Shown in pieces: positions 1-64,000 of a stretch of 64,000 nt of DNA. The notes beneath the pieces were generated by a model, which saw nothing but the letters and a program-made list of their open reading frames with translations, searched no databases and was not told where the DNA came from. This DNA is from Rufibacter roseus (GTDB lineage: Bacteria; Bacteroidota; Bacteroidia; Cytophagales; Hymenobacteraceae), in the NCBI RefSeq assembly GCF_001647285.1, contig NZ_LRML01000016.1, positions 1 to 64,000 of the forward strand, given 5' to 3'. Made by a program: the position numbers and the translations under genes. Each line of letters begins with the position of its first letter. The stretch's first letter is position 1.

Positions 1-56
1 AATCATGCTACGGCCGACGGCCTAGCACGTTGTATTTTTATACGAGACCGTTGGCA
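1..56 (+). repeat. attC-like site A (left part outside window)
   Basis: The site holds the core CGGCCGACGGCCTAGCAC and ends in an R'-like box GTTGGCA at 50-56. The left half (R'' and L'') lies before base 1, so the cassette array starts upstream of the window. The same core recurs in sites B to F. Confidence 0.6.
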
Positions 57-71
57 TTAGTTATAAAAAAT

Positions 72-614
72 ATGAAAGTCTATTTTATAGCTCTTTTGCA
101 ATTCTTTCTTTTATTCCCTTTGCAAAGGGATAGAATTAAAATGCCAAAGGAATTCGAAAAACCAGAAAAATGGTTGGAGGCTGACAAAAGAGCTAGTTTA
201 GGATATTTCCAAAAACCAAACCCCGAATTACAAACAATGGATTTGGCGAAAGTAATTTCTATCGTCAATTCGGAACGCGATTTGAAAAAGCTATTTTTAG
301 CAAGAGATTGGTGCAGAGAGAATTATCAATTATGCTTCCCGATACTGATAGAGAAGCTTACTGATACTACATATGTCGGTTTAACGAATTTTATTGACCT
401 AATGGTGCCTGGAAGAAATGAGAAATCATGGATTTATGGCCACGGTGGGGTTGTGAATGAGGACATATACATTAGGGCTGGCAGGGCCTCATATATCCTG
501 AACCAAATAACAGGTGAGGACTTTGCTGTAGTAAGGGTAAAAACAGATTACAATATACTAAAGCAATTTAAAAAGGCTTGGAATGCTTATGTAAAAGCAT
601 TAAAGAAAAAATAA
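72..614 (+). CDS. Cassette 1: hypothetical exported protein
   Basis: I do not recognise this 180-residue protein. It opens with a hydrophobic stretch (VYFIALLQFFLLFPL), which suggests a signal peptide or membrane anchor, followed by a charged, mostly helical soluble part. The ATG at 72 is preferred because an earlier in-frame start at 30 would lie inside the attC-like palindrome. The gene stands alone between sites A and B on the same strand as all other cassette genes, and no promoter of its own is obvious. The base composition is A+T-rich like its cassette neighbours. Function is unknown. Confidence 0.65.
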   Translation: MKVYFIALLQFFLLFPLQRDRIKMPKEFEKPEKWLEADKRASLGYFQKPNPELQTMDLAKVISIVNSERDLKKLFLARDWCRENYQLCFPILIEKLTDTTYVGLTNFIDLMVPGRNEKSWIYGHGGVVNEDIYIRAGRASYILNQITGEDFAVVRVKTDYNILKQFKKAWNAYVKALKKK

Positions 615-618
615 CATC

Positions 619-686
619 TGCCAACATTGTTTAAAATTATGCACCGGCCGACGGCCTAGCACACTTTTTACACGAGTCCGCTATGC
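619..686 (+). repeat. attC-like site B
   Basis: The R''-like box TGCCAAC (619-625) is perfectly complementary to GTTGGCA (50-56), the start of the cassette it closes. The central core is CGGCCGACGGCCTAGCAC, as in site A. The R' side is degenerate (GCTATGC at 680-686 where GTT is expected). Confidence 0.6.
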
Positions 687-696
687 AATAGTAATC

Positions 697-1290
697 ATGA
701 AGGTTCCTAAAGGTTGTCTAATTCCCATAGTTGTATTGGAGGTGCTTTTTGGAGCCCTTTATATATCAGGCTTAAATACTGAATATTACTATGCAGAATT
801 GTCTAGTGGCAAAGAGAATTTAGTTTTAGTTAATGATGAAAATTTTAAATTAACGTTTGCTTTAAGTATAGATAAGGATACAGAGAGCTCAAAAGCTGGT
901 TTAATATTAGCTGGGTTTACCCTGACAAGTGTTAATAATGACGTCAGAATTGATACAGCAGAAATTATGACTTTTAATTCTATTGGAGAGCCTTTAGAAT
1001 TAGATAGTGTTTATGCCATTGATGGATTTTATAGTTGGAAGGAAGAGATGAATTATAAATCAAAATCTTTTCCCTTGCTTCCAGATAAATTCAAGACAGT
1101 CAGTAAAAGTATTGAAGCTTACTTTGTTTACAGTTGGCGCTTCAAGATAAACAAAATACATGTCGACACTGTGCAGGTAAAGGTTAATACCACAGTTAAA
1201 TCTAAGAACAGAACTTATAGGATTGAAGAGACTTATCCCTTTGAATTGAAGTCAAGGATTTATTTTAGAAGTCCAATAAGAGCACATTAA
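697..1290 (+). CDS. Cassette 2: membrane-anchored hypothetical protein
   Basis: This is a 197-residue protein of unknown family. Residues 8-26 (LIPIVVLEVLFGALYISGL) form one hydrophobic segment, probably an N-terminal membrane anchor or uncleaved signal. The rest alternates polar and hydrophobic residues in a way that suggests a beta-rich exported domain. The start at 697 is the first ATG after site B. The gene is a single-gene cassette between sites B and C. No catalytic motif is visible and no function is proposed. Confidence 0.65.
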   Translation: MKVPKGCLIPIVVLEVLFGALYISGLNTEYYYAELSSGKENLVLVNDENFKLTFALSIDKDTESSKAGLILAGFTLTSVNNDVRIDTAEIMTFNSIGEPLELDSVYAIDGFYSWKEEMNYKSKSFPLLPDKFKTVSKSIEAYFVYSWRFKINKIHVDTVQVKVNTTVKSKNRTYRIEETYPFELKSRIYFRSPIRAH

Positions 1291-1298
1291 AAACTACA

Positions 1299-1366
1299 GC
1301 ATAGAACATTGTATAAACATCAGCTCCGCCGACGGCTGTCGCCGTCGTTTATACTAAGCGTTGATA
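1299..1366 (+). repeat. attC-like site C
   Basis: The inner arms GTATAAAC (1311-1318) and GTTTATAC (1347-1354) are perfect 8-base complements, equivalent to L'' and L'. The left outer box GCATAG (1299-1304) pairs with CTATGC (681-686) at the start of cassette 2. The R'-like box is GTTGATA (1360-1366). The middle holds the core variant CCGCCGACGGCTGTCGCCG. Confidence 0.65.
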
Positions 1367-1379
1367 ATAATAAGCAAGT

Positions 1380-2228
1380 ATGAAAAGAAGCCATCCATTC
1401 CTATTCATGTTAGCGATCATATTTGTGTTTAGCTCTTGTGATGGGCAGCTTACCTCCATCGACAGGGTTAGCTTTGACAACTTCTTCCCCAAGCCCAATA
1501 AAGATCTGTCTAAAATTATTGGAAACACTTTACTCTTGAAAAGCGGGTCAGATACAATATATCTTTCTATATCATCAGACAAGGATATAAATCTTATAAC
1601 TGAGACGCTATCTGGCGACACTGTCTTCTACGGCAAAGTGAATAAGTTCAGGGGGTTGTACTACTTTAGTCAAGCTGTGAACGACACCTCTTATCTGATT
1701 CATGCTGTTAAAATTTCAGATAATTTAATCTATGGACTTACATCTGTTTTTCAGCAAACAGCTCTTATCGATGATGAAATAAGAAAAGGGAAGTTTCCCA
1801 AACTTGTAAAGTACATCCCCACGGACAGCAGCATTTTTATGCTAAGAACTGATAAGAGAGAGATGAGAAAGTTATATAGCAGCATAATAGGCACGATAAA
1901 ACCTGACACAGTACTTCAGGATCAGCAAAAAGGAGGAGTTGAATTAGATGCAGTTGCTGCTAAAGAACAGATCATGGATGCGGAAGAATCAGAGCTCTTC
2001 TTCAAGGTATACCCAAACCCTGTCTCAGACTTTGTGAATGTAATGCTGCAAGAGCAAAACATAAATTACCAGCTTATTGACTTAAATGGAAAGACAATGG
2101 CTACAGGAATATTAAGCAAACAGACAAACAGAATTAGCACAGCAACGCTGACGAATGGCATCTACATATTAAACCTTACAGGTGCAGGTGGTAAAACAAA
2201 AGAATCTGTTAGAATAGTAAAGAATTAG
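1380..2228 (+). CDS. Cassette 3: predicted lipoprotein with T9SS type A sorting domain
   Basis: The 282-residue protein begins with a signal peptide ending in the lipobox-like FSSC, so it is probably lipidated. The C-terminal part (about residues 208-282) starts with VYPNPVSDFVNV and ends with GIYILNL and a short basic tail, the pattern of the Por secretion tail recognised by the type IX secretion system. The middle region is unrecognised. A lipobox and a T9SS tail together are unusual. The stop codon abuts the R'' box of the next site. It is a single-gene cassette whose product must rely on the host's T9SS. Confidence 0.75.
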   Translation: MKRSHPFLFMLAIIFVFSSCDGQLTSIDRVSFDNFFPKPNKDLSKIIGNTLLLKSGSDTIYLSISSDKDINLITETLSGDTVFYGKVNKFRGLYYFSQAVNDTSYLIHAVKISDNLIYGLTSVFQQTALIDDEIRKGKFPKLVKYIPTDSSIFMLRTDKREMRKLYSSIIGTIKPDTVLQDQQKGGVELDAVAAKEQIMDAEESELFFKVYPNPVSDFVNVMLQEQNINYQLIDLNGKTMATGILSKQTNRISTATLTNGIYILNLTGAGGKTKESVRIVKN

Positions 2229-2284
2229 TATTGTTAACCACACCTTTACCATAGCTACGCAATGGCAAAGCCAATCCGTTGGCA
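2229..2284 (+). repeat. attC-like site G (short variant)
   Basis: The R''-like TATTGTTAAC (2229-2238), directly after the stop codon, pairs over 10 positions (8 Watson-Crick, 2 G-T) with GTTGATAATA (1360-1369) at the start of the same cassette. The R' is GTTGGCA (2278-2284). The interior (CACACCTTTACC...) belongs to a second subtype, also seen at 3537-3592. Confidence 0.5.
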
Positions 2285-2313
2285 GAAATTTTAAATATGA
2301 ACTTGAATATTGC

Positions 2314-2712
2314 ATGCGGTATAAAATGGTTGAAATAATAGGTAGTTATAGATTTCTGATTATTGTAGCAACCTTGTTAATTACTACGTTGATAATCGAG
2401 TCTCCTTTTACATTTCGACATACAGAAGAACCACCTACACTTTTATATTTCGCAATATTATTTATTACTACAATTGTTTACCTTATCCCATCCGACAAAT
2501 TAATAACTGCAGAAAAATTAATATTAAGTCTGTTTATCGTAAGCTTATCGATGCTTGGAGGATTATGGTTTACAAATTTTACTTTGGGAGCTCTCTATGG
2601 TTACGACGATTATTTTGGTTATCTTGAGTCGCCCGACCTTTTAGAAAGCTTTACATTTTATTTTACTTCTTCTTTATTAAGCATTGGGGCATTCTCAATT
2701 ATCCTAAAATAG
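2314..2712 (+). CDS. Cassette 4: small integral membrane protein
   Basis: This is a 132-residue hydrophobic protein with about four predicted membrane helices (roughly residues 12-30, 43-60, 68-88 and 113-131), with TEEPP and TNFTLGALYGYDDYFGY in the loops. I do not recognise the family. ATG 2314 is used; an alternative is ATG 2326 (MVEII). The cassette is the cleanest unit of the array, because its first ten bases (2278-2287) and its R'' box (2734-2743) are perfect complements. Confidence 0.65.
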   Translation: MRYKMVEIIGSYRFLIIVATLLITTLIIESPFTFRHTEEPPTLLYFAILFITTIVYLIPSDKLITAEKLILSLFIVSLSMLGGLWFTNFTLGALYGYDDYFGYLESPDLLESFTFYFTSSLLSIGAFSIILK

Positions 2713-2736
2713 GAAACAAGCAATTAAAAAAACTTC

Positions 2737-2803
2737 TGCCAACAACGTGTGAACCTCACCTCGGCCGACGGCTTTGCACGCCTCATGCACGAGGCCGTTG
2801 GCA
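2737..2803 (+). repeat. attC-like site D
   Basis: Outer boxes TGCCAAC (2737-2743) and GTTGGCA (2797-2803) are perfect complements. Inside them CGTG/TGA pairs with TCA/CACG leaving a 2-base bulge, reminiscent of the extrahelical bases of attC hairpins. The core is CGGCCGACGGCTTTGCACG. Confidence 0.65.
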
Positions 2804-2821
2804 CCAATTAAAAATTATGAA

Positions 2822-3526
2822 ATGAAGTCTATTATTAGATTAATCTTCTTAAGCATAATTTGCACTTCTTGTATGTTTAAGGTTCCGTCCGATTTAAAGC
2901 AAAATTTTAAATATTGCTTTAATGGGGGAAACACTGGCTTGGACTCATTGATAAATTTACAGGGTTATTATACAATGGGATATATAAGTGGTAATTATCC
3001 CTATATTAAAAACAAAAATTATTATTCGAATAACATTTCTAAACGTCAATTTGATTACAATACCATCGAAAATATTGATACATTAGATATTCATTTAATG
3101 TTTTTTAAAGATGGCACCTTCCTATATAATTTTTTTTCAGGAAATCGTCAAAAGAGCATTTCTGAATATTTCAAATGGATTGTAGAAGCTGCCGATGAAA
3201 GAGAAAAGAATAGATTTTACAAAGGTTACCGTTGGGGTAGCTATATTGTATCTAATGATACTATTAAGGCTCAATGGTTCAATATACCAGGAAGTTTAAA
3301 TGATTCTTGGTATAGTGGAGAAGTCTGGTTTCAAATACTCTCCAAAAATGAGTTGCAGGAAATAAATCATCCAAAAAGTATGGAGCAAAAAGAAAAAGCG
3401 AAAAAGGGAGGAATTGCTAGATTCAATTCACTTCCAGCCAGATTTACTCCAGTAGAAATATTACCCAATCCTGATGCCAAAATCAAAGAAGAGGAATGGT
3501 TTTGGTGCAAACCTACCAAAATATAA
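2822..3526 (+). CDS. Cassette 5: hypothetical lipoprotein
   Basis: The protein of about 234 residues starts MKSIIRLIFLSIICTSC, a signal peptide with a lipobox Cys. I chose ATG 2822 because an upstream in-frame ATG (2774) falls inside attC-like site D. The mature part is rich in aromatic residues and has no motif I recognise; YYTMGY, FFKDGTFLYNF and YRWGSYIVSNDTI resemble the regular strands of small Bacteroidota lipoproteins with a beta-barrel (lipocalin-like) fold. That is inference only. It is a single-gene cassette. Confidence 0.65.
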   Translation: MKSIIRLIFLSIICTSCMFKVPSDLKQNFKYCFNGGNTGLDSLINLQGYYTMGYISGNYPYIKNKNYYSNNISKRQFDYNTIENIDTLDIHLMFFKDGTFLYNFFSGNRQKSISEYFKWIVEAADEREKNRFYKGYRWGSYIVSNDTIKAQWFNIPGSLNDSWYSGEVWFQILSKNELQEINHPKSMEQKEKAKKGGIARFNSLPARFTPVEILPNPDAKIKEEEWFWCKPTKI

Positions 3527-3536
3527 TAAAATAACA

Positions 3537-3592
3537 GGTGCTAATCACACCTATACGGCAGCTAGGTCGCTGCATAGCCAAGTACTTGGGCA
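3537..3592 (+). repeat. attC-like site G2 (short variant)
   Basis: GGTGCTAAT (3537-3545) pairs with GTTGGCACC (2797-2805), the start of cassette 5, with 7 Watson-Crick and 2 G-T pairs. The interior CACACCTATACGGCAGCTAG resembles site G. The R' side CTTGGGC (3585-3591) is degenerate. Confidence 0.45.
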
Positions 3593-3607
3593 ATATTGAA
3601 AAGAATT

Positions 3608-4261
3608 ATGAAAAGCATTTTACCCCTTCTTGTATCTATTATTCTAATTGCTTCATGTTCTACCCAGAAAGAGCAGATAAACCTATTGCCAATGTATGGG
3701 CATGCGAAGAAGAAACCATATCAGTTGGAGGCTGATAAAGCTTTCCTTGAAAGGGTGGATAAAGAATTCAGTAATAGAAAAGAAGCATCTGAGCATTATT
3801 CAGAGCTTGCTTGGGGCTATTATGAAAAAGGCGATTTGGCGACTGCCATGAGGCGCTTTAATCAGGCATGGCTTCTTGACAGCCTTAACTGCCAACCTTA
3901 TTGGGGATTCGGAAACATATATGGAATACAGGGTAAAGTTGAGGAGTCAATAGATTTCCTTAAAAAGGCAATGGAGCTAAACTGTACAAACCCAGGTATT
4001 CTTGAAGCCTTCACCTCCAATTGGCTTGAACTGTACGTAAGACGCAAGGACAACCAATACTTAGATAATGCAGAGAAGTCAATCAGTGAAAGTTTGAAAT
4101 CAGACCCAACTAACGCCCGGATACTCTATCAGAAGGCTGAATACTTTTACCATCGGGAAAATTTCGACTCTGCATATGTGTATGCTGACAAAGCTATAAA
4201 AATTGACTCTTCTTCTGTTTCTTCTGAATTCATGCAAATTTTAAAGACTAAGAAGAAATAA
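3608..4261 (+). CDS. Cassette 6: TPR-containing lipoprotein
   Basis: This protein of about 217 residues starts MKSILPLLVSIILIASC, a lipoprotein signal. ATG 3608 is preferred over the TTG at 3596. From about residue 60 it shows tetratricopeptide-like helices: YSELAWGYYEKGDLATAMRR, PYWGFGNIYGIQGKVEESID and ILYQKAEYFYHRENFDSAYV carry the small/aromatic spacing of TPR repeats. It is therefore probably a membrane-anchored protein-interaction scaffold; the partner is unknown. It is a single-gene cassette closed by the best attC-like site of the array. Confidence 0.7.
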   Translation: MKSILPLLVSIILIASCSTQKEQINLLPMYGHAKKKPYQLEADKAFLERVDKEFSNRKEASEHYSELAWGYYEKGDLATAMRRFNQAWLLDSLNCQPYWGFGNIYGIQGKVEESIDFLKKAMELNCTNPGILEAFTSNWLELYVRRKDNQYLDNAEKSISESLKSDPTNARILYQKAEYFYHRENFDSAYVYADKAIKIDSSSVSSEFMQILKTKKK

Positions 4262-4294
4262 AAGGTTTATTGGTAGTTAAAGTTAAGAAAAACA

Positions 4295-4367
4295 TTGGCT
4301 AACGGCCTAGTGTAAAAGGCATCTTCGGCCGACGACCTTCGCCGCCGTTTACACTAGCGTTAGCCAA
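4295..4367 (+). repeat. attC-like site E (near-perfect)
   Basis: Left arm TTGGCTAACG (4295-4304), a 2-base bulge GC, then CTAGTGTAAA (4307-4316) pair perfectly with TTTACACTAG (4348-4357) and CGTTAGCCAA (4358-4367). That gives 20 base pairs interrupted only by a 2-base bulge, a 73-base site, a GTTAGCC box at 4359-4365 and a 31-base G+C-rich centre containing CGGCCGACGACCTTCGCCG. The R''-L''-spacer-L'-R' architecture, length and one-sided bulge match integron attC sites. Confidence 0.75.
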
Positions 4368-4384
4368 AACTGAAAAATGAAAAA

Positions 4385-4765
4385 TTGGGAGAATATAAAA
4401 GACCATATGATTCGCCGCCTCCAAGGTCATATAAGGCTTGGCTTAACGACCTTGGACTGAACTGCGTTGGCAACTGCCCACCCGATGATGAGGTGTTTAC
4501 TTTCGACGATTTCAGTTCAATACCAGAAGTAAAACTCTATAAAATCAAAGAAACTGACCTTTACGAATTCTGGAGACAATACGGTGATGTGTGGGGTGAA
4601 AGAAGGACTGTTGAGGAATGGCTTAACGACTTAGAACTTGAAATAATTGACCCGACAGAGGAAGAGTTAAAGGAATTAAATCTTTACCTGGGCTATGATG
4701 AATTTATGGATTGGGGAGCCGGGATTATTACAGGAAAAATGAAAAACCAGATTTCAATCTTATAG
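4385..4765 (+). CDS. Cassette 7: acidic hypothetical protein, start possibly frameshifted
   Basis: This soluble acidic protein of 126 residues contains two copies of a W-L-N-D-L motif (near residues 19 and 77), suggesting an internal duplication. I do not recognise the family. The only in-frame start is TTG 4385. An ATG at 4377 lies one base out of frame: one more A in the AAAAA run at 4380-4384 would give MKKLGEYKRPYDSPPP. The gene may thus carry a one-base deletion or a sequence error. It lies between sites E and F. Confidence 0.55.
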   Translation: MGEYKRPYDSPPPRSYKAWLNDLGLNCVGNCPPDDEVFTFDDFSSIPEVKLYKIKETDLYEFWRQYGDVWGERRTVEEWLNDLELEIIDPTEEELKELNLYLGYDEFMDWGAGIITGKMKNQISIL

Positions 4766-4823
4766 ATTTCCTCTCAAACCTCTTTAAAAAGAAGTGAGGC
4801 AGAACTAAAAAGAAAACCTACCC

Positions 4824-4887
4824 CTAACACTGTTTAAACGCCAGCATCGGCCGACGGCCTCGTCCGCCGTTTAGCCAAGACATTGTA
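4824..4887 (+). repeat. attC-like site F (degenerate)
   Basis: The site has CTAAC (4824-4828), complementary to GTTAG (4359-4363) at the start of cassette 7, the shared core CGGCCGACGGCCTCG, and a GTTTA at 4859-4863 facing TAAAC at 4834-4838. The R' side is eroded (CATTGTA at 4881-4887). Confidence 0.45.
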
Positions 4888-4906
4888 CTTCACAAAAAAC
4901 AACAAA

Positions 4907-5632
4907 ATGATAGAAGGATTGCCTAACTGGGTTAATGTGTTGTTTCTGCTAACAGTGGTAGCAACAGTTGTGTTGTTCTATTATGCAAATGGTAAAAGAA
5001 CAAAACTGCTTTTTGGTTTTATACTTTGGAGCGTCTTGCAATCTGTTTTAGCCATTAATGGTTTCTATCAAATCACTGACACGCTTCCTCCTAGATTTAT
5101 TTTGGTGTTATTACCAGCCGCCATCATGATGGTGATAGGGCTTTTGCCTAAGTACCGTACTAAGCTGTTAAAAAATAGAAATAGAACCCTAAGCACTTTA
5201 CTTCATACGGTAAGAGTACCAGTAGAAGTCGTTCTATTTTACCTCTTCATATATGGAATGGTACCAGAACTCATGACTTTTGAAGGAAGGAATTTTGATA
5301 TAGCAGCTGGGTTAACAGCACCAATTGTAGGAGTTTTGATTTTTACAAAAAGAGCTAGTAACAAAATGCTGATTGCCTGGAATGCTTTTGCCTTATGCTT
5401 AGTACTTTTTATTCTATTCAATGGAATATTGTCATCAGAATTGCCTTTTCAGCAATTTGGTTTCGAGCAACCCAATAGAGCCATTAACTATTTCCCGTTC
5501 ATCCTCCTTCCAGCTGTTGTGGTGCCTACTGTTGTTTATACCCATTTATCTGATTTGATAGCACTTTTAAGTGAAAGAACAACAGTTAACCACAAGGCAC
5601 AGATTCTAAATTCTGCTACGCCTCGGTCATAG
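4907..5632 (+). CDS. Cassette 8, gene 1: multi-pass membrane protein
   Basis: The protein of about 241 residues has around seven hydrophobic helices separated by short loops, including NVLFLLTVVATVVLFYYANG at the N terminus and FILLPAVVVPTVVYTHLSDL near the C terminus. ATG 4907 is preferred to the TTG at 4883, which lies in the attC-like site. There is no recognisable transporter or enzyme motif. Only 31 bases separate its stop from the next gene's ATG and no attC-like site lies between them, so the two genes form one cassette and probably one operon. Confidence 0.65.
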   Translation: MIEGLPNWVNVLFLLTVVATVVLFYYANGKRTKLLFGFILWSVLQSVLAINGFYQITDTLPPRFILVLLPAAIMMVIGLLPKYRTKLLKNRNRTLSTLLHTVRVPVEVVLFYLFIYGMVPELMTFEGRNFDIAAGLTAPIVGVLIFTKRASNKMLIAWNAFALCLVLFILFNGILSSELPFQQFGFEQPNRAINYFPFILLPAVVVPTVVYTHLSDLIALLSERTTVNHKAQILNSATPRS

Positions 5633-5663
5633 TCTGTTCTAATCCTGGCAACCTTTGCAAAAC

Positions 5664-7628
5664 ATGATTCGACCAACCCTCATCTTTATCATTTTAGCTT
5701 TTACTCTTTCCACCCTAACAGTACAGGCAGACAGTTGGGTTGACCCTAACTGGAAAGAAATGATTGACAGTTCAGATGTTATTGCTCTGGTGGAATATAC
5801 CTCAAATGGAGACTTCAGAGCCAAGGCAAAACCTATAACTATTTATAAGGGCCAACTAAGCTCAGGGGAGATTTGGATTTCAGGTTTCAGTAACCGTTAT
5901 GGGCCCATAGACAAAATGAGCATTGGTGATAAGTACATTGTATTTCTCAACTACAATAAACCCACTGACAGATCACTAGAATATTGGCAAGAACAAATAA
6001 AGGAAGAACCTGAATTGACTGCTTATTATGAAGCACTAAAAGCAGGAAACGCCTACTATGTTTGGTCACCAACGTCAGGAGACTTAAAGGTGGAAGGAGG
6101 CAAAGTACAGTACGACTTGCTCCAAACCTCATATTACAACAACCAGGAATTTTATCCACTTGCTGAATTCGAAGACTTTTTAAAGGCCACTACTAAGAAA
6201 AAGAGCGCAAAATTTCATAAAGAGATTTTAAAGAAAGTAAACGTTGATGCTACTAAAGACAATTCAGCACAGCATTTAATGATGCTGCACCTAACGTCAT
6301 TCAAAACTTATCACCCAATCTTCCAGGTCATTGCAGACGAACAAAAACCAGAAGCATGCTACGCGCTGGCTCAGTTGCTTGGTGCTATAAAGGGTGAAAA
6401 ATCACGAAACATACTCGTACAGCTTCTCCATAATAAGAACAGCATTGTTCAAGGAGAAGTGGTTAGACAACTTTCAAACCAAGACCCTTCCTTCATAGGG
6501 CCTATTCTTCTTGCTCATTTAGATTCAGCAGGTGAAGGCGGCATTTATCCTTCAAACCTGATGGATCCTGTCATGAACAGAGTAGATGGTGGTAAAATTG
6601 AAATTATAAAGACACTTGGTAAACTTAAATATAAACCAGCCGCTAAAGCATTATTGCCTTTACTTGAAACAGAAGATGCCCACCTTTTTGAATTAGTCGT
6701 CAACGTACTTATTGAATTAGGTAATAAAGACTTTGTCCCCTACATCAATGACCATCTAAAGAAAAGAACACCCTCTCTCCTATTTAAAATATGTCAACTA
6801 ATTACTGACCATAACCTAACAGCATGTAAGCCGGCCTTAATGGAGTTCATTTCTAATCATAACCGGAATGACCACCCTAGCTATGAATACTCTATTTCAT
6901 CTTTTATGGGCTTGGCTCACTTTGATGATCAAGAAACAAGAGACTTTCTGTTGAAAGACTTCGAAAATCTTCTGACTAACCAGGAAATAGAAAGTGGTAA
7001 ACTAAATGATTGGATTAGAGAATACATTGAGACATTCAAAGACTTAAAAAGCACCGAAGCGAGACCCCTCATTTATAAATCCCTTTTTAAATGGTTTGGG
7101 TTTAACTATGACTTTGCACTACATCCTGAGTTATTCGAGATAAAAAGGAAGATTGAAAACTCAATAAGTCAAAAAGCCCAAGCTATCTTAAGCGGAAATG
7201 GAGTAGAGGAAATACAAACCATTGTTTTCATAAACAATACAGAAGAATTCGGCAAAAACTTCTCTCCCTCCTACTACCCTATTATTTTGATCAAACTAGA
7301 TCGTACCGAACTGAACCCAGAAGGTAACAATGAAATATGGGCCGTACTTAAAAATGTACAGGAGAAATTAAGTAAGGAGTTAACTATTCCTATGGAGCAG
7401 ATAAGTTCCAAGAGCGGTTCTTATATTCATAACCTTGATGACAGATTTGAGGGTCAAATAGACTGGTCTCCAATGAACATGTTCTACCAGTACGCCAAGG
7501 AGTTGCCGAACGAGAATGATCTACTGTTCTTGAAATCTCTAAAACAAAGTGGTTTCGCAAAGGACGACTTTGATAAAAAACAACTGGACAGGGCAATCAA
7601 AGAAATAGAAGTAAAACTTAAAAAATAA
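5664..7628 (+). CDS. Cassette 8, gene 2: exported HEAT-repeat protein
   Basis: The protein of about 654 residues has a cleavable-looking signal peptide (MIRPTLIFIILAFTLSTLTVQA). After an N-terminal domain of about 150 residues (SDVIALVEYTSNGDFRAKAK, then YKGQL, resembling secreted Bacteroidota domains with a tissue-inhibitor-like start) it carries several HEAT-like helical repeats (about residues 200-450, for example ACYALAQLLGAIKGEKSRNI and IIKTLGKLKYKPAAKALLPL). The C-terminal 200 residues are unrecognised. It is probably a periplasmic scaffold. At nearly 2 kb it is very long for a gene cassette. Confidence 0.7.
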   Translation: MIRPTLIFIILAFTLSTLTVQADSWVDPNWKEMIDSSDVIALVEYTSNGDFRAKAKPITIYKGQLSSGEIWISGFSNRYGPIDKMSIGDKYIVFLNYNKPTDRSLEYWQEQIKEEPELTAYYEALKAGNAYYVWSPTSGDLKVEGGKVQYDLLQTSYYNNQEFYPLAEFEDFLKATTKKKSAKFHKEILKKVNVDATKDNSAQHLMMLHLTSFKTYHPIFQVIADEQKPEACYALAQLLGAIKGEKSRNILVQLLHNKNSIVQGEVVRQLSNQDPSFIGPILLAHLDSAGEGGIYPSNLMDPVMNRVDGGKIEIIKTLGKLKYKPAAKALLPLLETEDAHLFELVVNVLIELGNKDFVPYINDHLKKRTPSLLFKICQLITDHNLTACKPALMEFISNHNRNDHPSYEYSISSFMGLAHFDDQETRDFLLKDFENLLTNQEIESGKLNDWIREYIETFKDLKSTEARPLIYKSLFKWFGFNYDFALHPELFEIKRKIENSISQKAQAILSGNGVEEIQTIVFINNTEEFGKNFSPSYYPIILIKLDRTELNPEGNNEIWAVLKNVQEKLSKELTIPMEQISSKSGSYIHNLDDRFEGQIDWSPMNMFYQYAKELPNENDLLFLKSLKQSGFAKDDFDKKQLDRAIKEIEVKLKK

Positions 7629-7751
7629 AAGTATAGGCTGGTAACAAAACCCAGAACATAAGACAGACTCCACCCTTCGTAAGTTTTAAGCCCGTATGGT
7701 TATCATAAATTTAAAAAATGGTTCCACAGTACATTATAGTTACAAAGGCAA

Positions 7752-7791
7752 CTGTTTTAGACCTATTTTCATAAAATCAGGGCAAAAACAG
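7752..7791. repeat. Dispersed CTGTTTTAG palindrome, degenerate copy
   Basis: CTGTTTTAGACCTATTTT is followed after two bases by AAAATCAGGGCAAAAACAG. It fits the family consensus (CTGTTTTAGGGCTGTTTT, 2-4 base loop, reverse complement) seen in the core genome, with mismatches in the right arm. It is the only copy in the first 20 kb. Confidence 0.5.
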
Positions 7792-7890
7792 TAGATAAAT
7801 GCAAAGCAACTTAACTTACTAATATCATCTAATGTGTACTCCTCACATATATGGTAGATTACTAACTCTCCTTTAAATTGAAGCCGAAGA

Positions 7891-7938
7891 ATTAACGTAA
7901 GCCGAGGCCTTCGCCGCCGTGAGTATGAATGCGCTGGT
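7891..7938 (+). repeat. Decayed attC-like core (site H)
   Basis: The sequence GCCGAGGCCTTCGCCGCCG matches the centre of site E, but the flanking arms no longer pair convincingly. It lies just before the start codon at 7953, the position expected of an attC site. Confidence 0.3.
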
Positions 7939-7952
7939 TTAAACTTTAAAAA

Positions 7953-8756
7953 ATGATGAGGCTATTAGTACTAATATTTATTTCTCTATTAAGCCATGAA
8001 GCAGAGATACCCAAGGTAAAGACCAGGGTAATAAAGAATTTTTTCGTGGAAAACGGGAAGAAGAACCTTACTGCTGTTACGAAAGAGAAATACAACAGAA
8101 ACGGGGATCTGGAGTATTATAGTATCTATAAATCCACTAATAAAAGATTTACGGAAGTATTCTTCATCAACAGCTACGACTCATTGAACAGAAGAATTAA
8201 CATCAAGGAATTTGCCGTTGAAAATAAAGATACCGTTAGGAAAACAAACAGAATAATTAAATATTACCCTAACCATACTGTAGAAAAAGTCTATGGCGGG
8301 AACGGCGAACTTCTGTCCAGAGTAGAAAAGCTATTCTCTGATTCCACCTCTCTACTGATCGCTAAAATCAGCTTTTCATTAGTACCTATAGAACCTTTCA
8401 ATTCAGAATGGATGGAAAGTGAAAAATACTACTATGATTCCTCCAGAAGGCTTATTAGAATTTCCCGAATACGTACATTAGGCGCAGACGGCAGAGAGCT
8501 GAAATACGAATACACCGACGAAGCGACAACCATCTGTAAGCAGTATAACAACAACGGAAAGCCGGAAGTAGTGACAACCACAGTAAAGGAACCCAGACAA
8601 AAATTAGAGTTAACCGAAGTCTATTCTGATACCGATACCACCAAAGCCGGAACCAGAACAACCTATAACGCCTACGGATTAATTGAATCTTCTCATAATT
8701 ACCCAGACCAGAACCAAGGTTTTCATGCAGAATATTCTTACCTATACTTTAAATAA
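7953..8756 (+). CDS. Exported YD/MORN-like repeat protein
   Basis: The 267-residue protein has a short N-terminal hydrophobic segment (MMRLLVLIFISLLS), then repeated units of the type Y-N-x-x-G-x-L-x-x-Y (EKYNRNGDLEYYSIYKS, YDSLNRRINIKE, YDSSRRLIRISR, YNAYGLIESSHNY). These resemble the YD or toxin_4-like repeats of RHS-related secreted Bacteroidota proteins. No enzymatic domain is visible. It probably sits on the cell surface or in the periplasm. It may be the last unit of the cassette array. Confidence 0.6.
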   Translation: MMRLLVLIFISLLSHEAEIPKVKTRVIKNFFVENGKKNLTAVTKEKYNRNGDLEYYSIYKSTNKRFTEVFFINSYDSLNRRINIKEFAVENKDTVRKTNRIIKYYPNHTVEKVYGGNGELLSRVEKLFSDSTSLLIAKISFSLVPIEPFNSEWMESEKYYYDSSRRLIRISRIRTLGADGRELKYEYTDEATTICKQYNNNGKPEVVTTTVKEPRQKLELTEVYSDTDTTKAGTRTTYNAYGLIESSHNYPDQNQGFHAEYSYLYFK

Positions 8757-8825
8757 GGTTTTTTATGGATATGAGGTTATATGCAGGCTTCAATGCTGAA
8801 ATCAACTACAGCAGAATCTAGATTT

Positions 8826-9035
8826 TCAGCCGGAATTGTCAGCTCCCGTTCTGAAGCTCCTCATCTTATCATCCACAAACCTGCTGTACCAATTCATTAT
8901 AGTAGGAACAATTACAATAGGCTTTAAGCACATGGGGGAATTCGGAAGGGTACTTTTCTCAAAGAACTTCCCCTTGTAGTTTGATAGTAGGTTCAATTTT
9001 TCCAGCGTTTGATACTGTAGGCGTGCAACAATAAT
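8826..9035 (-). pseudogene. Open fragment of unknown protein
   Basis: The minus strand is open for 69 codons without a start codon and reads like real protein (LQYQTLEKLNLLSNYKGKFF and, later, PIVIVPTIMNWYSRFVDDKM). The rest of 8757-9063 shows no other gene. It is probably a remnant of a lost gene; the family is not recognised. Confidence 0.3.
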
Positions 9036-9063
9036 CTAAACTACCACAGAGAAAAAAGACATT

Positions 9064-9435
9064 ATGAAATTAGGTGCATTTTCAATTAGTCTCAGTGTCA
9101 AGAATCTGGAGACATCACAGCAATTTTATGAGAACCTCGGATTCAAGGTTTCTGCTGGAAGTATGGAGCAGAATTACCTCATCATGAAAAATGGAAATGC
9201 TCTTGTGGGTCTGTTCCAGGGCATGTTTGAAGGAAACATTTTAACATTTAATCCAGGTTGGGATGAAAATGCCAAAAACACTGAAGAGTTTGATGATGTA
9301 AGAGATATTCAGCGGCAATTGAAAAAGAACGGAGTAGAATTATTGAGCGAAGCTGATATTGAAACCTCTGGACCTGACAGTTTCATGTTAACTGACCCAG
9401 ACGGAAATGTTATTTTAATTGACCAACATCGGTAA
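9064..9435 (+). CDS. VOC family (glyoxalase/bleomycin-resistance-like) protein
   Basis: The 123-residue protein has the paired beta-alpha-beta-beta-beta layout of the vicinal oxygen chelate family. It begins LGAFSISLSVKNLETSQQFYENLGF and ends FMLTDPDGNVILIDQH, the classic DPDGN end motif. The usual first metal-ligand His is replaced by Ser (SISLSV), so it may not be a metalloenzyme, as in many small VOC proteins annotated only by fold. The substrate cannot be told. It stands alone, with a spurious short frame overlapping its end. Confidence 0.85.
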   Translation: MKLGAFSISLSVKNLETSQQFYENLGFKVSAGSMEQNYLIMKNGNALVGLFQGMFEGNILTFNPGWDENAKNTEEFDDVRDIQRQLKKNGVELLSEADIETSGPDSFMLTDPDGNVILIDQHR

Positions 9436-9765
9436 GCATTACACAAACCAAACACCCTGCTGCCCCAACTATAATAATAGCAGTAACTTTAATTCCGGAG
9501 GTAAGTTGGCTAAGGGAGAAATTTACCTGTATAGCTTGTTGCTAAAAGGAAAGACTTTGTCAAAGCTTCACCTGTTTCAAATAGGAAAAGCAAAAGCTGG
9601 CAATACATTAGAAGTTTCCACAATTTCATTTATTCACAATATTTTATTAATTCAATCGCCCAACCACTAAATAGGATTCAACAGGCTTGACTCTTAATTA
9701 AACCACAAGTGAAAATATTAGTGTAAAATATTTTACTACCATTTTTCTGCTAAAATTTTATTCAA

Positions 9766-10116
9766 TCATTGTTTGTCTCCCTCGGATAACCCATTCGGCA
9801 TTTGGCTATCTCTCAACCTTACTACAAACGCATGGGTGTTACACCCCAATTCTATAAAATAAAATTTAGCTTTTCGCTGCATTGAAAAATGGTTTGAAGA
9901 CGAAGAAAAGACCATGTATGCGTAACGTGCAAGGGCTTCGTAGTTTCTCTTTCTGTAATAGTTTAATGCGTCTGCACTCATACTTTGAGCAATTTCAGCC
10001 ACACCATACCTTCTAAGTACACTTTCAGGAGGATGCCCTATCCTATCTTCTTCTTGCAATTGATTGGCAAAAGCATTCGCAGTATGCATGGTAGTTGTAT
10101 CGAGCTTGACCACCAC
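9766..10116 (-). CDS. Hypothetical protein, paralogue of a pseudogene at 16.4 kb
   Basis: This protein of 116 residues or more is of unknown family. The assigned start is a GTG at 10116. The same frame stays open upstream to about 10235 and reads plausibly (CDTCSKEELIKLNKAYIKVL) but lacks an ATG, so the gene may be 5'-truncated. A clear second copy of its middle (DRIGHPPESVLRRYGVAEIA) exists as a broken frame at 16433-16621. Duplicates in one island suggest segmental duplication and decay. Confidence 0.5.
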   Translation of the reverse strand: MVVKLDTTTMHTANAFANQLQEEDRIGHPPESVLRRYGVAEIAQSMSADALNYYRKRNYEALARYAYMVFSSSSNHFSMQRKAKFYFIELGCNTHAFVVRLRDSQMPNGLSEGDKQ

Positions 10117-10352
10117 ATCTACTCCTGCTTCTTTGCTCCTTTGCTCTTTCAGTACTTTAATGTACGCCTTATTGAGTTTAATTAGTTCTTCTTTGGAACA
10201 GGTATCGCATAAATTATCTTGGCTATTGATACCAATGTAAGAATTTTAAAGGGTAGAATACATTTAAACCTGACCATCTTTCAATTTCAAACTTTAGAAT
10301 TCAATTTGTTAATCGACATACAGATGGCACCCAATCAATAATTCCTATAAAT

Positions 10353-10380
10353 AAAAAAAGCCTCTTAAATGAGGGGCTTA
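10353..10380 (-). terminator. Rho-independent terminator of the GAF gene
   Basis: On the minus strand, AAGCCCCTC, a short loop and GAGGCTT are followed by a run of seven T. It lies 30 bases past the GAF gene's stop codon. Confidence 0.65.
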
Positions 10381-10410
10381 GTCTTTGAAGGATATACAAA
10401 TGCAAATAAT

Positions 10411-10971
10411 CTATTGGCCCCTAAGCTCTTTGTTCTCCAATTCAAGTTGGGTTATACGCTGGTAGCTTTTAGCCAAGGTTTTTCTGGCAGCCAGCCTTAT
10501 CTCTATTTCATCAACTACAATGGATGCCAGGTCTTCCAGCATCTGCATCTGCTCCCTGCTCAGGTAGCGTTGCTTTTTGTCTATGACACAGAAGGTTCCG
10601 AGATTATACCCCTCTTTTGTAGTAAGGGGCGCAGCAGCATAGAAGCGTAACCCGAACTCTCCGCAGACCAGTGGGTTCGTAAGGCAACGTGGGTCTTCTA
10701 TTGCGTTCTCCACGAGATAGACCTCGTTAGAAAGGATGGCTGAGGCACATAGCCCTGGCTCTCGGTCAATCTGCTCCACCCCATCAATCCCGAACTTTGA
10801 CTTGAACCATATCCTGTCATTGTCCACCAGACTGATGATGGCGATTGGCATGTTGAACATCTTGGAGGCCAATGCCGTGATGCGGTCAAACGCTCCGTCT
10901 GGAGGAGTGTCCAGTATTTCATACCGCCTAAGTGCGTCAAGCCTCTTTACCTCGTCTACTACCACTTTCAT
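10411..10971 (-). CDS. GAF domain protein
   Basis: A free-standing GAF sensor protein of about 186 residues. The start MKVVVDEVKRLDALRRYEIL is followed by DTPPDGAFDRITALASKMF and PIAIISLVDNDRIWFKSKFG, the hallmark beginning of a widespread GAF subfamily found beside histidine kinases. GTFCVIDKKQRYLS closes the GAF fold. A C-terminal coiled coil (about residues 150-186) may mediate dimerisation. ATG 10971 is preferred to the GTG at 10992. Ligand unknown. It probably serves the PAS kinases of the same island, since it has no output domain of its own. A decayed paralogue lies at 11441-11744. Confidence 0.85.
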   Translation of the reverse strand: MKVVVDEVKRLDALRRYEILDTPPDGAFDRITALASKMFNMPIAIISLVDNDRIWFKSKFGIDGVEQIDREPGLCASAILSNEVYLVENAIEDPRCLTNPLVCGEFGLRFYAAAPLTTKEGYNLGTFCVIDKKQRYLSREQMQMLEDLASIVVDEIEIRLAARKTLAKSYQRITQLELENKELRGQ

Positions 10972-10992
10972 AAAGTTACTATAAAAATTCAC

Positions 10993-11440
10993 AGGGCTTA
11001 GTAAAATTAACCTTTTTTACATAGAAAACCCATCTAAACTACAAATTTATCTCTTAGTAAAACTGCTATCTACAGTACAATGAGCAGACTTAAAGTAAAT
11101 TAATCTTTCTTTATTAGAAATGTGCCAATTAGGCCAGAAGTCATATCGGCAGTACAAATATAAATTTGCTTTTCAGTAATGGCAATAATGAGGTGAATCT
11201 GGCTAACTAATATTTCAACACCAATTTACCCATGATTTTAGAACCACCAGTTTTTACCTTAAATCGTCTCAAGCCAGAATCTCCAATAAATCTCCATGGG
11301 AGAGTGGCTTCGGGAAATAGGAAATAGAAGTAATTTCATCAAACCATTCCATTTTCAAATACCTAAACCTCCTGCCTGTTCAAAGTTTAGATAGCCTTGG
11401 TAAATTAGGTTGACAAGAATAAGTAGTATCTATATACCGT
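10993..11440. other. Gene-free stretch
   Basis: No open frame, palindrome or RNA-like structure stands out. It is probably the 5' regulatory region of the GAF gene plus debris upstream of the GAF pseudogene. Confidence 0.4.
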
Positions 11441-11744
11441 GTGAGGCTGGAAGGTTCAAGTCAAGTGAGCATAGGTGTTAGCCTGTGTTCACTTGACTTA
11501 CTTAGCTCTGACGTAACCGTATTCAAGGATGCCAGAGACAAACAGTGCCTTGTGACGAACCCTATGGTCACATGTGAACGGATTACAGTTTTACGGTGCC
11601 GCACCCTTGACCACGTCAAGAGGGTGCAACATCGGGGCTTTATGCATCGTGGATAAGGAACCGAGGGAGTTCACCGAATCAGACCAGAAGACGCTCGCAA
11701 GCCTCGCATCTTTCGTGATGGCAGAGATAGAGAATAATGCGTAG
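11441..11744 (+). pseudogene. GAF domain pseudogene
   Basis: Two frames joined by a shift reproduce the second half of the GAF gene at 10411. First comes LLSSDVTVFKDARDKQCLVT followed by NPMV; then, in another frame, FYGAAPLTTSRGCNIGALCI, VDKEPREFTESDQKTLASLA and a stop at 11742. The intact paralogue reads CLTNPLV and FYAAAPLTTKEGYNLGTFCV at the same places. The N-terminal half is missing. It is oriented opposite to the intact copy. Confidence 0.7.
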
Positions 11745-11762
11745 CTAGTCTTTCCTATACGG

Positions 11763-12188
11763 TTAATCTTCTATGGACAGAAGCCAAGCCTCCGCATCCG
11801 CCTCCTCCTTGAAAGTCCTTATCTCAAACTCTCCGTCAATCTTCTGAACCAGGGATTCTATGGTCATGGAGGCGTAGATGCTGGAAGGTACCACCTGAGC
11901 CAGAAAGCGGAGGCCGCCTTCTTTCATTTTGGGCGTCCACTCGTTCTGCGCCCAACCCAGAGCCATATCCCATGACCCTACCACCTCCTTGTTGCTGTTG
12001 AGCAGTTTGGCGTATGGCCTATCCGCCATCATCTCAAGGAATTTATAACCGCCCTCCATCACGGTCTCCACGGACTGCGCACCGAACCACCGTGCCTTTA
12101 CAATGTCTCCGCCATGCACCCTCTCAGCCTCGAAGAACACGTCTCCGAACACTTTCTTCAACTTAACCTTCTGTTCCATATTTGACAT
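11763..12188 (-). CDS. SpoIIAA/STAS-like hypothetical protein, paralogue 1
   Basis: The 141-residue soluble protein has features reminiscent of Bacteroidota SpoIIAA/STAS-like proteins (VFGDVFFEAERV at the start, then KARWFGAQSVETVMEGGYKF, AKLLNSNKEVVGSWDMALGW and the ending FKEEADAEAWLLSIED). The closing E-A-W-L-L helix is typical of that group. It is adjacent to a paralogue (12209-12622) in the same orientation with 20 bases between, so they probably form an operon made by tandem duplication. A role in the island's signalling chain is inference. Confidence 0.6.
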   Translation of the reverse strand: MSNMEQKVKLKKVFGDVFFEAERVHGGDIVKARWFGAQSVETVMEGGYKFLEMMADRPYAKLLNSNKEVVGSWDMALGWAQNEWTPKMKEGGLRFLAQVVPSSIYASMTIESLVQKIDGEFEIRTFKEEADAEAWLLSIED

Positions 12189-12208
12189 TCTTTATTGAGG
12201 CCAGACGT

Positions 12209-12622
12209 TTAATTGCTCGCTTGCTGCTGGAGGAGCCAAGCTTTGGCATCCACCATGTTTTGGAAAACCCTCACCTCGAAAGCCCTTATCGAAGAGAAAA
12301 AATCGGAGGCGGTGGCCTCAGCGAACGACTCAGGGGTGGTTATGAGTGCGAAATACTGAACCCCAGACTCAGCTGCCCTTGGACTCCATTCATTCACGAC
12401 CCAGTCAAGTGAGTGGTCCCACCCGCCTACCACATTACTGGTGTCGTTCAGCACGCATGAGTAACCAGATTCTTTCACGGCCTGTGTGTATGCCAATGCG
12501 CCAGACTTTATGTTGTCTTCCGTAAGATAGCCGAACCAGTCCGTATGGACCCACCTGTTCCTGTCGTCAACCGTGACGGTCAGAAATACCTTCCCGAAAA
12601 CGTTCTTGTAATCACGTGTCAT
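12209..12622 (-). CDS. SpoIIAA/STAS-like hypothetical protein, paralogue 2
   Basis: The 137-residue paralogue of the gene just downstream shares the framework VFGKVFLTVTV, WFGYLTEDNIKSGALAYTQA, VVGGWDHSLDWVVNEWSPRA and ends VFQNMVDAKAWLLQQQ. The conserved W-D-x-x-L-x-W-x-x-N-E-W-(S/T)-P stretch is the most striking shared motif and may mark the functional surface. The family assignment is by overall pattern only. It is upstream of, and probably cotranscribed with, its copy. Confidence 0.6.
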   Translation of the reverse strand: MTRDYKNVFGKVFLTVTVDDRNRWVHTDWFGYLTEDNIKSGALAYTQAVKESGYSCVLNDTSNVVGGWDHSLDWVVNEWSPRAAESGVQYFALITTPESFAEATASDFFSSIRAFEVRVFQNMVDAKAWLLQQQASN

Positions 12623-12719
12623 ACTATGGCTCTATGGCAGTTTGCTCCAAACGCAAATATAACCAGAGCCTGCTTACGGTATATAGCGTAATAGGGATAA
12701 AATAAACTACGAATAAGAT

Positions 12720-12821
12720 TTAAATCTTTAGTTTGGGCTTAGCCCCGTTGCCTCCTTCTTTGGAAATCTCCTGCTCGCTCTCTTTCACACCAAGGCAGTT
12801 ACCTATTGGTTTGAGGCGCAT
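12720..12821 (-). CDS. Possible 33-residue small protein
   Basis: A short minus-strand frame (MRLKPIGNCLGVKESEQEIS..., ending GAKPKLKI) has a biased, charged composition compatible with a small protein or the tail of a lost gene. It lies in the otherwise gene-free 12623-12976 stretch. No family is recognised. Confidence 0.2.
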   Translation of the reverse strand: MRLKPIGNCLGVKESEQEISKEGGNGAKPKLKI

Positions 12822-12976
12822 AAATGGGTGTTGGCCTTAGCGACACAACGGATGGAGAAGAAGCGAAATGTCTGGCTAATGCATACAGCATTCATATTGC
12901 CGAATGATAAAAACCGTATTTACCCGAGCAAAACAGGTATTTATGCCCTGTACGAAATTACTTTAAAGGCGTAAAA

Positions 12977-13177
12977 ATGGGCATGGCTTTCTTCTTTGAC
13001 TACATCAAGAGGTTGGAAATCTCACAGTTAAACAAAGACCAGGCGAAACAGTGTCTTTTCTATATCAACTGCTTTGGACTGGAAAATGACAGGATTAAGG
13101 ACGAATCATTTCCTATACGTGAGCAGGTTATAAAAAGACTCGAGCAACTCTACGAAGAAGACAACCAAACCCAATAA
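12977..13177 (+). CDS. Small hypothetical protein
   Basis: A 66-residue charged helical protein (FFDYIKRLEISQLNKDQAKQ near the start, VIKRLEQLYEEDNQTQ at the end). Composition and codon use look like a real gene. Starts at 12977 or at the second ATG, 12983, are equally possible. It is the only plus-strand gene amid minus-strand signalling genes. Function unknown. Confidence 0.45.
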   Translation: MGMAFFFDYIKRLEISQLNKDQAKQCLFYINCFGLENDRIKDESFPIREQVIKRLEQLYEEDNQTQ

Positions 13178-13384
13178 TGTCGGGCGGCCTTGTTTGGCTT
13201 AGTACTGAACCTACTTGGCGACATCTAAACCTTCAGTCACCAGTTCTACCAGGTTTCTCAAAGCGGTACGCCCTATTTTCCCTTCACTGCAACAAGCAAG
13301 GGTATAAGTAACGAATTGGTTGGGCAAGGTGGACTATACGACCTTGCATTTCCCGAAGCTTGAGATATAGAAGCAAACTCTAAC

Positions 13385-13783
13385 TTACGTAGGTTCACAT
13401 TCCAAGATTCTGATTAGGCATGGCTCAGTCAGGGGCTTTGCCAAGAAAGTCACCCCGAAATTCTCCAAATCCTTCACCATCACATTATAGGTTGTCTTAT
13501 TGCTATTGAGAACGACCTTGGTTTTAGTGAAGTCCACCATGCCCTGGCCAGCAAGCATCCTTGCAAATGTAAGGCCGTCCATTACTGGCATCTCAACGTC
13601 CGTGATGATGATATGGGGGAGGTTGTTGCTGAGCATGTCCATTTGCAGTAATCTCATTGCCTCCGCCCCGTTTGCAGCGGCCACAATTTCCGCTTCCCCG
13701 AGAAGTTTCTTAATCTTGCGCCTCATTATAAATAAATAGGTGCTGTCATCATCGACCAGCAGTATCCTTTTGGTAGCCGCCAT
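13385..13783 (-). CDS. Stand-alone response regulator receiver (CheY-like)
   Basis: The 132-residue single receiver domain has all the canonical residues: acidic triad D11-D12-D13 (LLVDDDSTYLF), phosphoacceptor D62 (IIITDVEMPVMDG), Ser93 (VVLNSNKTT) and Lys116 (FLAKPLTEP). There is no DNA-binding or enzymatic output domain, so it acts by protein contact. It lies 295 bases downstream of the PAS histidine kinase at 14078-15154 in the same orientation, and that kinase or its 17 kb paralogue is the likely partner. The pairing is inferred from position. Confidence 0.9.
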   Translation of the reverse strand: MAATKRILLVDDDSTYLFIMRRKIKKLLGEAEIVAAANGAEAMRLLQMDMLSNNLPHIIITDVEMPVMDGLTFARMLAGQGMVDFTKTKVVLNSNKTTYNVMVKDLENFGVTFLAKPLTEPCLIRILECEPT

Positions 13784-14077
13784 TCATTTCCCAAACAGAC
13801 CAAAGCTGTCTTTTCGATAAAACACATTTAATAGTATGGACAAGGTTCATGGATATACATTATGCCGCACACCATAAGTTCCTTTTTTTACTGTAGAAAC
13901 GCCTGAAGGTAGCTTGAAATGCTATAAACCCAAGGGTATGGAATTCATTTTGCACTTGCCAGCCCACACTGCGAATCCTGTCCAGCCGATTGTCTTATAC
14001 GGCTTTTATTTATTGGCAGCCACCCAATCTGGGCGGGTAGGCTCTAAGGGGGCCTGAAGAAATATCCGTATTAGCTA

Positions 14078-15154
14078 TTACCTGAAGTACACCCTGAAGG
14101 TGGAGCCTTCGCCCAACGTACTATCCACCTCAATCTTCCCACCCATTTCCTCGACCATGTTCTTGACTATGAAGAGGCCAACACCTCTCCCTTCCACATC
14201 TTCCCGAAGCCTGGTGTATCGGTTGAAAATCAATTCTATTTTGTCTTGCTCTATCCCAATTCCATTGTCGCTGACGGAAAGCATGGTGAAGCCTTCGGAT
14301 ATCTCCGTCTTGATGCGTATCAGCGGTGACCTGTCTGGCGATTTGTACTTGATGGCGTTACTGAGAAGGTTGAAGACAATGCTCCTGACGTTCTTCCTGG
14401 GAAGGTGTATCTCCGATTTGTTTATCTCGGTTCCGAACACTGCGCCAGAAGCATCTATTTTGTCCTTTAGGGCGAGCAGGGAATCCTCTATCAGATTCTC
14501 GAAATTCACCCGCTCAGAGGCGTTGTCGAAGTCTCGGTCGGTTTCCTCCACCTCAGTCAGTTCCGCTATGGTTTTATCGAGATACTCTACCGACTTTCCC
14601 AACAGAACCAGAACCTGCTCTTTATCTTCCTGACTGGTGGATTTTTCCGTCAGTATATTTATCAGGCTACCCATGTTGCTGAGTGGCCCCCTCAAATCAT
14701 GCGAGATGGTATACATGGCGTTACGATACCTCTTGTTAAGCTGCTCATACCCCTTCAGGGTCAGGATGCGGTCATTGATGTCTATGAAAGTGATAATGAC
14801 ACCGTTTGCCCTGTTCTCTTTTCTTATGATGTAGGGAAGGATGTTCATCTGGTACCACAGCTTGTCAGTGGTCTGAATCTCTTTTTCCAGACCAAGTTTG
14901 CTGTCAATCACCTCATGTATATTGTCTAAAATGGTGGGGAATCGGATGTTGTTTGCTACATCTTCTATATGCTTGCCGAGGTCACTGCTCGAGAGGCTGA
15001 ACTGCGTCATGGCCGCAGGCGTGAACTTGCGCAGTATCATGTCGGCATCCACGAAAAGTTGAGGTATGATGGTGTTATTGAAGTAGTTCTCTAACTCTTC
15101 GTTTAGCTCAATAAGCTTTTCAATTTCGTTATTTCTTCCAGATGCTGTACCCAT
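14078..15154 (-). CDS. Soluble PAS histidine kinase, paralogue 1
   Basis: The 358-residue cytoplasmic kinase lacks membrane segments. Residues about 25-130 form a PAS domain of the type found in CheB/CheR-associated kinases (NNTIIPQLFVDADMILRKFT, then WYQMNILPYIIRKENRANG). The H-box ISHDLRGPLSNM puts the phosphorylated His at residue 152. The ATPase has N-box LLSNAIKYK, G1 DNGIGI and G2 GRGVGLFIVKNMV. It probably phosphorylates the neighbouring single-domain receiver. A close paralogue lies 3 kb away at 17129; the PAS halves are nearly identical while the HisKA regions have diverged. Confidence 0.9.
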   Translation of the reverse strand: MGTASGRNNEIEKLIELNEELENYFNNTIIPQLFVDADMILRKFTPAAMTQFSLSSSDLGKHIEDVANNIRFPTILDNIHEVIDSKLGLEKEIQTTDKLWYQMNILPYIIRKENRANGVIITFIDINDRILTLKGYEQLNKRYRNAMYTISHDLRGPLSNMGSLINILTEKSTSQEDKEQVLVLLGKSVEYLDKTIAELTEVEETDRDFDNASERVNFENLIEDSLLALKDKIDASGAVFGTEINKSEIHLPRKNVRSIVFNLLSNAIKYKSPDRSPLIRIKTEISEGFTMLSVSDNGIGIEQDKIELIFNRYTRLREDVEGRGVGLFIVKNMVEEMGGKIEVDSTLGEGSTFRVYFR

Positions 15155-15800
15155 GAGCAGGATTCGTATAAATTAATTTTTTAAAGTTCATCAATTTTTA
15201 ACAATTGAATCCTACATATATCTAAAGGACTTTGTTCACCTATGCTTTTCTCAACAATGAAATAACTCATTTATGTGCAAAAATGAGCTTATATTTTAAG
15301 AAAAGAAGGGGTTTCTACCATGTAAAGGCAATCAAACAGTTTATGCTTCATTCATTAGACCGAATTACATTTATTGTCCTTGCTAAGCTAATTTGGCATT
15401 GCTACATTATTGAACCGTAACACAAGTACATGGATGCTATACCCCGACCATATGAAATACAAATTGGCATTCCTACCCCACCTGAAGTTTGACGGGTTCA
15501 GGTGAGGCAGGAATATACCATCAAAGCGTACCTTGAAAGTATTTCGTTATGCCTCCTAAGCGATAGTCTCACGTATCTGGTCACAGACATTGACATTCCT
15601 GAAACTCCAAATATATCAAGGACACCCTCAGGTGGAAACCAACCCTATAGTGATAGTTTATCTATATGTAGGCATGCATCCATGAGTAATGGCCTGTACC
15701 TTGGCTATTACATTTAATATTAATTTTTTTGTAAACTTGACTTAGATATGATTCCCTAAAGGCCAATCGATTTATGTTTGGATGCTTTCCGCACTTAAGA
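15155..15800. other. Gene-free stretch
   Basis: Only short frames without convincing protein character occur. A small hairpin (CACCTGAA at 15479-15486 with TTCAGGTG at 15498-15505) is visible. I see no gene or RNA. Confidence 0.4.
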
Positions 15801-16287
15801 TTATTTGCCTGACTTCAACCTTTTGATGTGAGCTTTCATTTCTGCAATTCCCTTTTCTTGTGCCTTAATTATTTCCTCTTTCATTTTCCTTACCTCTGGG
15901 TCTTTTATATCTGCCCTTTCACTTGCGAGAATAGCTATCGAATGGTGCGGAATCATAGCTTTCATGTACAGCACATCACCAATTGGGGTTTGAGTCCTTG
16001 CCAAAGCTAAAGCACCTATAAACAACAACAGACTACCCAGAACAATAGCTATGTTCTTGTTCTTGTACATGTCCTTCATGAAGAAAAACATTATCACTGC
16101 CATTGCGGCAATACCTAAGCAAGCCATGTAAAACCATGTGAGACTGAAGGAAACATGGTCTATCTCGTAAGTGTTAAGGTACATTGTTATTGTACATTGC
16201 GATAAAGGAGCAAAGTAACATCAATACGAATTTCGTGTAGTTACTCTTACCTCCTTTGTGATGAGCCATTCCGTAGTTATTCTCCAT
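15801..16287 (-). pseudogene. DUF305 membrane protein, frameshifted near the N terminus
   Basis: The main frame (15801-16184, 127 residues) starts MYLNTYEIDHVSFSLTWFY, has two membrane helices and a DUF305 domain with the metal-binding-like MIPHHSIAI motif. The natural N terminus lies upstream in another frame: ATG 16287 gives MENNYGMAHHKGGKSNYTKF and then VLMLLCSFIAMY. One extra A near 16193 breaks the join, which would otherwise read IAMYITMYLNTYE. The family protein is therefore interrupted by a single-base insertion or a sequencing error, unless translation restarts at 16184. DUF305 proteins are often near metal-resistance genes, but none is here. Confidence 0.7.
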
Positions 16288-16432
16288 TTCGTCTTTTATA
16301 AGGTTGTTGTGCTTATTTCACTTTCTATGCAGACAATTTCTGTATATACATAGACATACGATTATCTGTACTATTAGATAGTGCAACGTCTACTTTAATA
16401 GCAGGTCTAAGGAATAATCTTAAGAACATTAT

Positions 16433-16621
16433 TTAGGCGTACAATACAAGAGCTTCGAAATTTCTAAGTCCATAGAATTTCACTGCGTCTTCACTCATAC
16501 CTTTGGGAATTTCTGCCACACCACACTTTCTAAGGACACTAACAGGTGGATAGCTTATCCTGTCTCCTGCTTTTAACTCATAGGCAACAACAGCAGCAAA
16601 CAGCTTAGACTTCCCTGTGAA
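16433..16621 (-). pseudogene. Remnant paralogue of the 9766-10116 gene
   Basis: An open frame without an upstream start codon reads YELKAGDRISYPPVSVLRKC, then GVAEIPKGMSEDAVKFYGLR and NFEALVLYA, matching DRIGHPPESVLRRYGVAEIA and YEALARYAYM of the intact gene at 9.8 kb. The C-terminal third is replaced by a stop. The rest of 16288-16751 shows nothing else. Confidence 0.6.
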
Positions 16622-16751
16622 TTAGGTGTTCATATAACGAAGAAACACGGTATTTCGGGTTCAAATACGTATTTTCTTACATCCAGACAGTCCATTGGAA
16701 ACTAAGAATCAATTCTTTATGTATTATTGAAATCTATCAAATAGGAATACC

Positions 16752-17033
16752 ATGGTCCACCTCAGCGAGAAAGTACTGTCGTTTGTGAAAGGCGGCTATT
16801 TGCTGACTGACATACCTAAAATTGGGTCTACCTCAATCTCCATTCATCAAATTTGCAATGAGTTCACCGTTTTAACAACCTATGAGGAGCCACATATAGA
16901 CAGGTACGTTTACTACTTCAGGAACGTCCAAAACCCTTACACCATCCTGAAGGTTGACTACAACCATGGTGTGTTAAAATCAATACTTGCCCCAGCTCAT
17001 TTCTTTGAAGATGATTTCTTAGCCTATAATTGA
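16752..17033 (+). CDS. Hypothetical protein
   Basis: A soluble 93-residue protein of unknown family (LSEKVLSFVKGGYLLTDIPK at the start, FRNVQNPYTILKVDYNHG later). Plain base composition and a clean ATG suggest a real gene. It is convergent with the PAS kinase at 17129. No motif is visible. Confidence 0.5.
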   Translation: MVHLSEKVLSFVKGGYLLTDIPKIGSTSISIHQICNEFTVLTTYEEPHIDRYVYYFRNVQNPYTILKVDYNHGVLKSILAPAHFFEDDFLAYN

Positions 17034-17128
17034 CAGGCAAGTTCTCGCTCAAACTTTCGTATCACAGCGTTTGACAACCAGCATTAGCAGGTGTTTCAGA
17101 ATTAGGACAGGGAGCCAAATAAGGTTTG

Positions 17129-18208
17129 TTACTTTCTGAAGTACACCTTGAAGGTGGTTCCCTCACCCTCGGTGCTTTCCACTTGAATTTCCCCCCCCAT
17201 GCCTTCCACCATGTTCTTGACTATGAATAACCCTATACCTGACCCCTCGATATCGTCTCTTAATCTGGTAAAACGGTCGAAAATCACCGACCTCTTATCA
17301 TCTTCCATACCCATTCCGTTATCTTTCACTGTGAGCAAAATAGACTCTCCAACCTCCTCCGTTTTGATTTGGATTTCTGGTGACCTATCTGACGATTTAT
17401 ATTTGATAGCATTGCTGATAAGGTTGTAAATGATGCTTCTGATGTTCCTGCGGGAGAAACTAATCTCTGTTACATTTAGCTCACTGGTAATATTCGCTTT
17501 AGTTTCAGTTATCTTGTCTTTGAGTGATAGCTTTGCATCCTCTATCACATTGCCGAAGTTTACCCGCTCTGGTTCCTGGTCGAAACCTCTGTCATTCCCA
17601 CCTATGTCCACAAGGTCGTCCACCGTCTCCTTTAGTTTTGATACTGCTAAGGTTAACATCTCTTCAACTTCTTTTATCACGGCCCCGTCACCGTTTGCTT
17701 CCCCGAGAATACTCACCAAACCCTCCATATTGGAAATGGGGCCTTTAATATCATGGTACAGTGCATGAATGACAACTTCATGGTTCCTGTTTAGCTTCTC
17801 ATAGCTCTTTAGTGTCTGTATGCGGTCATTGATGTCAATGAAGGTGATGATAACACCATTGGTTCTGTTCTCTCTCCTGATTATATAGGGAAGGATGTTC
17901 ATCTGGTACCATACTCGGTCGGTTGTCTGTATTTCCTTTTCCAGACTCACATTGCTTTCGATTACCTCATGTATGTTTTCAATGATAGTAGGGAACCTTA
18001 TGTTATTGGAAACATCATCAATGTGCTTACCTAAGTCGCCTTCGGATAATTTGAAATGAGTCATGGCGGCAGGGGTGAACTTGCGGAGCTTCATGTCAGC
18101 ATCCACGAAAAGCTGAGGAATGATGGTGTTGTTGAAGTAGTTCTCCAATTCCTCATTCAACTCAATCAGCTTCCCAATTTTATCTGCATTTCCAGGTGCC
18201 TTTCCCAT
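17129..18208 (-). CDS. Soluble PAS histidine kinase, paralogue 2
   Basis: The 359-residue paralogue of the kinase at 14078 has the same layout: PAS about residues 25-130 (nearly identical, LENYFNNTIIPQLFVDADMK), HisKA with His152 in the divergent H-box YHDIKGPISNM, then HATPase_c (LISNAIKYK, DNGMGM, GSGIGLFIVKNMV). The near-identity of the sensor halves with divergence around the His suggests the two kinases sense the same input and signal to different partners. It has no adjacent receiver gene. Confidence 0.9.
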   Translation of the reverse strand: MGKAPGNADKIGKLIELNEELENYFNNTIIPQLFVDADMKLRKFTPAAMTHFKLSEGDLGKHIDDVSNNIRFPTIIENIHEVIESNVSLEKEIQTTDRVWYQMNILPYIIRRENRTNGVIITFIDINDRIQTLKSYEKLNRNHEVVIHALYHDIKGPISNMEGLVSILGEANGDGAVIKEVEEMLTLAVSKLKETVDDLVDIGGNDRGFDQEPERVNFGNVIEDAKLSLKDKITETKANITSELNVTEISFSRRNIRSIIYNLISNAIKYKSSDRSPEIQIKTEEVGESILLTVKDNGMGMEDDKRSVIFDRFTRLRDDIEGSGIGLFIVKNMVEGMGGEIQVESTEGEGTTFKVYFRK

Positions 18209-18402
18209 GAGTATAAGTGTTTAAGAATATTGATTATTCCAAAGTAGTTACATAAATCTATGTGAATTTGTTTTACATTGATTACCCTCATAGGCCAGTT
18301 TAAAATTATTCGTAACCAGAGTAAAGACGAAAGGCAAGAAAAAGTATCATAGTTTAGGTAAGTTTTCTGGTAACTTGCATTCACATATTACAGAATGGAA
18401 CC

Positions 18403-18444
18403 ATGTGCGGAAGATACTCAGTATTATTCTGGAAGAAACGGTAG
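18403..18444 (+). pseudogene. Possible 5' fragment of an SRAP (YedK-like) gene
   Basis: The short frame MCGRYSVLFWKKR begins with the M-C-G-R-Y motif that is diagnostic of SOS-response-associated peptidases, whose Cys2 attacks abasic-site DNA. The frame stops after 13 codons and no further SRAP sequence follows. It is either a relic or coincidence. The surrounding 18209-18623 has no gene. Confidence 0.25.
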
Positions 18445-18623
18445 ACAGGTCAAAGCACAGCACGATATTAAAAGTACATCAGCTTCTTATAGAAAATTTC
18501 GGCAGGAATAAGATAAAGGGGCGATCCAGGGTATTTATAGTGCCTGGCAGTTGAAACGGGATTTCAAGTCGCCCAACATACCACCAGTATAAGTAATTTG
18601 CGGATTGTATTTGTTTAATGAAA

Positions 18624-20099
18624 TCAATTTTCAACTGCGGATTCTATTAGTTCAAAAACCTCCAAGTAGGATTTCTTCACAGAAAATATTTCAGCCATCT
18701 CTTTGTTAATTTTTGATGTATTATTTTCATTCAATCCCGATAGATATTTCTCCGTAACCTGCAATCCACCTACGTGACCTAAGGATTTACAATGTCATAT
18801 ACATCTACTCCATTCATAAGCATCAAGCTTGCGTATGAATGCCGACTAAGATGCGATTTCAATGTAATTTTCAACCCTGCCTTCTTTTGAAGCAACTTCA
18901 GATGCCTATCATAAACTAGTGACTTATTCTTCATCTTCTTATACTGGGCTTCTGTAACCTTAGAAAAGTCATTATTTTTAATATTCCTGAAATCAAAATC
19001 TCGCAAAAAGTCAAAAATAAATATTTCTCCATTCTTTGGTAGCATTGAAAACTGCATGATTTGCTCCTTATAGTTCTCAAATAAATGACTTTGGACACTC
19101 TCTACTTCTTTAGCTAAATCAAGTGAAATCGTCTCATTAACTATGGAATCAAAACCACCTCTGACACCTCTACTTTTTAAAACTTCTATTTTATAGTTAT
19201 TTAGTCTCACCAATTCTTTTTCAATACCTTTTATAGTTCGCAAAGACTTAATACTTATCCTTTCAGCAAGTTTTTTAAATTCACAAATTAAAATATTTCA
19301 TACAATATCATTTATATAAACACTAATGAAAGTGCCTGTCTTAAACCTTTTATATTCACTGTGATTACTCTTTATCATATTTCAGCGAAGCAACTGCAAG
19401 TCAGAAACCCGTATGCACTGTAAGAAAAGTTGTGCAAGAAATTTATTTCTAGTATCCCATATTTGCTCTCCCTCAAGAAGATAAAGTTTAAATATCTTAG
19501 ATATTTCATCCTCACCCAATGCTACCTTGTTTACTTTAGTATTTTTAAATTCAAAGGAAGTAAACGGGTGGCGGAGAAAATCATAGAAGTTTTCACCTAT
19601 CGCTTTGTCAAGCACTTGCCTTGTCAGCTTCAGGTAATGATTAGCTGAATTGGTTGACATTTTTAACAAGAAAAATCTATTAAGGTCATAAATGTATTTA
19701 GTATCCATATCACTAAACAAAATATTCACCTGTTTCCTATCCCTTTATAAAGGCTATTAACTTGTTTAAAACAGTTTGATACTTAATGCGGCTTCCATGA
19801 TAGATTACTCTTGGTAAATACTCATTTTCGAAATAAGACAAAAATGACTCCTTACTTTTAAGTGTTGCCTTAAAACCTTCCTTGTCTGATAGGTTCTCAA
19901 AATCTTTAATCCGAGCGGATACTTCCTTATTTATTTCTACGTAATCTACCGCATCGGTTTTTCTGACTGTGCCAGACTTCTTATTCCACAGCTTAACAGG
20001 CAATTTGATTTTAAGTGAGTAATAAGTAGACTTTGACTCCACTGTTTTCCTAATAGCGTTTGTACCAACGCTATCCGTAGAATATTTTACCCGAAGCAC
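18624..20099 (-). pseudogene. Tyrosine recombinase (phage-type integrase) pseudogene
   Basis: Four pieces in order make a Bacteroidota-type integrase: an arm-binding and SAM-like N terminus (20099-19737, with YYSLKIKLPVKLWNKKSGTV); a core-binding part shifted in frame (19729-19382, ending CIRVSDLQLLR); a catalytic part interrupted by two in-frame TGA codons (about 19381-19244); then LSRHSYASLMLMNGVDVYDI with the H-x-x-R box; and, after another shift, LGHVGGLQVTEKYLSGLN with the nucleophilic Tyr. At least two frameshifts and two stops make it inactive. It is not of the IntI type as far as can be seen. Confidence 0.85.
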
Positions 20100-20273
20100 T
20101 GCCTTGTAAGAAGTAGCATTATCATTACCTTTACTCTGAGTTTGTTGTAAGTTAATCAGTAAATAGTGACTTTGTATTTGGTGTAAAATAAAGTGTAAAA
20201 TATTCTTTCAATTTTCAAGGCAAACCAAGAAGCACCAAATAAAGACAAAGCACTGATTATCAACAATAAACAA

Positions 20274-20305
20274 GACCCCTAGTTCAACGGTTAGAATAGC
20301 CCTTT
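20274..20305 (+). other. tRNA 5'-half-like sequence
   Basis: GACCCCTAGTTCAACGGTTA (20274-20293), then GAATAGCCCTTTC, resembles the acceptor strand, D-arm and start of the anticodon arm of a bacterial tRNA-Glu. No anticodon arm partner, T-arm or 3' end follows. It sits upstream of the integrase pseudogene, where an attachment-site remnant would be expected. Confidence 0.35.
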
Positions 20306-20316
20306 CTATAACTTTT

Positions 20317-20368
20317 AAGAAGGTGTTTTAGGTGTGTTTTTGTGAAAACACACCTAAAACACCTTCTT
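20317..20368. repeat. Dispersed palindrome, perfect 24-bp stem
   Basis: Arms 20317-20340 and 20345-20368 are perfect complements around the loop TGTG; the core is GTGTTTTAGGTGTGTTTT. The right arm overlaps the stop codon of the minus-strand PAS-like gene, so it may terminate that operon. Confidence 0.85.
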
Positions 20369-20858
20369 AGCTTTTGATAGCTTCATTTCTTTGGTGTGCC
20401 CGGTGCAGTTCAATGTTTTGCCTGATAAGCTCGCGGCGGGCGTTCACCAATTGGTTATTTACCCGGCTCAGCTCTTCCAGTAATTCTATATGCTGCACAT
20501 CGGGTTCCCATATTTTGGAAGGTTCTATCTGACCATTTACTATCTGAAAAGTGTCTGACTGAGCTACAGAGGCGGTAGACAAGAAAAGCCAAATTTCATC
20601 TGTAGTAAAAGTAGCTCCTAAGGTAAAAGCTTGGTCTTGCGGATAGTTTTTCAAGAAAATATCACCCATCAGCGCAGACTCCTGCGGGAACAGCTTCCAC
20701 CACTGTCGTACTGTTTCAAGGCAGTCTGGCTCCAGTAAATCCGTGAACTGTTGGTCCAGCGCCAGGTTCGCTACATCAGGAAAATCTGTTTTCACCACCT
20801 CTACCACTTTTCCCGCCAAATTGCAGCGCCAAATAATTCCTTTTGTCTTTTTCTCCAT
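20367..20858 (-). CDS. PAS-like protein with C-terminal coiled coil
   Basis: The 163-residue protein starts MEKKTKGIIWRCNLAGKVVE. ATG 20858 is preferred because the longer frame would overlap the upstream B12 gene. Residues about 5-120 look like a PAS fold (IIWRCNLAGKVVEVV, FTDLLEPDCLETVRQWW, TDEIWLFLSTA), and residues 120-163 form a coiled coil (ELLEELSRVNNQLVNARREL). It has no kinase or other output domain. It starts 10 bases after the cobalamin-binding gene and is the last gene of a three-gene operon, so it probably relays that sensor's state to a partner encoded elsewhere. Confidence 0.7.
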   Translation of the reverse strand: MEKKTKGIIWRCNLAGKVVEVVKTDFPDVANLALDQQFTDLLEPDCLETVRQWWKLFPQESALMGDIFLKNYPQDQAFTLGATFTTDEIWLFLSTASVAQSDTFQIVNGQIEPSKIWEPDVQHIELLEELSRVNNQLVNARRELIRQNIELHRAHQRNEAIKS

Positions 20859-20868
20859 TATTACTTCT

Positions 20869-21930
20869 TTACTTCTCCTGCGCCAAAAGATTCTGCGCCA
20901 CTTGTAAGGCTTCCTGTGCATTGGTGCCGTAGCCATTGGCGCCTACTTCTTTCCAAAGGTTCTTCTCTGTATTAAACGGATAACCGCCCACTAGTATTTT
21001 TACCTGCTCCAGTCCCTTAGTTTCTTTTATGGCCTTTATGGTATCTTTCACGGCGGGCACATGAAAAGTCATGGTAGCAGAAAGCAGTACCAAATCTGGT
21101 TTTTGATCACGTATGGCACTTATGATAGCCGTTACCGGTACATTAGCCCCTAAATAATAGGTATCCCAGCCCTCCATTTCAAAAAAGTCACAAACCATAC
21201 GCACCCCCAACTCATGCATATCGCCGGAAACACAGGTAGCAATCAGTTTTTGTCCGTTCCGCTCCGTCCCGAAAATGAGTGGGTAGAGCTGTGACATAAT
21301 ACTTTGAGTGATGGCCGTGCAGAAGTGCTCCTGAGCCACGCTTATTTTGTTTGTTTGCCACAGGCGACCAATCTTATGCTGTACCGGTTGAAAAACCTTC
21401 AGGTATATTTCCTTCACGGTCACGCCCTGGTTTACTTGCTCCAAAATAAGTTCTGTGGCGGCGGCCCGTTGCCCGGATAATAATAACTCCAGATACTGTT
21501 GGGCAACAGGTTCTAAGGGAGCCTCTGTCGTGACATACCTTATGTTATTGTTTTGTTCAAGCAGTTGCAACGCACCATTCAGGTGGTTGGCTACCCGCAC
21601 GTATTGGTCAATGGGCAGGTTTTGGGCAACGGCCTCTTTCAAGGCAATGAGGTTAGCATGAAAATCCTGCACCGGCAACTGGCGGGTGGCCAACACCTGC
21701 TGTGCCCACAACACGTAATCGCTGAACAAGGCATCACTGTCACAGGCTACCGCTTCTATGAGGTAAGAAAGGTGGTAGCTGGTGTCTTGCAGGCACTTTT
21801 CTTTTCCTGCATCACGATAACGTTTTGCCAAATCCGGATTCTGATGAAACACCATTTTTGTGGCGCTTTCAGCCAATTTAGGAGACATGCGTTTTAACAT
21901 GGCGGCCGTTTGTTTACTGGTGTCAGCCAT
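20869..21930 (-). CDS. Cobalamin (B12)-binding regulatory protein
   Basis: The protein of about 353 residues has two parts. The helical region at about residues 150-220 is the B12-binding helical cap (LLLSGQRAAATELILEQVNQ, ending KISVAQEHFCTAITQ). The Rossmann-like domain carries the base-off motif GDMHELG near residue 240, whose His ligates cobalt, then SATM and ILVGGYPF for the nucleotide tail. The first 130 residues are helical and unrecognised, and replace the MerR DNA-binding domain of CarH-type photoreceptors. ATG 21930 is used; a GTG at 21939 would touch the upstream stop. It is likely a B12 or light sensor working by protein contact. Confidence 0.88.
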   Translation of the reverse strand: MADTSKQTAAMLKRMSPKLAESATKMVFHQNPDLAKRYRDAGKEKCLQDTSYHLSYLIEAVACDSDALFSDYVLWAQQVLATRQLPVQDFHANLIALKEAVAQNLPIDQYVRVANHLNGALQLLEQNNNIRYVTTEAPLEPVAQQYLELLLSGQRAAATELILEQVNQGVTVKEIYLKVFQPVQHKIGRLWQTNKISVAQEHFCTAITQSIMSQLYPLIFGTERNGQKLIATCVSGDMHELGVRMVCDFFEMEGWDTYYLGANVPVTAIISAIRDQKPDLVLLSATMTFHVPAVKDTIKAIKETKGLEQVKILVGGYPFNTEKNLWKEVGANGYGTNAQEALQVAQNLLAQEK

Positions 21931-21939
21931 GCTTTTCAC

Positions 21940-22239
21940 TTAGTCTGCTATATGTTCAAAAAAACGCACTTTGGCAGAACGAGGCACCAGCTTCAATCCT
22001 TTAGGTATACCACTATGAGATTCATGGTACAAATGGCTGTGGTGCCACACTTTATAACTCTCCTCATCGGTCCACTGGGTAATAAGCCAGATTTCCTGCG
22101 GATTGTCAGTAGGCGAAATCACCTGCATCTTAATAAAGCCAGGAGCTTCGTTTACTAATTTAGGTCGGTTAAGAAAAGCTTCCTTAACGGCCTCCGCCAT
22201 ATCGTTGGCTATGGTAAATGTACTTAGGGCAATGAACAT
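21940..22239 (-). CDS. Antibiotic biosynthesis monooxygenase (ABM) domain protein
   Basis: The 99-residue ferredoxin-like ABM protein (MFIALSTFTIANDMAEAVKE, then FIKMQVISPTDNPQEIWLIT and WTDEESYKVWHHSHLYHESH) resembles heme-degrading IsdG-like and quinol-oxidising members of the fold. The double-His stretch (HHSHLYHESH) is notable and might bind a metal or tetrapyrrole. It is first in the operon, its stop codon touching the B12-binding gene. A link to tetrapyrrole or cobalamin chemistry is inference from the neighbour. Confidence 0.8.
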   Translation of the reverse strand: MFIALSTFTIANDMAEAVKEAFLNRPKLVNEAPGFIKMQVISPTDNPQEIWLITQWTDEESYKVWHHSHLYHESHSGIPKGLKLVPRSAKVRFFEHIAD

Positions 22240-22813
22240 ATAAGTGCATATAATGAAAAAACCGCCACCAGATGGACTTTAAAACATTTGATAAACATCA
22301 ATATTTTGTTCTTCCGTCCAGCAAAGAGGGGTTTACCTAAAGCCAAGTTATCTTTCTTAAAGAGAAGCGCCAAGAAATTTCTGTCATTTATCAAGTAAAT
22401 CTTTTCTCCTATATTTAATAAACTACAATACCTCAACAACTTACCTGTCCATTCATTTATTTAATCTGATTTTGAATTTTTAATTAAGAATTGATTGAAC
22501 TGTTTTTCGCCTGTTTTACAAAAAGTAAGCTAAAAACGCCTTGGTCATAGGGTTGTAGCTGGTCTTTCTTTTATTTGGATCGAAGAATTACCCTGCCCGG
22601 AAAGCTTTAAAAAGTTGAGCAAGAATTACCCTTCTACAGGATTACCTCTGGCTGATGTCCCTCTTCAAATGAACTCAACCGTTCAGGCTGATTTCTATAA
22701 AAATATAATGACATACCTGCTTTATTAGAAGCCGCCTTTTCTTTATCTTGTATCAATTTATACCCAAAGCAAATTTCTTAGTATCAAAGGCTAACTCTCT
22801 TACCAATATTACC
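22240..22813. other. Divergent intergenic region
   Basis: The region lies between the minus-strand ABM operon and the plus-strand gene at 22814. It holds a degenerate copy of the dispersed palindrome at 22500-22537 (CTGTTTTTCGCCTGTTTT). Otherwise I see no gene or RNA. Confidence 0.45.
22500..22537. repeat. Dispersed palindrome, degenerate copy
   Basis: CTGTTTTTCGCCTGTTTT is followed by ACAAAAAGTAAGCTAAAAACG, a diverged member of the family in a divergent intergenic region. Confidence 0.5.
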
Positions 22814-23203
22814 ATGTACCAGCTATCGATGCTCCTTTTTTTACTACTTTCTTTTGTGGGTGTGGCACCAGAGAGAACCTATAAAGATTTAGTGGGCAAA
22901 TGGGAAGGGGAAGACGGGAATGGCTTTCATACGGTTTTGCAGTTTATTGATAACCAGAAAGTAATTTTCACCGTGGAAGGTGAAGAAATGCCCGCCGCCA
23001 CTTACAAAGCCGATTTCAGGAAAAACCCCATTTGGCTGGATATCATCAACGTGGTGGAAGATGAAGAAGAAATTCTGGAGGGTATTATTCAGTTTCAGGA
23101 CAGAAACACCATCAAATACCAGGTTTTTCCGGACGGTGACGGTCCGAGAAAATTTGACACCTCAGACCCGGAGACAATTGTAGTGCTTAAAAGAAAAGGA
23201 TAA
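22814..23203 (+). CDS. Exported lipocalin-like hypothetical protein
   Basis: The protein of about 129 residues has a signal peptide (MYQLSMLLFLLLSFVGVA) and the sequence YKDLVGKWEGEDGNGFHTVL, the start of a lipocalin-like (DUF4488 or similar) beta-barrel in which G-K-W/G-x-W opens the first strand. Later strands include KYQVFPDGDGPRKFDTSDPE. ATG 22814 is preferred to 22748, which would precede the signal peptide. The ligand is unknown. It lies upstream of the retropepsin-like gene in the same direction with 121 bases between. Confidence 0.65.
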   Translation: MYQLSMLLFLLLSFVGVAPERTYKDLVGKWEGEDGNGFHTVLQFIDNQKVIFTVEGEEMPAATYKADFRKNPIWLDIINVVEDEEEILEGIIQFQDRNTIKYQVFPDGDGPRKFDTSDPETIVVLKRKG

Positions 23204-23211
23204 CCCTTTTG

Positions 23212-23219
23212 CTATATTT
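23212..23219 (+). promoter_or_regulatory. Bacteroidota -7 promoter element (TATATTTG)
   Basis: The octamer matches TAnnTTTG exactly and lies 106 bases before the retropepsin-like gene. No clear -33 TTTG is seen at the usual spacing, so this is tentative. Confidence 0.35.
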
Positions 23220-23324
23220 GTACAGCTGTACTTAAAACAATTGGCAGCTATTGTGCTTTATTTGTTTATTTGATTACCTCCTTCCACCCTTATTATCTGA
23301 TTATCATTATTTGAACCAGCCTTT

Positions 23325-24359
23325 ATGTCGCTTTTCAGCAGATGGGTTACATATTTTTTAGTACTGGTTTCAAGCGTGATGCCATTGTGCAGTTTCGGGT
23401 ATTCTAACGGTGGTACCCCTATTAAAAGTGAGAAGCCACAGCCTGCCACTTCTTCCCTGCCTGACCCTTTTGACACTGCTTTCTTTCCTGAGATGTTGGC
23501 CGGTGACGATTCTTTGTCTTGTGTAGTGCCTTTTATTAGGGCAGGTAATTTAATTCTAATTAAAGCCACCGCTGACACAACCGAAGGTAATTTCATACTA
23601 GACACGGGTGCTCAGAACCTGGTATTGAATATTACTTATTTTCGTGACTACCCCACCATCCGGAACTCCACTGCTGAACGCACCAGCGTGAATGGCTCCT
23701 CAGCCTCAGTGGTGAAAACCATGGTAAAAAAACTAACCGTAGGAGATTTAATTTACCAGCGAAGCAGGGCTGACCTGATCAACCTGGGGCACATTGAAAA
23801 TAGCAAAGGATTAAAGATTCTGGGCTTACTGGGCATGGACCTGTTCCGGCAATGCGAGATGATCATTGACTATGAGAAAAGCTTAATTTACTTCCACAGA
23901 GTGGGCAGAAAAGAATTTAAGACCTACCGTAACCGCTTATTAGAAGACACCTCGGCGCTGGCCAGCACCATTCCCTTTGAATTGATGGACAACCGCATAG
24001 TGGTGCGGAGCGAATTAGTGGGCAAAAAAGTGGATTTCATTATTGACAGCGGCGCCGAGACAAACCTGCTGGACAGCCGCCTACCTAATAAAATATTTGA
24101 GAATGTAACCATCACCGGAAGAGTGATGTTAGCCGGTACAGATAGCCGTAAAACAGAAGCTCTTCGGGGGAATTTACGGAACATTGTGTTCGGTACTTTG
24201 TCAATTGACCATTTACCGGTATTGGTAACCAACCTGGAGAAAACCTGTTTTTCTTATAACGGCTGTATAAACGGAGTGCTAGGCTTTGATTTTCTGACGG
24301 TGAACAGCAAAAAGATCGGGTTTAATTTTGTGAGACGAGAAATGTATATATTCAAATGA
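23325..24359 (+). CDS. Exported retropepsin-like aspartic protease
   Basis: The 344-residue protein has an N-terminal signal segment and two aspartic-protease half-domains. Each contains the active-site signature: ILDTGA with D93 and IIDSGA with D241, followed by hydrophobic-hydrophobic-Gly flaps (LLGMDLF and VLGFDFL). Two halves in one chain are like pepsin, while single-domain bacterial homologues dimerise. It is presumably periplasmic or surface-exposed. Its TGA stop overlaps the ATG of the next gene by four bases, so it is translationally coupled to the four-CBM48 protein, which may be its partner or substrate (inference). Confidence 0.8.
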   Translation: MSLFSRWVTYFLVLVSSVMPLCSFGYSNGGTPIKSEKPQPATSSLPDPFDTAFFPEMLAGDDSLSCVVPFIRAGNLILIKATADTTEGNFILDTGAQNLVLNITYFRDYPTIRNSTAERTSVNGSSASVVKTMVKKLTVGDLIYQRSRADLINLGHIENSKGLKILGLLGMDLFRQCEMIIDYEKSLIYFHRVGRKEFKTYRNRLLEDTSALASTIPFELMDNRIVVRSELVGKKVDFIIDSGAETNLLDSRLPNKIFENVTITGRVMLAGTDSRKTEALRGNLRNIVFGTLSIDHLPVLVTNLEKTCFSYNGCINGVLGFDFLTVNSKKIGFNFVRREMYIFK

Positions 24360-25828
24360 GGCAGCCCCTGAAAAATTTATTTGGTGTGGCGCGCTTCACT
24401 TTGGCCACCCTGTTGCTTTTTCTACTGATAACGGTAGGTGTCAGCGCACAAACACATGTCAAAAAATACACCGTTAAAAACGGCAAAATGTTTATTGAGC
24501 TCAGCAAAGATCTTACTGCCGCCGCGGTAGACAGCTTTATTGTTCAGTTTGATTTAAAAGATCTGGGGCTGAAGCATCTTTTCAAAAACCAATCACCTGA
24601 TTCTCTTCAGCAACAAGGCTGGCAATTAGAGAAAAACACACCCGGCTTATATGTCATCAGTAAGCCGCTTATGGGTCTGGAGCATCTGGAGAACCCCGCT
24701 GAGAAAATAATGCTCACCGGCAAACAACCCGATTTTGAGAACTTCTTCCCGGCAGTGAATAGCAATGTACGGTTTGGGTACAACCGCTTTAAAAACAAGG
24801 CTCCTTTTGCGGTACAAGACTCTACCGTTACTTTTTACCTGCGCAATTATACCAAAGCCAACCAGGTGAAACTGGCAGGTAGCTTCAATAACTGGTCGCC
24901 TACTGCACAAAGCATGATTAAAACCGATAGTGGTTGGGTGGCACAGGTAAAACTAAAGCCGGGCAAGTACTGGTATAAATTTGTGGTAGATCACCAATGG
25001 GTGTTAGACGGTGACAACCAGATCAAAGAAAACGATGGCAGGGGCAATACAAACTCGGTTTTCTTTGTGCCCAACACGTTGTTCTCTTTACCCGGCTTTA
25101 CCCAGGCTAAACGGGTGTACCTGGCGGGCAGCTTTAACAACTGGCGCGAAAAAGAGCTGTTGATGCAAAAGAAATCTGACGGCTGGGCTTTGCCCCTGTA
25201 CCTGGCTGAAGGTACCCACACGTATAAATTCATAGCCGACGGGAACTGGCACCACGACAGAAACAATAAAGACAGCTACCCCGACGAATTTGGAGGAGTT
25301 AATTCAGTTAAAAGATTTGGCACCCCACAGATTTTCAGGCTTAACGGCTTTCCTAATGCCCGCACAGTCATTTTAGCTGGCTCGTTCAACAATTGGAGAG
25401 AAGATGAACTGTACCTGACCAATACCGCTACGGGTTGGGAAATACCTTATACCTTAGGCCCCGGTAACTATGAATACAAATTTAAAGTGGATGGGCAGTG
25501 GGTAAAAGACCCATTGAACCCGCTAACGGTAGAAAACTTCAACGGCAGCGGCAACTCCTACTTGATCATTCAGCCCAATTATACCTTCCGCCTGAAAGGG
25601 CACGGCAAAGCACGATCTGTTTATTTGGCCGGCGACTTCAACGGGTGGAGCCCTACTGCCTTGCCCATGAAGAAAGAAGGCGACGACTGGGTTTTCAGCG
25701 TGCACCTGCCCTTAGGCAAGAACCGTTATAAATTTGTGGTGGACGGAGAATGGATTATTGACCCCTCTAATAAATTGTGGGAACAGAACGAGCACCATAC
25801 CGGCAACTCTATCCTCTGGATTGAATAA
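24356..25828 (+). CDS. Exported protein with four CBM48 (AMPK-type glycogen-binding) domains
   Basis: The 490-residue protein starts with a signal peptide ending near VSAQ. After about 150 unassigned residues come four tandem copies of the AMPK/CBM48 glycogen-binding fold (about residues 158-238, 243-325, 327-408 and 410-490). Each has an LAG(S/D)FN(N/G)W strand, a Y-K-F-x-x-D-G-x-W strand and a D-P or D-N turn. CBM48 domains normally bind alpha-glucans and accompany GH13 enzymes; here no catalytic domain is present. It is probably a secreted or surface alpha-glucan binder, consistent with the amylase and glycogen genes 3-14 kb downstream. Confidence 0.85.
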   Translation: MRQPLKNLFGVARFTLATLLLFLLITVGVSAQTHVKKYTVKNGKMFIELSKDLTAAAVDSFIVQFDLKDLGLKHLFKNQSPDSLQQQGWQLEKNTPGLYVISKPLMGLEHLENPAEKIMLTGKQPDFENFFPAVNSNVRFGYNRFKNKAPFAVQDSTVTFYLRNYTKANQVKLAGSFNNWSPTAQSMIKTDSGWVAQVKLKPGKYWYKFVVDHQWVLDGDNQIKENDGRGNTNSVFFVPNTLFSLPGFTQAKRVYLAGSFNNWREKELLMQKKSDGWALPLYLAEGTHTYKFIADGNWHHDRNNKDSYPDEFGGVNSVKRFGTPQIFRLNGFPNARTVILAGSFNNWREDELYLTNTATGWEIPYTLGPGNYEYKFKVDGQWVKDPLNPLTVENFNGSGNSYLIIQPNYTFRLKGHGKARSVYLAGDFNGWSPTALPMKKEGDDWVFSVHLPLGKNRYKFVVDGEWIIDPSNKLWEQNEHHTGNSILWIE

Positions 25829-25848
25829 TTTTTTCTGAAAGCAATTAC

Positions 25849-25888
25849 CTGTTTTAGGCCTGCTTTTGAAAAAGCAGGCCTAAAACAG
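25849..25888. terminator. Dispersed palindrome acting as terminator
   Basis: CTGTTTTAGGCCTGCTTTT (25849-25867) pairs perfectly over 19 bases with 25870-25888, and T5 follows at 25891-25895. It is 20 bases past the CBM48 gene stop, so this family member can serve as a plus-strand terminator. Confidence 0.75.
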
Positions 25889-25979
25889 ACTTTTTGAAAC
25901 TTCCTGATTAGCGATTGATCAAAAAAACTGTTCATTTCTACTTAAGTTACAGCGGAAACCTGCATATTAGGTAGCAGAA

Positions 25980-27131
25980 ATGCGGTACTCCTCTTCTTCT
26001 ACTTTTTCTGTGGCACCTACTCATGGCTATACCTATATAAGAAGCGCCTGTTTTCTGGTTCTACTGCTGTTGTTGGGCTTTCATGCTCAGGCCCAAGATC
26101 CTTTTGCCAATTATATCTCCCAAGATTCCATTGATGCCTACGCACTTCGTACACCCAAAAACCTCACCCATTCCATTGAAACATTAACGCACCACCTGGT
26201 TTTTCCCTATGAAAGGGAGCAGGACAAGGTACGTAGCATCTACGCCTGGATAGTGGGTAACTTAAACTACGATCATAATTTGGCCAGAAAAGAAAAGAGG
26301 CCAAGAATTAAACCTCACCTTATACTTAGGTACCGGAGAGCCGTTTGTATAGGCTATGCAGATTTGTTTAACGCCATGTGTGCCCAGGCAGGCATAAAAA
26401 GCACCTGGGTAAGCGGCTACACCAGAGAATACAACTTCAAAAGCAAGAAACCCTTTTCTTGGTCTGAACACGCCTGGAATGCGGTAAACATTGAAGGTGA
26501 ATGGTTCTTGCTAGACCCCACCTGGGAAAATAAAAGCATCCGAAAAACTAAGGTTGTACACCAGGGGAAAACGGTAGAACGAGTGAAGATCTCTGTTGGA
26601 GATCAATATTTCCTCACAAATCCGGAAGACTTTGTACTAGACCATCTCCCTGATAACCCGGTGTGGCAATTGCTTCCTTGCCCCCTCTCCCTATCTGATT
26701 TTCAAATGGGCCTGCCAAATGTAGAAGCACTCCTTTTACGCCCTGACACCTGCTATAATTATAACGACACGCTGGCTGCCCAAGAAAAGCTCAATCCTGC
26801 TTACCGGGAATTACTTTCGGGCTACACCGCCTATAGCTATAACCCAAAGAACCATGTAACATTGGGTTTGTCATTAATGAACTATGGCAGTCATTTGTCT
26901 CTGCTCAACAGCAAGAACAAAGATTTGGACTGGCTTGGGCGGCTGGAGCAGGAACAATTGGTGCTTTCTTATTACCAGCAGTCATTACCCCACTTGCGCA
27001 AGAGCAAGAGAAAGCACTTTTTGAAGGCCTGTAAAAAGAATATTAAGAGCTGCAAAAAAAGGCTGCACAGCTATAAGCAAAAAGCTAAAAAACAGCGGCA
27101 GATCATGGAAAAACAACGGCAGAAGGTTTAA
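25980..27131 (+). CDS. Exported transglutaminase-like protein
   Basis: The 383-residue protein has a signal anchor at about residues 22-38 and a transglutaminase-core fold with the complete catalytic triad: C123 (RAVCIGYAD), H164 (SEHAWNAV) and D179 (FLLDPTW). The DKVRSIYAWIVGNLNYD segment ahead of the Cys is typical of bacterial transglutaminase/protease-like proteins (KyphosisPeptidase type). The C terminus (from about residue 340) is an extremely Lys-rich helix (KRKHFLKACKKNIKSCKK), possibly binding an anionic surface. It is either a cysteine protease or a cross-linker; the substrate is unknown. Confidence 0.85.
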   Translation: MRYSSSSTFSVAPTHGYTYIRSACFLVLLLLLGFHAQAQDPFANYISQDSIDAYALRTPKNLTHSIETLTHHLVFPYEREQDKVRSIYAWIVGNLNYDHNLARKEKRPRIKPHLILRYRRAVCIGYADLFNAMCAQAGIKSTWVSGYTREYNFKSKKPFSWSEHAWNAVNIEGEWFLLDPTWENKSIRKTKVVHQGKTVERVKISVGDQYFLTNPEDFVLDHLPDNPVWQLLPCPLSLSDFQMGLPNVEALLLRPDTCYNYNDTLAAQEKLNPAYRELLSGYTAYSYNPKNHVTLGLSLMNYGSHLSLLNSKNKDLDWLGRLEQEQLVLSYYQQSLPHLRKSKRKHFLKACKKNIKSCKKRLHSYKQKAKKQRQIMEKQRQKV

Positions 27132-27180
27132 ACATCTGCCCTAAACCCATTACCTTTCTTGTTCACTAAGTCATATCTTT

Positions 27181-27915
27181 ATGCGAATAGCCCTACTCTT
27201 TCTGGTTTGCTTTTTTCTTTGTGGTTGCTCTACACAAAATTTAAAAGGGAATTCCAAAAGCAGTCTTCCAAACATTCTGGTTTTTTACAAAACCACTGGC
27301 TATTATCACAAATCAATTCCTGAAGGGCTGAGAGCCATTCAAAAATTAGGTCAAGAAAATGGCTTTAAAGTAGACACCACTAAAAACGCCGCCTATTTCA
27401 CACCTGATTCACTTGCCAAATACAAAGCGGTTGTTTTTTTGAGCACTACCCAAGATGTGCTCAACCCTGTTCAGCAAACAGCATTTGAAAAATACATACA
27501 GGCGGGTAACGGTTTTGTGGGGATTCATGCCGCTACAGACACGGAGTATGATTGGCCTTGGTACAATCAATTGGTAGGCGCTTATTTTGAAAGCCACCCT
27601 GAGGTACAGAACGCGACTGTAGTGGTGCAAGACAAATCTCATATATCTACCAGCTTCTTGCCTGACCGCTGGGACCGCCGTGACGAGTGGTACAACTTCA
27701 AGAGCATTAACCCCAATATTAAAGTGTTGGCCACCTTAGATGAAACCACTTACAAGGGGGGCAAGAACGGCCAGCAACACCCTATTATTTGGTACCATGA
27801 GTTTGATGGAGGCAGAGCCTTTTACACAGCCGGCGGCCATACAAATGAAAGCTTTCAGGAGCCCCTCTTTTTACAGCACCTTTTAGGAGGCATCAAATAC
27901 GCCATTGGAAAATAA
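27181..27915 (+). CDS. ThuA-like domain lipoprotein
   Basis: The 244-residue protein has a lipoprotein signal (VCFFLCGC). The rest is a ThuA/trehalose-utilisation domain, a class I glutamine amidotransferase-like fold: ILVFYKTTGYYHKSIPEGLR at the start, GFVGIHAATDTEYDWPWYNQ, then HPIIWYHEFDGGRAFYTAGG with the conserved final His. Bacteroidota ThuA proteins are associated with sugar metabolism but their reaction is poorly known. A link to the adjacent alpha-glucan genes is plausible only by position. Confidence 0.85.
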   Translation: MRIALLFLVCFFLCGCSTQNLKGNSKSSLPNILVFYKTTGYYHKSIPEGLRAIQKLGQENGFKVDTTKNAAYFTPDSLAKYKAVVFLSTTQDVLNPVQQTAFEKYIQAGNGFVGIHAATDTEYDWPWYNQLVGAYFESHPEVQNATVVVQDKSHISTSFLPDRWDRRDEWYNFKSINPNIKVLATLDETTYKGGKNGQQHPIIWYHEFDGGRAFYTAGGHTNESFQEPLFLQHLLGGIKYAIGK

Positions 27916-27922
27916 CCCTTAC

Positions 27923-27966
27923 AAAAAGAAAGAGCTGCTCTGTTATAAGGGCAGCTCTTTCTTTTT
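27923..27966. terminator. Bidirectional terminator
   Basis: A perfect 16-bp stem (AAAAAGAAAGAGCTGC with GCAGCTCTTTCTTTTT) and a 12-base loop lie between the convergent ThuA and DUF892 genes, with A/T tracts on both sides. Confidence 0.85.
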
Positions 27967-27979
27967 ATGATAAAGTCCA

Positions 27980-28489
27980 TTAAAGGATTCCTTTTCCGGG
28001 CATGGCTTTCACGTTCACATTATTTTTAGCGATCACATTGAGCAGAGTATCTGTTTTCTGCTCTTCTTCCAGGGTTGTTCTGAGCATGTCGGCAATCTCG
28101 GTAAAGCCTAGTTCCTCTGCAAGATAAGTGGCGGTACCGTAGCCGGAAATTTCATAGTGCTCTATCTTTTGGGCTCCGCAAATCAAAGAAGCATCCATTA
28201 CCTCTGGCGTAGCGTCTTTGTGCATTACCTTCTCCCCTTCGGCTATCAAACCTTTCATACTAGGGTTACCGTCACCTTCAGGACTAATGCCAAGTTGAGC
28301 GGCAACTTTCTCCAGACGCTCTATCTGAACTTCTGTTTCTTTCAGGTGTTTGCTGAATGCCTCTTTCAGTTCTTTATTCTGCGCTTTCTCTATCATGCGT
28401 GGCAACCCCATCAAGATAAGCTTTTCACCACTGTATAAATTCTGCACCTCGTGACTTAGCAAGTCCTGCAGTGTTTTTAAATCGGCCAT
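27980..28489 (-). CDS. DUF892 (YciE/YciF-like) ferritin-fold stress protein
   Basis: The 169-residue protein matches the YciE/YciF family: LKTLQDLLSHEVQNLYSGEK at the start, ETEVQIERLEKVAAQLG, CGAQKIEHYEISGYGTATYL and EEEQKTDTLLNVIAK. The repeated E-x-x-H/E positions on four helices form the rubrerythrin-like di-metal site. The family is induced by osmotic and general stress in many bacteria; the exact reaction is unknown. It is a single gene followed by a bidirectional terminator. Confidence 0.88.
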   Translation of the reverse strand: MADLKTLQDLLSHEVQNLYSGEKLILMGLPRMIEKAQNKELKEAFSKHLKETEVQIERLEKVAAQLGISPEGDGNPSMKGLIAEGEKVMHKDATPEVMDASLICGAQKIEHYEISGYGTATYLAEELGFTEIADMLRTTLEEEQKTDTLLNVIAKNNVNVKAMPGKGIL

Positions 28490-28609
28490 GGTTCGTATTT
28501 TAAAAGTTAAACATCTATTTCACCTCCTATGGTACGAGCGGGAGTGTTAGTAGTTAGTATCTGCCAGGCGGTTTTCAGTAATCAACATTTTAGAACAATA
28601 CGTAAAGGC

Positions 28610-28661
28610 AGCGGGCTGTTTTGAAGCTGATTTCTGAAAATCAGTCCCAAAACAGCCCGCT
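28610..28661. repeat. Dispersed palindrome
   Basis: AGCGGGCTGTTTTG (28610-28623) pairs perfectly with 28648-28661, and an inner CTGATTT/AAATCAG stem extends it. It lies 24 bases past the stop of the minus-strand amylase gene and may terminate it. Confidence 0.8.
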
Positions 28662-28684
28662 AAGTCTGCAACAATGAAGGAAGC

Positions 28685-31504
28685 TTACAGAACCAGTACC
28701 TGTACTGTTTTAGCGGTACTGCCAGTGATAAGCTTGCACAAATACATACCTGGAGAAAGCTTGGCACCTTTGTCTGAAGTGAGAGTTTGCTGTAGTTGCT
28801 GGCTACCTGCTGCCTGACGGCCTAAAGAGCGGTTCACTACCAGGCGCCCAACCTGATCATACAGTTGTAAAGTCACTTCTGAAGAGGAAGCTAACGTGTA
28901 CCTCACGTTCAGTAAGCCAGAAACAGTAGGGTTAGGGTACGCCACCATGCTTTCCACCAGTCCGCCCTTTTCTTCTTTTACCTTGGTCAATATTCCGTTG
29001 TCATTTAATCTGACAGAGGTATATAAACGAAGTTCACCTGGCTGCAGGGCAATGTTCTGGTTCACATTGTTTACAGTTACCTCCTGACCGGTTATGTAGT
29101 CATACCAAGTGCCAGTGCTCTGGAAGTTAGGGTTGATGTTGCCCGCGGTTACGCCAAAATTCCCCAGCACCGTTACATTCATGCTAGAATGGTTTAAGTG
29201 AATAGATTTAAGCGCACCAGATAAATTAAGGTTATAATCTGTTGTCTCGAAAGCTGGGTGATCAATGCGTAGTTTAATTAGCGCCAAGTACACATCATAG
29301 AGTTTTTTACGCTCCGGCACGGTGTAGTAATTCCACAAGATAGGCTTGTTTCCGGTGCGGCCGTTTTGATTGATTGGAATATCATATCCCAACTCTCCAA
29401 ATTGCCAAATCATTTTAGGACCGGGTATGGTGAAGAAAAATCCGGCGGCTAACTGCATCCTTTCCAAGGCGGTGTTCAGGTTCTTTATGTTGTAACCGGT
29501 GGTGCTGTTACCGTACTGCAGTGCCTCTACCATTTGGCGTTCCTCATCATGGCTTTCCATGTAGCCTACCACATGCGGATGGCTCCAGCCACGTTGTTTA
29601 TAGGAGATCCAGTTGAAGTTGGAGTTATTGGTATAGCCCAGAATAGCTTCTTTGTAGTTTGTGTGCAGGTTACCCCACAGCATCATTCCGTAATTAGCTA
29701 GAACTGTTTCTTCATCATTATTGGCAAAATGCTCCAGAATTACATACGCGTCATCATCTACTGACCAGATGTGGTCTGCCATGCGTTTTAGAATATCTAT
29801 CCGGCTTTGGTCATATTGGGCCCAGGCATCCCAACTTCCTATCGTCTGCTTCTGAGTGAAGCCTTTAGAAAGGTCGAAACGGTAACCGTCTACTTTGTAC
29901 TCCTGCAACCAGAATTCATTTACCCTGTCAATAAAGTACTTAGTGGCCGCACTCTCATGGTTGAAATCATGGCCTACGTTTGCCTCATGTTTAGGGGTGG
30001 GGTTAAACCAGGGGCTTTCAGGTGTTGTTTGGCCGGTAGCACTGTTGTAATACAGCTGCACCATAGGTGATTGCCCGTATGAATGGTTTAACACCATGTC
30101 TAATATCACCGCCATACCACGCGCATGGGCGGCATCAATAAACTGCTTCAGCTTCTGCTTTGTGCCATAGTATTTATCTGGAGCGAAGTAATAGGCGGGG
30201 TTATATCCCCAGCTTAAGTTGCCTTCAAACTCCTGCACCGGCATTAACTCTATGGCGTTCACTCCCAGCCGGCTCAAATAGTTCAGGGTGTCAATCATGG
30301 TCTGGTAATCATGCTTTTCTATAAAGTCACGTACCAACAGTTCATAAATGACCAAATCTGTTTTCTTGGGCTTATCAAAATTTGCCACTTGCCAAGTGTA
30401 CTCTGGCTGACTTGTCTGAAATACCGTAACCATTCCGCTGGCTTTTCCGGTGGGGTAAGGCATCAGGTTAGGGTATGTTTCTGCAGAGATGTATCGGTCT
30501 TCATTAGGGTCCAGTACTTTTTCAGCGTAAGGATCTCCTATTCTTATGTTTTCATCTACCAGATACTGGTAAGCATATTCCTGCCCCGGAGTAAGATTAT
30601 TAATCTGAACCCAAAATCGATTTCCATCGGGGGTTTTGTTCATAGGAGTGGCTCCTACTACCCAATTATTAAACCCACCCACTACATAAGCACTTTGCTT
30701 TCCGGGAGCATAAAGGTGAAGCAGTACACTGGTGGGGCTCAGGTAAGTGACGCCGTCTTTGGCATTGGCGGGCAAGGCCTCTACGGGCATAGGTGCCCGA
30801 ACCACAAAAGTGAAAGAATCTGCCGTAATGGTGTTGTTCACCTCAGCTACCAGTTTCACTTTATTGGCACCGGTAGTGGTTGCGGTGACAGAACGTGTAA
30901 TGATGGTGGCATTGGCTTCTTCCTGTACTTTTTCGCCGTTTATGTACAGCATTAGCTTTGCGCTGGCAGATGAGTTTCCCTGCACCTCCACCACTTGGTT
31001 CTGGTTCACAAACAGCCCATTCATGCCTACTGTAGGCTGTGAAAAAGAAACGTTAATGTTGCCGGTTTGGTAGATAGGAACCTGTATGTCTTTGCCCCCT
31101 GTATCTTTTCCCTCCCGGCTACCGTTAGAGTTCCGGAACACAAACATCAGAGCCTTGATTTCTTCATTGGCCGGTACGTTATAGTAAGTGCGGGGTGTTA
31201 GGGTGATCCGGTACATATTATTACCTAAAGGCTCCATTCTGGCTTTTTCAAGGTTTGTAGTCCACCCAGCTATCACATGCTTCCAATCAGACTCATTGGC
31301 GCTGTTGTTCGTTAATACACCAGTATGGGCGTAAATAGGAGGAGCCACATTGGCCAAACCACCGGTGCCTTTGGTAGCATCAAACGTAATAGTGACAGGC
31401 TCATCAGCGGTGGGGAAAGCCGGAGACCATGTGACCACCTGCGCCTGTACCGCCTGCACCAGAAACACCAGCAACAAGCCAAGCAAACGAAACGTAGTTT
31501 TCAT
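28685..31504 (-). CDS. Secreted GH13 alpha-amylase with CBM48-like domain and T9SS sorting tail
   Basis: The 939-residue enzyme starts MKTTFRLLGLLLVFLVQAVQ, a signal peptide (ATG 31504 chosen for this). N-terminal beta-sandwich domains lead to a CBM48-like module (AYVVGGFNNWVVGATPMNKT). The GH13 barrel has the four conserved regions: VILDMVLNHSYG, VDGYRFDLSKGF with the nucleophile Asp, VILEHF with the acid Glu, and MESHDEER. The last 80 residues (YPNPTVSGLLNVRYTL, ending PGMYLCKLITGSTAKTVQVL) are a type A T9SS sorting domain, so the enzyme is exported to the surface or medium, where it can cut starch or glycogen outside the cell. Confidence 0.93.
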   Translation of the reverse strand: MKTTFRLLGLLLVFLVQAVQAQVVTWSPAFPTADEPVTITFDATKGTGGLANVAPPIYAHTGVLTNNSANESDWKHVIAGWTTNLEKARMEPLGNNMYRITLTPRTYYNVPANEEIKALMFVFRNSNGSREGKDTGGKDIQVPIYQTGNINVSFSQPTVGMNGLFVNQNQVVEVQGNSSASAKLMLYINGEKVQEEANATIITRSVTATTTGANKVKLVAEVNNTITADSFTFVVRAPMPVEALPANAKDGVTYLSPTSVLLHLYAPGKQSAYVVGGFNNWVVGATPMNKTPDGNRFWVQINNLTPGQEYAYQYLVDENIRIGDPYAEKVLDPNEDRYISAETYPNLMPYPTGKASGMVTVFQTSQPEYTWQVANFDKPKKTDLVIYELLVRDFIEKHDYQTMIDTLNYLSRLGVNAIELMPVQEFEGNLSWGYNPAYYFAPDKYYGTKQKLKQFIDAAHARGMAVILDMVLNHSYGQSPMVQLYYNSATGQTTPESPWFNPTPKHEANVGHDFNHESAATKYFIDRVNEFWLQEYKVDGYRFDLSKGFTQKQTIGSWDAWAQYDQSRIDILKRMADHIWSVDDDAYVILEHFANNDEETVLANYGMMLWGNLHTNYKEAILGYTNNSNFNWISYKQRGWSHPHVVGYMESHDEERQMVEALQYGNSTTGYNIKNLNTALERMQLAAGFFFTIPGPKMIWQFGELGYDIPINQNGRTGNKPILWNYYTVPERKKLYDVYLALIKLRIDHPAFETTDYNLNLSGALKSIHLNHSSMNVTVLGNFGVTAGNINPNFQSTGTWYDYITGQEVTVNNVNQNIALQPGELRLYTSVRLNDNGILTKVKEEKGGLVESMVAYPNPTVSGLLNVRYTLASSSEVTLQLYDQVGRLVVNRSLGRQAAGSQQLQQTLTSDKGAKLSPGMYLCKLITGSTAKTVQVLVL

Positions 31505-31560
31505 ACAATAGGCAAAGTTTATAAGGTAAAACAATCTGAAAGAATTGAAAACGAATTTAC

Positions 31561-31572
31561 GAAATCGATTTC
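31561..31572. promoter_or_regulatory. Operator-like palindrome in the amylase/branching-enzyme intergenic region
   Basis: GAAATCGATTTC is a perfect 12-base palindrome 57-68 bases upstream of the amylase ATG, in the shared region between two divergent alpha-glucan genes. Its form resembles LacI-family sugar operators. No regulator gene is in the window. Confidence 0.3.
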
Positions 31573-31706
31573 CTTAGCAATTTATTAATTATACCTTATT
31601 AACCAATGCCTTTTTTATCATTTTTACACCCATTTAAAATCTAACGCCTTACCAGTTGCACTGTGCTGCGTAGAAACGTAATTTACCCCAACTATATACT
31701 AGACCC

Positions 31707-33728
31707 ATGCCTAAGACGAAGACTTCTCTCCCGCTTGTAACATCAGACTCTTGGCTTACCCCTTATGCCCCAAAGCTGGAGCAAAGGTTAAAAAGGTTTA
31801 AAGAGGTGCAGAAAGGCATAGTTAATGACGCCGGCAGTCTTTCTGATTATGCCTCATGGTACAAGCAAATGGGCCTTCATTATGAGCCAGAGAACAAAGG
31901 CTGGCGTTACCGTGAATGGGCTCCTGCCGCAAAGGCCCTTTTCCTCATCGGTGATTTCAACTTTTGGGATCGATCGCAACACCAGCTTACCAGAAATGAA
32001 GAGGGCATTTGGGAAATTTTCTTGCCTGAATCTGAGGTACAGATAAAACACGGCCACCGCTACAAAGTACATGTTATAGGAGCAGACAACTCAGCTAAAG
32101 ACCGAGTGTCACCTTTTGTGTTCAGGGCAGTGCAAGACCCCCAAACTTATGATTTCTCGGGTCAGGTGTGGGCTCCGGAAGTGGAATTTGAGTGGACAGA
32201 CCAGAAGTTCAGCGTTAAAAAAGTAAAGCACCCCCTTATTTACGAATGTCATGTGGGCATGGCCCAGGAAAAGCATGGTGTTGGAACATACCGTGAGTTT
32301 GCTGACCAGATTCTACCGCGCATAAAAGAGACAGGGTACAACTGCATTCAGCTAATGGCGCTGGCCGAGCACCCCTACTATGGTTCCTTTGGCTATCACG
32401 TGTCTAACTTCTTTGCCCCTACCTCACGTTTCGGCACTCCTGAAGACCTGAAATACATGATCAATGAGGCGCACCGCCTGGGTATTGCAGTGGTCATGGA
32501 TTTGATACACGCCCATGCGGTAAAAAACGAAGCAGAGGGACTCGTGAATTTTGATGGCTCTAACGGGCAATACTTTCACGCTGGGCCGCGCGGCCACCAC
32601 CCCGGCTGGGATTCTAAATTGTTCAACTACGGCGTGCCTGAGGTTCGCAGATTCTTACTTTCTAATGTTAAATACTGGCTCGAAGAGTTTCATATAGATG
32701 GTTTCCGATTTGATGGGGTTACTTCTATGTTGTACCACCACCACGGCGAAGGCGTCGCGTTTGACCATTATGACAAATACTTTGATGCCGGAGTAGACGA
32801 AGACGCTATTCTGTACATGCAGCTTGCCACCGACCTTTCTCATACATGCAAGGCCGGTTCTATTTTGATTGCAGAAGACATGAGCGGTATGCCTGGTCTG
32901 TGCCGACCAATAAAAGAAGGCGGAGTGGGCTTTGACTTCAGGTTGGGCATGGGAATACCTGATTACTGGATCAAGACCTTAAAGCACAAAAAAGACGAAG
33001 AGTGGAACCTGGATGAGTTCTGGCACGAGCTTACCAACCGCCGGCCTTTAGAGAAAACAGTTGCCTACGCTGAATCTCATGATCAATCCTTGGTGGGTGA
33101 CAAGACCATTGCTTTCTGGCTCATGGACAAAGAGATGTATACCCACATGCGTACCAGTGACAAAAGTCTGATTATTGACCGCGGCATTGCCCTGCACAAA
33201 ATGATCAGGCTGTTCACCATGGCTCTTGGGGGCGAAGCTTACCTCACCTTTATGGGCAACGAGTTTGGTCACCCAGAGTGGGTAGACTTTCCGCGTGAAG
33301 GAAACAATTGGAGCTACCAATATGCCCGCAGGCAATGGTCATTGGTAGATAACCCAGATTTACGCTACCGCCACTTGTGGCAGTTTGAAAAAGACATGTT
33401 AACTGTGGCCAAAAAACACAAGATGTTAGAAGGAGGAACAGCCCATAAACTGCACCAGGACAACCACAATAACGTAATAGTTTTTGAACGCGGAGGTCTG
33501 CTGTTTCTCTTCAATTTCCATGTTAGCCATTCAGTTCCTGACTATATTTTCCCTGTAGATCATGCAGGAACTTACCAAATAATTCTTTCCTCTGATTCAC
33601 CTGAAACAGGCGGTCATAACCGAGTAGACACCTCTATTCTATACTTTACCCAACCTACAGCCTATGGCCCTAGAATGAGTATTTATTTACCAAACCGTTC
33701 AGCACTGGTGTTAGCCAGAAGAGACTGA
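31707..33728 (+). CDS. glgB: 1,4-alpha-glucan branching enzyme, eukaryote-type GH13_8
   Basis: The 673-residue cytosolic enzyme makes alpha-1,6 branches in glycogen. An N-terminal CBM48 (WAPAAKALFLIGDFNFWDRS) precedes the barrel. The motifs DLIHAHAVKN, GFRFDGVTSMLYHHHG (nucleophile D336), ILIAEDMSGMP (acid E390) and YAESHDQSLVGDK (H458-D459) are those of the GH13_8 group of fungal and animal branching enzymes, not of GH13_9 GlgB. This fits with the GT3 glycogen synthase nearby. It is divergent from the amylase gene. The symbol is used by function only. Confidence 0.92.
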   Translation: MPKTKTSLPLVTSDSWLTPYAPKLEQRLKRFKEVQKGIVNDAGSLSDYASWYKQMGLHYEPENKGWRYREWAPAAKALFLIGDFNFWDRSQHQLTRNEEGIWEIFLPESEVQIKHGHRYKVHVIGADNSAKDRVSPFVFRAVQDPQTYDFSGQVWAPEVEFEWTDQKFSVKKVKHPLIYECHVGMAQEKHGVGTYREFADQILPRIKETGYNCIQLMALAEHPYYGSFGYHVSNFFAPTSRFGTPEDLKYMINEAHRLGIAVVMDLIHAHAVKNEAEGLVNFDGSNGQYFHAGPRGHHPGWDSKLFNYGVPEVRRFLLSNVKYWLEEFHIDGFRFDGVTSMLYHHHGEGVAFDHYDKYFDAGVDEDAILYMQLATDLSHTCKAGSILIAEDMSGMPGLCRPIKEGGVGFDFRLGMGIPDYWIKTLKHKKDEEWNLDEFWHELTNRRPLEKTVAYAESHDQSLVGDKTIAFWLMDKEMYTHMRTSDKSLIIDRGIALHKMIRLFTMALGGEAYLTFMGNEFGHPEWVDFPREGNNWSYQYARRQWSLVDNPDLRYRHLWQFEKDMLTVAKKHKMLEGGTAHKLHQDNHNNVIVFERGGLLFLFNFHVSHSVPDYIFPVDHAGTYQIILSSDSPETGGHNRVDTSILYFTQPTAYGPRMSIYLPNRSALVLARRD

Positions 33729-33737
33729 TAAATAATT

Positions 33738-33777
33738 CTGTTTTGCGCCTCTTTTGTAGAAAACAGGCGCAAAACAG
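33738..33777. repeat. Dispersed palindrome
   Basis: CTGTTTTGCGCCTCTTTT (33738-33755) faces its complement at 33760-33777 with one C-C mismatch. It lies 10 bases after the branching-enzyme stop. Confidence 0.75.
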
Positions 33778-33840
33778 AGAGGGATAATTTATAAATCTTC
33801 ACTGACCTCCATTGGCGAAGAACAAGTAGTATGGACCAAC

Positions 33841-33871
33841 AAAAAGGCTCCTTTATCAGAGGAGCCTTTTT
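33841..33871. terminator. Rho-independent terminator between convergent genes
   Basis: AAAAAGGCTCC and GGAGCCTTTTT form a perfect 11-bp stem with a 9-base loop, flanked by A and T tracts. It can serve both the branching enzyme and the opposing GT4 gene. Confidence 0.85.
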
Positions 33872-33902
33872 GTTGGTATTGTTAATGGTACTATGATTGT
33901 TG

Positions 33903-35222
33903 TTAATCTATTACCCCATATAAAGCATCTAGTACCTTATCAGCGGTAGCATCCCAGGTCATTTCTTTGATGGCTTGCTGGTTTGCCTCAACTTTTTTCT
34001 TGCGGTATCTGCTGTCTTTCAGTAAGTGCAGAATCTCTTCAGCCATGGCATCCACGTCATGATAATCGGCCACACAGGCTTCTGGTAACACCTCACCGGC
34101 ACCAGTTTGATTGCTGATAACTACGGGAAGACCGGCTTGTGTAGCCTCTAACACAGACAATCCGAAAGGCTCAGATAAAGCAGGCAGACAATACACCCCT
34201 GAATTCAGGAGGAGCTCCTCAGCTTGCTCAGGTGGTAAAAAACCGGTAAAGGTAACGGTTTTCTCTAGTCCTAACTTTTGGGCCTGCTGTTTTGCATCTT
34301 CCAAAAGAGGGCCATGGCCACCCATGACGAAATGAACATTACCGTCTTTACTTGCTACTTTTTTGGCTATTTTCAAGAACTGCAGAGGTCCTTTCTGTGA
34401 GACCATGCGGCCCAGAAAGGCAACTTGGTTGACAGCCGACTTGGCTGGTTCCTGAACTGTACAATCAGAGCAGCCGTTGTATACAACCTTTACCTTTTTA
34501 GCTGGAATTCCGTACCGTTTGACAATCATTTGGGCGGTTCTGTCGCTGACGGCTAAAACAAGATCTGCTTTTTCCATTGCCTTTACCTCCAGCTCATACA
34601 CCCAACCCACTGGGTCTCCTGCCTGTCTGTCAAACGAAAGGCTGTGCACGTGCAGCACCAACGGAACTTTACGCTGGGTTTTGATTTCAATACCAGCCAA
34701 GAAAGTCATCCAGTCATGGGCATACACCACGTCTATTTCACGATGAGAAGCCAGACGGGCCGCATAGCGGGCGAATTGGATTACCTCAAAGTTCATGGTT
34801 CCTTTGGCCATAGAAGCCAAAGCAATTTCAGGGTTGGCTTTAGCACTAGGCGCAGACGGTGCCGATGCTTCTACCGCTTCTACTTCTTTGGTGATGATAT
34901 CAGCCAGCTCCTCCTCCTCTTCAGGTGAGGCAACCGGGGCATTATCATAGGGTAATAAGTTAGCAGACACACGCAGTGTCTTGGCAAAACGCTCCAGATT
35001 TCTCTCAGCAGGAGCTTGTTGCACCTCCGCTAGGTCTATATCTTTTAGGCCAAACACTTCGGCATGTTTCTCTAAAGCCTTGTCTTGGGCTTGAGGCACA
35101 ATCATTGTAAGGTCCACCTCTTTGGCCAAAGCCTTTGCTAAATGGAAGCAAGCTTTTCCAACTCCACCATTCAGAATCGGCTGGTCTTCCCAACCCAGCA
35201 TTAGTACACGCAGTCTTTTCAT
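33903..35222 (-). CDS. GT4 family glycosyltransferase (glycogen/starch synthase-like)
   Basis: The 439-residue GT-B enzyme begins MKRLRVLMLGWEDQPILNGG, like glycogen synthase-type GT4/GT5 proteins whose first loop binds the acceptor. The nucleotide-sugar site is in the C-terminal half: VAFLGRMVSQKGPLQFLKIA, then SEPFGLSVLEATQAGLPVVI with the E-x7-E motif. A low-complexity acidic/Ala insert (about residues 98-135) interrupts the N-terminal domain. Context (branching enzyme, GT3 synthase, alpha-glucosidase) suggests alpha-glucan synthesis, though acceptor and donor cannot be fixed from sequence. Confidence 0.85.
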   Translation of the reverse strand: MKRLRVLMLGWEDQPILNGGVGKACFHLAKALAKEVDLTMIVPQAQDKALEKHAEVFGLKDIDLAEVQQAPAERNLERFAKTLRVSANLLPYDNAPVASPEEEEELADIITKEVEAVEASAPSAPSAKANPEIALASMAKGTMNFEVIQFARYAARLASHREIDVVYAHDWMTFLAGIEIKTQRKVPLVLHVHSLSFDRQAGDPVGWVYELEVKAMEKADLVLAVSDRTAQMIVKRYGIPAKKVKVVYNGCSDCTVQEPAKSAVNQVAFLGRMVSQKGPLQFLKIAKKVASKDGNVHFVMGGHGPLLEDAKQQAQKLGLEKTVTFTGFLPPEQAEELLLNSGVYCLPALSEPFGLSVLEATQAGLPVVISNQTGAGEVLPEACVADYHDVDAMAEEILHLLKDSRYRKKKVEANQQAIKEMTWDATADKVLDALYGVID

Positions 35223-35318
35223 TTTTTACTCAAAACTCCTTTATTCCAGATGCCACAATATAAGGCATAAACATATAAACGCAGCAATATCTGCAAATAT
35301 AGTCAAGGGAAATCTATT

Positions 35319-35326
35319 TATTTTTG
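35319..35326 (+). promoter_or_regulatory. Bacteroidota -7 promoter element (TATTTTTG)
   Basis: The octamer matches TAnnTTTG, 112 bases before the GH31 gene in the divergent GT4/GH31 intergenic region. No -33 box is evident. Confidence 0.3.
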
Positions 35327-35437
35327 CTTCTTTGCCGCCAAGAGCAGCCACCAACGTAACTTTCAGTACTAATACAAGTTTCTAATGAATTAGTACGAAG
35401 ACTTACTCCGCTTGCTGCCCAAACTTTTAATGACACT

Positions 35438-37870
35438 ATGAACGAATCAATACAGGATAACAATTACATGATCAATGACCTGGGGGCGAAGCACGAAGAA
35501 TACTTCGCGGGAACCGTTACTCAGGTTGAAAACGATAAAAATTTTGCGGTATTTACCTGTGACAACCATGTTGCCTTACGTGTAGAAGCCATAAACCAAC
35601 ATACAATACGCTTCAGATTTGCCACGAGCGCTGGCTTTGGCAGAGACTTCTCTTATGCTATTGCTCCGGACAGACTGCAGGAAAACGTAAAACTGAAAGT
35701 AAAGGAGCTGCACGACCATTACCGGTTAACGACCAAAGAACTTATCTGCACCATTACCAAAAAAGGACTGCGTTCCCGCATAGTAGACAAATCTGGCCAG
35801 GTGCTGTTAGAAGATGAAAAAGGGTTCCACTGGCAAGACCACAAAGATTACGGCGGCGAGATAGTGAAAATGAGCAAGCACGCCCGCCCCAGAGAATTCT
35901 ACTATGGGTTAGGTGATAAAGCCGAAAACATGAACCTGCGGGGCAAGCGCTTCGAGAACTGGGGTGCCGACACGTATGGCTACACCAAAGGTTCTGACCC
36001 ACTGTACAAGAACATTAATTTTTTTATGGGCCTGCACAACCGGCAGGCTTACGGTGTCTTCTTTGACAACACCTTCCGTTCCTTCTTTGATTTTGGCAGC
36101 GAACGCACAGAAATCACCAGCTTCTGGGCCCAAGGCGGTGTCATGGATTATTATTTCATTTACGGCCCTACCCTTACTGAGGTAGTACAGAAATACACAC
36201 TTTTAACGGGTACTCCTGAGCTGCCACCGCTATGGTCGCTGGGGTACCACCAATGTAAATGGAGCTACTACCCAGAAAGTGTGGTAAATGACATCGCCAA
36301 AGGTTTCCGTGACCGTCAGATTCCGTGCGACGCCCTGTACCTGGACATTGACTACATGGAAGGATTTAGATGCTTCACCTGGTCTAAAAATTATTTCCCT
36401 GAGCCCAAGCGCATGGTGCAGGAACTAAAGGAGGACGGATTTAAGACTGTGGTGATCATTGACCCGGGCATCAAGATTGACCCGGACTACGAAGTGTTCC
36501 AGCAAGGCATAGAGAATGACTATTTCTGCCGTCGCGCTGATGGGCCGCTGTACAAAGGCACCGTTTGGCCTGGGCTCTGCCACTTCCCAGATTTTACCCG
36601 GCCAGATGTGCGCGAGTGGTGGACAGGTTTGTTTGAGGGGTTAATGGAAACGGGCATTGCAGGTGTTTGGAATGACATGAACGAACCCGCTGTGTTTGAA
36701 ATTGGTACTTTCCCTAATGACGTACGTCACTCCTTTGACGGAGAACCTTGCAGCCACCGGAAAGCGCACAATATATACGGCATGCAAATGGCACGGGCAA
36801 CTTATGAGGGAGTAAAGAAATTCGTGCACCCTAACCGTCCTTTCACCATTACCCGTTCTGGTTACGCTGGGGTGCAACGCTACGCCTCTGCCTGGACCGG
36901 CGATAACATAGCCTCTTGGGACCATTTATGGTTAGCCAATATTCAGTGCCAACGCTTGAGTATCTCTGGAATTTCATTTGTGGGCTCAGACATTGGGGGC
37001 TTTATTGAAACACCAGACGGTGAACTGTACATCCGGTGGTTGCAATTGGGTATTTTCCATCCTTTCTGCCGCACTCACTCCTCTGGTGACCACGGAGATC
37101 AGGAGCCATGGTCATTTGGGGAGCCGTATACATCTTTGGCCCGGCAGTTCATTGAATTGCGGTACCAATTACTTCCCTACATCTATACCACCTTCTGGCA
37201 ATACGCCACCCACGGCACCCCAATGCTGCGTCCGCTGGCTTTGTTGGATCAGAACGACCCGGAGTGTTATTACCGTATGGCTGAGTTTTGCATGGGCGAC
37301 CATGTACTGGTCTGCCCTATCACGCAACCGGGAGTAGACGGACGAATCATGTACCTGCCGCAAGGCGAGTGGTATGACTTCTGGACAGATAAATTGGAAA
37401 CTGGTAAACAAGAGGTTTGGGCTGATGCTCCATTAAATCGTGTGCCTATGTTCATCAGGGCTGGAGCAGTATTACCTCTGTACCCGGTACAACAGTATGT
37501 TGGTCAGATAGAGGCACCTGAAGTCTCTCTTCACGTGTATTACAGTGAAAACTCCTGCCAAAGTGTACTATATGAAGACGGTGGTGAAGGCTATGGCTAC
37601 GCAGAAGGAAATTACCTGCATAAAACTTTCTTCACGGCCACTTCCTTTACCACCTTTTCTGTTTCACAGAAAAGGGAGGGCAAGGGTTCAGATAACTACA
37701 GCATGTACCATGTGGTGATTCACGGGTTACCGGCGCCAACGGCCACAGTGGTGGTAGACGAACAGGAAATACCTTTTGAAACGGTACCAGAAAGCAATTT
37801 GCTCTTGGTGAAAGTGCCGGCAGCTTTTGAGCTGCTCAGTCTGCACTCTGAACCAAAAACATCTGTTTAG
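35438..37870 (+). CDS. GH31 alpha-glucosidase
   Basis: The 810-residue enzyme hydrolyses terminal alpha-glucosyl residues. The N-terminal beta-sandwich precedes a barrel with LWSLGYHQCKWSYYPESVVN, LDIDYMEGFRCFTWSKNYFP and the catalytic nucleophile D413 in GVWNDMNEPAVF, the GH31 signature. The pattern GDNIASWDHL provides the acid/base Asp. C-terminal beta domains follow. There is no signal peptide, so it acts in the cytosol, probably on glycogen-derived or imported maltooligosaccharides. It is divergent from the GT4 gene. Confidence 0.95.
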   Translation: MNESIQDNNYMINDLGAKHEEYFAGTVTQVENDKNFAVFTCDNHVALRVEAINQHTIRFRFATSAGFGRDFSYAIAPDRLQENVKLKVKELHDHYRLTTKELICTITKKGLRSRIVDKSGQVLLEDEKGFHWQDHKDYGGEIVKMSKHARPREFYYGLGDKAENMNLRGKRFENWGADTYGYTKGSDPLYKNINFFMGLHNRQAYGVFFDNTFRSFFDFGSERTEITSFWAQGGVMDYYFIYGPTLTEVVQKYTLLTGTPELPPLWSLGYHQCKWSYYPESVVNDIAKGFRDRQIPCDALYLDIDYMEGFRCFTWSKNYFPEPKRMVQELKEDGFKTVVIIDPGIKIDPDYEVFQQGIENDYFCRRADGPLYKGTVWPGLCHFPDFTRPDVREWWTGLFEGLMETGIAGVWNDMNEPAVFEIGTFPNDVRHSFDGEPCSHRKAHNIYGMQMARATYEGVKKFVHPNRPFTITRSGYAGVQRYASAWTGDNIASWDHLWLANIQCQRLSISGISFVGSDIGGFIETPDGELYIRWLQLGIFHPFCRTHSSGDHGDQEPWSFGEPYTSLARQFIELRYQLLPYIYTTFWQYATHGTPMLRPLALLDQNDPECYYRMAEFCMGDHVLVCPITQPGVDGRIMYLPQGEWYDFWTDKLETGKQEVWADAPLNRVPMFIRAGAVLPLYPVQQYVGQIEAPEVSLHVYYSENSCQSVLYEDGGEGYGYAEGNYLHKTFFTATSFTTFSVSQKREGKGSDNYSMYHVVIHGLPAPTATVVVDEQEIPFETVPESNLLLVKVPAAFELLSLHSEPKTSV

Positions 37871-37894
37871 AGAACGCTTATCAACAACAAGTCG

Positions 37895-37936
37895 TGTGTT
37901 TTAGGGCTGTTTTGGCTAAAACAGCCCTAAAACACA
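37895..37936. repeat. Dispersed palindrome
   Basis: A perfect 19-bp stem with core TGTGTTTTAGGGCTGTTTT, loop GGCT, lies between the convergent GH31 and GT3 genes. It is one of the best-preserved copies. Confidence 0.85.
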
Positions 37937-37997
37937 GACTTGTTTATTATGCTAAAGCCGTAGCTTTTTCTAGTTTGCAGGTTAGTGAAGAAACAAA

Positions 37998-39797
37998 CTA
38001 TTCTTCGGAGTTGGTGGTCAGGGCCAGCTGATACGCCCGCTCATAATGCACCAGTAATTTTTTCCAGTCAAACATTTCTGAAAGGCCTTCCACCTTGTTT
38101 CGTTGGGCAATACGCTCACGGCGGCTCATTTCCACGTAATCAAACATGTGGCGGGTAAGCTGCTCGGCGGCATCGTCAAAGCTTCTTTCGTGGCGGTCAA
38201 TTACATAAATACCTTTGTCAGTGTATTTTTTCACGTGCTTCTTCACGTAATCACCAAATCCTGAAAGGTCACTGGTGACGGCCGGAATACCGCTCGCCAC
38301 ACATTCTAAAGGGGTATACCCCCACGGCTCATAGTAACTCGGAAAAACGCCCAAGTGGCAGCCTCTCACAAACTGACCATACTCCATACCGAACAGCGGG
38401 TTAATGGGCGAGATAAAGTCTGGGTGGTACACCACCTTCACCCTATCATCAGCATTGTTAACCAAGTTGGAAGTACGCAGGAAATGAAGAATCTCATCAG
38501 TTTGGTCATTCACCAGATTGTGCGTGACTACCGGCGGTAGCTGATGCGTTTTCCAGGACTGAATGGTTCTGCGGTAGCGCAGTTTCCAATAGTCGTCCAC
38601 GAAGCTGTTTAGCTCAGGCAACTTATGATCGGTGCAACTGGCGGCGGCATTGAACAGCCGCTCTCCTAACTGTTCCTGAATTGATTCTACCGTATCCTGA
38701 ATTTCCTCCATCAGCGCCTTTGAATGCAGCACCGCCGGATTGATGGAATAAAAAGGTTGTTTGGTCACGAAAAACATTACCACCGTCATGTCTGATTTTG
38801 CCTGCTTCATGCGGTGATTCAGGCGAGCCAGGGCCTCCAGGGTAAGGTCAAAGCCTTTGTTGCGGTACTCATACCTACCAGAGGTGAAGAAATAAATGGT
38901 TTTCTCCAGATCAAAGGGGAAGCTCTGGAAGAAATGCCCCATCACAAAGCGGTGGATCTTCTTCTTATACGTTAAATGCAGGTTCTGAAACTCGTGCATG
39001 GCCGTAAACCGCCGGATGTTCAAGCCATTGGGTAGTACGGTATCTGGTATGCGGTCCAGCAGGTATATACACTCCCGCACCGTTACCTCACTTACCGTAG
39101 TAAACACATGGGCCCCGTGTGCGGCAGCCCTTTCTATAGACACTGCCGGTTCAATATTGAAATGACGGGCTTCGTGCTGCCAATCTACCGAGGTGAGTTG
39201 ATCATAGAAATTAGGATCATTCATGGCCAGGTAACGGCCCAGTAAGGTAGCGTGGGTGGTAAAGACTATTTTTACCGGCACTTGCTCCCGCCTCAGGTCC
39301 GGAATGGCAGAACCCACCATCCATTCATGGAAGTGCGCCACTACTTTGGTTTTATCAGCCAGTATTTTTATGTACCGCTTCACCATGTCACCGAAGGCCA
39401 ATACCTGGTTCAGCAGATCTTCATTGGAGGTGGGTATTCTATGGTTCTCCCAAAGAAAGTATTTTATCTCGCTCAGTCCCCTGAAGGCACTTTGCGGGTT
39501 GATTAATACAATTTTGGGACGGCCAGTCACTAGCCAGGTGCCGTAGTAACACTCAATGCCCTGCTCTCTCAGTTCCAGCACTGCCTTTCCGTAGACATCA
39601 GAATAGTCGTCTGAAGGCTCAAATTCGGCAGCGGCCTGGTTTGGGAAGTAAGGTCCAATCAGACAATATTGGTCACCCCAATATTCCATCATGGCCGGTA
39701 CTTTGGACCGGATTACCGTATAAATTCCACCTACTTGGTTGCAGGCTTCCCAGGCTATTTCTAATAAGTGTGGAGAGGCAGTAGACTTTTTGTCCAT
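37998..39797 (-). CDS. Glycogen synthase, GT3 family (animal/fungal type)
   Basis: The 599-residue GT-B enzyme extends glycogen from UDP-glucose. It begins LLEIAWEACNQVGGIYTVIR, the GT3 signature in which the loop K/E-x-x-N-x-V-G-G-I-Y-T-V binds the donor. VVAHFHEWMVGSAIPDLRRE and, in the C-terminal half, GVFPSYYEPWGYTPLECVAS with the catalytic Glu motif are also GT3-specific. The eukaryotic phospho-regulatory tails are absent, giving a shorter chain than the animal enzyme. A GT3 synthase beside a GH13_8 branching enzyme means a eukaryote-like glycogen pathway, known in some Bacteroidota. Confidence 0.95.
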   Translation of the reverse strand: MDKKSTASPHLLEIAWEACNQVGGIYTVIRSKVPAMMEYWGDQYCLIGPYFPNQAAAEFEPSDDYSDVYGKAVLELREQGIECYYGTWLVTGRPKIVLINPQSAFRGLSEIKYFLWENHRIPTSNEDLLNQVLAFGDMVKRYIKILADKTKVVAHFHEWMVGSAIPDLRREQVPVKIVFTTHATLLGRYLAMNDPNFYDQLTSVDWQHEARHFNIEPAVSIERAAAHGAHVFTTVSEVTVRECIYLLDRIPDTVLPNGLNIRRFTAMHEFQNLHLTYKKKIHRFVMGHFFQSFPFDLEKTIYFFTSGRYEYRNKGFDLTLEALARLNHRMKQAKSDMTVVMFFVTKQPFYSINPAVLHSKALMEEIQDTVESIQEQLGERLFNAAASCTDHKLPELNSFVDDYWKLRYRRTIQSWKTHQLPPVVTHNLVNDQTDEILHFLRTSNLVNNADDRVKVVYHPDFISPINPLFGMEYGQFVRGCHLGVFPSYYEPWGYTPLECVASGIPAVTSDLSGFGDYVKKHVKKYTDKGIYVIDRHERSFDDAAEQLTRHMFDYVEMSRRERIAQRNKVEGLSEMFDWKKLLVHYERAYQLALTTNSEE

Positions 39798-40199
39798 GGG
39801 CAGTTCGATTTTGACCTATATTACTCAAAAAAGCAGAAAACGGATGTAGTAAACTACTCTTTTTCTAAAGAATTTTTACTTTAGAGGCACACCTTTTTAA
39901 AACTATCGTAATGAAAAGACTGCCGTAGAAAATGATGTTAGACGCATATAAACTTTAGCTCTAACATATCTTTCTCTTTCTTAATACTTTCTGCAAAGTA
40001 TACAGTTTAACTACGGCAAAAGATAAATGCGGGGCTATGAACCCAGCTAAAAACTTACTGGCAGAGTTTAAAAATTTCAATTCTGGAATTACCAGTAAAC
40101 ATGATAGAAAGGTTAAAGCATTAAAAGGACTACCCACTACATAAAATCGGGCTGAAATTCAGCTTCACTAATTTTAACAACAACAGCAGAACAACACCT
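39798..40199. other. Divergent intergenic region
   Basis: A 402-base A+T-rich region lies between glycogen synthase and the thioesterase gene. Apart from a possible 35-codon frame (40037-40144) I see no gene or structure. Confidence 0.4.
40037..40144 (+). CDS. Possible 35-residue basic small protein
   Basis: The frame MNPAKNLLAEFKNFNSGITS followed by KHDRKVKALKGLPTT has a believable lysine-rich composition and a clean ATG and stop. It lies 55 bases before the thioesterase gene on the same strand. No family is recognised and the length is near what chance allows. Confidence 0.3.
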   Translation: MNPAKNLLAEFKNFNSGITSKHDRKVKALKGLPTT

Positions 40200-40631
40200 A
40201 TGAGCACCGTATATGAAGGCCAGGTAATTTGGTCACAGATTGATGCAAACATGCACCTGCGCCATTCGGCTTACGCCGATTTTGCCGCCCAAGCCCGTAT
40301 CGCCATGCTAGATAGCTTGGGACTTGATTTTAAATCGTTTCAGAAGTTACGAATCGGACCTATTCTTTTCAGAGAAGAATTGCAGTACCTGCGCGAGGTT
40401 TCCATCAATGACACGGTTAAAATACATTCGGTACTAACCAAAGCCAGACAAGACGGGTCACGCTGGTCTATCAGGCACGAGGTGTTTCGTGGTGACGGCA
40501 CCAAAGCAGCGGTTATTCTGGTAGACGGAGCCTGGATAGATATTGCGCAACGGAAATTAGCTACCTTGCCACAGGAACTCTCCGAGAAGTTTATGGGCTT
40601 ACCCAAAGCTGAAGAGTTTACGTTGGAATAA
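40200..40631 (+). CDS. 4HBT-superfamily acyl-CoA thioesterase
   Basis: The 143-residue hotdog-fold protein of the YbgC/FadM-like group opens VIWSQIDANMHLRHSAYADF, where the Asp and the x-H-x-x-x-x-x-Y pattern form the active site (Q-I-D-A-N-M-H-L replaces the usual D-x-D-x-x-G-H-V). The long first helix AAQARIAMLDSLG follows. It hydrolyses acyl-CoA thioesters; chain-length preference is unknown. It is a single gene followed by a dispersed palindrome. Confidence 0.85.
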   Translation: MSTVYEGQVIWSQIDANMHLRHSAYADFAAQARIAMLDSLGLDFKSFQKLRIGPILFREELQYLREVSINDTVKIHSVLTKARQDGSRWSIRHEVFRGDGTKAAVILVDGAWIDIAQRKLATLPQELSEKFMGLPKAEEFTLE

Positions 40632-40635
40632 AAAT

Positions 40636-40681
40636 AGCCTCTGTTTTAGGGCTGTTTTTGTAAAAACAGCTAACAGAGGCT
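40636..40681. repeat. Dispersed palindrome, right arm shortened
   Basis: AGCCTCTGTTTTAGGGCTG with a TTTT/AAAA centre faces AAAACAGC and TAACAGAGGCT. The right arm has lost the CCTAAA block. It lies between the convergent thioesterase and kinase genes. Confidence 0.65.
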
Positions 40682-40700
40682 AACTAAAGGATATTGATAG

Positions 40701-43259
40701 CTATGCTTTCTGGCTGTTCAGATAAATCAGGAAGCGGGTTCCGCCCTCAATCTGGCTGGTTACTTCTATCTGTCCGCCCATTGACTCTACGTGGGTTTTA
40801 ACCAGAAACAACCCTATCCCCCTGCCATTTTTATTTTTATGAAACCGCTTATACATTTTAAAAAGATCTTTTTTTGCCTTCTCCAAATCAAAGCCGGTGC
40901 CATTGTCTGAGAAAGATACGGCCACTCCTCTTTCTTCACTGTAGTAGCACTTAATGATAATCTGCAGCGCTCTTTTCTGGGAACGGTACTTTATTGAATT
41001 AGAAAGTAAGTTGTAAAAGATACTATACAGATAGGCTTTGTTCCCCTGCACCGTGAGGTCTTTACCTACTTCTAACTTTACATGGGCTCCACAATTTATA
41101 AGCTGCTCCTCAAAACTCTGCAGCACCTGCTCCAGTAAGCCTGCTAACGGAACATCTTCCTGATCCTGCACATCTTGTCTGTCACGGATGGATAACACCA
41201 TGTTCAGGTCTCGGAGAACAGTGTCCATCTTGAATACTGTTTTCTTCAGATGGCTCAGTGACTGTTCAAACAAGGGGGAGCTTTTGTCTATACCGGTTAG
41301 TAATTCTGCCAACCCTAAGGCATTGGCCACCGGGGCTCTTAAGTTGTGGGAAATAATGTAGGTAAACTGCTGCAAATCGCGGTTCTGTTGGAACAAATCT
41401 TTCGTCATTTCCTTCTGGCTGTACTCTATCTCTTTGCGGCTGGTGACGTCTTTAAGAATGGCAATATATTGAATGATTTTCCCGTCTTTGTCACGAATGG
41501 CTGTGATGTCCATTGACAACCAGAACTTTTCACCTGACTTGCGGTAGTTGATTATGTTTACATTGAATGACTCACCTAAAGCAAGCTTTTGCCGGAGTAT
41601 TTCTACTGTTTCAGGGTCTGTTTCCGGCCCTTGTAACACCGAACCTGGCTTTTTACCTTTCACCTCTTCCAGGTTATAGCCGGTAATTCTGCAAAAAGCT
41701 TCATTTACCCAATCTACATACCCATTGGCATCAGTAATCACTACACCGTTTATGGTTTTACTCGCCACCAATGACAGCTTTTCCAGCTCACGCTTATTAT
41801 TTATTTTATCAGTAATATCTGCGAAATAAACAGAAAGACCTTCTTCAGAGGGAAAAGCCTTTACTTCCAACCATATGTCAAGCCGTTCAAGGTAGGCTTC
41901 AAAGTGTACAGCCTCTCTATTTTGCAGGGCGTACCGATAATGCTTGAAAAAAGTACCGTCTACTTCTTCCGGAAAGACATCCATGATTTTTTGTCCGATC
42001 AGCTCTTCCCTGTTCACTTTTAGAATTCTTTCAAACTCCTTGTTAACAAAAGAAAGCCTGTACTCTTTGTCCAGAAAAAAGAAGGCGTCGGTAATACTTT
42101 CAAACACAGAAGCCAGCTGTTGGATCTGCTGCTTGATAGATAAATTGGAAATAGATATTTGTGTAATGTCACGCAAACGGCTAAACACCCCTGTCACCAC
42201 GCCATTCACAAAAACCGGAATTTTAGTGACATCAAATACCTGACGTGGATGATCTGCCAGTGAAAAGCTTACCTCATAGTTAACTACTTCTCCTGTGACA
42301 GCTTTTTGCATACTATCCCAGCAAATAGGTTTTACCTCTTCGGGCAGCAGGTCAATAAGTTGCATTTGCAACAGCTCTTCTTTCTCGGCTTGAAAATACT
42401 TTAGAAAGGCTGGGTTGGCATCTAGAATTAACCCTTCTTTATTTTGGTAAATGATTAAATCAGGGTTGTTTAAAAAAAGAGCTCTGAAGCATTGCTCACG
42501 CTCCTTTAATTTTTCGCGGTCTATAACCCGTTCAGTGATGTCACGGGCGCTGATTACTATTCCTCCTACTTCGGCATTATCAAGGTAGTTTATTCCATGC
42601 AATTCAAGCCATCGCCAGTTACCATCGGAATGCTGTACCCTGCACTCTGATAAAGTTCCCTGACCCGATGCCAGTACCATCTCCCATGCTTCCTGCGCCT
42701 TGGCAAGGTCTTCGGGGTGCACCAGTTTAAAGGCATTGAAGTCTACTAACGCATCTGTCTTACAACCTAATACTTTCTCGGTTGCACCGCTGGTGTACAG
42801 AAAATCACAGTTTTCATTCAATACAGCCTGCATGTCTGCTCCTTGGTTGATGAGTGACCTCAGAAACTGTACTTTGCCGTTTTGAGTTGAGCTTTCATCT
42901 GCCACTGGTTGGTTTAATCTAGCCACACAGTACATACTTTGCTGCTCCTCCACAAAAACAACTGACCAAGTCAGCCCCACACTCTTCCCGCTCTTCGTAA
43001 GGTAGCGGTTCTTAAAATCTACTACTTTTTTACCTTCTTTTATTATTTCCTGAGTGACGGCTTTAGTCTTGGGTATATCTAACGGAGAGACGTAATCAAT
43101 GAATTTTTTCCCTTCCAATTCAGAAGGAGCATATCCTAAAATTGCTTGACTAGCAGCACTGACATGTAAAAACAAACCATTTACATCAATGGTACAAATC
43201 ATGTCACTAGAGAATTGAAGCAAGCCCTTGAGAACTTCTGCATCCCAGGTATTCGTCAT
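40701..43259 (-). CDS. Multi-PAS hybrid sensor histidine kinase
   Basis: The 852-residue soluble kinase is built of about five PAS/PAC units: about residues 5-115 (GLFLHVSAASQAILGYAPSE), 130-245, 255-370, 380-490 (LDKEYRLSFVNKEFERILKV) and 495-620 (DANGYVDWVNEAFCRITGYN). The dimerisation helix has H-box TYIISHNLRAPVANALG, followed by HATPase_c with LLSNSIKYRS, DNGTGFDL and GRGIGLFLVKTHVESMGGQI. It has no receiver domain and no membrane segment. The PAS with VTSRKEIEYSQ is the usual PAS-to-kinase linker. Signal and partner regulator are unknown; no regulator gene adjoins. Confidence 0.92.
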   Translation of the reverse strand: MTNTWDAEVLKGLLQFSSDMICTIDVNGLFLHVSAASQAILGYAPSELEGKKFIDYVSPLDIPKTKAVTQEIIKEGKKVVDFKNRYLTKSGKSVGLTWSVVFVEEQQSMYCVARLNQPVADESSTQNGKVQFLRSLINQGADMQAVLNENCDFLYTSGATEKVLGCKTDALVDFNAFKLVHPEDLAKAQEAWEMVLASGQGTLSECRVQHSDGNWRWLELHGINYLDNAEVGGIVISARDITERVIDREKLKEREQCFRALFLNNPDLIIYQNKEGLILDANPAFLKYFQAEKEELLQMQLIDLLPEEVKPICWDSMQKAVTGEVVNYEVSFSLADHPRQVFDVTKIPVFVNGVVTGVFSRLRDITQISISNLSIKQQIQQLASVFESITDAFFFLDKEYRLSFVNKEFERILKVNREELIGQKIMDVFPEEVDGTFFKHYRYALQNREAVHFEAYLERLDIWLEVKAFPSEEGLSVYFADITDKINNKRELEKLSLVASKTINGVVITDANGYVDWVNEAFCRITGYNLEEVKGKKPGSVLQGPETDPETVEILRQKLALGESFNVNIINYRKSGEKFWLSMDITAIRDKDGKIIQYIAILKDVTSRKEIEYSQKEMTKDLFQQNRDLQQFTYIISHNLRAPVANALGLAELLTGIDKSSPLFEQSLSHLKKTVFKMDTVLRDLNMVLSIRDRQDVQDQEDVPLAGLLEQVLQSFEEQLINCGAHVKLEVGKDLTVQGNKAYLYSIFYNLLSNSIKYRSQKRALQIIIKCYYSEERGVAVSFSDNGTGFDLEKAKKDLFKMYKRFHKNKNGRGIGLFLVKTHVESMGGQIEVTSQIEGGTRFLIYLNSQKA

Positions 43260-43728
43260 AGTATAGTATTTATATATTCTATTATATATCAGTTAATTTA
43301 AAGGGTATAATATTACTAAATTCAAAATAAAGTCCTTTAAATTAAGTTTATTATCAATTTTTATATTAATAATATCCTAAATCTACTTTACATAAAATTC
43401 TTCCTCACTTAGAAAGAAGCACAAAATCTCTCAACCAGTCAGCATTTTATAATTACCGATCTGGATTGAATTATTTGTTTGTTACGCAGCACCTACAAGT
43501 TAAAGTTTTTTCAATAAACAAGTTAATGTTAACTTAAAACTTTATCTGTTTTACCATCTCTATCACCTATATAGAAGCGCTTTTTGCAGGCATATATTCA
43601 CCATTTCACTCAGGTAGGCATTCTTGAGCACTCCTAAAACAATTAATTTTGACTTATTCTTCAGCCTCTCTCTACCTTCCTTGCATTTGAACTTGCCCCT
43701 ATTCATCTACTTTTTATAACTTGGTCGC
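43260..43728. other. Divergent A+T-rich intergenic region
   Basis: A 469-base region lies between the multi-PAS kinase and the M28 peptidase. It has no convincing gene, RNA or palindrome and probably holds both promoters. Confidence 0.4.
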
Positions 43729-45315
43729 ATGAAAACACACATACAAGCTATCAATAAGCGTCTGCTCTCTCTCCGGCAGGCACTTTTCCTCTTTGTCTTT
43801 TTTGCCGCTGCCACGGCGCAGGCGCAGACAAAAGACCCAATGGTGGAGCGCATCTTGAAAGAGGCAAACGAAAATTCACAACTGAAAATGTTGGCCCATG
43901 AACTGATGGATGGTATTGGCCCAAGGCTAGTTGGTACGCCGCAAATGAAGAAGGCGCATGACTGGGCAGTAGCCAAATACCAAAGCTGGGGTATTCCTGC
44001 CCGTAACGAGAAATGGGGAGAATGGCGCGGCTGGGAGCGCGGAACTTCTCATATAGACATGCTGCAGCCTTGGGTAAAATCTTTAGAGGGAACCCAATTG
44101 GCCTGGAACCCCAGCACCAAAAGCAAAGGCGTAACCGCAGAAGTAATCACCTTACCAGAAGTAACCGATTCTGTTGCTTTCCAGAGATGGCTGCCAAGCG
44201 TGAAGGGTAAAATAGTTTTAATTTCAATGCCACAGGCTACTGGCCGCCCTGACTACAACTGGCAAGAGTTTGCCACCAAAGAATCATTTGACAAAATGAA
44301 GGCTGAGCGTACTGCTCAAACCGAAGCTTGGCGCGAAAAAATGCGCAGGATTGGCTACAATTCTCGCGAGCTGCCGGTAGCGCTGGAAAAAGCCGGCGCA
44401 GTGGGTATTGTCGCCTCTTACTGGTCTAACGGCTTTGGAGTTAATAAAATCTTCAGCGCCTATACCAAAAAAATACCTACCGTTGACCTTTCACTTGAAG
44501 ATTACGGCCTTCTTTACCGCTTAGCTGAATCTGGTAGAGCCCCCAAAATCAACATCAACACGCAGTCAAAAGAACTAGGGGTTGTACCTGCTTTTAACAC
44601 CATAGCTGAAATCAAAGGATCTGAAAAGCCTAACGAGTACGTGATCTTGTCTGCCCACTTTGACTCTTGGGATGGCGCTACCGGCGCTACCGATAACGGT
44701 ACCGGCACTATTGTAATGATGGAAGCCATGCGTATTCTGAAGGAAGTTTACCCTAACCCAAAAAGAACGATATTGGTAGGGCACTGGGGAAGCGAAGAGC
44801 AAGGCCTGAATGGTTCTCGTGCCTTTGTGGCGGACCACCCTGAAATTGTGAACAACGTTCAGGCAGTTTTCAACCAAGACAACGGAACCGGCAGAGTGGT
44901 GAACATCTCCGGACAAGGCTTCCTTCATGCGTATGATTATTTGGGCCGCTGGCTTTCTAAAGTACCTGCCGATATTCGTCAGCACATAGAGACCTCTTTC
45001 CCGGGCACTCCTGGCGGTGGCGGATCAGACTATGCATCCTTTGTGGCGGCTGGTGCACCGGCTTTCTCCCTTAGCTCCCTGAACTGGTCTTATTTCAACT
45101 ACACCTGGCACACCAACCGAGACACCTATGACAAAATTGTTTTTGATGATGTGCGCAACAACGTTATTCTCACCGCTATTTTGGCTTACATGGCCAGCGA
45201 AGACCCAGAGAAATCATCTAGGGAGAAAATAGTGATGCCAGTCAACCCAAGAACCGGACAGCAAACTAACTGGCCAGAGCAAAGGCAACCAACCCGCCGT
45301 GGCGGATTAGACTAA
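43729..45315 (+). CDS. Secreted M28 family aminopeptidase
   Basis: The 528-residue protein has a signal peptide ending near ATAQAQ. A protease-associated (PA) insert precedes the M28 metallopeptidase domain. Zinc ligands and catalytic residues are visible: H-x-D in SAHFDSWDGATGATDNG, the Glu pair in GHWGSEEQGLNGSRAF, the Asp in NQDNGTGRV, and the final His in YTWHTNRDTYDKI. It removes N-terminal amino acids from peptides in the periplasm or outside. The last 35 residues are low in complexity (QTNWPEQRQPTRRGG). It is a single gene with a strong hairpin downstream. Confidence 0.93.
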   Translation: MKTHIQAINKRLLSLRQALFLFVFFAAATAQAQTKDPMVERILKEANENSQLKMLAHELMDGIGPRLVGTPQMKKAHDWAVAKYQSWGIPARNEKWGEWRGWERGTSHIDMLQPWVKSLEGTQLAWNPSTKSKGVTAEVITLPEVTDSVAFQRWLPSVKGKIVLISMPQATGRPDYNWQEFATKESFDKMKAERTAQTEAWREKMRRIGYNSRELPVALEKAGAVGIVASYWSNGFGVNKIFSAYTKKIPTVDLSLEDYGLLYRLAESGRAPKININTQSKELGVVPAFNTIAEIKGSEKPNEYVILSAHFDSWDGATGATDNGTGTIVMMEAMRILKEVYPNPKRTILVGHWGSEEQGLNGSRAFVADHPEIVNNVQAVFNQDNGTGRVVNISGQGFLHAYDYLGRWLSKVPADIRQHIETSFPGTPGGGGSDYASFVAAGAPAFSLSSLNWSYFNYTWHTNRDTYDKIVFDDVRNNVILTAILAYMASEDPEKSSREKIVMPVNPRTGQQTNWPEQRQPTRRGGLD

Positions 45316-45338
45316 TTCTATCCATTACAGGTTAAACT

Positions 45339-45378
45339 AATACAGAAGAGGCACCCAAAGGGGTGCCTCTTCTGTATT
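45339..45378. terminator. Terminator hairpin after the M28 peptidase
   Basis: A perfect 18-bp stem (AATACAGAAGAGGCACCC with its complement at 45361-45378) encloses a 4-base loop, 24 bases after the stop codon. There is no long T run. Confidence 0.75.
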
Positions 45379-45545
45379 GATTATGCTCTTCAGCTTAAAG
45401 CTCATAAAAAAATGCGTAGGCTTTTCTCTTTCTTTAGAAGATAAGTACCTTTATGGTAATCGCACCAAAGCGAAGATTTCCCCCACTAAATACAGTATCA
45501 AGTTTCTTTGGCTCGTTTGGGTTGAGGTATATATTTTAATTGCAT

Positions 45546-46901
45546 ATGGGGGGTAGCATAGTAGGAAAAACCTTTACCTCAATTCAAGTTGCTTGGGCAG
45601 ACCTCATTGGCCCAGTAGATAAATTTCTGCTGGAGCACAGAGTTTATAACACCTTTTGCCTTATCACCATCATTGCCGTAGGCTACAACATTCCCTTCAA
45701 TTATGCGGTAGGATTGTATTGGTCTTCTTTTTTATCTGCGTTCATGATGGTGGTATTGGCCACTTCCTACTACCTCTCCAGATTTAGACAGAAACATCAA
45801 ACTAGTTTTGTTCTGTCTGCTGCTACCGTTACGGCGGTTTTTGGAATTAACTATTTTTTCAATGCTGGTATAAATGGCCCCACGCTGCTACTGCTAGCCT
45901 TATCTTATTTCCCTATTATGGCGGTAGCACCAGCCAGTCAACGCTGGTTGTGGACCTCGGCTAATATAATATTGATGGTGGCCCTGATGGTGATAGAGTT
46001 CCTATACCCCCAGTCTGTCTCCGGCCACTATACTACCCGTGAAAGCCAGTTTGTAGACATGGCCTCCTCTTACATGATTGTTTTCATTCTGATAAGAGTG
46101 TGCACTGTATACCTGGTAAAGAGCTACAATGCCGCCAGATTTGCCTCTGAGCAGGCGGCGCTTGAGCTGCAATACCTCAACCAAGATAAAAACAAGCTTT
46201 TTTCAATTGTATCACATGACCTCCGCGCACCCTTGAGTAACATTAAAGGGTATTTGGAGATATTGGCTACATCAGACTTGCCAAACCACCGCCGGTCTGA
46301 AATAGAAAAACATTTACTTGTGGCCACCCAAAATACTCTGGAGATGCTCACAAACTTGTTGGCCTGGTCTAAAAACCAAATGGAAGGCGCTGAAAAAGAG
46401 TTTATTCCTTTGCAAGTGCGGCCATTGTTGGCCCCCACCCTTGAATTGTTCAGTGACATTGCCCGGGGCAAAGGCATAACCATTGAGAATCATATTTCTC
46501 CAGACATTGCTGTTACCGCTGATCCGGACATGCTCCAGCTCATTTTCCGGAACCTTGTGAACAATGCCATAAAATTCACCGCACTAGGTGGGCAGATTAC
46601 TCTTGGCTCAGAAACAGTAGGCCAGTCTGCCATTTTTACCGTTACCGATAGCGGCACCGGTACACCCGTCTCTCTTAAAAGTGATATATTCCTTTTGAAA
46701 GGCCACAGAACCTACGGTACTAAATCAGAAAAAGGCGTCGGCCTTGGTCTAGTTCTGTGCCGGGAATTTACGGAAGCCTTACAAGGCTCTATCTGGTTCG
46801 AAAACCATCCTCACTCCGGAACTACCTTTTACCTTCGTTTACCCTTGGCGCTGAATTTTACAACTCCTGCTGTGCCTGTACAGGAATTGGTAAAAGTTTG
46901 A
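45546..46901 (+). CDS. Membrane sensor histidine kinase
   Basis: The kinase of about 451 residues has a six-helix membrane sensor (residues about 35-195), then HisKA with H224 in IVSHDLRAPLSNIKGYLEIL and a HATPase_c domain (LVNNAIKFTA, DSGTGTP, GVGLGLVLCREFTE). ATG 45546 is used rather than the TTG at 45540. The sensor is of the type with an MASE-like integral membrane domain and no periplasmic loop, suggesting it senses membrane state or a small ligand. It has no partner regulator next to it. Confidence 0.9.
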   Translation: MGGSIVGKTFTSIQVAWADLIGPVDKFLLEHRVYNTFCLITIIAVGYNIPFNYAVGLYWSSFLSAFMMVVLATSYYLSRFRQKHQTSFVLSAATVTAVFGINYFFNAGINGPTLLLLALSYFPIMAVAPASQRWLWTSANIILMVALMVIEFLYPQSVSGHYTTRESQFVDMASSYMIVFILIRVCTVYLVKSYNAARFASEQAALELQYLNQDKNKLFSIVSHDLRAPLSNIKGYLEILATSDLPNHRRSEIEKHLLVATQNTLEMLTNLLAWSKNQMEGAEKEFIPLQVRPLLAPTLELFSDIARGKGITIENHISPDIAVTADPDMLQLIFRNLVNNAIKFTALGGQITLGSETVGQSAIFTVTDSGTGTPVSLKSDIFLLKGHRTYGTKSEKGVGLGLVLCREFTEALQGSIWFENHPHSGTTFYLRLPLALNFTTPAVPVQELVKV

Positions 46902-46928
46902 TATTTCCTCAAGAGAAAAAATATCAAA
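46897..46928. terminator. Possible terminator of the membrane kinase gene
   Basis: TTTGATATTT (46897-46906, overlapping the stop codon) pairs with AAATATCAAA at 46919-46928. The stem is A+T-rich and not followed by a T run. Confidence 0.35.
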
Positions 46929-47213
46929 TCAGATTTTGGTAAAATTGATAACAGGGCTCCTGCTACTGGAACTTTAGAAAATTAAGTTAATATATTTGCT
47001 GGCCTTCAAAGCCCCTCTCCTTTAATATTTTATTTACAAAAAAATGAACTATCTATTATTTCAGAGTAGCAATATTTTCTGACTCAAATAGCTTATAGGA
47101 ATTGGTATATCTGAAGGAGCTTTTAGGTAATGGATAAGATTGAGCTACGCCTTAGGGAAAGCTCTAACTACGTTCTTTTTCCAAAGTGCTATAGACTTAC
47201 CTAAACATGCTTT

Positions 47214-47275
47214 AAAATGAACGGCTGTTTTAGACCCACTTTTTTTAAAACAGGTCTAAAACAGCCGTTCATTTT
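47214..47275. repeat. Dispersed palindrome, 22-bp perfect stem overlapping a gene end
   Basis: Arms 47214-47235 and 47254-47275 are perfect complements with core GGCTGTTTTAGAC. The right arm contains the stop codon and last two codons of the M1 peptidase gene, so the repeat forms part of the coding sequence end. The remaining 46929-47213 holds nothing recognisable. Confidence 0.85.
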
Positions 47276-48927
47276 ATTCTTTTCTCGCCTACGTAAAAAT
47301 TCTCATCTACAGTCAAGCTCTTTATGGTTATTGGGAGCTTAGCTTCTTTCCAGGTGCCAGTAACTGGCTGTAGCCACTGCTCTTTCTGGTTTACCCACAC
47401 CTTTACCGGAATACTGAAACCTTGTACAGAATTTGCCCAACGATAAAATAATTTTTTACCTGCAAATCTGTACTCCAGCACCGGCACCTTTGTATCTCTC
47501 AAGTATTGATCAAAGAAAGACTTTAAATCTATTTGCAGCTGCTGACTCAGATAACTTTCTATTTGTTGAGTGGTAACGGTTTGGTGGTAGAAATCTTTGT
47601 TCAGCCCCCTCAGGACTTGACGCCACTTCTCATCATTGTTTACCAGCTGGCGCAGGGTGTGCAGCATATTGGCTCCTTTGTAATACATATCGCCGGAGCC
47701 GCTGTGGTTAACGTTATAAAACCCAATGATAGGCCGGTCGTTCATGATGTTTTGCCTTGTTCCAATGACATACCCACTTCCTGCTTTTTTGCCGTAGTAG
47801 TACTCTACAAACAGATTTTCTGAGTAGGCGGTAAAGCTTTCATGAATCCACATGTCGGCAATGTCTTTGTAGGTAATGTTGTTGGCAAACCACTCATGCC
47901 CACTTTCATGAATAATGATAAAGTCGAACTTTAGCCCCCAGCCAGTACCGCTTAAATCTCTGCCCAAATAGCCATTTTGGTATTTATTACCGTAGGTAAC
48001 TGAACTCTGATGCTCCATACCCAAATAAGGCACCTCTACCAGCTTAAAACCATCCTCATAAAACGGATAAGGACCAAACCAATGCTCAAAAGCCTTCAAC
48101 ATACGAGGTACATCTTTGAATTGCTTTTTGGCCTTCTCCAGGTTATAGCGCAGCACATAATAACTGCAGTCTAGCTTTCCTTTTTCGCCTATGTATTCTT
48201 CAGAGAAGTGAACATAATTTGCAATGTTCACATTCACCCCGTAATTGTTGATTGGGTTGGTAACGGCCCAGTGAAATGTTTGGGTACCGTCAGGGTGCGT
48301 CTCTGTTTTTCTGAGCCGACCATTTGACACGTTGATCAAGCCCTGCGGCACCCGCACCCGAATCATCATACTGTCCGGTTCATCATACATGTGGTCTTTG
48401 TTAGGCCAAAAAAGGCTGGCGCCGTCCCCTTGCACCGAGGTGGCTATGAAAGGTTTGCCATTCGCGTCTTTCTGCCATGTTACTCCTCCGCTCCAGGGTG
48501 GGTTTATACTTACCTGCGGCTTGCCACCGTAATGCACCTCTACCGTTTCTTGTGCCCCCTGCTCCTGCTTCTTCTGAAGTGTCACGAACCAAGCATTTCC
48601 ATCTTGCCTTACCTTCAACTTTGTGCCGTTTTGCACCACCTCAGTGATTTGCATAGGTGGTTGCAGGTCTATCTGCATTACTTGCCTGGGTTCCAAAACT
48701 TTGTAACTGATATGATTAACTCCCTGCATGGTATTGTCTTGTAAATTTACCTGCATCTGCAGATCATAGTGTTCTAAATCCCACCAGACCCGCTCAGGGG
48801 TAATTGATCCGCGCAGTGTATCTTGGCGGGTGAAAGAGCTGGAATTCTGGGCAAAGGCAACGGTGCTCCCAAACATCAGCAAGAACCTCACGCTCCATTT
48901 AGTATATTTTCTGAGTATTAATTTCAT
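47269..48927 (-). CDS. Exported M1 family metallopeptidase
   Basis: The 552-residue protein has a signal peptide ending near AFAQN. The M1 gluzincin core is complete: IIHESGHEWFANNITYKDIA (HExxH) and, 18 residues on, the third zinc ligand in MWIHESFTAYSENLF. The exopeptidase GxMEN motif is replaced by YLGMEHQSS. The N-terminal saddle domain (residues about 40-240) precedes it. It probably acts in the periplasm on peptides. It is shorter than the full M1 enzymes because the C-terminal HEAT domain is missing, as in other small bacterial members. Confidence 0.9.
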   Translation of the reverse strand: MKLILRKYTKWSVRFLLMFGSTVAFAQNSSSFTRQDTLRGSITPERVWWDLEHYDLQMQVNLQDNTMQGVNHISYKVLEPRQVMQIDLQPPMQITEVVQNGTKLKVRQDGNAWFVTLQKKQEQGAQETVEVHYGGKPQVSINPPWSGGVTWQKDANGKPFIATSVQGDGASLFWPNKDHMYDEPDSMMIRVRVPQGLINVSNGRLRKTETHPDGTQTFHWAVTNPINNYGVNVNIANYVHFSEEYIGEKGKLDCSYYVLRYNLEKAKKQFKDVPRMLKAFEHWFGPYPFYEDGFKLVEVPYLGMEHQSSVTYGNKYQNGYLGRDLSGTGWGLKFDFIIIHESGHEWFANNITYKDIADMWIHESFTAYSENLFVEYYYGKKAGSGYVIGTRQNIMNDRPIIGFYNVNHSGSGDMYYKGANMLHTLRQLVNNDEKWRQVLRGLNKDFYHQTVTTQQIESYLSQQLQIDLKSFFDQYLRDTKVPVLEYRFAGKKLFYRWANSVQGFSIPVKVWVNQKEQWLQPVTGTWKEAKLPITIKSLTVDENFYVGEKRIK

Positions 48928-48986
48928 TGATTTTTATCTTCTGGTCAGGTGCAAGTTAAGCCAGATAAAGCAAAGGTACCTCTTCC

Positions 48987-49026
48987 CTGTTTTAAGCCTG
49001 TTTTTAGAAAACCAGCTCCAAAACAA
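48987..49026. repeat. Dispersed palindrome, degenerate copy
   Basis: CTGTTTTAAGCCTGTTTTT faces AAAACCAGCTCCAAAACAA with several mismatches. It lies in the divergent M1 peptidase/cysM region (48928-49337), which has no gene. Confidence 0.5.
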
Positions 49027-49168
49027 CCGGTAGATTCTTGTGTTAGAGGCTTAATACTTAAAATACAGAATATTTCTTCATTTGTAACGCTCCTAAAGTC
49101 AATTCATTCTCCAGAAACAATCACTAATGAAGGCCCCTCTTGCATAGGTTTTTCTGCTTCTCAAAATT

Positions 49169-49208
49169 CAGTTTTCAGTCTGTTTTGAAGAAAAGAGGCT
49201 GAAAACTG
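49169..49208. repeat. Dispersed palindrome, variant copy
   Basis: CAGTTTTCAGTCTGTTTT, loop GAAG, then AAAAGAGGCTGAAAACTG: the outer ten and inner four bases pair. It lies in a promoter region rather than at a gene end, about 130 bases before cysM. Confidence 0.55.
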
Positions 49209-49265
49209 ACTAATTTACTTCTTTCCTTCATCTTCTAATTTATTATGTTGTTTCTGCTGCATTCT

Positions 49266-49273
49266 TATATTTG
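49266..49273 (+). promoter_or_regulatory. Bacteroidota -7 promoter element (TATATTTG) of cysM
   Basis: The octamer matches TAnnTTTG exactly and lies 65 bases before the cysM start. A TTG at 49248-49250 is a possible but closely spaced -33 element. Confidence 0.4.
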
Positions 49274-49337
49274 AAAAAAGGAATACCGAATTTCAGCATT
49301 TTACCGTACCACTAGTTTTACACAAAACACCGCCTCA

Positions 49338-50216
49338 ATGACTATATTTGACCTTATAGGTAACACGCCTCTCATAGAGATTAAGAACCTTAACCCCAAC
49401 CCTAAGGTAAAAATCTTAGGGAAGATGGAAGGGCAAAACCCAGCCGGCAGCGTGAAAGACAGACCTGCCTATGCCATGCTGAAGAACGCGTTGGAGCGTG
49501 GGGAAATAAAAAAGGGCGACAAACTAGTGGAGGCAACCAGCGGCAACACCGGCATTGCCTTGGCCATGGTGGCGCAGGCGCTGGGGCTGCACATTACCTT
49601 GATCATGCCAGATAACTCTACTGCTGAAAGAGTAAGGGCTATGGAAGCTTACGGTGCAAAGCTTATCTTAACTCCCGCCGAAAAAACCATTGAACACTCC
49701 CGTGCTGTAGCCGAAGACATGGCCGCAAACCAAGGCTATCACCTCCTGAACCAGTTCGGGAACCCCGACAACTACCGCGCCCACTACGCCAGCACCGGCC
49801 CTGAAATCTGGAAAGACACTCAAGGCAAGGTGACACATTTTGTTTCGGCTATGGGCACTACCGGTACCATTATGGGAGTTTCAAGATACCTGAAAGAGCA
49901 GAGCCAAGCGGTACAGATAGTAGGCACTCAACCTTCAGAGGGATCAAATATACCCGGTATCAGAAGATGGTCTCCTGAATACCTGCCGGAGATATATGAA
50001 CCAGCCCGTGTTGACAGAATTATAGATGTGAGTGAAGCAGACGCCGTGGCCATGACCAGAAGAATGGCCAAAGAAGAAGGTATATTGGCGGGCATGAGCA
50101 GCGGCGGTGCTTTATATGCCGCCACCAAACTAGCGCAGGAACTGGAGGAAGGCCTGATCGTCTTTATAGTCTGTGACCGCGGCGATCGCTACCTCAGCTC
50201 TGATTTATTTGAGTAA
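49338..50216 (+). CDS. cysM: Cysteine synthase B
   Basis: The 292-residue PLP enzyme forms cysteine from O-acetylserine and sulfide or thiosulfate. PLP is bound by K40 in NPAGSVKDRPA; EATSGNTGIALAMVA binds the substrate carboxylate and GTTGTIMGVSRYL the phosphate. The chain length and SVKDRPA/AEGSN-like variants (TQPSEGSNIPGIRRW) agree with the CysM subtype more than CysK. It is a single gene with no sulfate-assimilation neighbours. Confidence 0.93.
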   Translation: MTIFDLIGNTPLIEIKNLNPNPKVKILGKMEGQNPAGSVKDRPAYAMLKNALERGEIKKGDKLVEATSGNTGIALAMVAQALGLHITLIMPDNSTAERVRAMEAYGAKLILTPAEKTIEHSRAVAEDMAANQGYHLLNQFGNPDNYRAHYASTGPEIWKDTQGKVTHFVSAMGTTGTIMGVSRYLKEQSQAVQIVGTQPSEGSNIPGIRRWSPEYLPEIYEPARVDRIIDVSEADAVAMTRRMAKEEGILAGMSSGGALYAATKLAQELEEGLIVFIVCDRGDRYLSSDLFE

Positions 50217-50380
50217 GACTATAAACAAGCCAGAAGGCTGCCCTTTTTGTGCCGCTGAATCCTTAATTAGAGGTTTTAGTACAAAAGCCTTATTTGCCTT
50301 TAAGGTAGAAATGGGTCTCTTTCCGGCTATAGTTTATAAATTCAGTAACCCATTCATTTATTACCGTAACTATATGAGTT

Positions 50381-51055
50381 ATGTTTGGAATGAATGATAT
50401 ACCCAAGTTTTTTCTGGCCTTTTTCCTGGTGCTACCCATCATCTCTTTTGTGCACGAGGCGGGGCACGTATTTTTCGCGTGGTTAATGGGGGGCAGAAAC
50501 ATTAAAGTAACCATTGGTACCGGCTCTGTTTTGTTCCGTATTGGCATTCTGGAGGTGCGTAAATATTATTTTTATTACGGTCTCTGCACTTTCGATAACC
50601 TGAAACGTAACAAACGTTTTTCCAATATTCTGATTTTTGCCGGGGGAACTATCTTTAATGCACTTGCTGCCATGTTGGTGATTCACCTAGTAGAAATTAA
50701 CGCGCTTGAGACAGGCATTCTCACTTACCAGTTCACTTATTTTTCGTTGTATTATATCTTTTTTGCGTTACTGCCCATGCCCTACCCAGACGGTAGCTAC
50801 AGTGACGGGAAGGTGATTCTTGACCTCATCCGGAACAAGGCACTGGTAAGTACGTACCGGGTAGAATGGAATGAGGAAAAAAAACAGTGGTGTGTGCTAG
50901 ACCATGACAGGAACCTGGTGCAGAGTTTTGAAGACGAAGAAGCGGCCTTGAAAAAAGGCCATGAAGTAGCGCAACTGCACAGGCCAAGCCGCCTGTTGAA
51001 TAGCAAAAGCGGAGAAGAAACAGAGGTGCACAACTTCCCCAAAATACCCTTATAA
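50381..51055 (+). CDS. M50-like membrane metalloprotease fused to a C-terminal hydrophilic domain
   Basis: The 224-residue protein has a membrane-embedded HEAGH zinc motif (ISFVHEAGHVFFAWLMGG), then several hydrophobic helices and LLPMPYPDGSYSDGKVILDL, the place of the site-2-protease N-x-P-x-x-x-x-D-G motif, with the last Asp as third ligand. The leading Asn/Pro spacing is altered. The C-terminal 60 residues (WNEEKKQWCVLDHDRNLVQS, then FEDEEAALKKGHEVAQ) resemble a DUF2188-like domain. It may be a regulated intramembrane protease or a degenerate relative. The next gene, marC, follows after 14 bases. Confidence 0.75.
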   Translation: MFGMNDIPKFFLAFFLVLPIISFVHEAGHVFFAWLMGGRNIKVTIGTGSVLFRIGILEVRKYYFYYGLCTFDNLKRNKRFSNILIFAGGTIFNALAAMLVIHLVEINALETGILTYQFTYFSLYYIFFALLPMPYPDGSYSDGKVILDLIRNKALVSTYRVEWNEEKKQWCVLDHDRNLVQSFEDEEAALKKGHEVAQLHRPSRLLNSKSGEETEVHNFPKIPL

Positions 51056-51069
51056 ATTAATCTACACTT

Positions 51070-51684
51070 ATGATACCAGCTATTTTTAGCTTTCTGGTCA
51101 TGCTCAATCCCTTCGCCTTGTTTCTTTACCTGAAGCCGGTCATGAATGATTTGTCAGACGCAGATTTCAAATCTGTATTTCTGAAAGCCTCCTTTATTTC
51201 ATTTTCTATCTTTCTAATTTTTCTGCTTTTCGGGGACATTGTTTTTCAGAAGGTTTTCCGCATCAATTTTGAATCTTTCCGGATTTTTGGCGGCATCGTA
51301 CTCTTCTCTTTTGCTTACATTTTTATTGTGCAGGGCAAAAAAGCTTTTATTCAGATCAAAGGTGACTTACATGATCTGGCTTCTGAAATAGCCCTGCCTT
51401 TCATGGTAGGAGCCGGTACTATCTCCCTCACCATTGTTATGTCAGAGCAGTTGGAACTATGGCAGGGTGTTGTTTCGCTGGCGGTGATCATGCTCTCGAA
51501 CTTTGTCATCATCATGGGGCTTAAGCAAATCCGCCGCAGTATGCGCTCTAAAAATGTTCAGCAGGCATTTGACAAGAACATGGAGCTACTGCTGCGCATT
51601 AACGGCTTCTTTCTGGGTGCCATCGGCGTGGACATGGTGGTGACAGGCATCAGCAACCTGTTGGGTGTAACTACCCAAGCATAG
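51070..51684 (+). CDS. MarC family integral membrane protein
   Basis: The 204-residue protein has six hydrophobic segments and the MarC features MLNPFALFLYLKPVMNDLSD near the start, FRIFGGIVLFSFAYIFIVQG in the middle and ELLLRINGFFLGAIGVDMVV near the end. The function of the family is unclear despite the name. It lies 14 bases after the M50-like gene and is probably cotranscribed. It converges with the universal stress protein gene. Confidence 0.88.
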   Translation: MIPAIFSFLVMLNPFALFLYLKPVMNDLSDADFKSVFLKASFISFSIFLIFLLFGDIVFQKVFRINFESFRIFGGIVLFSFAYIFIVQGKKAFIQIKGDLHDLASEIALPFMVGAGTISLTIVMSEQLELWQGVVSLAVIMLSNFVIIMGLKQIRRSMRSKNVQQAFDKNMELLLRINGFFLGAIGVDMVVTGISNLLGVTTQA

Positions 51685-51704
51685 GTTGCTGCGCCATTAT
51701 TTAA

Positions 51705-52580
51705 TTACTTGATAACTTTTTCTGAATACACTAGCCAAAGCGGAATATCAATGTCCATGTTATAGAGATTAGTAGGCACGCTGCCCAAGCTAAGAGATGG
51801 AATGGGGTTGTTACCTTTAAGCCCCAATACCAGCAAATCATATTTTTTCTTACGAAGCTGCAAGCAAATTCGCTCGGCGGTGCTTTTACCGGCGGCTCGA
51901 ACCAAAACATAAGGGACATCAGCTATTTCATTGTGCCGTTTTTGCAGATCCTTAAACTTTCCACTTACCACTTCTACTGCTTTCTTTATAGCTTTCTCTT
52001 CTGAAATAAGCGGAAAATACTGCGTAGGCAGCTTGTATACATGCATAATCTCCAGCTTAAGCCCTAGTTGGTCTGAAAGGCTCTTACTCAGCCTGAGTCC
52101 ATGCACAGAGGCGTCTGAAAAATCAATGGCGGCTAGTATGCTTTCAATATGAAGATTTGCTGTTTCAGGAAAGACCAGAACGCTGCATGGTAGTATGCGA
52201 AGAAGTTTAGTGCCCAGTGCCCCAGTACTTTTGTTGCTCATTCGCTTGCCAAGCACGGTAAGTTTTATATTAAACCTTTTTACCAGGTCGGCCATCATCA
52301 CCTCCGTGTTTGGTTCTTCGCTCACCAATATCTCATGGTCGCAACCTCCAGCAAAACATTCTGCCACTATATCAGCAATGTTCGCCTCCACTTCCTGGCT
52401 CAGGTCCACATCTCCAAAGGTTTCGCGGAAATCTTCGCTCAATTCAGAGGTCTTTATATTATGTACAAAATATACCTTTTTCACCGGCAAGCGCTCACAC
52501 ATTGACCTGGCGAAAGTTACCAGTTTCTCGTCTATGTCGCTTAGGTCCAGGCATACCATCATGGCGTCTATTGTAATCAT
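51705..52580 (-). CDS. Tandem universal stress protein
   Basis: The 291-residue cytoplasmic protein consists of two UspA domains (about 1-140 and 145-291). The second has the ATP-binding signature LVLGLKGNNPIPSLSLGSVP; the first has a related VLGKRMSNKSTGALGTKLLR. Each half corresponds to one subunit of a Usp dimer. It is last of a three-gene group with a BCCT transporter and a porin, 18 bases after the transporter, which suggests a role in the response to osmotic or membrane stress. That is inference. Confidence 0.88.
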   Translation of the reverse strand: MITIDAMMVCLDLSDIDEKLVTFARSMCERLPVKKVYFVHNIKTSELSEDFRETFGDVDLSQEVEANIADIVAECFAGGCDHEILVSEEPNTEVMMADLVKRFNIKLTVLGKRMSNKSTGALGTKLLRILPCSVLVFPETANLHIESILAAIDFSDASVHGLRLSKSLSDQLGLKLEIMHVYKLPTQYFPLISEEKAIKKAVEVVSGKFKDLQKRHNEIADVPYVLVRAAGKSTAERICLQLRKKKYDLLVLGLKGNNPIPSLSLGSVPTNLYNMDIDIPLWLVYSEKVIK

Positions 52581-52598
52581 CTTTCTGGTATTTAAAGG

Positions 52599-54248
52599 TT
52601 ACAGTGTCTCGTTTTTATTTCCTTCTGAAGCTTGGGGTTGCTGCTTTGCGGCACGTTTCGCCAACAGTTCTGTTACCAACTGCTGGTAATCTTTCCGTTG
52701 CTGGGCTGTATTAAGGTTGTTTACTTCCTCCAGTTCCTCACTCAACCCCCTGTACAGGCTATAGCACATCAACAGCAGAATTAGCGCGAAGGGCAAACCT
52801 GTAATGATGACAGCCGTCTGAAGGGCCTGCAGCCCTCCCCCAAGAAGCAACACAGCTGCGATACCGCCTTCTGCCACTGCCCAGAAAATACGGATTCCTA
52901 CCGGAGAGTCGGTTCTGCCTCCTGATGTTAAACTATCTACTACTAGCGAACCAGAGTCTGATGAGGTGACAAAGAAACCTGCTACCAATACGATGCCTAT
53001 AATGGAGAGAAACGTGGAGAAAGGAAGTTGTTCAAAAAACACAAACAGAGCGGTAGACATATCGTTGGCTACTGCTTCTGAAATGGCCGTTCCTCCTGAT
53101 AACACTTCACGCAAGGCTGTGCTGCCGAACGCCGTCATCCATAAAAACGAAAGCAGAGATGGCACAATAAGTACGCCAAGCACAAATTCCTTAATGGTGC
53201 GGCCTTTAGAAACACGTGCTATGAATATGCCCACAAACGGAGCCCATGAAATCCACCAAGCCCAATAGAAGACGGTCCAGCCGCCTTGCCAGTTACCGGA
53301 AGAATAGGCTTCGTTCCAGAACGAAAGTTGCAGGAAACTTCCCAGGTAAGAGCCGGTGTTCTGCACATAAGAGCCCAAGATGAAAACAGTTGGCCCCAAA
53401 AACAGCACGGCTACCAGTATAAAGAGAGCAATCCTAATGTTCCACTCACTCAATATACGCACTCCTTTTTCTACACCTGTTACAACTGATACGGTTGCCA
53501 CTGCCGTGATACCGCCTATCAGCATTATTTGAGTGTAGACATCATTATCAATGGCCGGGAAGACGTGGTGCAGGCCAGATGCTACCTGGCTCACCCCTAG
53601 TCCGAGAGAAGTTGCCAAACCAAAAAGAGTGGCCAGAACAGCCATTATATCAATAATATCACCTATAAGGCCATGAATACGCTCACCTAAGAAAGGGTAG
53701 AAAACTGAGCGTACTGTAAGCGGAAGTTTTCGGCTGTAGGTAAAGTAAGCGAGCGACAGCCCCACCAACGCATATATGGCCCACGCATGAAAGCCCCAGT
53801 GCAGGAAAGTGAAGTTCATGGCTTGCCTTGCCGCCGCCGGCGTACCGGGCTCTCCCATTGGCGGCGTCTGAAAATGGTTAATGGGTTCCGCTATACTCCA
53901 GAACAGTAACCCTATCCCCATACCGGCACTGAAGAGCATGGCAAACCAGGAGGAGGTGCTGAATTCAGGTTTAGCGTCCTTGCCGCCTAACCTTATGTCC
54001 CCGAATTTGCCAAAGGCCATGTACAGGCAGAAGCCCACGAAAATATTTACGCTCAGTATAAACAGCCAGCCCATGCTGGAGGTAACAGAACTTTGAATTT
54101 CGCTGAAAAAAGCCTCGGCATCTTCTCTGAAAATCAGCACAAGCGCTATGCTGATTATCAATATTATGATGGAGGACCAGAACACCGGCCCGTTTACATG
54201 TAACCCGAAAGACTTTTTGGTATCACTTCTTGTAACTTTACTCATCAA
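52599..54248 (-). CDS. BCCT family transporter (betaine/choline/carnitine)
   Basis: The 549-residue membrane protein has twelve helices and the family signature AWWISWAPFVGIFIARVSKG; GMGIGLLFWSIAEPINHFQT is the conserved glycine-rich helix 3 containing part of the sodium and substrate site. The C-terminal tail is hydrophilic, as in osmo-regulated members such as BetP. It imports trimethylammonium osmolytes with sodium or protons. It lies between the porin gene (15 bases upstream) and the Usp gene (18 bases downstream) in one probable operon. Confidence 0.93.
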   Translation of the reverse strand: MMSKVTRSDTKKSFGLHVNGPVFWSSIIILIISIALVLIFREDAEAFFSEIQSSVTSSMGWLFILSVNIFVGFCLYMAFGKFGDIRLGGKDAKPEFSTSSWFAMLFSAGMGIGLLFWSIAEPINHFQTPPMGEPGTPAAARQAMNFTFLHWGFHAWAIYALVGLSLAYFTYSRKLPLTVRSVFYPFLGERIHGLIGDIIDIMAVLATLFGLATSLGLGVSQVASGLHHVFPAIDNDVYTQIMLIGGITAVATVSVVTGVEKGVRILSEWNIRIALFILVAVLFLGPTVFILGSYVQNTGSYLGSFLQLSFWNEAYSSGNWQGGWTVFYWAWWISWAPFVGIFIARVSKGRTIKEFVLGVLIVPSLLSFLWMTAFGSTALREVLSGGTAISEAVANDMSTALFVFFEQLPFSTFLSIIGIVLVAGFFVTSSDSGSLVVDSLTSGGRTDSPVGIRIFWAVAEGGIAAVLLLGGGLQALQTAVIITGLPFALILLLMCYSLYRGLSEELEEVNNLNTAQQRKDYQQLVTELLAKRAAKQQPQASEGNKNETL

Positions 54249-54263
54249 TTATTCTTTTTTAAA

Positions 54264-55412
54264 TCAGAAATAATAGCCCATGTTAACATTAAAGCGCATG
54301 TGCCAGCGGGTATTTCCTGGCGTGCCTGCAGAAAAGGCATTTTCCCATTCGGGCCCAAGCCAAGCATGGTTGTACCCAAAGGCTGCATCTGTGTAAATAT
54401 ACATGGGACCGGCCGTAAATAGCGCACCGAGCACGTTCATGTGGGAGTTCTCAAACCCTTCCACTCGCTTATTGTAGTAGCCATAGTTGTTGTATACTGT
54501 TATGCCCTGCAAAAGACGTGTTTCAATTGGCAAGTGGTAAGCAAGGCTGGCAGTATATACTTCACCCCGCGCGGCTACATTATAATTAGCTCCGTAAGCT
54601 CCCATCTCCACAACATGTTGGTCTGCCTCAGGAGCATTCTCCGGATCAATGCGGTAAAGCATGGCCTGTAGCTTAACGTTCCAGGGGCTATGGGCTGCTT
54701 TGTATTCATAATGCACCGCCGCGGCATGTCGTGTTCCGTTCCGTCTTGTATCAAGGTTGTAGAGCAGCCCGCCTTGCAGGGAAGCTCCCAGCTCATGCCC
54801 CAGACTATCCCCCATGCGCCTAACTACTTTGAAGTCCAGCTGGTTATTTTCTTTGTTCCGGCCTGTTATATCATAAGAGTAGCGATTAGGGCTGGGTTCT
54901 GATAAACCGAACACAAACTCCTCTGCACTTTTATAGTAGGCCGCCTGCCATTGCCAACGTCCTGAATCGTGTATGTACTTCACTCCCATGTCATGGTCAT
55001 CTTCAAACCCAATGTAGTAGGTCATGTTAAAAAACCAGTTGTTGGAGTTATACTGCTGTATACCGAATGGAACCTGGTTAAGCCCGACTTGTATTTGAGA
55101 CCGGTCTGAAAAATCGTACTGGAACCAGCCCTGCTTCAGAAAGCCACCGCCAAACGCCTGGGAATATTGCCGGTACTCTGCATTTAATTTGATGCCTTTG
55201 TAGGCTGATTCCACATTTATGCGAAACAGGTCATAGCCAAAGTCTCCACCCCTCTCTATCTGATCCTTTTTCCAGGAAGAGAGGTTGTAGTTGAACCGTA
55301 CGGCGCCTCCCAGCTTAAGTAGCGGCTTTTCTTCAGGTTTCTCTTCCGGGTATTGGGCGTAGCATAATGTACTTACAAAGCAGATAACGGAGAGTAAAAG
55401 TGTTCTTATCAT
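54264..55412 (-). CDS. Outer-membrane porin-like beta-barrel protein
   Basis: The 382-residue protein has a signal peptide ending CYAQ, alternating beta-strands throughout (GGAVRFNYNLSSWKKDQIER, GLNQVPFGIQQYNSNNWFFN) and a C-terminal aromatic residue (NVNMGYYF), as outer-membrane barrels show. It resembles phosphate-porin-like (OprP) proteins. As first gene of the BCCT/Usp group it may bring the osmolyte across the outer membrane. Specificity cannot be read from the sequence. Confidence 0.8.
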   Translation of the reverse strand: MIRTLLLSVICFVSTLCYAQYPEEKPEEKPLLKLGGAVRFNYNLSSWKKDQIERGGDFGYDLFRINVESAYKGIKLNAEYRQYSQAFGGGFLKQGWFQYDFSDRSQIQVGLNQVPFGIQQYNSNNWFFNMTYYIGFEDDHDMGVKYIHDSGRWQWQAAYYKSAEEFVFGLSEPSPNRYSYDITGRNKENNQLDFKVVRRMGDSLGHELGASLQGGLLYNLDTRRNGTRHAAAVHYEYKAAHSPWNVKLQAMLYRIDPENAPEADQHVVEMGAYGANYNVAARGEVYTASLAYHLPIETRLLQGITVYNNYGYYNKRVEGFENSHMNVLGALFTAGPMYIYTDAAFGYNHAWLGPEWENAFSAGTPGNTRWHMRFNVNMGYYF

Positions 55413-55728
55413 AAAAGAAGTCAGTCTTCCATACCTAAAGGGGCTGTCAATAGTTTGACGTTTAAATTTTATAAACGTTGTATGAACTCTGATTTAAGTA
55501 TTCTTTACCGCTATATGAGATACATGCAAAAGGCCGCATGAAACAGATGAAAGCATCTAAGAAATGTAGAATATAGAAGGAGATTATTTGCAGCCTTAGG
55601 TAAGGGTAAGGGTAACGGCCGACGTTGGGTAAGAGTAAGCGGGAAAAACAAGGGTAGATATTGATATTTATAATGCGGGGACAGAACAAAGGTCAGGAAG
55701 GAAGATTTAGTGCTAAAAAAATGAAAAC
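55413..55728. other. Gene-free stretch upstream of the porin operon
   Basis: I see no convincing frame. It contains a short TAAGGGTAAGGGTAACGG run at 55600 and probably the porin promoter. Confidence 0.35.
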
Positions 55729-55767
55729 AAAAAAGCACTTACAAGTTTTACCTTATAAGTGCTTTTT
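55729..55767 (-). terminator. Terminator of the tRNA operon
   Basis: AAAAAAGCACTTA and TAAGTGCTTTTT form a 12-bp stem with T run on the minus strand, 4 bases after the tRNA-Arg gene. Confidence 0.8.
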
Positions 55768-55771
55768 CTAG

Positions 55772-55845
55772 TGATCCCGTTTGGATTCGAACCAAAGACC
55801 TACTGCTTAGAAGGCAGTTGCTCTATCCAGCTGAGCTACGAGACC
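55772..55845 (-). tRNA. tRNA-Arg (TCT)
   Basis: On the minus strand the 74-base gene runs from GGTCTCG to CGGGATCA. The seven-pair acceptor stem includes two G-T pairs; the anticodon loop CTTCTAA gives TCT, and GGTTCGAATCC is the T-arm. CCA is not encoded. Confidence 0.95.
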
Positions 55846-55910
55846 ATCGAAACGAAAATGAGTAATGGAGAATGTCTTTGTAGTCATCCAACATTACTCA
55901 TCTTTTTTCG

Positions 55911-55984
55911 TCGGGGTGGCAGGATTCGAACCTACGACCTCCACATCCCAAATGTGGCGCGATACCGGGCTACGCTACACCCCG
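55911..55984 (-). tRNA. tRNA-Pro (TGG)
   Basis: On the minus strand the 74-base gene runs from CGGGGTGTAGCG to CACCCCGA. The anticodon stem-loop CACATTTGGGATGTG gives TGG. The T-arm reads GGTTCGAATCC. CCA is not encoded. Confidence 0.95.
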
Positions 55985-56096
55985 AGTCTTGCAATTTCCA
56001 GTTAACCAACTAACTAAAACCTAACCTTCTGGTGAATTGCGGTGCAAAGATATAAAATGAAATTTTCTCGTCAAAATTAATTTACAAGAATATTTC

Positions 56097-56185
<89 letters not shown>

Positions 56186-56466
56186 GGGCAGCTCTTTCGG
56201 TTAAAGAGTGTGCAAATATAGCGGAACTAAAAGCAGATTCGCAAAAGCCCCGACAAAAAAAGTTGACCCTTTTTTACAGATATTCTCCAGCGTCTTCAAA
56301 TCCAGTGGCTTATAATTGTAAAACCAGTGAAATTATTTTTCGCAAAAGCCGTTCTAAACTGTAATGAGGGGTTTTCTGCCATTGATTCACCATTTCCGGC
56401 CTTGCCTTTGCTTTCGGAACTTTGTCTTAACTTGCAGCCCCTGCTCAAGTGAGCCTGATTTCGCCT

Positions 56467-57435
56467 ATGACCTGGTACCTTCCTTTTACTTCGGTAGAGT
56501 TTTTCTTTTGCCTGCTGTTCTTGGTGCTGTACGGAGGCTACCTGTACCGTATTAAGCGGTTGGCTCATCAATTTGGGCAGAAAGCAAACGTTCTTTGGGC
56601 AAAAACTATCATCAGGACCATCTACATGGCTTTATTGATCATAGCGCTGCTGGGACCATCCTTCGGGGCAATGACAAAGGAAATTAGAACAAACGGAAAA
56701 GATGTGTTTGTAGCCGTGGATCTTTCGTTGTCTATGAATGCCACCGATGTTCCCCCAAATCGCCTGGAGAAAATAAAGCTGGAGTTGCTGGAGTTCATCA
56801 AGAATACCGATGCCGACCGAGTAGGGCTCATAGGTTTCAGCTCTGAACCTTTTGTTCTCAGTCCCCTGACCTACGACCAGGGCGCGCTGGAACTGTTTAT
56901 TCAAACATTGAAAACCAGCCTTGCCCCGGCAGAGGCCGCCCGTTTAACCCCAGTTCTGGAACTAGCAAACCAGAAGTTCTCAGAAACAGAAACAAACCGT
57001 GAACAAGAGCGATCTAAATTGCTAGTCATTTTTTCTGATGGCGAAACCTTTGGAGAAAACATTGTAGAAGCTGCCCATGCCCTGAATGAGGCAGGCGTGC
57101 GGGTGTATACGGTAGGCGTAGGCACCTATACGGGCGGCAAAATTCCGCAGGGCCGGGGTTTCAAAAAAGATAATGATGGCAACACGGTTATCACGCGGTT
57201 AGAACCCACTACCTTGCAAGAAGTAGCAGCACTTACAAATGGCGCTTATTTTGAGGTAAATCAGAACATAAGTGAAGTACCAAGAGTGCTAAGCGCAGTA
57301 AATGCCGTTAAAAGTGAATTACGCCAAACCAAGGTAGTGGAAGTAGCCGCCAACAAATACCTTTACCCCTTGCTGGCAGCCTTCCTGCTTATAGCCCTGG
57401 ATGTATTATGGACTTTACAGGTACTTAGAATATGA
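56467..57435 (+). CDS. BatB-like von Willebrand factor A domain membrane protein
   Basis: The protein of about 322 residues has two N-terminal membrane helices, then a VWA domain with a complete MIDAS: D-x-S-x-S in VAVDLSLSMNATD, a Thr (LTPV) and the later SDGETFGEN. A last membrane helix (LYPLLAAFLLIALDVLWTLQ) closes it. This is the BatA/BatB layout of the Bacteroides aerotolerance operon. ATG 56467 is used; a GTG at 56449 is possible. It overlaps the next gene by four bases. The MoxR, BatA, BatD and BatE genes are not present here. Confidence 0.85.
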   Translation: MTWYLPFTSVEFFFCLLFLVLYGGYLYRIKRLAHQFGQKANVLWAKTIIRTIYMALLIIALLGPSFGAMTKEIRTNGKDVFVAVDLSLSMNATDVPPNRLEKIKLELLEFIKNTDADRVGLIGFSSEPFVLSPLTYDQGALELFIQTLKTSLAPAEAARLTPVLELANQKFSETETNREQERSKLLVIFSDGETFGENIVEAAHALNEAGVRVYTVGVGTYTGGKIPQGRGFKKDNDGNTVITRLEPTTLQEVAALTNGAYFEVNQNISEVPRVLSAVNAVKSELRQTKVVEVAANKYLYPLLAAFLLIALDVLWTLQVLRI

Positions 57436-58343
57436 GAGTCTGGTGGTTGATCGTCTTGTTCTCCTTCTCCCCACTTGATGGTTTGCAGCGCATTGCCCTC
57501 CGGAACCAATACGCCCAACAGGCACAGCAGGCATATCAAACGCAGCAATACCAACTGGCGGCAACCCTATATGAGAAAATACGCCAGCAAGACGGCAATA
57601 CTCCCTCTCAAGCCGTGCAGTTCAATCTGGCCCACTCCTACTTTCATTTACATGATTACTCAAAGGCTGCCCCACTTTATAGAGCCTTGCTTAAAGTCAC
57701 CTCCAATAATAACACCCTTTCGGTGGTAGCAACCCAGCTTGCTTTGATTGAAGCTGAAGAAGGCAATTTTTTAAAAGCAGTTGAGCTATGTAAGCAGGCA
57801 TTAAAGGCAGATGAAACAAACCAGGAAGCTCGCTATAATTATGAGCTGCTTCAGAAGTACCTGATCCTCCACCCTGAAAAGCTAAAAACACCTCCTCCCC
57901 CACCTAGAAAACCCGACCAAGGAAAAGGAGGCACCCAAAGCCCAAATCAGAAAGGCACCCCTTCCAACGGAGCATCTGGAGAGGCTGATGGATTGGGAGG
58001 AAACGGAAATATTCCGGATGGAGCCGCTTCTTCATCTAAGACTGGAGCCAATGGTCCGGAACAAGAACAGGCAAAGGGAGACAGCCCAGGCAACACCCGC
58101 AGCACTGGAGAGAATGGCTCTGGCCAGAACGCTACTGGCCAGAATGGCCGCGGGGGCAATCAGGCAGGAACAGACAGTGACGCTTTACTTCAGACCCGCT
58201 TTGAGCGACTTAAAAAACTTCAGCTTAGCCCAGAGAAAGCCCGGCAGCTTTTAGATGCTATGCGGCAGGAAGAAGCGCAGTATCTGCAACAACTGCCTCG
58301 CCGCAGAACACGAAAGGCAAATGATGACGGGCCTGATTGGTAG
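57432..58343 (+). CDS. BatC-like TPR protein with low-complexity Gly/Asn/Gln linker
   Basis: The 303-residue protein has an N-terminal hydrophobic segment and a TPR array (about residues 25-150: AQQAYQTQQYQLAATLYEKI, AVQFNLAHSYFHLHDYSKAA). A Gly/Asn/Gln/Ser-rich disordered stretch follows (about residues 158-250), then a basic helical tail (FERLKKLQLSPEKARQLLDA). It corresponds to BatC, which pairs with BatB in the periplasm. Its ATG overlaps the stop of the VWA gene, so the two are translationally coupled. Confidence 0.8.
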   Translation: MRVWWLIVLFSFSPLDGLQRIALRNQYAQQAQQAYQTQQYQLAATLYEKIRQQDGNTPSQAVQFNLAHSYFHLHDYSKAAPLYRALLKVTSNNNTLSVVATQLALIEAEEGNFLKAVELCKQALKADETNQEARYNYELLQKYLILHPEKLKTPPPPPRKPDQGKGGTQSPNQKGTPSNGASGEADGLGGNGNIPDGAASSSKTGANGPEQEQAKGDSPGNTRSTGENGSGQNATGQNGRGGNQAGTDSDALLQTRFERLKKLQLSPEKARQLLDAMRQEEAQYLQQLPRRRTRKANDDGPDW

Positions 58344-58676
58344 TTAGCGAAAGAATCTCAGCTGCCACCATAGCGGCTATTCTTTTCTATTTTAGGTGTG
58401 ATTTTCGAAAAACAGCCCTAAAACAGATATAAAATGTTGTTTCATCAGTAAAACTGTATTGATGAGGCTTAGGCTGTGCTCCTAACTAGTCTGTGAAATG
58501 AGTAGAAAAGAACTTCACTATCAGTAAAAGTGGTGAACACGGTACCATCGCCTACGTACATTGGTTGTTTCAATGTTTCTCTTTTATTAGAATCAAAGTA
58601 ACCCAGCTTGCTAACAACCGTTTGTTTTTCTTTTCCAGAACATATATCTTCACCTGAAAACCAGAACTGACTTACC
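58344..58676. other. Intergenic region before the thiolase gene
   Basis: It holds a degenerate dispersed palindrome (58388-58426). The minus strand from 58469 to about 58650 is open and reads like protein (YFDSNKRETLKQPMYVGDGT), but without a plausible start it is at most a gene remnant. Confidence 0.4.
58388..58426. repeat. Dispersed palindrome, degenerate copy
   Basis: CTATTTTAGGTGTGATTTT, loop CG, then AAAAACAGCCCTAAAACAG, following the BatC-like gene by 45 bases. Several mismatches. Confidence 0.6.
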
Positions 58677-59861
58677 ATGCAAATCAAAGAAGTATACGTG
58701 ATTTCCGCAGTGCGTACTCCAATAGGGAGCTTTGGCGGCGCACTCTCCAGCCTATCAGCCACTGAACTTGGTGCCATTGCCATTAAAGGTGCCTTAGAAA
58801 AAGCCGGTGTAGACAAAAGTCTGGTGCAGGAGGTAATCATGGGCAATGTGCTTTCCGCCAATTTAGGTCAGGCCCCGGCCCGACAGGCTGCCATCAAAGC
58901 CGGACTTGGCTATGAGGTGGAGTGTACCACCATAAATAAAGTTTGTGCCTCCGGCTCTAAGGCCATTATGTTCGCCTCTCAGGCCATAATGCTGGGTCAT
59001 AAAGATGTGATAGTAGCGGGCGGAATGGAAAGCATGTCTAATGTTCCTTTTTACTTAGACAAAGCCCGTTTCGGAGCCAAGTTGGGGCACGGCCAAATGA
59101 CCGACGGCCTTATTAAAGACGGCTTGTGGGATGTCTATAATGATTACCACATGGGCAGCGCCGCCGAGAATACCGCCCGTGAAATGGGTATTACCCGTGA
59201 GCAGCAAGACGAGTATGCCATTAACTCTTACAAAAAAGCAGCGGAGGCAGCCAAAGGAGGTTTCCTGAAAGATGAAATTGTTCCGGTGGAAATTCCGCAG
59301 CGGGGCAAAGACCCTATAGTTGTAACAGAAGACGAAGAATACAGCAAAGTAAACTTCGAGAAGATTCCGGGGCTGCGTCCGGTGTTTGATAAGGAAGGCA
59401 CAGTTACTGCGGCCAACGCTTCTACCCTTAATGACGGTGCCGCCGCGGTGTTGCTCATGAGCAAAGAAAAAGCTGAAGAACTGGGAGTAACCCCAATTGC
59501 CAAAATACGTGGGTTCGCAGATGCCGAACAAGATCCGAAATGGTTTACCACCACTCCTGCCCTAGCCATACCAAAAGCCCTGAAAGTAGCAGGTGTAGAC
59601 GCCTCTGAGGTAGATTTTTATGAGATAAACGAGGCCTTCTCTGTAGTGTCTTTGGCCAATAACCAAAAACTAGGCTTAGAAGGCGGTAATGTGAACGTGT
59701 ACGGCGGGGCTGTTTCACTGGGCCACCCGCTGGGGGCATCAGGCGCCAGAATAGTGACCACGCTCATTAACGTCCTGCACAAAAAAGGCGGAAAAATAGG
59801 GGTGACCGGTATCTGCAACGGCGGTGGCGGAGCCTCTGCCATTGTGCTGGAAAGACTCTAA
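58677..59861 (+). CDS. Acetyl-CoA C-acetyltransferase (thiolase)
   Basis: The 394-residue thiolase condenses or cleaves acyl-CoA. Catalytic residues are C90 (TTINKVCASGSKA), H350 (SLGHPLGASGAR) and C380 (GICNGGGGASA); NEAFSVV is the thiolase active-site motif. The length and motifs fit a biosynthetic AtoB/PhaA-type acetoacetyl-CoA thiolase. It is a single gene, with no fatty-acid or butyrate genes adjacent. Confidence 0.93.
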   Translation: MQIKEVYVISAVRTPIGSFGGALSSLSATELGAIAIKGALEKAGVDKSLVQEVIMGNVLSANLGQAPARQAAIKAGLGYEVECTTINKVCASGSKAIMFASQAIMLGHKDVIVAGGMESMSNVPFYLDKARFGAKLGHGQMTDGLIKDGLWDVYNDYHMGSAAENTAREMGITREQQDEYAINSYKKAAEAAKGGFLKDEIVPVEIPQRGKDPIVVTEDEEYSKVNFEKIPGLRPVFDKEGTVTAANASTLNDGAAAVLLMSKEKAEELGVTPIAKIRGFADAEQDPKWFTTTPALAIPKALKVAGVDASEVDFYEINEAFSVVSLANNQKLGLEGGNVNVYGGAVSLGHPLGASGARIVTTLINVLHKKGGKIGVTGICNGGGGASAIVLERL

Positions 59862-59883
59862 AAATTCTGAACTATACTAACTC

Positions 59884-59916
59884 AAAAAAGCCTTACGTTA
59901 TATGTTAGGCTTTTTT
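59884..59916 (+). terminator. Rho-independent terminator of the thiolase gene
   Basis: AAAAAAGCCT and AGGCTTTTTT form a 10-bp stem with a 13-base loop and a seven-T run, 22 bases past the stop. Confidence 0.88.
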
Positions 59917-59932
59917 TATTGAACTTGCGTCC

Positions 59933-61267
59933 ATGAAAAAAATATTGTCCTCTTCTTTTTTGTTCTTGTCTTTGCTTTGCCTGCGCTTTTCTGCAGCAGG
60001 GCAAACGCAGCAGGTCATTACCTATTATGACTCGCTCCAGACAAGTATAAAAGAGGTGTACTTTATCAAAACAAATCCAGATACCCTTATTCACGGCTAC
60101 TTCCGGAAGTACTACCCTACAGGTGAACTGGAAGTGTTGGTAAAAGTAGTAGATGGCAAAAGAGACAGTTTGTACACTGAGTTCTTCCCCGAGGGGAAAG
60201 CCAAACTCACGGTACCCTATAAAGACGGCAAGAAGAATGGCCCTTTTGTAGCCATTTACCCCAGCGGAAAATTGCTTCAACAGGGCTTCTATGAAAATGA
60301 CCTTCGGTCTGGTCCGTACAAAACCTTTTATGAGAATGGGCAGCTGAAGCAGGAGACTAACTTTGTAGAAGGTTTTCCGGAAGGTGTGATCAAAGAGTAT
60401 TTCCCAGACGGAAGGTTGAAATCAGAGATCACGTATAAGCGCAAAACCCAGAGCGGCCCAACCCGAACCTTTCATCCCAACGGTGTAGTTGAAACAGAGG
60501 CTACCTACCGCAACGGAATGCTGGAGGGAAACATAAAGACGTATTATGACAATGGCCAGCTTGAAACTGAAACCATAAGTGAAGGGCCCAAAAAGCTAGC
60601 GAAGGTAAAAACCTACTACCGCTCCGGTAAAATCATGAACGAAAGCGGCATCAAGGAAGGTAAACCGGAAGGCCCTTCAATGTCTTTTTATGAAAACGGA
60701 CAGCGCCGCAGTACCCACATCTACTCTAAGGGGGTAAAAATCGGCACCGCCCAGTTCTGGGATGAGCAGGGTCGCCTGCGGGAGGAAATAAAATACTCTA
60801 ACACAGAAAGAGACAGGAAAATAGTACGCTATCACGCCAATGGTGTCATTGCCGCCCAAGAAGAATGGAAGGACAATAAGCGCTACGGCACCTGGATGGA
60901 GTACCATGATAATAAACAAGTAAAGACGGTAGCACCCTATGATAAAAAGGGTAAGCTTAGCGGAGAATATCTCACCTACTACCCCAACGGACAAATCGCG
61001 TCGCAGGCCACCTATCAAAACGGCAAAATTATTAGCGCAGAGGTCACCTATTACGCCTCGGGTAAAGTGAAAAGCGAAACCCTCTACCGCGACGGACAAA
61101 AGTTCGGCACATTCAAGCAGATGTATGAGAACGGCAAAACAGAACTAGCCGGCACCTACCACTACAACCGCCCCACCGGCACCTGGAAGTATTTTGATGA
61201 AAGCGGCAAAGAACTCCGTACCGTTGAATATCTCAATGGTAAAGTAGTTGCAGACACGAAGAAATAA
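59933..61267 (+). CDS. Exported YwqK/MORN-like repeat protein
   Basis: The 444-residue protein has a signal peptide (FLFLSLLCLRFSAAG) and about seventeen tandem units of about 23 residues with the pattern Y-x-x-G-x-x-x-x-E-x-x-Y-x-x-G (for example FYENGQLKQETNFVEGFPEG and YYPNGQIASQATYQNGKIIS). These are the toxin-antitoxin YwqK/MORN_2 repeats, which form an elongated beta-solenoid. In Bacteroidota such proteins are secreted and of unknown role; there is no adjacent toxin gene, so an antitoxin function is not supported. Confidence 0.85.
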   Translation: MKKILSSSFLFLSLLCLRFSAAGQTQQVITYYDSLQTSIKEVYFIKTNPDTLIHGYFRKYYPTGELEVLVKVVDGKRDSLYTEFFPEGKAKLTVPYKDGKKNGPFVAIYPSGKLLQQGFYENDLRSGPYKTFYENGQLKQETNFVEGFPEGVIKEYFPDGRLKSEITYKRKTQSGPTRTFHPNGVVETEATYRNGMLEGNIKTYYDNGQLETETISEGPKKLAKVKTYYRSGKIMNESGIKEGKPEGPSMSFYENGQRRSTHIYSKGVKIGTAQFWDEQGRLREEIKYSNTERDRKIVRYHANGVIAAQEEWKDNKRYGTWMEYHDNKQVKTVAPYDKKGKLSGEYLTYYPNGQIASQATYQNGKIISAEVTYYASGKVKSETLYRDGQKFGTFKQMYENGKTELAGTYHYNRPTGTWKYFDESGKELRTVEYLNGKVVADTKK

Positions 61268-61276
61268 ACCTTCTAT

Positions 61277-61413
61277 CGTTGTTCGTTATTAGTTGTTCGT
61301 TATTCGCTACACATGTTAAGGAAGATCTTTTGGCAGTAATGTTTCTGCTTCTTACCATCCTCAACTCACGCTTAACTCTAACCTTAACTTCAATCAACAA
61401 ATAACGAACAACG
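61277..61413. repeat. Long inverted repeat around a 99-base spacer
   Basis: CGTTGTTCGTTATTAGTTG (61277-61295) matches the complement of 61395-61413 at 18 of 19 positions. Each side carries a second, overlapping TTGTTCGTTATTCG motif. Purpose unknown. Confidence 0.65.
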
Positions 61414-61427
61414 AATAACGACCAACA

Positions 61428-61464
61428 TTTTCCGCCTGATTTTCAGAAAACAAGCCTAAAACAG
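61428..61464. repeat. Dispersed palindrome, degenerate copy
   Basis: TTTTCCGCCTGATTTT, loop CAG, AAAACAAGCCTAAAACAG. The left arm has lost the CTGTTTTAG start. It lies 89 bases before bioB. Confidence 0.5.
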
Positions 61465-61552
61465 AAAAGATATCACGTCTTAAAACTGCCTGAAAATTTT
61501 CTTCCTTGGGTGTAACCCCGTACTTTAGTAGCCCAAATAAGAAAAGCTGACT

Positions 61553-62602
61553 ATGACGGACGCTCAATTGACTGCCTCTCTCCGCACAGATTGGACCATG
61601 GATGAAATCCGGGCCATCTACTATAAACCGGTTCTGGAACTTATTGTAGAAGCCGCACAGGTACACAAACAGCACCAGGCAACCGGCGAAGTGCAGGTAT
61701 GCACTTTGCTTTCAGTAAAAACCGGCGGCTGTCCTGAAGATTGCGCCTATTGCCCGCAAGCAGCCCGTTATCATACTGATGTTCCCGTACATAAATTGCT
61801 AAGCAACGAAGTAGTGTTAGAGGCAGCCCGTCAGGCAAAAGAAGGGGGCTCTACCCGCTTCTGCATGGGCGCCGCCTGGCGCGAAGTACGTGACAACCGC
61901 GATTTTGACCGCGTGCTGGAAATGGTGGAAGGCGTGAATGAAATGGGTCTGGAAGTTTGCTGCACCTTGGGTATGGTAAACGAATATCAGGCCGAGCGTC
62001 TGAAGCAAGCGGGCCTTTATGCCTACAACCACAACCTTGACACCTCAGAGGAAAACTATAGCAATATTATCACCACCCGTACCTACGGCGACCGGCTTGA
62101 CACCATTGAGAACGTGCGCAAAGCGGGTATTTCTGTGTGTAGTGGCGGTATTATTGGCTTAGGCGAAACCGACGATGACAGAATTGCCATGCTGCACGTG
62201 TTAAGCAACCTGAAGCAGCACCCTGAATCAGTGCCGGTGAACGCGCTGGTGCCGGTAGAGGGAACACCGTTGGCTGAGCAGCCACGTGTAAACGTTTGGG
62301 AAATGGTGCGCATGATTGCCACCGCCCGTATTCTAATGCCTAAAACCATGGTGCGCCTTTCAGCGGGTAGACAAGAAATGTCGGTGGCGGAGCAGGCACT
62401 TTGCTTTTTAGCTGGCGCCAACTCTATCTTCTCAGGAGACAAACTTTTGACCACGCCAAATCCGGGTTTCGCCGATGACAAGGCTATGTTTGAAATACTG
62501 GGCCTAACGCCACGTAAATCCTTCAAAACCGAAACCGCCTGCGGAGGTACCATGCCTGCCCCCGCTGAGGCTGTGCAGGCTGTTGAACTTACCGCAGAAT
62601 AA
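61553..62602 (+). CDS. bioB: Biotin synthase
   Basis: The 349-residue radical SAM enzyme inserts sulfur into dethiobiotin. The 4Fe-4S/SAM motif C-x3-C-x2-C is C60, C64, C67 in [17 protein letters not shown]. The 2Fe-2S ligands lie in [15 protein letters not shown] and [13 protein letters not shown] (Arg). FNHNLDTS appears here as [12 protein letters not shown], the SAM/dethiobiotin contact. It starts the bioB-bioF-bioD operon; bioF follows after 9 bases. No BirA operator or riboswitch is visible. Confidence 0.97.
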
Positions 62603-62611
62603 GCATTTGGC

Positions 62612-63772
62612 ATGAAGGTACCCAATAAACTGCTTAGGCAATTGGAGACCCGTGCCCAAAAAGGCATCCAGCGGCAACTAACCACCGTTGCCGCTGGCCT
62701 AATAGATTTCAGCTCGAACGATTACCTCGGCTTAGCGCAATCTAGTAGATTAGCTACTGCCGTAGCCCATGAACTGGCAGACAATCCGGCACATGGCGCA
62801 ACCGGCTCTAGGCTTTTAAGCGGAAACTCAGCGTTTGCTCAGGAACTGGAAGATACCATTGCAAACGTTCATGATGCCGAAGCGGCTCTCCTTTTCAACT
62901 CTGGTTATGCCGCCAATACTGGCTTCTTCTCGTCTGTTCCGCAACGCGGCGACACCATCTTCTACGACGAGTACAGCCATGCTTCTATCAAAGATGGCAT
63001 CAGGCTGAGTTTCGCGCAGAGCTATCCGTTCCGGCACAACGATGTGCAAGACCTCCGGCAAAAGCTAAGCAGAGCCCAAGGCGATGTGTACGTGGTGGTG
63101 GAGTCCCTCTATTCCATGGACGGTGACTTTGCTCCTCTGCCAGAATTAGCCGCGCTCAGCCAAGAGCAAGGGCTGTATCTGGTAGTAGATGAGGCCCACA
63201 CCAATGGCTTGTTCGGCTTGAACGGATCAGGTTTGGTAACGGAGCTTGGGCTGCAACAACAGATTTTTGCCCGTACCATGACCTTCGGAAAAGCATTGGG
63301 CTGTCACGGCGCCGCCATAGTTAGCTCTAAAATATTGCAGCAATTTTTGCTCAATTTCAGCCGGCCTTTTATTTATACCACCGCCCTTCCCTTGGCCTCC
63401 CTGTCAGCTATCAAACAAGCATATAGGCTGCTACCGGAATTAGAGATGGAACGGGAGAAGGTGCAGCAGTTATCAATATTATACAGAGAGTTACAAAAAG
63501 ACAGTAATGTTTTAGCTCCGTTTTCAGAAAAACAAGCCAAAAACAGCCCTATACAGGCATGGCATTTGCCAGAACCGCAGGCGCTCCGCCATTTGGCCGC
63601 TGTTCTTCAGGCCAACGGTTTAGATGTAAGGCCCGTGTTCAGCCCTACCGTTCCGGCGGGCAAAGAACGCCTCCGCATTGTGCTGCATGCTTTTAATACC
63701 CAGGAACAAGTACAACAACTATGGAATCTGCTTATCCAATTTCACCCAAAAGATATTTCGTTACAGGTATAG
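62612..63772 (+). CDS. bioF: 8-amino-7-oxononanoate synthase
   Basis: The 386-residue PLP enzyme condenses pimeloyl-thioester with alanine. The first region binds the substrate (LIDFSSNDYLGLAQSSRLAT), HGATGSRLLSGNSAF follows, then VVDEAHTNGLFG and the PLP Lys in RTMTFGKALGCHGAA. The C-terminal domain contains a copy of the dispersed palindrome at 63508-63546, translated as NVLAPFSEKQAKNSP, so the repeat has entered the reading frame without breaking it. The gene overlaps bioD by 52 bases. Confidence 0.95.
   Translation: MKVPNKLLRQLETRAQKGIQRQLTTVAAGLIDFSSNDYLGLAQSSRLATAVAHELADNPAHGATGSRLLSGNSAFAQELEDTIANVHDAEAALLFNSGYAANTGFFSSVPQRGDTIFYDEYSHASIKDGIRLSFAQSYPFRHNDVQDLRQKLSRAQGDVYVVVESLYSMDGDFAPLPELAALSQEQGLYLVVDEAHTNGLFGLNGSGLVTELGLQQQIFARTMTFGKALGCHGAAIVSSKILQQFLLNFSRPFIYTTALPLASLSAIKQAYRLLPELEMEREKVQQLSILYRELQKDSNVLAPFSEKQAKNSPIQAWHLPEPQALRHLAAVLQANGLDVRPVFSPTVPAGKERLRIVLHAFNTQEQVQQLWNLLIQFHPKDISLQV
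63508..63546. repeat. Dispersed palindrome inside the bioF reading frame
   Basis: TGTTTTAGCTCCGTTTTC followed by AGAAAAACAAGCCAAAAACAG aligns with the consensus CTGTTTTAGGGCTGTTTT and its complement. It is 39 bases long, in frame, and the only intragenic copy noticed. Confidence 0.65.
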
Positions 63773-64000
63773 GCACTGATGTAGGTAAAACCGTGGCGGC
63801 CTCTGTCTTAACGGAGGCCCTGCAGGCAGATTACTGGAAACCTGTGCAGGCGGGTAGTCTGGATTTCACTGACACGAATGCTGTGCAGAGCTTGGTTTCA
63901 AATACCAAAAGCGTGTTCCACCCAGAGGCGTACCGGTTAGAGATGCCCGCTTCACCGCATACGGCAGCGGCGGCAGAAGGAATTCGTCTGTCCTTAGACG
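63721..64000 (+). CDS. bioD: Dethiobiotin synthetase (3' part outside window)
   Basis: The frame MESAYPISPKRYFVTGIGTD continues VGKTVAASVLTEALQADYWK, with the P-loop G-x-G-T-D-V-G-K-T (Lys22) and the early KPVQAGSLD substrate segment of BioD. It forms dethiobiotin from DAPA, CO2 and ATP. It begins inside the end of bioF (52-base overlap), so the two are translationally coupled, and runs off the right edge. Confidence 0.93.
   Translation, partial: MESAYPISPKRYFVTGIGTDVGKTVAASVLTEALQADYWKPVQAGSLDFTDTNAVQSLVSNTKSVFHPEAYRLEMPASPHTAAAAEGIRLSLD

Follow-up and report, generated by a model that had tools for sequence, protein, structure and literature searches.

A worn cluster of integron-like gene cassettes in Rufibacter roseus and a candidate platform with a tyrosine recombinase lacking the IntI insertion

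Among the devices by which bacteria stockpile foreign genes, integrons are the best known. Both the mobile (class 1-3) and the sedentary chromosomal forms combine a tyrosine recombinase, IntI, and a nearby attI with one-gene cassettes a few hundred bases long, whose attC sites show the R''-L''-L'-R' arrangement with GTT/AAC ends and, following the bottom-strand rule, fold preferentially on the bottom strand. The intI gene is usually, not strictly, divergent from the cassettes, and an insertion in the protein has long been held to define integron integrases and is used as an integron marker. Integrase-free clusters also occur elsewhere in the genome; clusters of two or more attC spaced by under 4 kb, lacking integron-integrases, are known as CALIN. 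IS1111-attC insertion sequences have been recognised as well. PMC9668308 describes integron recombination as dependent on the insertion. The accessible parts of three papers list Bacteroidetes/Bacteroidota among integron-bearing phyla (PMC2426708, PMC8618304, PMC9668308), and the IntegronFinder 2.0 survey of complete genomes, in its available text, gives, apart from Chlorobi and Ignavibacteriae, a single complete integron for Bacteroidetes proper, that of Salinibacter ruber M1 (PMC9024848). For the insertion-less members of an integron-like subgroup of simple tyrosine recombinases, the available portion of PMC8138268 mentions no cassette arrays. A literature search, with most subscription papers and preprints outside its coverage, found no account of Bacteroidota arrays whose recombinase lacks this insertion, or patch.

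The stretch of DNA analysed here (the window, 64,000 nucleotides of a Rufibacter roseus contig) very probably opens in a decayed cassette cluster of an integron-type system, the platform of which lies on another contig. In positions 1-4890, sites and genes alternate, all on the + strand: there are seven cassettes and eight attC-like sites, the latter in the order A (truncated where the contig begins), B, C, G, D, G2, E and F. Base 1 of the window is the start of the contig, and nothing 5' of site A can be read on it. The ends of the sites were placed by eye. The features are as follows:

1..61, + strand: site A, attC-like, 39.4 bits; 5' half gone at the contig edge; R' GTT at 50-52
72..614, + strand: cassette gene 1, 180 aa, without Pfam match
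614..689, + strand: site B, attC-like, 51.6 bits; R'' AAC to 625; R' minus the TT of GTT (CCG, then CTATGC)
697..1290, + strand: cassette gene 2, 197 aa, without Pfam match
1296..1371, + strand: site C, attC-like, 52.1 bits; R'' AAC to 1307, R' GTT at 1360
1380..2228, + strand: cassette gene 3, 282 aa, bearing a sorting tail for type IX secretion (Por_Secre_tail)
2227..2289, + strand: site G, second kind, without the CGGCCGACGGC core; AAC to 2238, GTT at 2278; missed by the model
2314..2712, + strand: cassette gene 4, 132 aa, hydrophobic stretches as judged by eye
2732..2808, + strand: site D, attC-like, 51.4 bits (in the training set); AAC to 2743, GTT at 2797
2822..3526, + strand: cassette gene 5, 234 aa, with a homologue in another species' recombinase-linked array
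3534..3596, + strand: site G2, second kind, 13.7 bits, E 0.63; R'' AAT to 3545, R' CTT at 3585
3608..4261, + strand: cassette gene 6, 217 aa, TPR protein
4292..4370, + strand: site E, attC-like, 46.7 bits; long, almost perfect palindrome; AAC to 4303, GTT at 4359
4385..4765, + strand: cassette gene 7, open frame from TTG, 126 aa; no clean ATG frame
4817..4893, + strand: site F, attC-like, 66.3 bits (in the training set); AAC to 4828, R' ATT at 4882
4907..5632, + strand: gene after site F, 241 aa, its reading frame overlapping the half-site below
5572..5583, + strand: possible R'' half-site left by a ruined ninth site, 7/12 against F; the model lists 5587-5652, 14.8 bits, E 0.33

The preliminary description had read this row as gapless units of one gene and one site with a common core. 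The layout and the single strand stand, but the exact 11-mer CGGCCGACGGC is present in four of the eight sites (A, B, D, F), carries one mismatch in C and E, and is absent from G and G2, which constitute a second, shorter kind of site. With up to two mismatches, the core occurs 16 times in the window (a palindrome, counted on both strands), against a mean of 4.7 and a maximum of 13 in shuffled sequences, none of 100 reaching 16. Detection relied on a covariance model made here from genome-wide sites, the 65 training rows of which include window sites D and F and exclude A, B, C and E. It matches A-F (six sites, not G/G2) with E-values, which are rough, of 5e-15 to 9e-8 for 64 kb. A strict structure-only detector found none of the eight sites on the array strand and gave one match on the opposite strand; G, G2 and the half-site at 5572-5583 therefore rest on the cassette-end rule (below) and reading by eye. 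Site G is also supported by a repeat pair (I21), 2278-2292 with 2729-2743, of 15 nt at 93%. The R' triplet is GTT in A, C, G, D and E, while B lacks the TT, G2 has CTT and F has ATT (three of eight mutated): the cluster is a decayed, worn row of cassettes. Rfam at gathering scores gave three tRNAs and nothing else over the whole window.

The cluster may be a CALIN: as called by the model made here, rather than by IntegronFinder with the CALIN-defining models, it has attC-like sites spaced by under 4 kb, and the searches found no recombinase near them on a contig that begins at window position 1. The earlier remark that no integrase was visible holds for the window's first 9 kb, where a recombinase was looked for and none found, but an integrase-like gene is present on contig C14.

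The core recurs at other loci of the R. roseus genome, with 61 copies, and at least 90 model matches fall in about a dozen clusters, a number to be read as a lower bound since the model scored 150 of 1343 candidates. In alignment A2, GTT is found in 61 of 65 sites and AAC in 58, so that the R''-L''-L'-R' arrangement of imperfect palindromes proposed earlier is borne out. Stem covariation adds to this: 85 cells changed on both sides, compared with 25.9 in shuffled alignments and 4-18 in slid versions, and the covariation score was 0.243 versus 0.099. Three of five covariation measures were far above the shuffled and slid controls; the other two did not exceed shuffles, namely both-side-changed pairs (7 versus 6.2, reached by 210 of 500) and further pair types (20 versus 18.2, 66 of 500). 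Plain RNAalifold gives 10 pairs only; the structure in the model was hand-drawn from the alignment, and the model consequently leans towards it. Folding energies favour the bottom strand over the top one in 63 of 65 sites.

A further regularity concerns the cassette ends, as each cassette's R'' complements its own start, i.e., the R' of the preceding site, which is expected of circular cassettes. In the R. roseus genome, 67 neighbour pairs average 9.18/12 versus 6.03 (sd 0.17) after permutation, 0 of 10000 permutations reaching this value; this count omits nine of the 90 matches (two truncated sites, with window site A standing in for one of these, one opposite-strand match on E, and six lone or distant ones) and leaves neighbours more than 1800 nt apart unpaired. 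Hymenobacteraceae relatives (33 pairs, 9.67 versus 6.19, 0 of 5000) and other genomes (82 pairs, 9.37 versus 5.91, 0 of 5000) follow the same rule, as do seven pairs of the window (8.29 versus 6.16, reached by 0.06% of permutations), with the pair B-C omitted because B lacks the TT.

Sixty-eight cassettes have a median length of 637 nt; in 65 of them the longest ORF lies on the strand of the array, and their genes begin a median of 21.5 nt after GTT. Among 62 cassette proteins, Pfam and PADLOC returned few matches (methyltransferases, TPR, SUKH/Imm26, sorting tails), and for this reason no functional theme is claimed. Checked against a chromosomal control gene, cassette content varies among relatives, in line with the shuffling expected earlier. 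Window gene 5 has a 67% identical homologue in genome G011, within a recombinase-linked array, with other neighbours and again followed by a G2-kind site. One cassette is 97.1% identical to its counterpart in genome G004, where the neighbours differ; at both of its ends the short spacer from L' to GTT is not the same, a swap for which one G^TT crossover does not account. Comparative evidence thus presents the cassette as a unit TT...G with complementary ends, the spacer bases of the 97% cassette being left unexplained.

Contig C14 carries a tyrosine recombinase of 487 aa, accompanied by a deduced attI and an array on the same strand. The protein does not qualify as a canonical IntI. Its TIGR02249 score of 205.8 bits lies below the cut-off of 265, and the XerA model NF040815 gives 202.5 bits, below its curated cut-off of 220. 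The genome search for an intI with the IntI patch, suggested in the preliminary description, returned no TIGR02249 match above cut-off, but it did bring out this patch-less, integrase-like gene. TIGR02249 alone was rejected as a family finder: at E 1e-40 it finds nothing in the R. roseus genome and misses this gene, and at E 0.001 it is unspecific, matching all 14 control genomes. The insertion of about 42 residues is absent from all 74 relatives and present in all 23 IntI: the segment R387 to T432 counts 46 residues in the C14 protein, 46-47 in 74/74 relatives and 88 in 23/23 IntI. This comparison used 74 of 80 recombinase loci (five with internal stops and one fragment excluded) and, on the IntI side, 22 of 30 loci (eight not passing the ORF filter) plus IntI1. 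IntI4 (2a3v) aligns with the C14 protein in two stretches, leaving chain residues 211-247 unmatched. In a tree that includes two Xer rows on long branches, the family constitutes a separate group, sister to IntI. The best structural relatives of the catalytic half are XerA/Xer proteins (4a8e and 5hxy), from which the family differs by an N-terminal extension and by its linkage to cassette arrays. The extension may have a HARP / XPB damage-recognition-like fold, the HARP domain itself being like XPB; Foldseek found nothing for the extension model at E 0.001 or better, and its top rows (reverse transcriptases, MutS) look like chance.

At 79 related loci, chosen by likeness to the C14 recombinase, 124 sites follow the recombinase gene on its own strand, four are on the other strand, and 4+2 lie upstream; this set shares species with a second locus set (Hymenobacteraceae relatives and elsewhere; L056 = L218 and L060 = L221, for example), where upstream stretches are short by choice of regions. 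At least one downstream site was found at 39 of the 79 loci; the strict detector found none at the other 40, at many of them because the contig ends. Forty class-wide loci, hand-picked with long contigs favoured among the matches listed at E 1e-50, have 56 sites downstream on the same strand, one on the other strand and 3+9 upstream, some of these loci having upstream, opposite-strand sites; eight of 32 with at least 2 kb downstream show no downstream site. A deduced attI, about 45-175 nt past the recombinase stop codon, matches at 9/12 or better in 52 of 77 loci, compared with a permuted mean of 5.5 and no more than 13 in 1000 shuffles, and the other 25 give no such match; in C14 its GTT is at 3435, about 137 nt after the stop codon. 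The divergent intI/cassette layout is not that of this family, whose sites lie mostly downstream, on the recombinase strand. Compared with IntI integrons, the Bacteroidota recombinase is thus transcribed towards attI and the cassettes, besides lacking the insertion, having the extension and forming its own tree group. Chromosomal integrons of Treponema are alike in that the integrase is transcribed toward attI, in the cassette direction, and unlike, going by the available description, in that the enzyme is an intI (PMC3607928).

A stretch common to four array starts was considered as attI or leader and rejected; four other contig ends carry a second common sequence after YAACA, and IS110 annotations stand on similar ends in Hymenobacteraceae plasmids, which indicates an insertion sequence instead. 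Both kinds of end probably belong to one element.

With family membership taken as a match at E 1e-50 and class names deduced from named kin, the recombinase occurs in 146 of 295 genomes of the same class; two genomes of the same family (G100 and G194) gave no match at this threshold. A gene-capture system of this type looks widespread in Bacteroidota. A plasmid-borne copy, on Pontibacter kalidii pls1, suggests that the platform itself can travel.

An integron-like cassette array in Bacteroidota, as first described, is supported: two of the three refuting conditions given with it were checked and did not hold, as the core recurs at many other loci and relatives do not share the cassette content. 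There are rival accounts. The window could be the relic of an ordinary integron, with classical attC moved by a canonical IntI, lost or external, and the patch-less recombinase a mere neighbour. Canonical IntI is indeed common elsewhere in the phylum (57 of 198 genomes above the TIGR02249 cut-off; of 61 genomes giving a match, 58 lie outside the class), and six of 20 such genes have sites next to them by the same detector, 12 of the sites upstream on the opposite strand. This account is nevertheless improbable, given that R. roseus has no above-cut-off IntI and that the patch-less recombinase precedes same-strand arrays in many genomes, with an attI-like point at most of the loci compared.

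There is even less to be said for palindromes that are intergenic REP/MITE-like repeats or terminators, moved by homologous recombination or a transposase. They are many and GC-rich within a 36.5% GC stretch, and homologous recombination between cores may account for the swapped spacers, but this gives no reason for an R' to match the next site's R'' over its own, and leaves both the one-gene units with their regular starts and the linkage to one recombinase unaccounted for; we regard it as very unlikely. An equally slight chance attaches to real cassettes with strand exchange by the cell's XerC/XerD, the linked recombinase being a helper or regulator. The XerA model scores the protein almost as high as the integron model does, and XerA provides its best structural matches; against this, the residues that we take to be catalytic (R, K, H-x-x-R-H, H, Y) are invariant or almost so in 78 aligned sequences, the C14 one included, and the genome's two Xer-like genes (C23:503730 and C33:231294) are separated by over 200 kb from the closest array on the same contig.

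The favoured reading, an integron-type system, would have as its platform the patch-less tyrosine recombinase with its N-terminal extension, then attI, then cassettes read in the recombinase direction. By analogy with integrons, an attC-like site would fold as a single strand, the bottom strand being the more stable; the recombinase would cut R' at G^TT, and the cassette (TT... to ...G) would circularise and re-enter at attI. Dispersed clusters such as that of the window would be older cassettes, now distant from attI. Sequence comparison demonstrates the site structure, end rule, linkage, orientation, deduced attI and one near-identical cassette between species with other neighbours; the cleavage point, the strand and the activity of the recombinase we infer from the integron analogy, and the extension presumably reads folded DNA.

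As the available text of PMC9668308 describes the insertion as necessary, its lack argues against IntI-like attC chemistry, unless another part of the protein substitutes for it. A tentative proposal, given slightly less than even weight, is that Bacteroidia have their own old integron branch, in which the recombinase lost or never had the insertion, and a duplicated N-terminal module, of the fork- or junction-binding repair helicase kind, recognises the folded attC. If so, about half of the class Bacteroidia would have a platform for capturing genes that goes unreported as such in searches based on IntI. If patch-less arrays are as common as these counts make them seem, much of the gene exchange in Bacteroidota would be uncounted, many cassette genes of unknown function would become recognisable as mobile, and what lets an integrase read folded single strands would become testable by comparing two solutions.

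Within the 5.12 Mb genome, split into 39 contigs with the window covering bases 1-64000 of contig C8, bases 1-4890 consist of palindromic sites interleaved with small genes on the + strand, at a GC content of 36.5% versus 44.6% from base 9000 onward. A covariance model built on 65 genome-wide sites, two of which are the window sites D and F, matches six of the eight window sites (A, B, C and E were not in its training set), and G and G2 belong to a shorter kind of site. The window sites are worn: the R' arm of B has no TT, while G2 carries CTT and F carries ATT, and a strict structure-only detector found none of the eight. Elsewhere on C8, a stretch before the gene at 7953 (7893-7940) resembles the latter half of an attC by eye, and the covariance model gives no match there. 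Three consecutive tRNA genes (Arg, Pro, Ser) lie on the - strand at 55771-56185, and a second array, with seven sites on one strand, occupies the opposite end of the contig (C8:100559-105240).

The site family extends over the whole genome. The exact 11-base core occurs in 61 copies, against 2 for its backwards control; one copy, on C1, sits by eye within unrelated GC-rich sequence. The covariance model gave at least 90 matches at E 0.1 or better, a lower bound, as 150 of 1343 candidates were scored. The whole structure contains 85 cells changed on both sides versus 25.9 in shuffles, and slid versions of it are all far lower in paired cells. Seven pairs of the outer 9-pair stem show changes on both sides; counted as pairs, such changes are no more frequent than in shuffles (7 vs 6.2), nor are further pair types (20 vs 18.2). 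Folding favours the bottom strand over the top in 63 of 65 sites (means of -14.4 vs -11.2 kcal/mol), a preference for which attC sites are known.

If a unit were a circular cassette that had joined at G^TT, the stretch following GTT in one site and that preceding AAC in the next would be the two halves of one former arm pair. In this genome, such arm halves agree at 9.18 of 12 positions on average (67 neighbouring pairs), versus 5.69 for a site compared with itself (81 sites) and 6.03 for permuted neighbours. The agreement reaches 9.67 in relatives (33 pairs) and 9.37 in a wider set of 82 pairs from other Bacteroidota and a few further phyla, and is weaker within the window (8.29 vs 6.16, 7 pairs). 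The longest ORF runs on the array strand in 65 of the genome's 68 cassettes, its ATG lying a median of 21.5 nt behind GTT. These patterns indicate that the units between sites are cassettes.

The recombinase and the arrays go together. The enzyme, a tyrosine recombinase on C14 lacking the IntI-specific insertion, has its closest named kin in Pontibacter, Rufibacter and Adhaeribacter (Hymenobacteraceae). A detector defined by YAAC, CGTTR and an 8-base stem alone, and not using the core, was applied to 79 loci selected by likeness to it. Downstream (321,690 nt), 124 sites were found on the recombinase strand and 4 on the other, with at least one in 39 of the 79 loci; upstream (680,240 nt), the counts were 4 and 2. 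The 19 loci of its own family gave 97 vs 1 downstream, and 0 and 0 in short upstream stretches. For 40 loci chosen from a class-wide search, the counts were 56 vs 1 downstream and 3 and 9 upstream, and of the 32 class-wide loci with 2 kb or more of downstream sequence, 24 carry a site in it. Site lengths group around 57 and 121. Contigs end less than 1 kb behind the recombinase gene in 26 of 75 loci, as expected where repeats break assemblies. Three relatives (L272, L279, L289) differ from the rest in having opposite-strand sites that lie upstream of the recombinase. On C38 (180933-182843 and 188434), three weak same-strand sites follow a different tyrosine recombinase, a 364-codon open frame, at a distance of about 6 kb.

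In 20 loci with a canonical IntI from the phylum, the same detector placed 12 sites (6 loci) on the opposite strand upstream and another 2 in other positions, so that, where sites are seen, the two layouts are opposite. In Treponema integrons, the integrase points toward attI as in this system, according to the portion of PMC3607928 dealing with their layout, and the layout is therefore not new by itself.

An attI was deduced by comparing the R'' of the first site with a partner GTT, 30-210 nt behind the recombinase. A partner at 9/12 or better was present in 52 of 77 loci, versus a mean of 5.5 and a maximum of 13 in 1000 permutations of R'' among loci. By eye, an inverted repeat resembling GATAAACG...CGTTTATC, plus a few bases, often precedes the attI point, which in this genome would fall at C14:3435, about 137 nt past the stop codon.

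Array starts on C15, C18, C25 and C37 have about 84 or more identical bases in common, where the assembly ends. A second shared sequence stands directly behind YAACA at four other contig ends, the first listed being the distal end of C8, to which the window belongs:
C8:105682-105774, contig end with the second shared sequence
C14:1-93, contig end with the second shared sequence
C25:6686-6778, contig end with the second shared sequence
C36:369501-369593, contig end with the second shared sequence
Hymenobacter and Adhaeribacter plasmids have ends like this second sequence, with an IS110-family transposase annotated at four of the five matches listed, of eight in all. The simplest reading is that at least four sites contain one IS110-type element, each time between AACA and the L'' arm; members of the IS110 family that target classical attC sites are known. 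Such a repeated element, at one fixed position in the sites, interrupts the assembly and obscures the way the arrays connect.

Cassettes also appear to move between species. One from C24 (stretch L046, reverse complement, 3882-4718) is found in the species G004 (L219), where BLAST aligns 837 nt at 97.1%, including part of the left attC core. Close identity begins by eye at CGTT; the preceding L' and spacer differ, the few bases between L' and GTT being swapped, TAGA versus GAGGC, at both ends, and, family likeness of the cores aside, the neighbours are unrelated. Window gene 5 (2822-3526) has a homologue (67%) in one of 18 other genomes searched, G011, where our own site calls make it the eighth cassette and place a site of G2's short kind after it. 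That array stands behind a recombinase gene with its frame broken in the last quarter, and its stretch holds no full-length match to any window gene besides gene 5. Homologues of window gene 3 at 36-39% occur in two other genomes, and two more match its tail only. A control chromosomal gene (window 23325-24359) was present in 9 of 12 same-genus and 0 of 6 same-order genomes searched. No more than 4 of the 64 cassette proteins, that of the C24 cassette included, were met again in 34 stretches of relatives' arrays.

Of 295 genomes sampled across the class, 146 (90 of 156 genera) contain a recombinase match at E 1e-50 or better. Each of the 18 relatives from the genus and family reaches E 1e-80 or better; two genomes belonging to a different genus of this family, G100 and G194, lack a match at E 1e-50. 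Pontibacter kalidii has a recombinase copy on the mobilisable plasmid pls1, together with an attI-like point and six sites (two weak), and the cassettes there include an IS110-family transposase. Patch-less recombinases also occur in MAG contigs L068, L097, L116 and L121 (labelled unclassified bacterium, Armatimonadetes, Fermentibacterota (Sabulitectum) and Rhodobacteraceae), for which transfer and mis-binning are both possible.

Integron phyla lists include Bacteroidetes or Bacteroidota (PMC2426708, PMC8618304, PMC9668308), and for Bacteroidetes proper one complete integron, that of Salinibacter ruber M1, is named in the portion of the IntegronFinder 2.0 article concerned (PMC9024848). The IntI insertion is taken as defining and necessary in the archaeal integron paper (PMC9668308), and is incompletely conserved within the integron-like subgroup of one survey, according to its section 7 (PMC8138268). 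No description of these arrays together with this recombinase was found in the literature searched. Judged by sequence, the system, which the preliminary description had likened to an integron array, does appear integron-like on most tests made, and departs from the canonical family on one defining test. In view of this literature, it may be seen as a new form of the integron kind.
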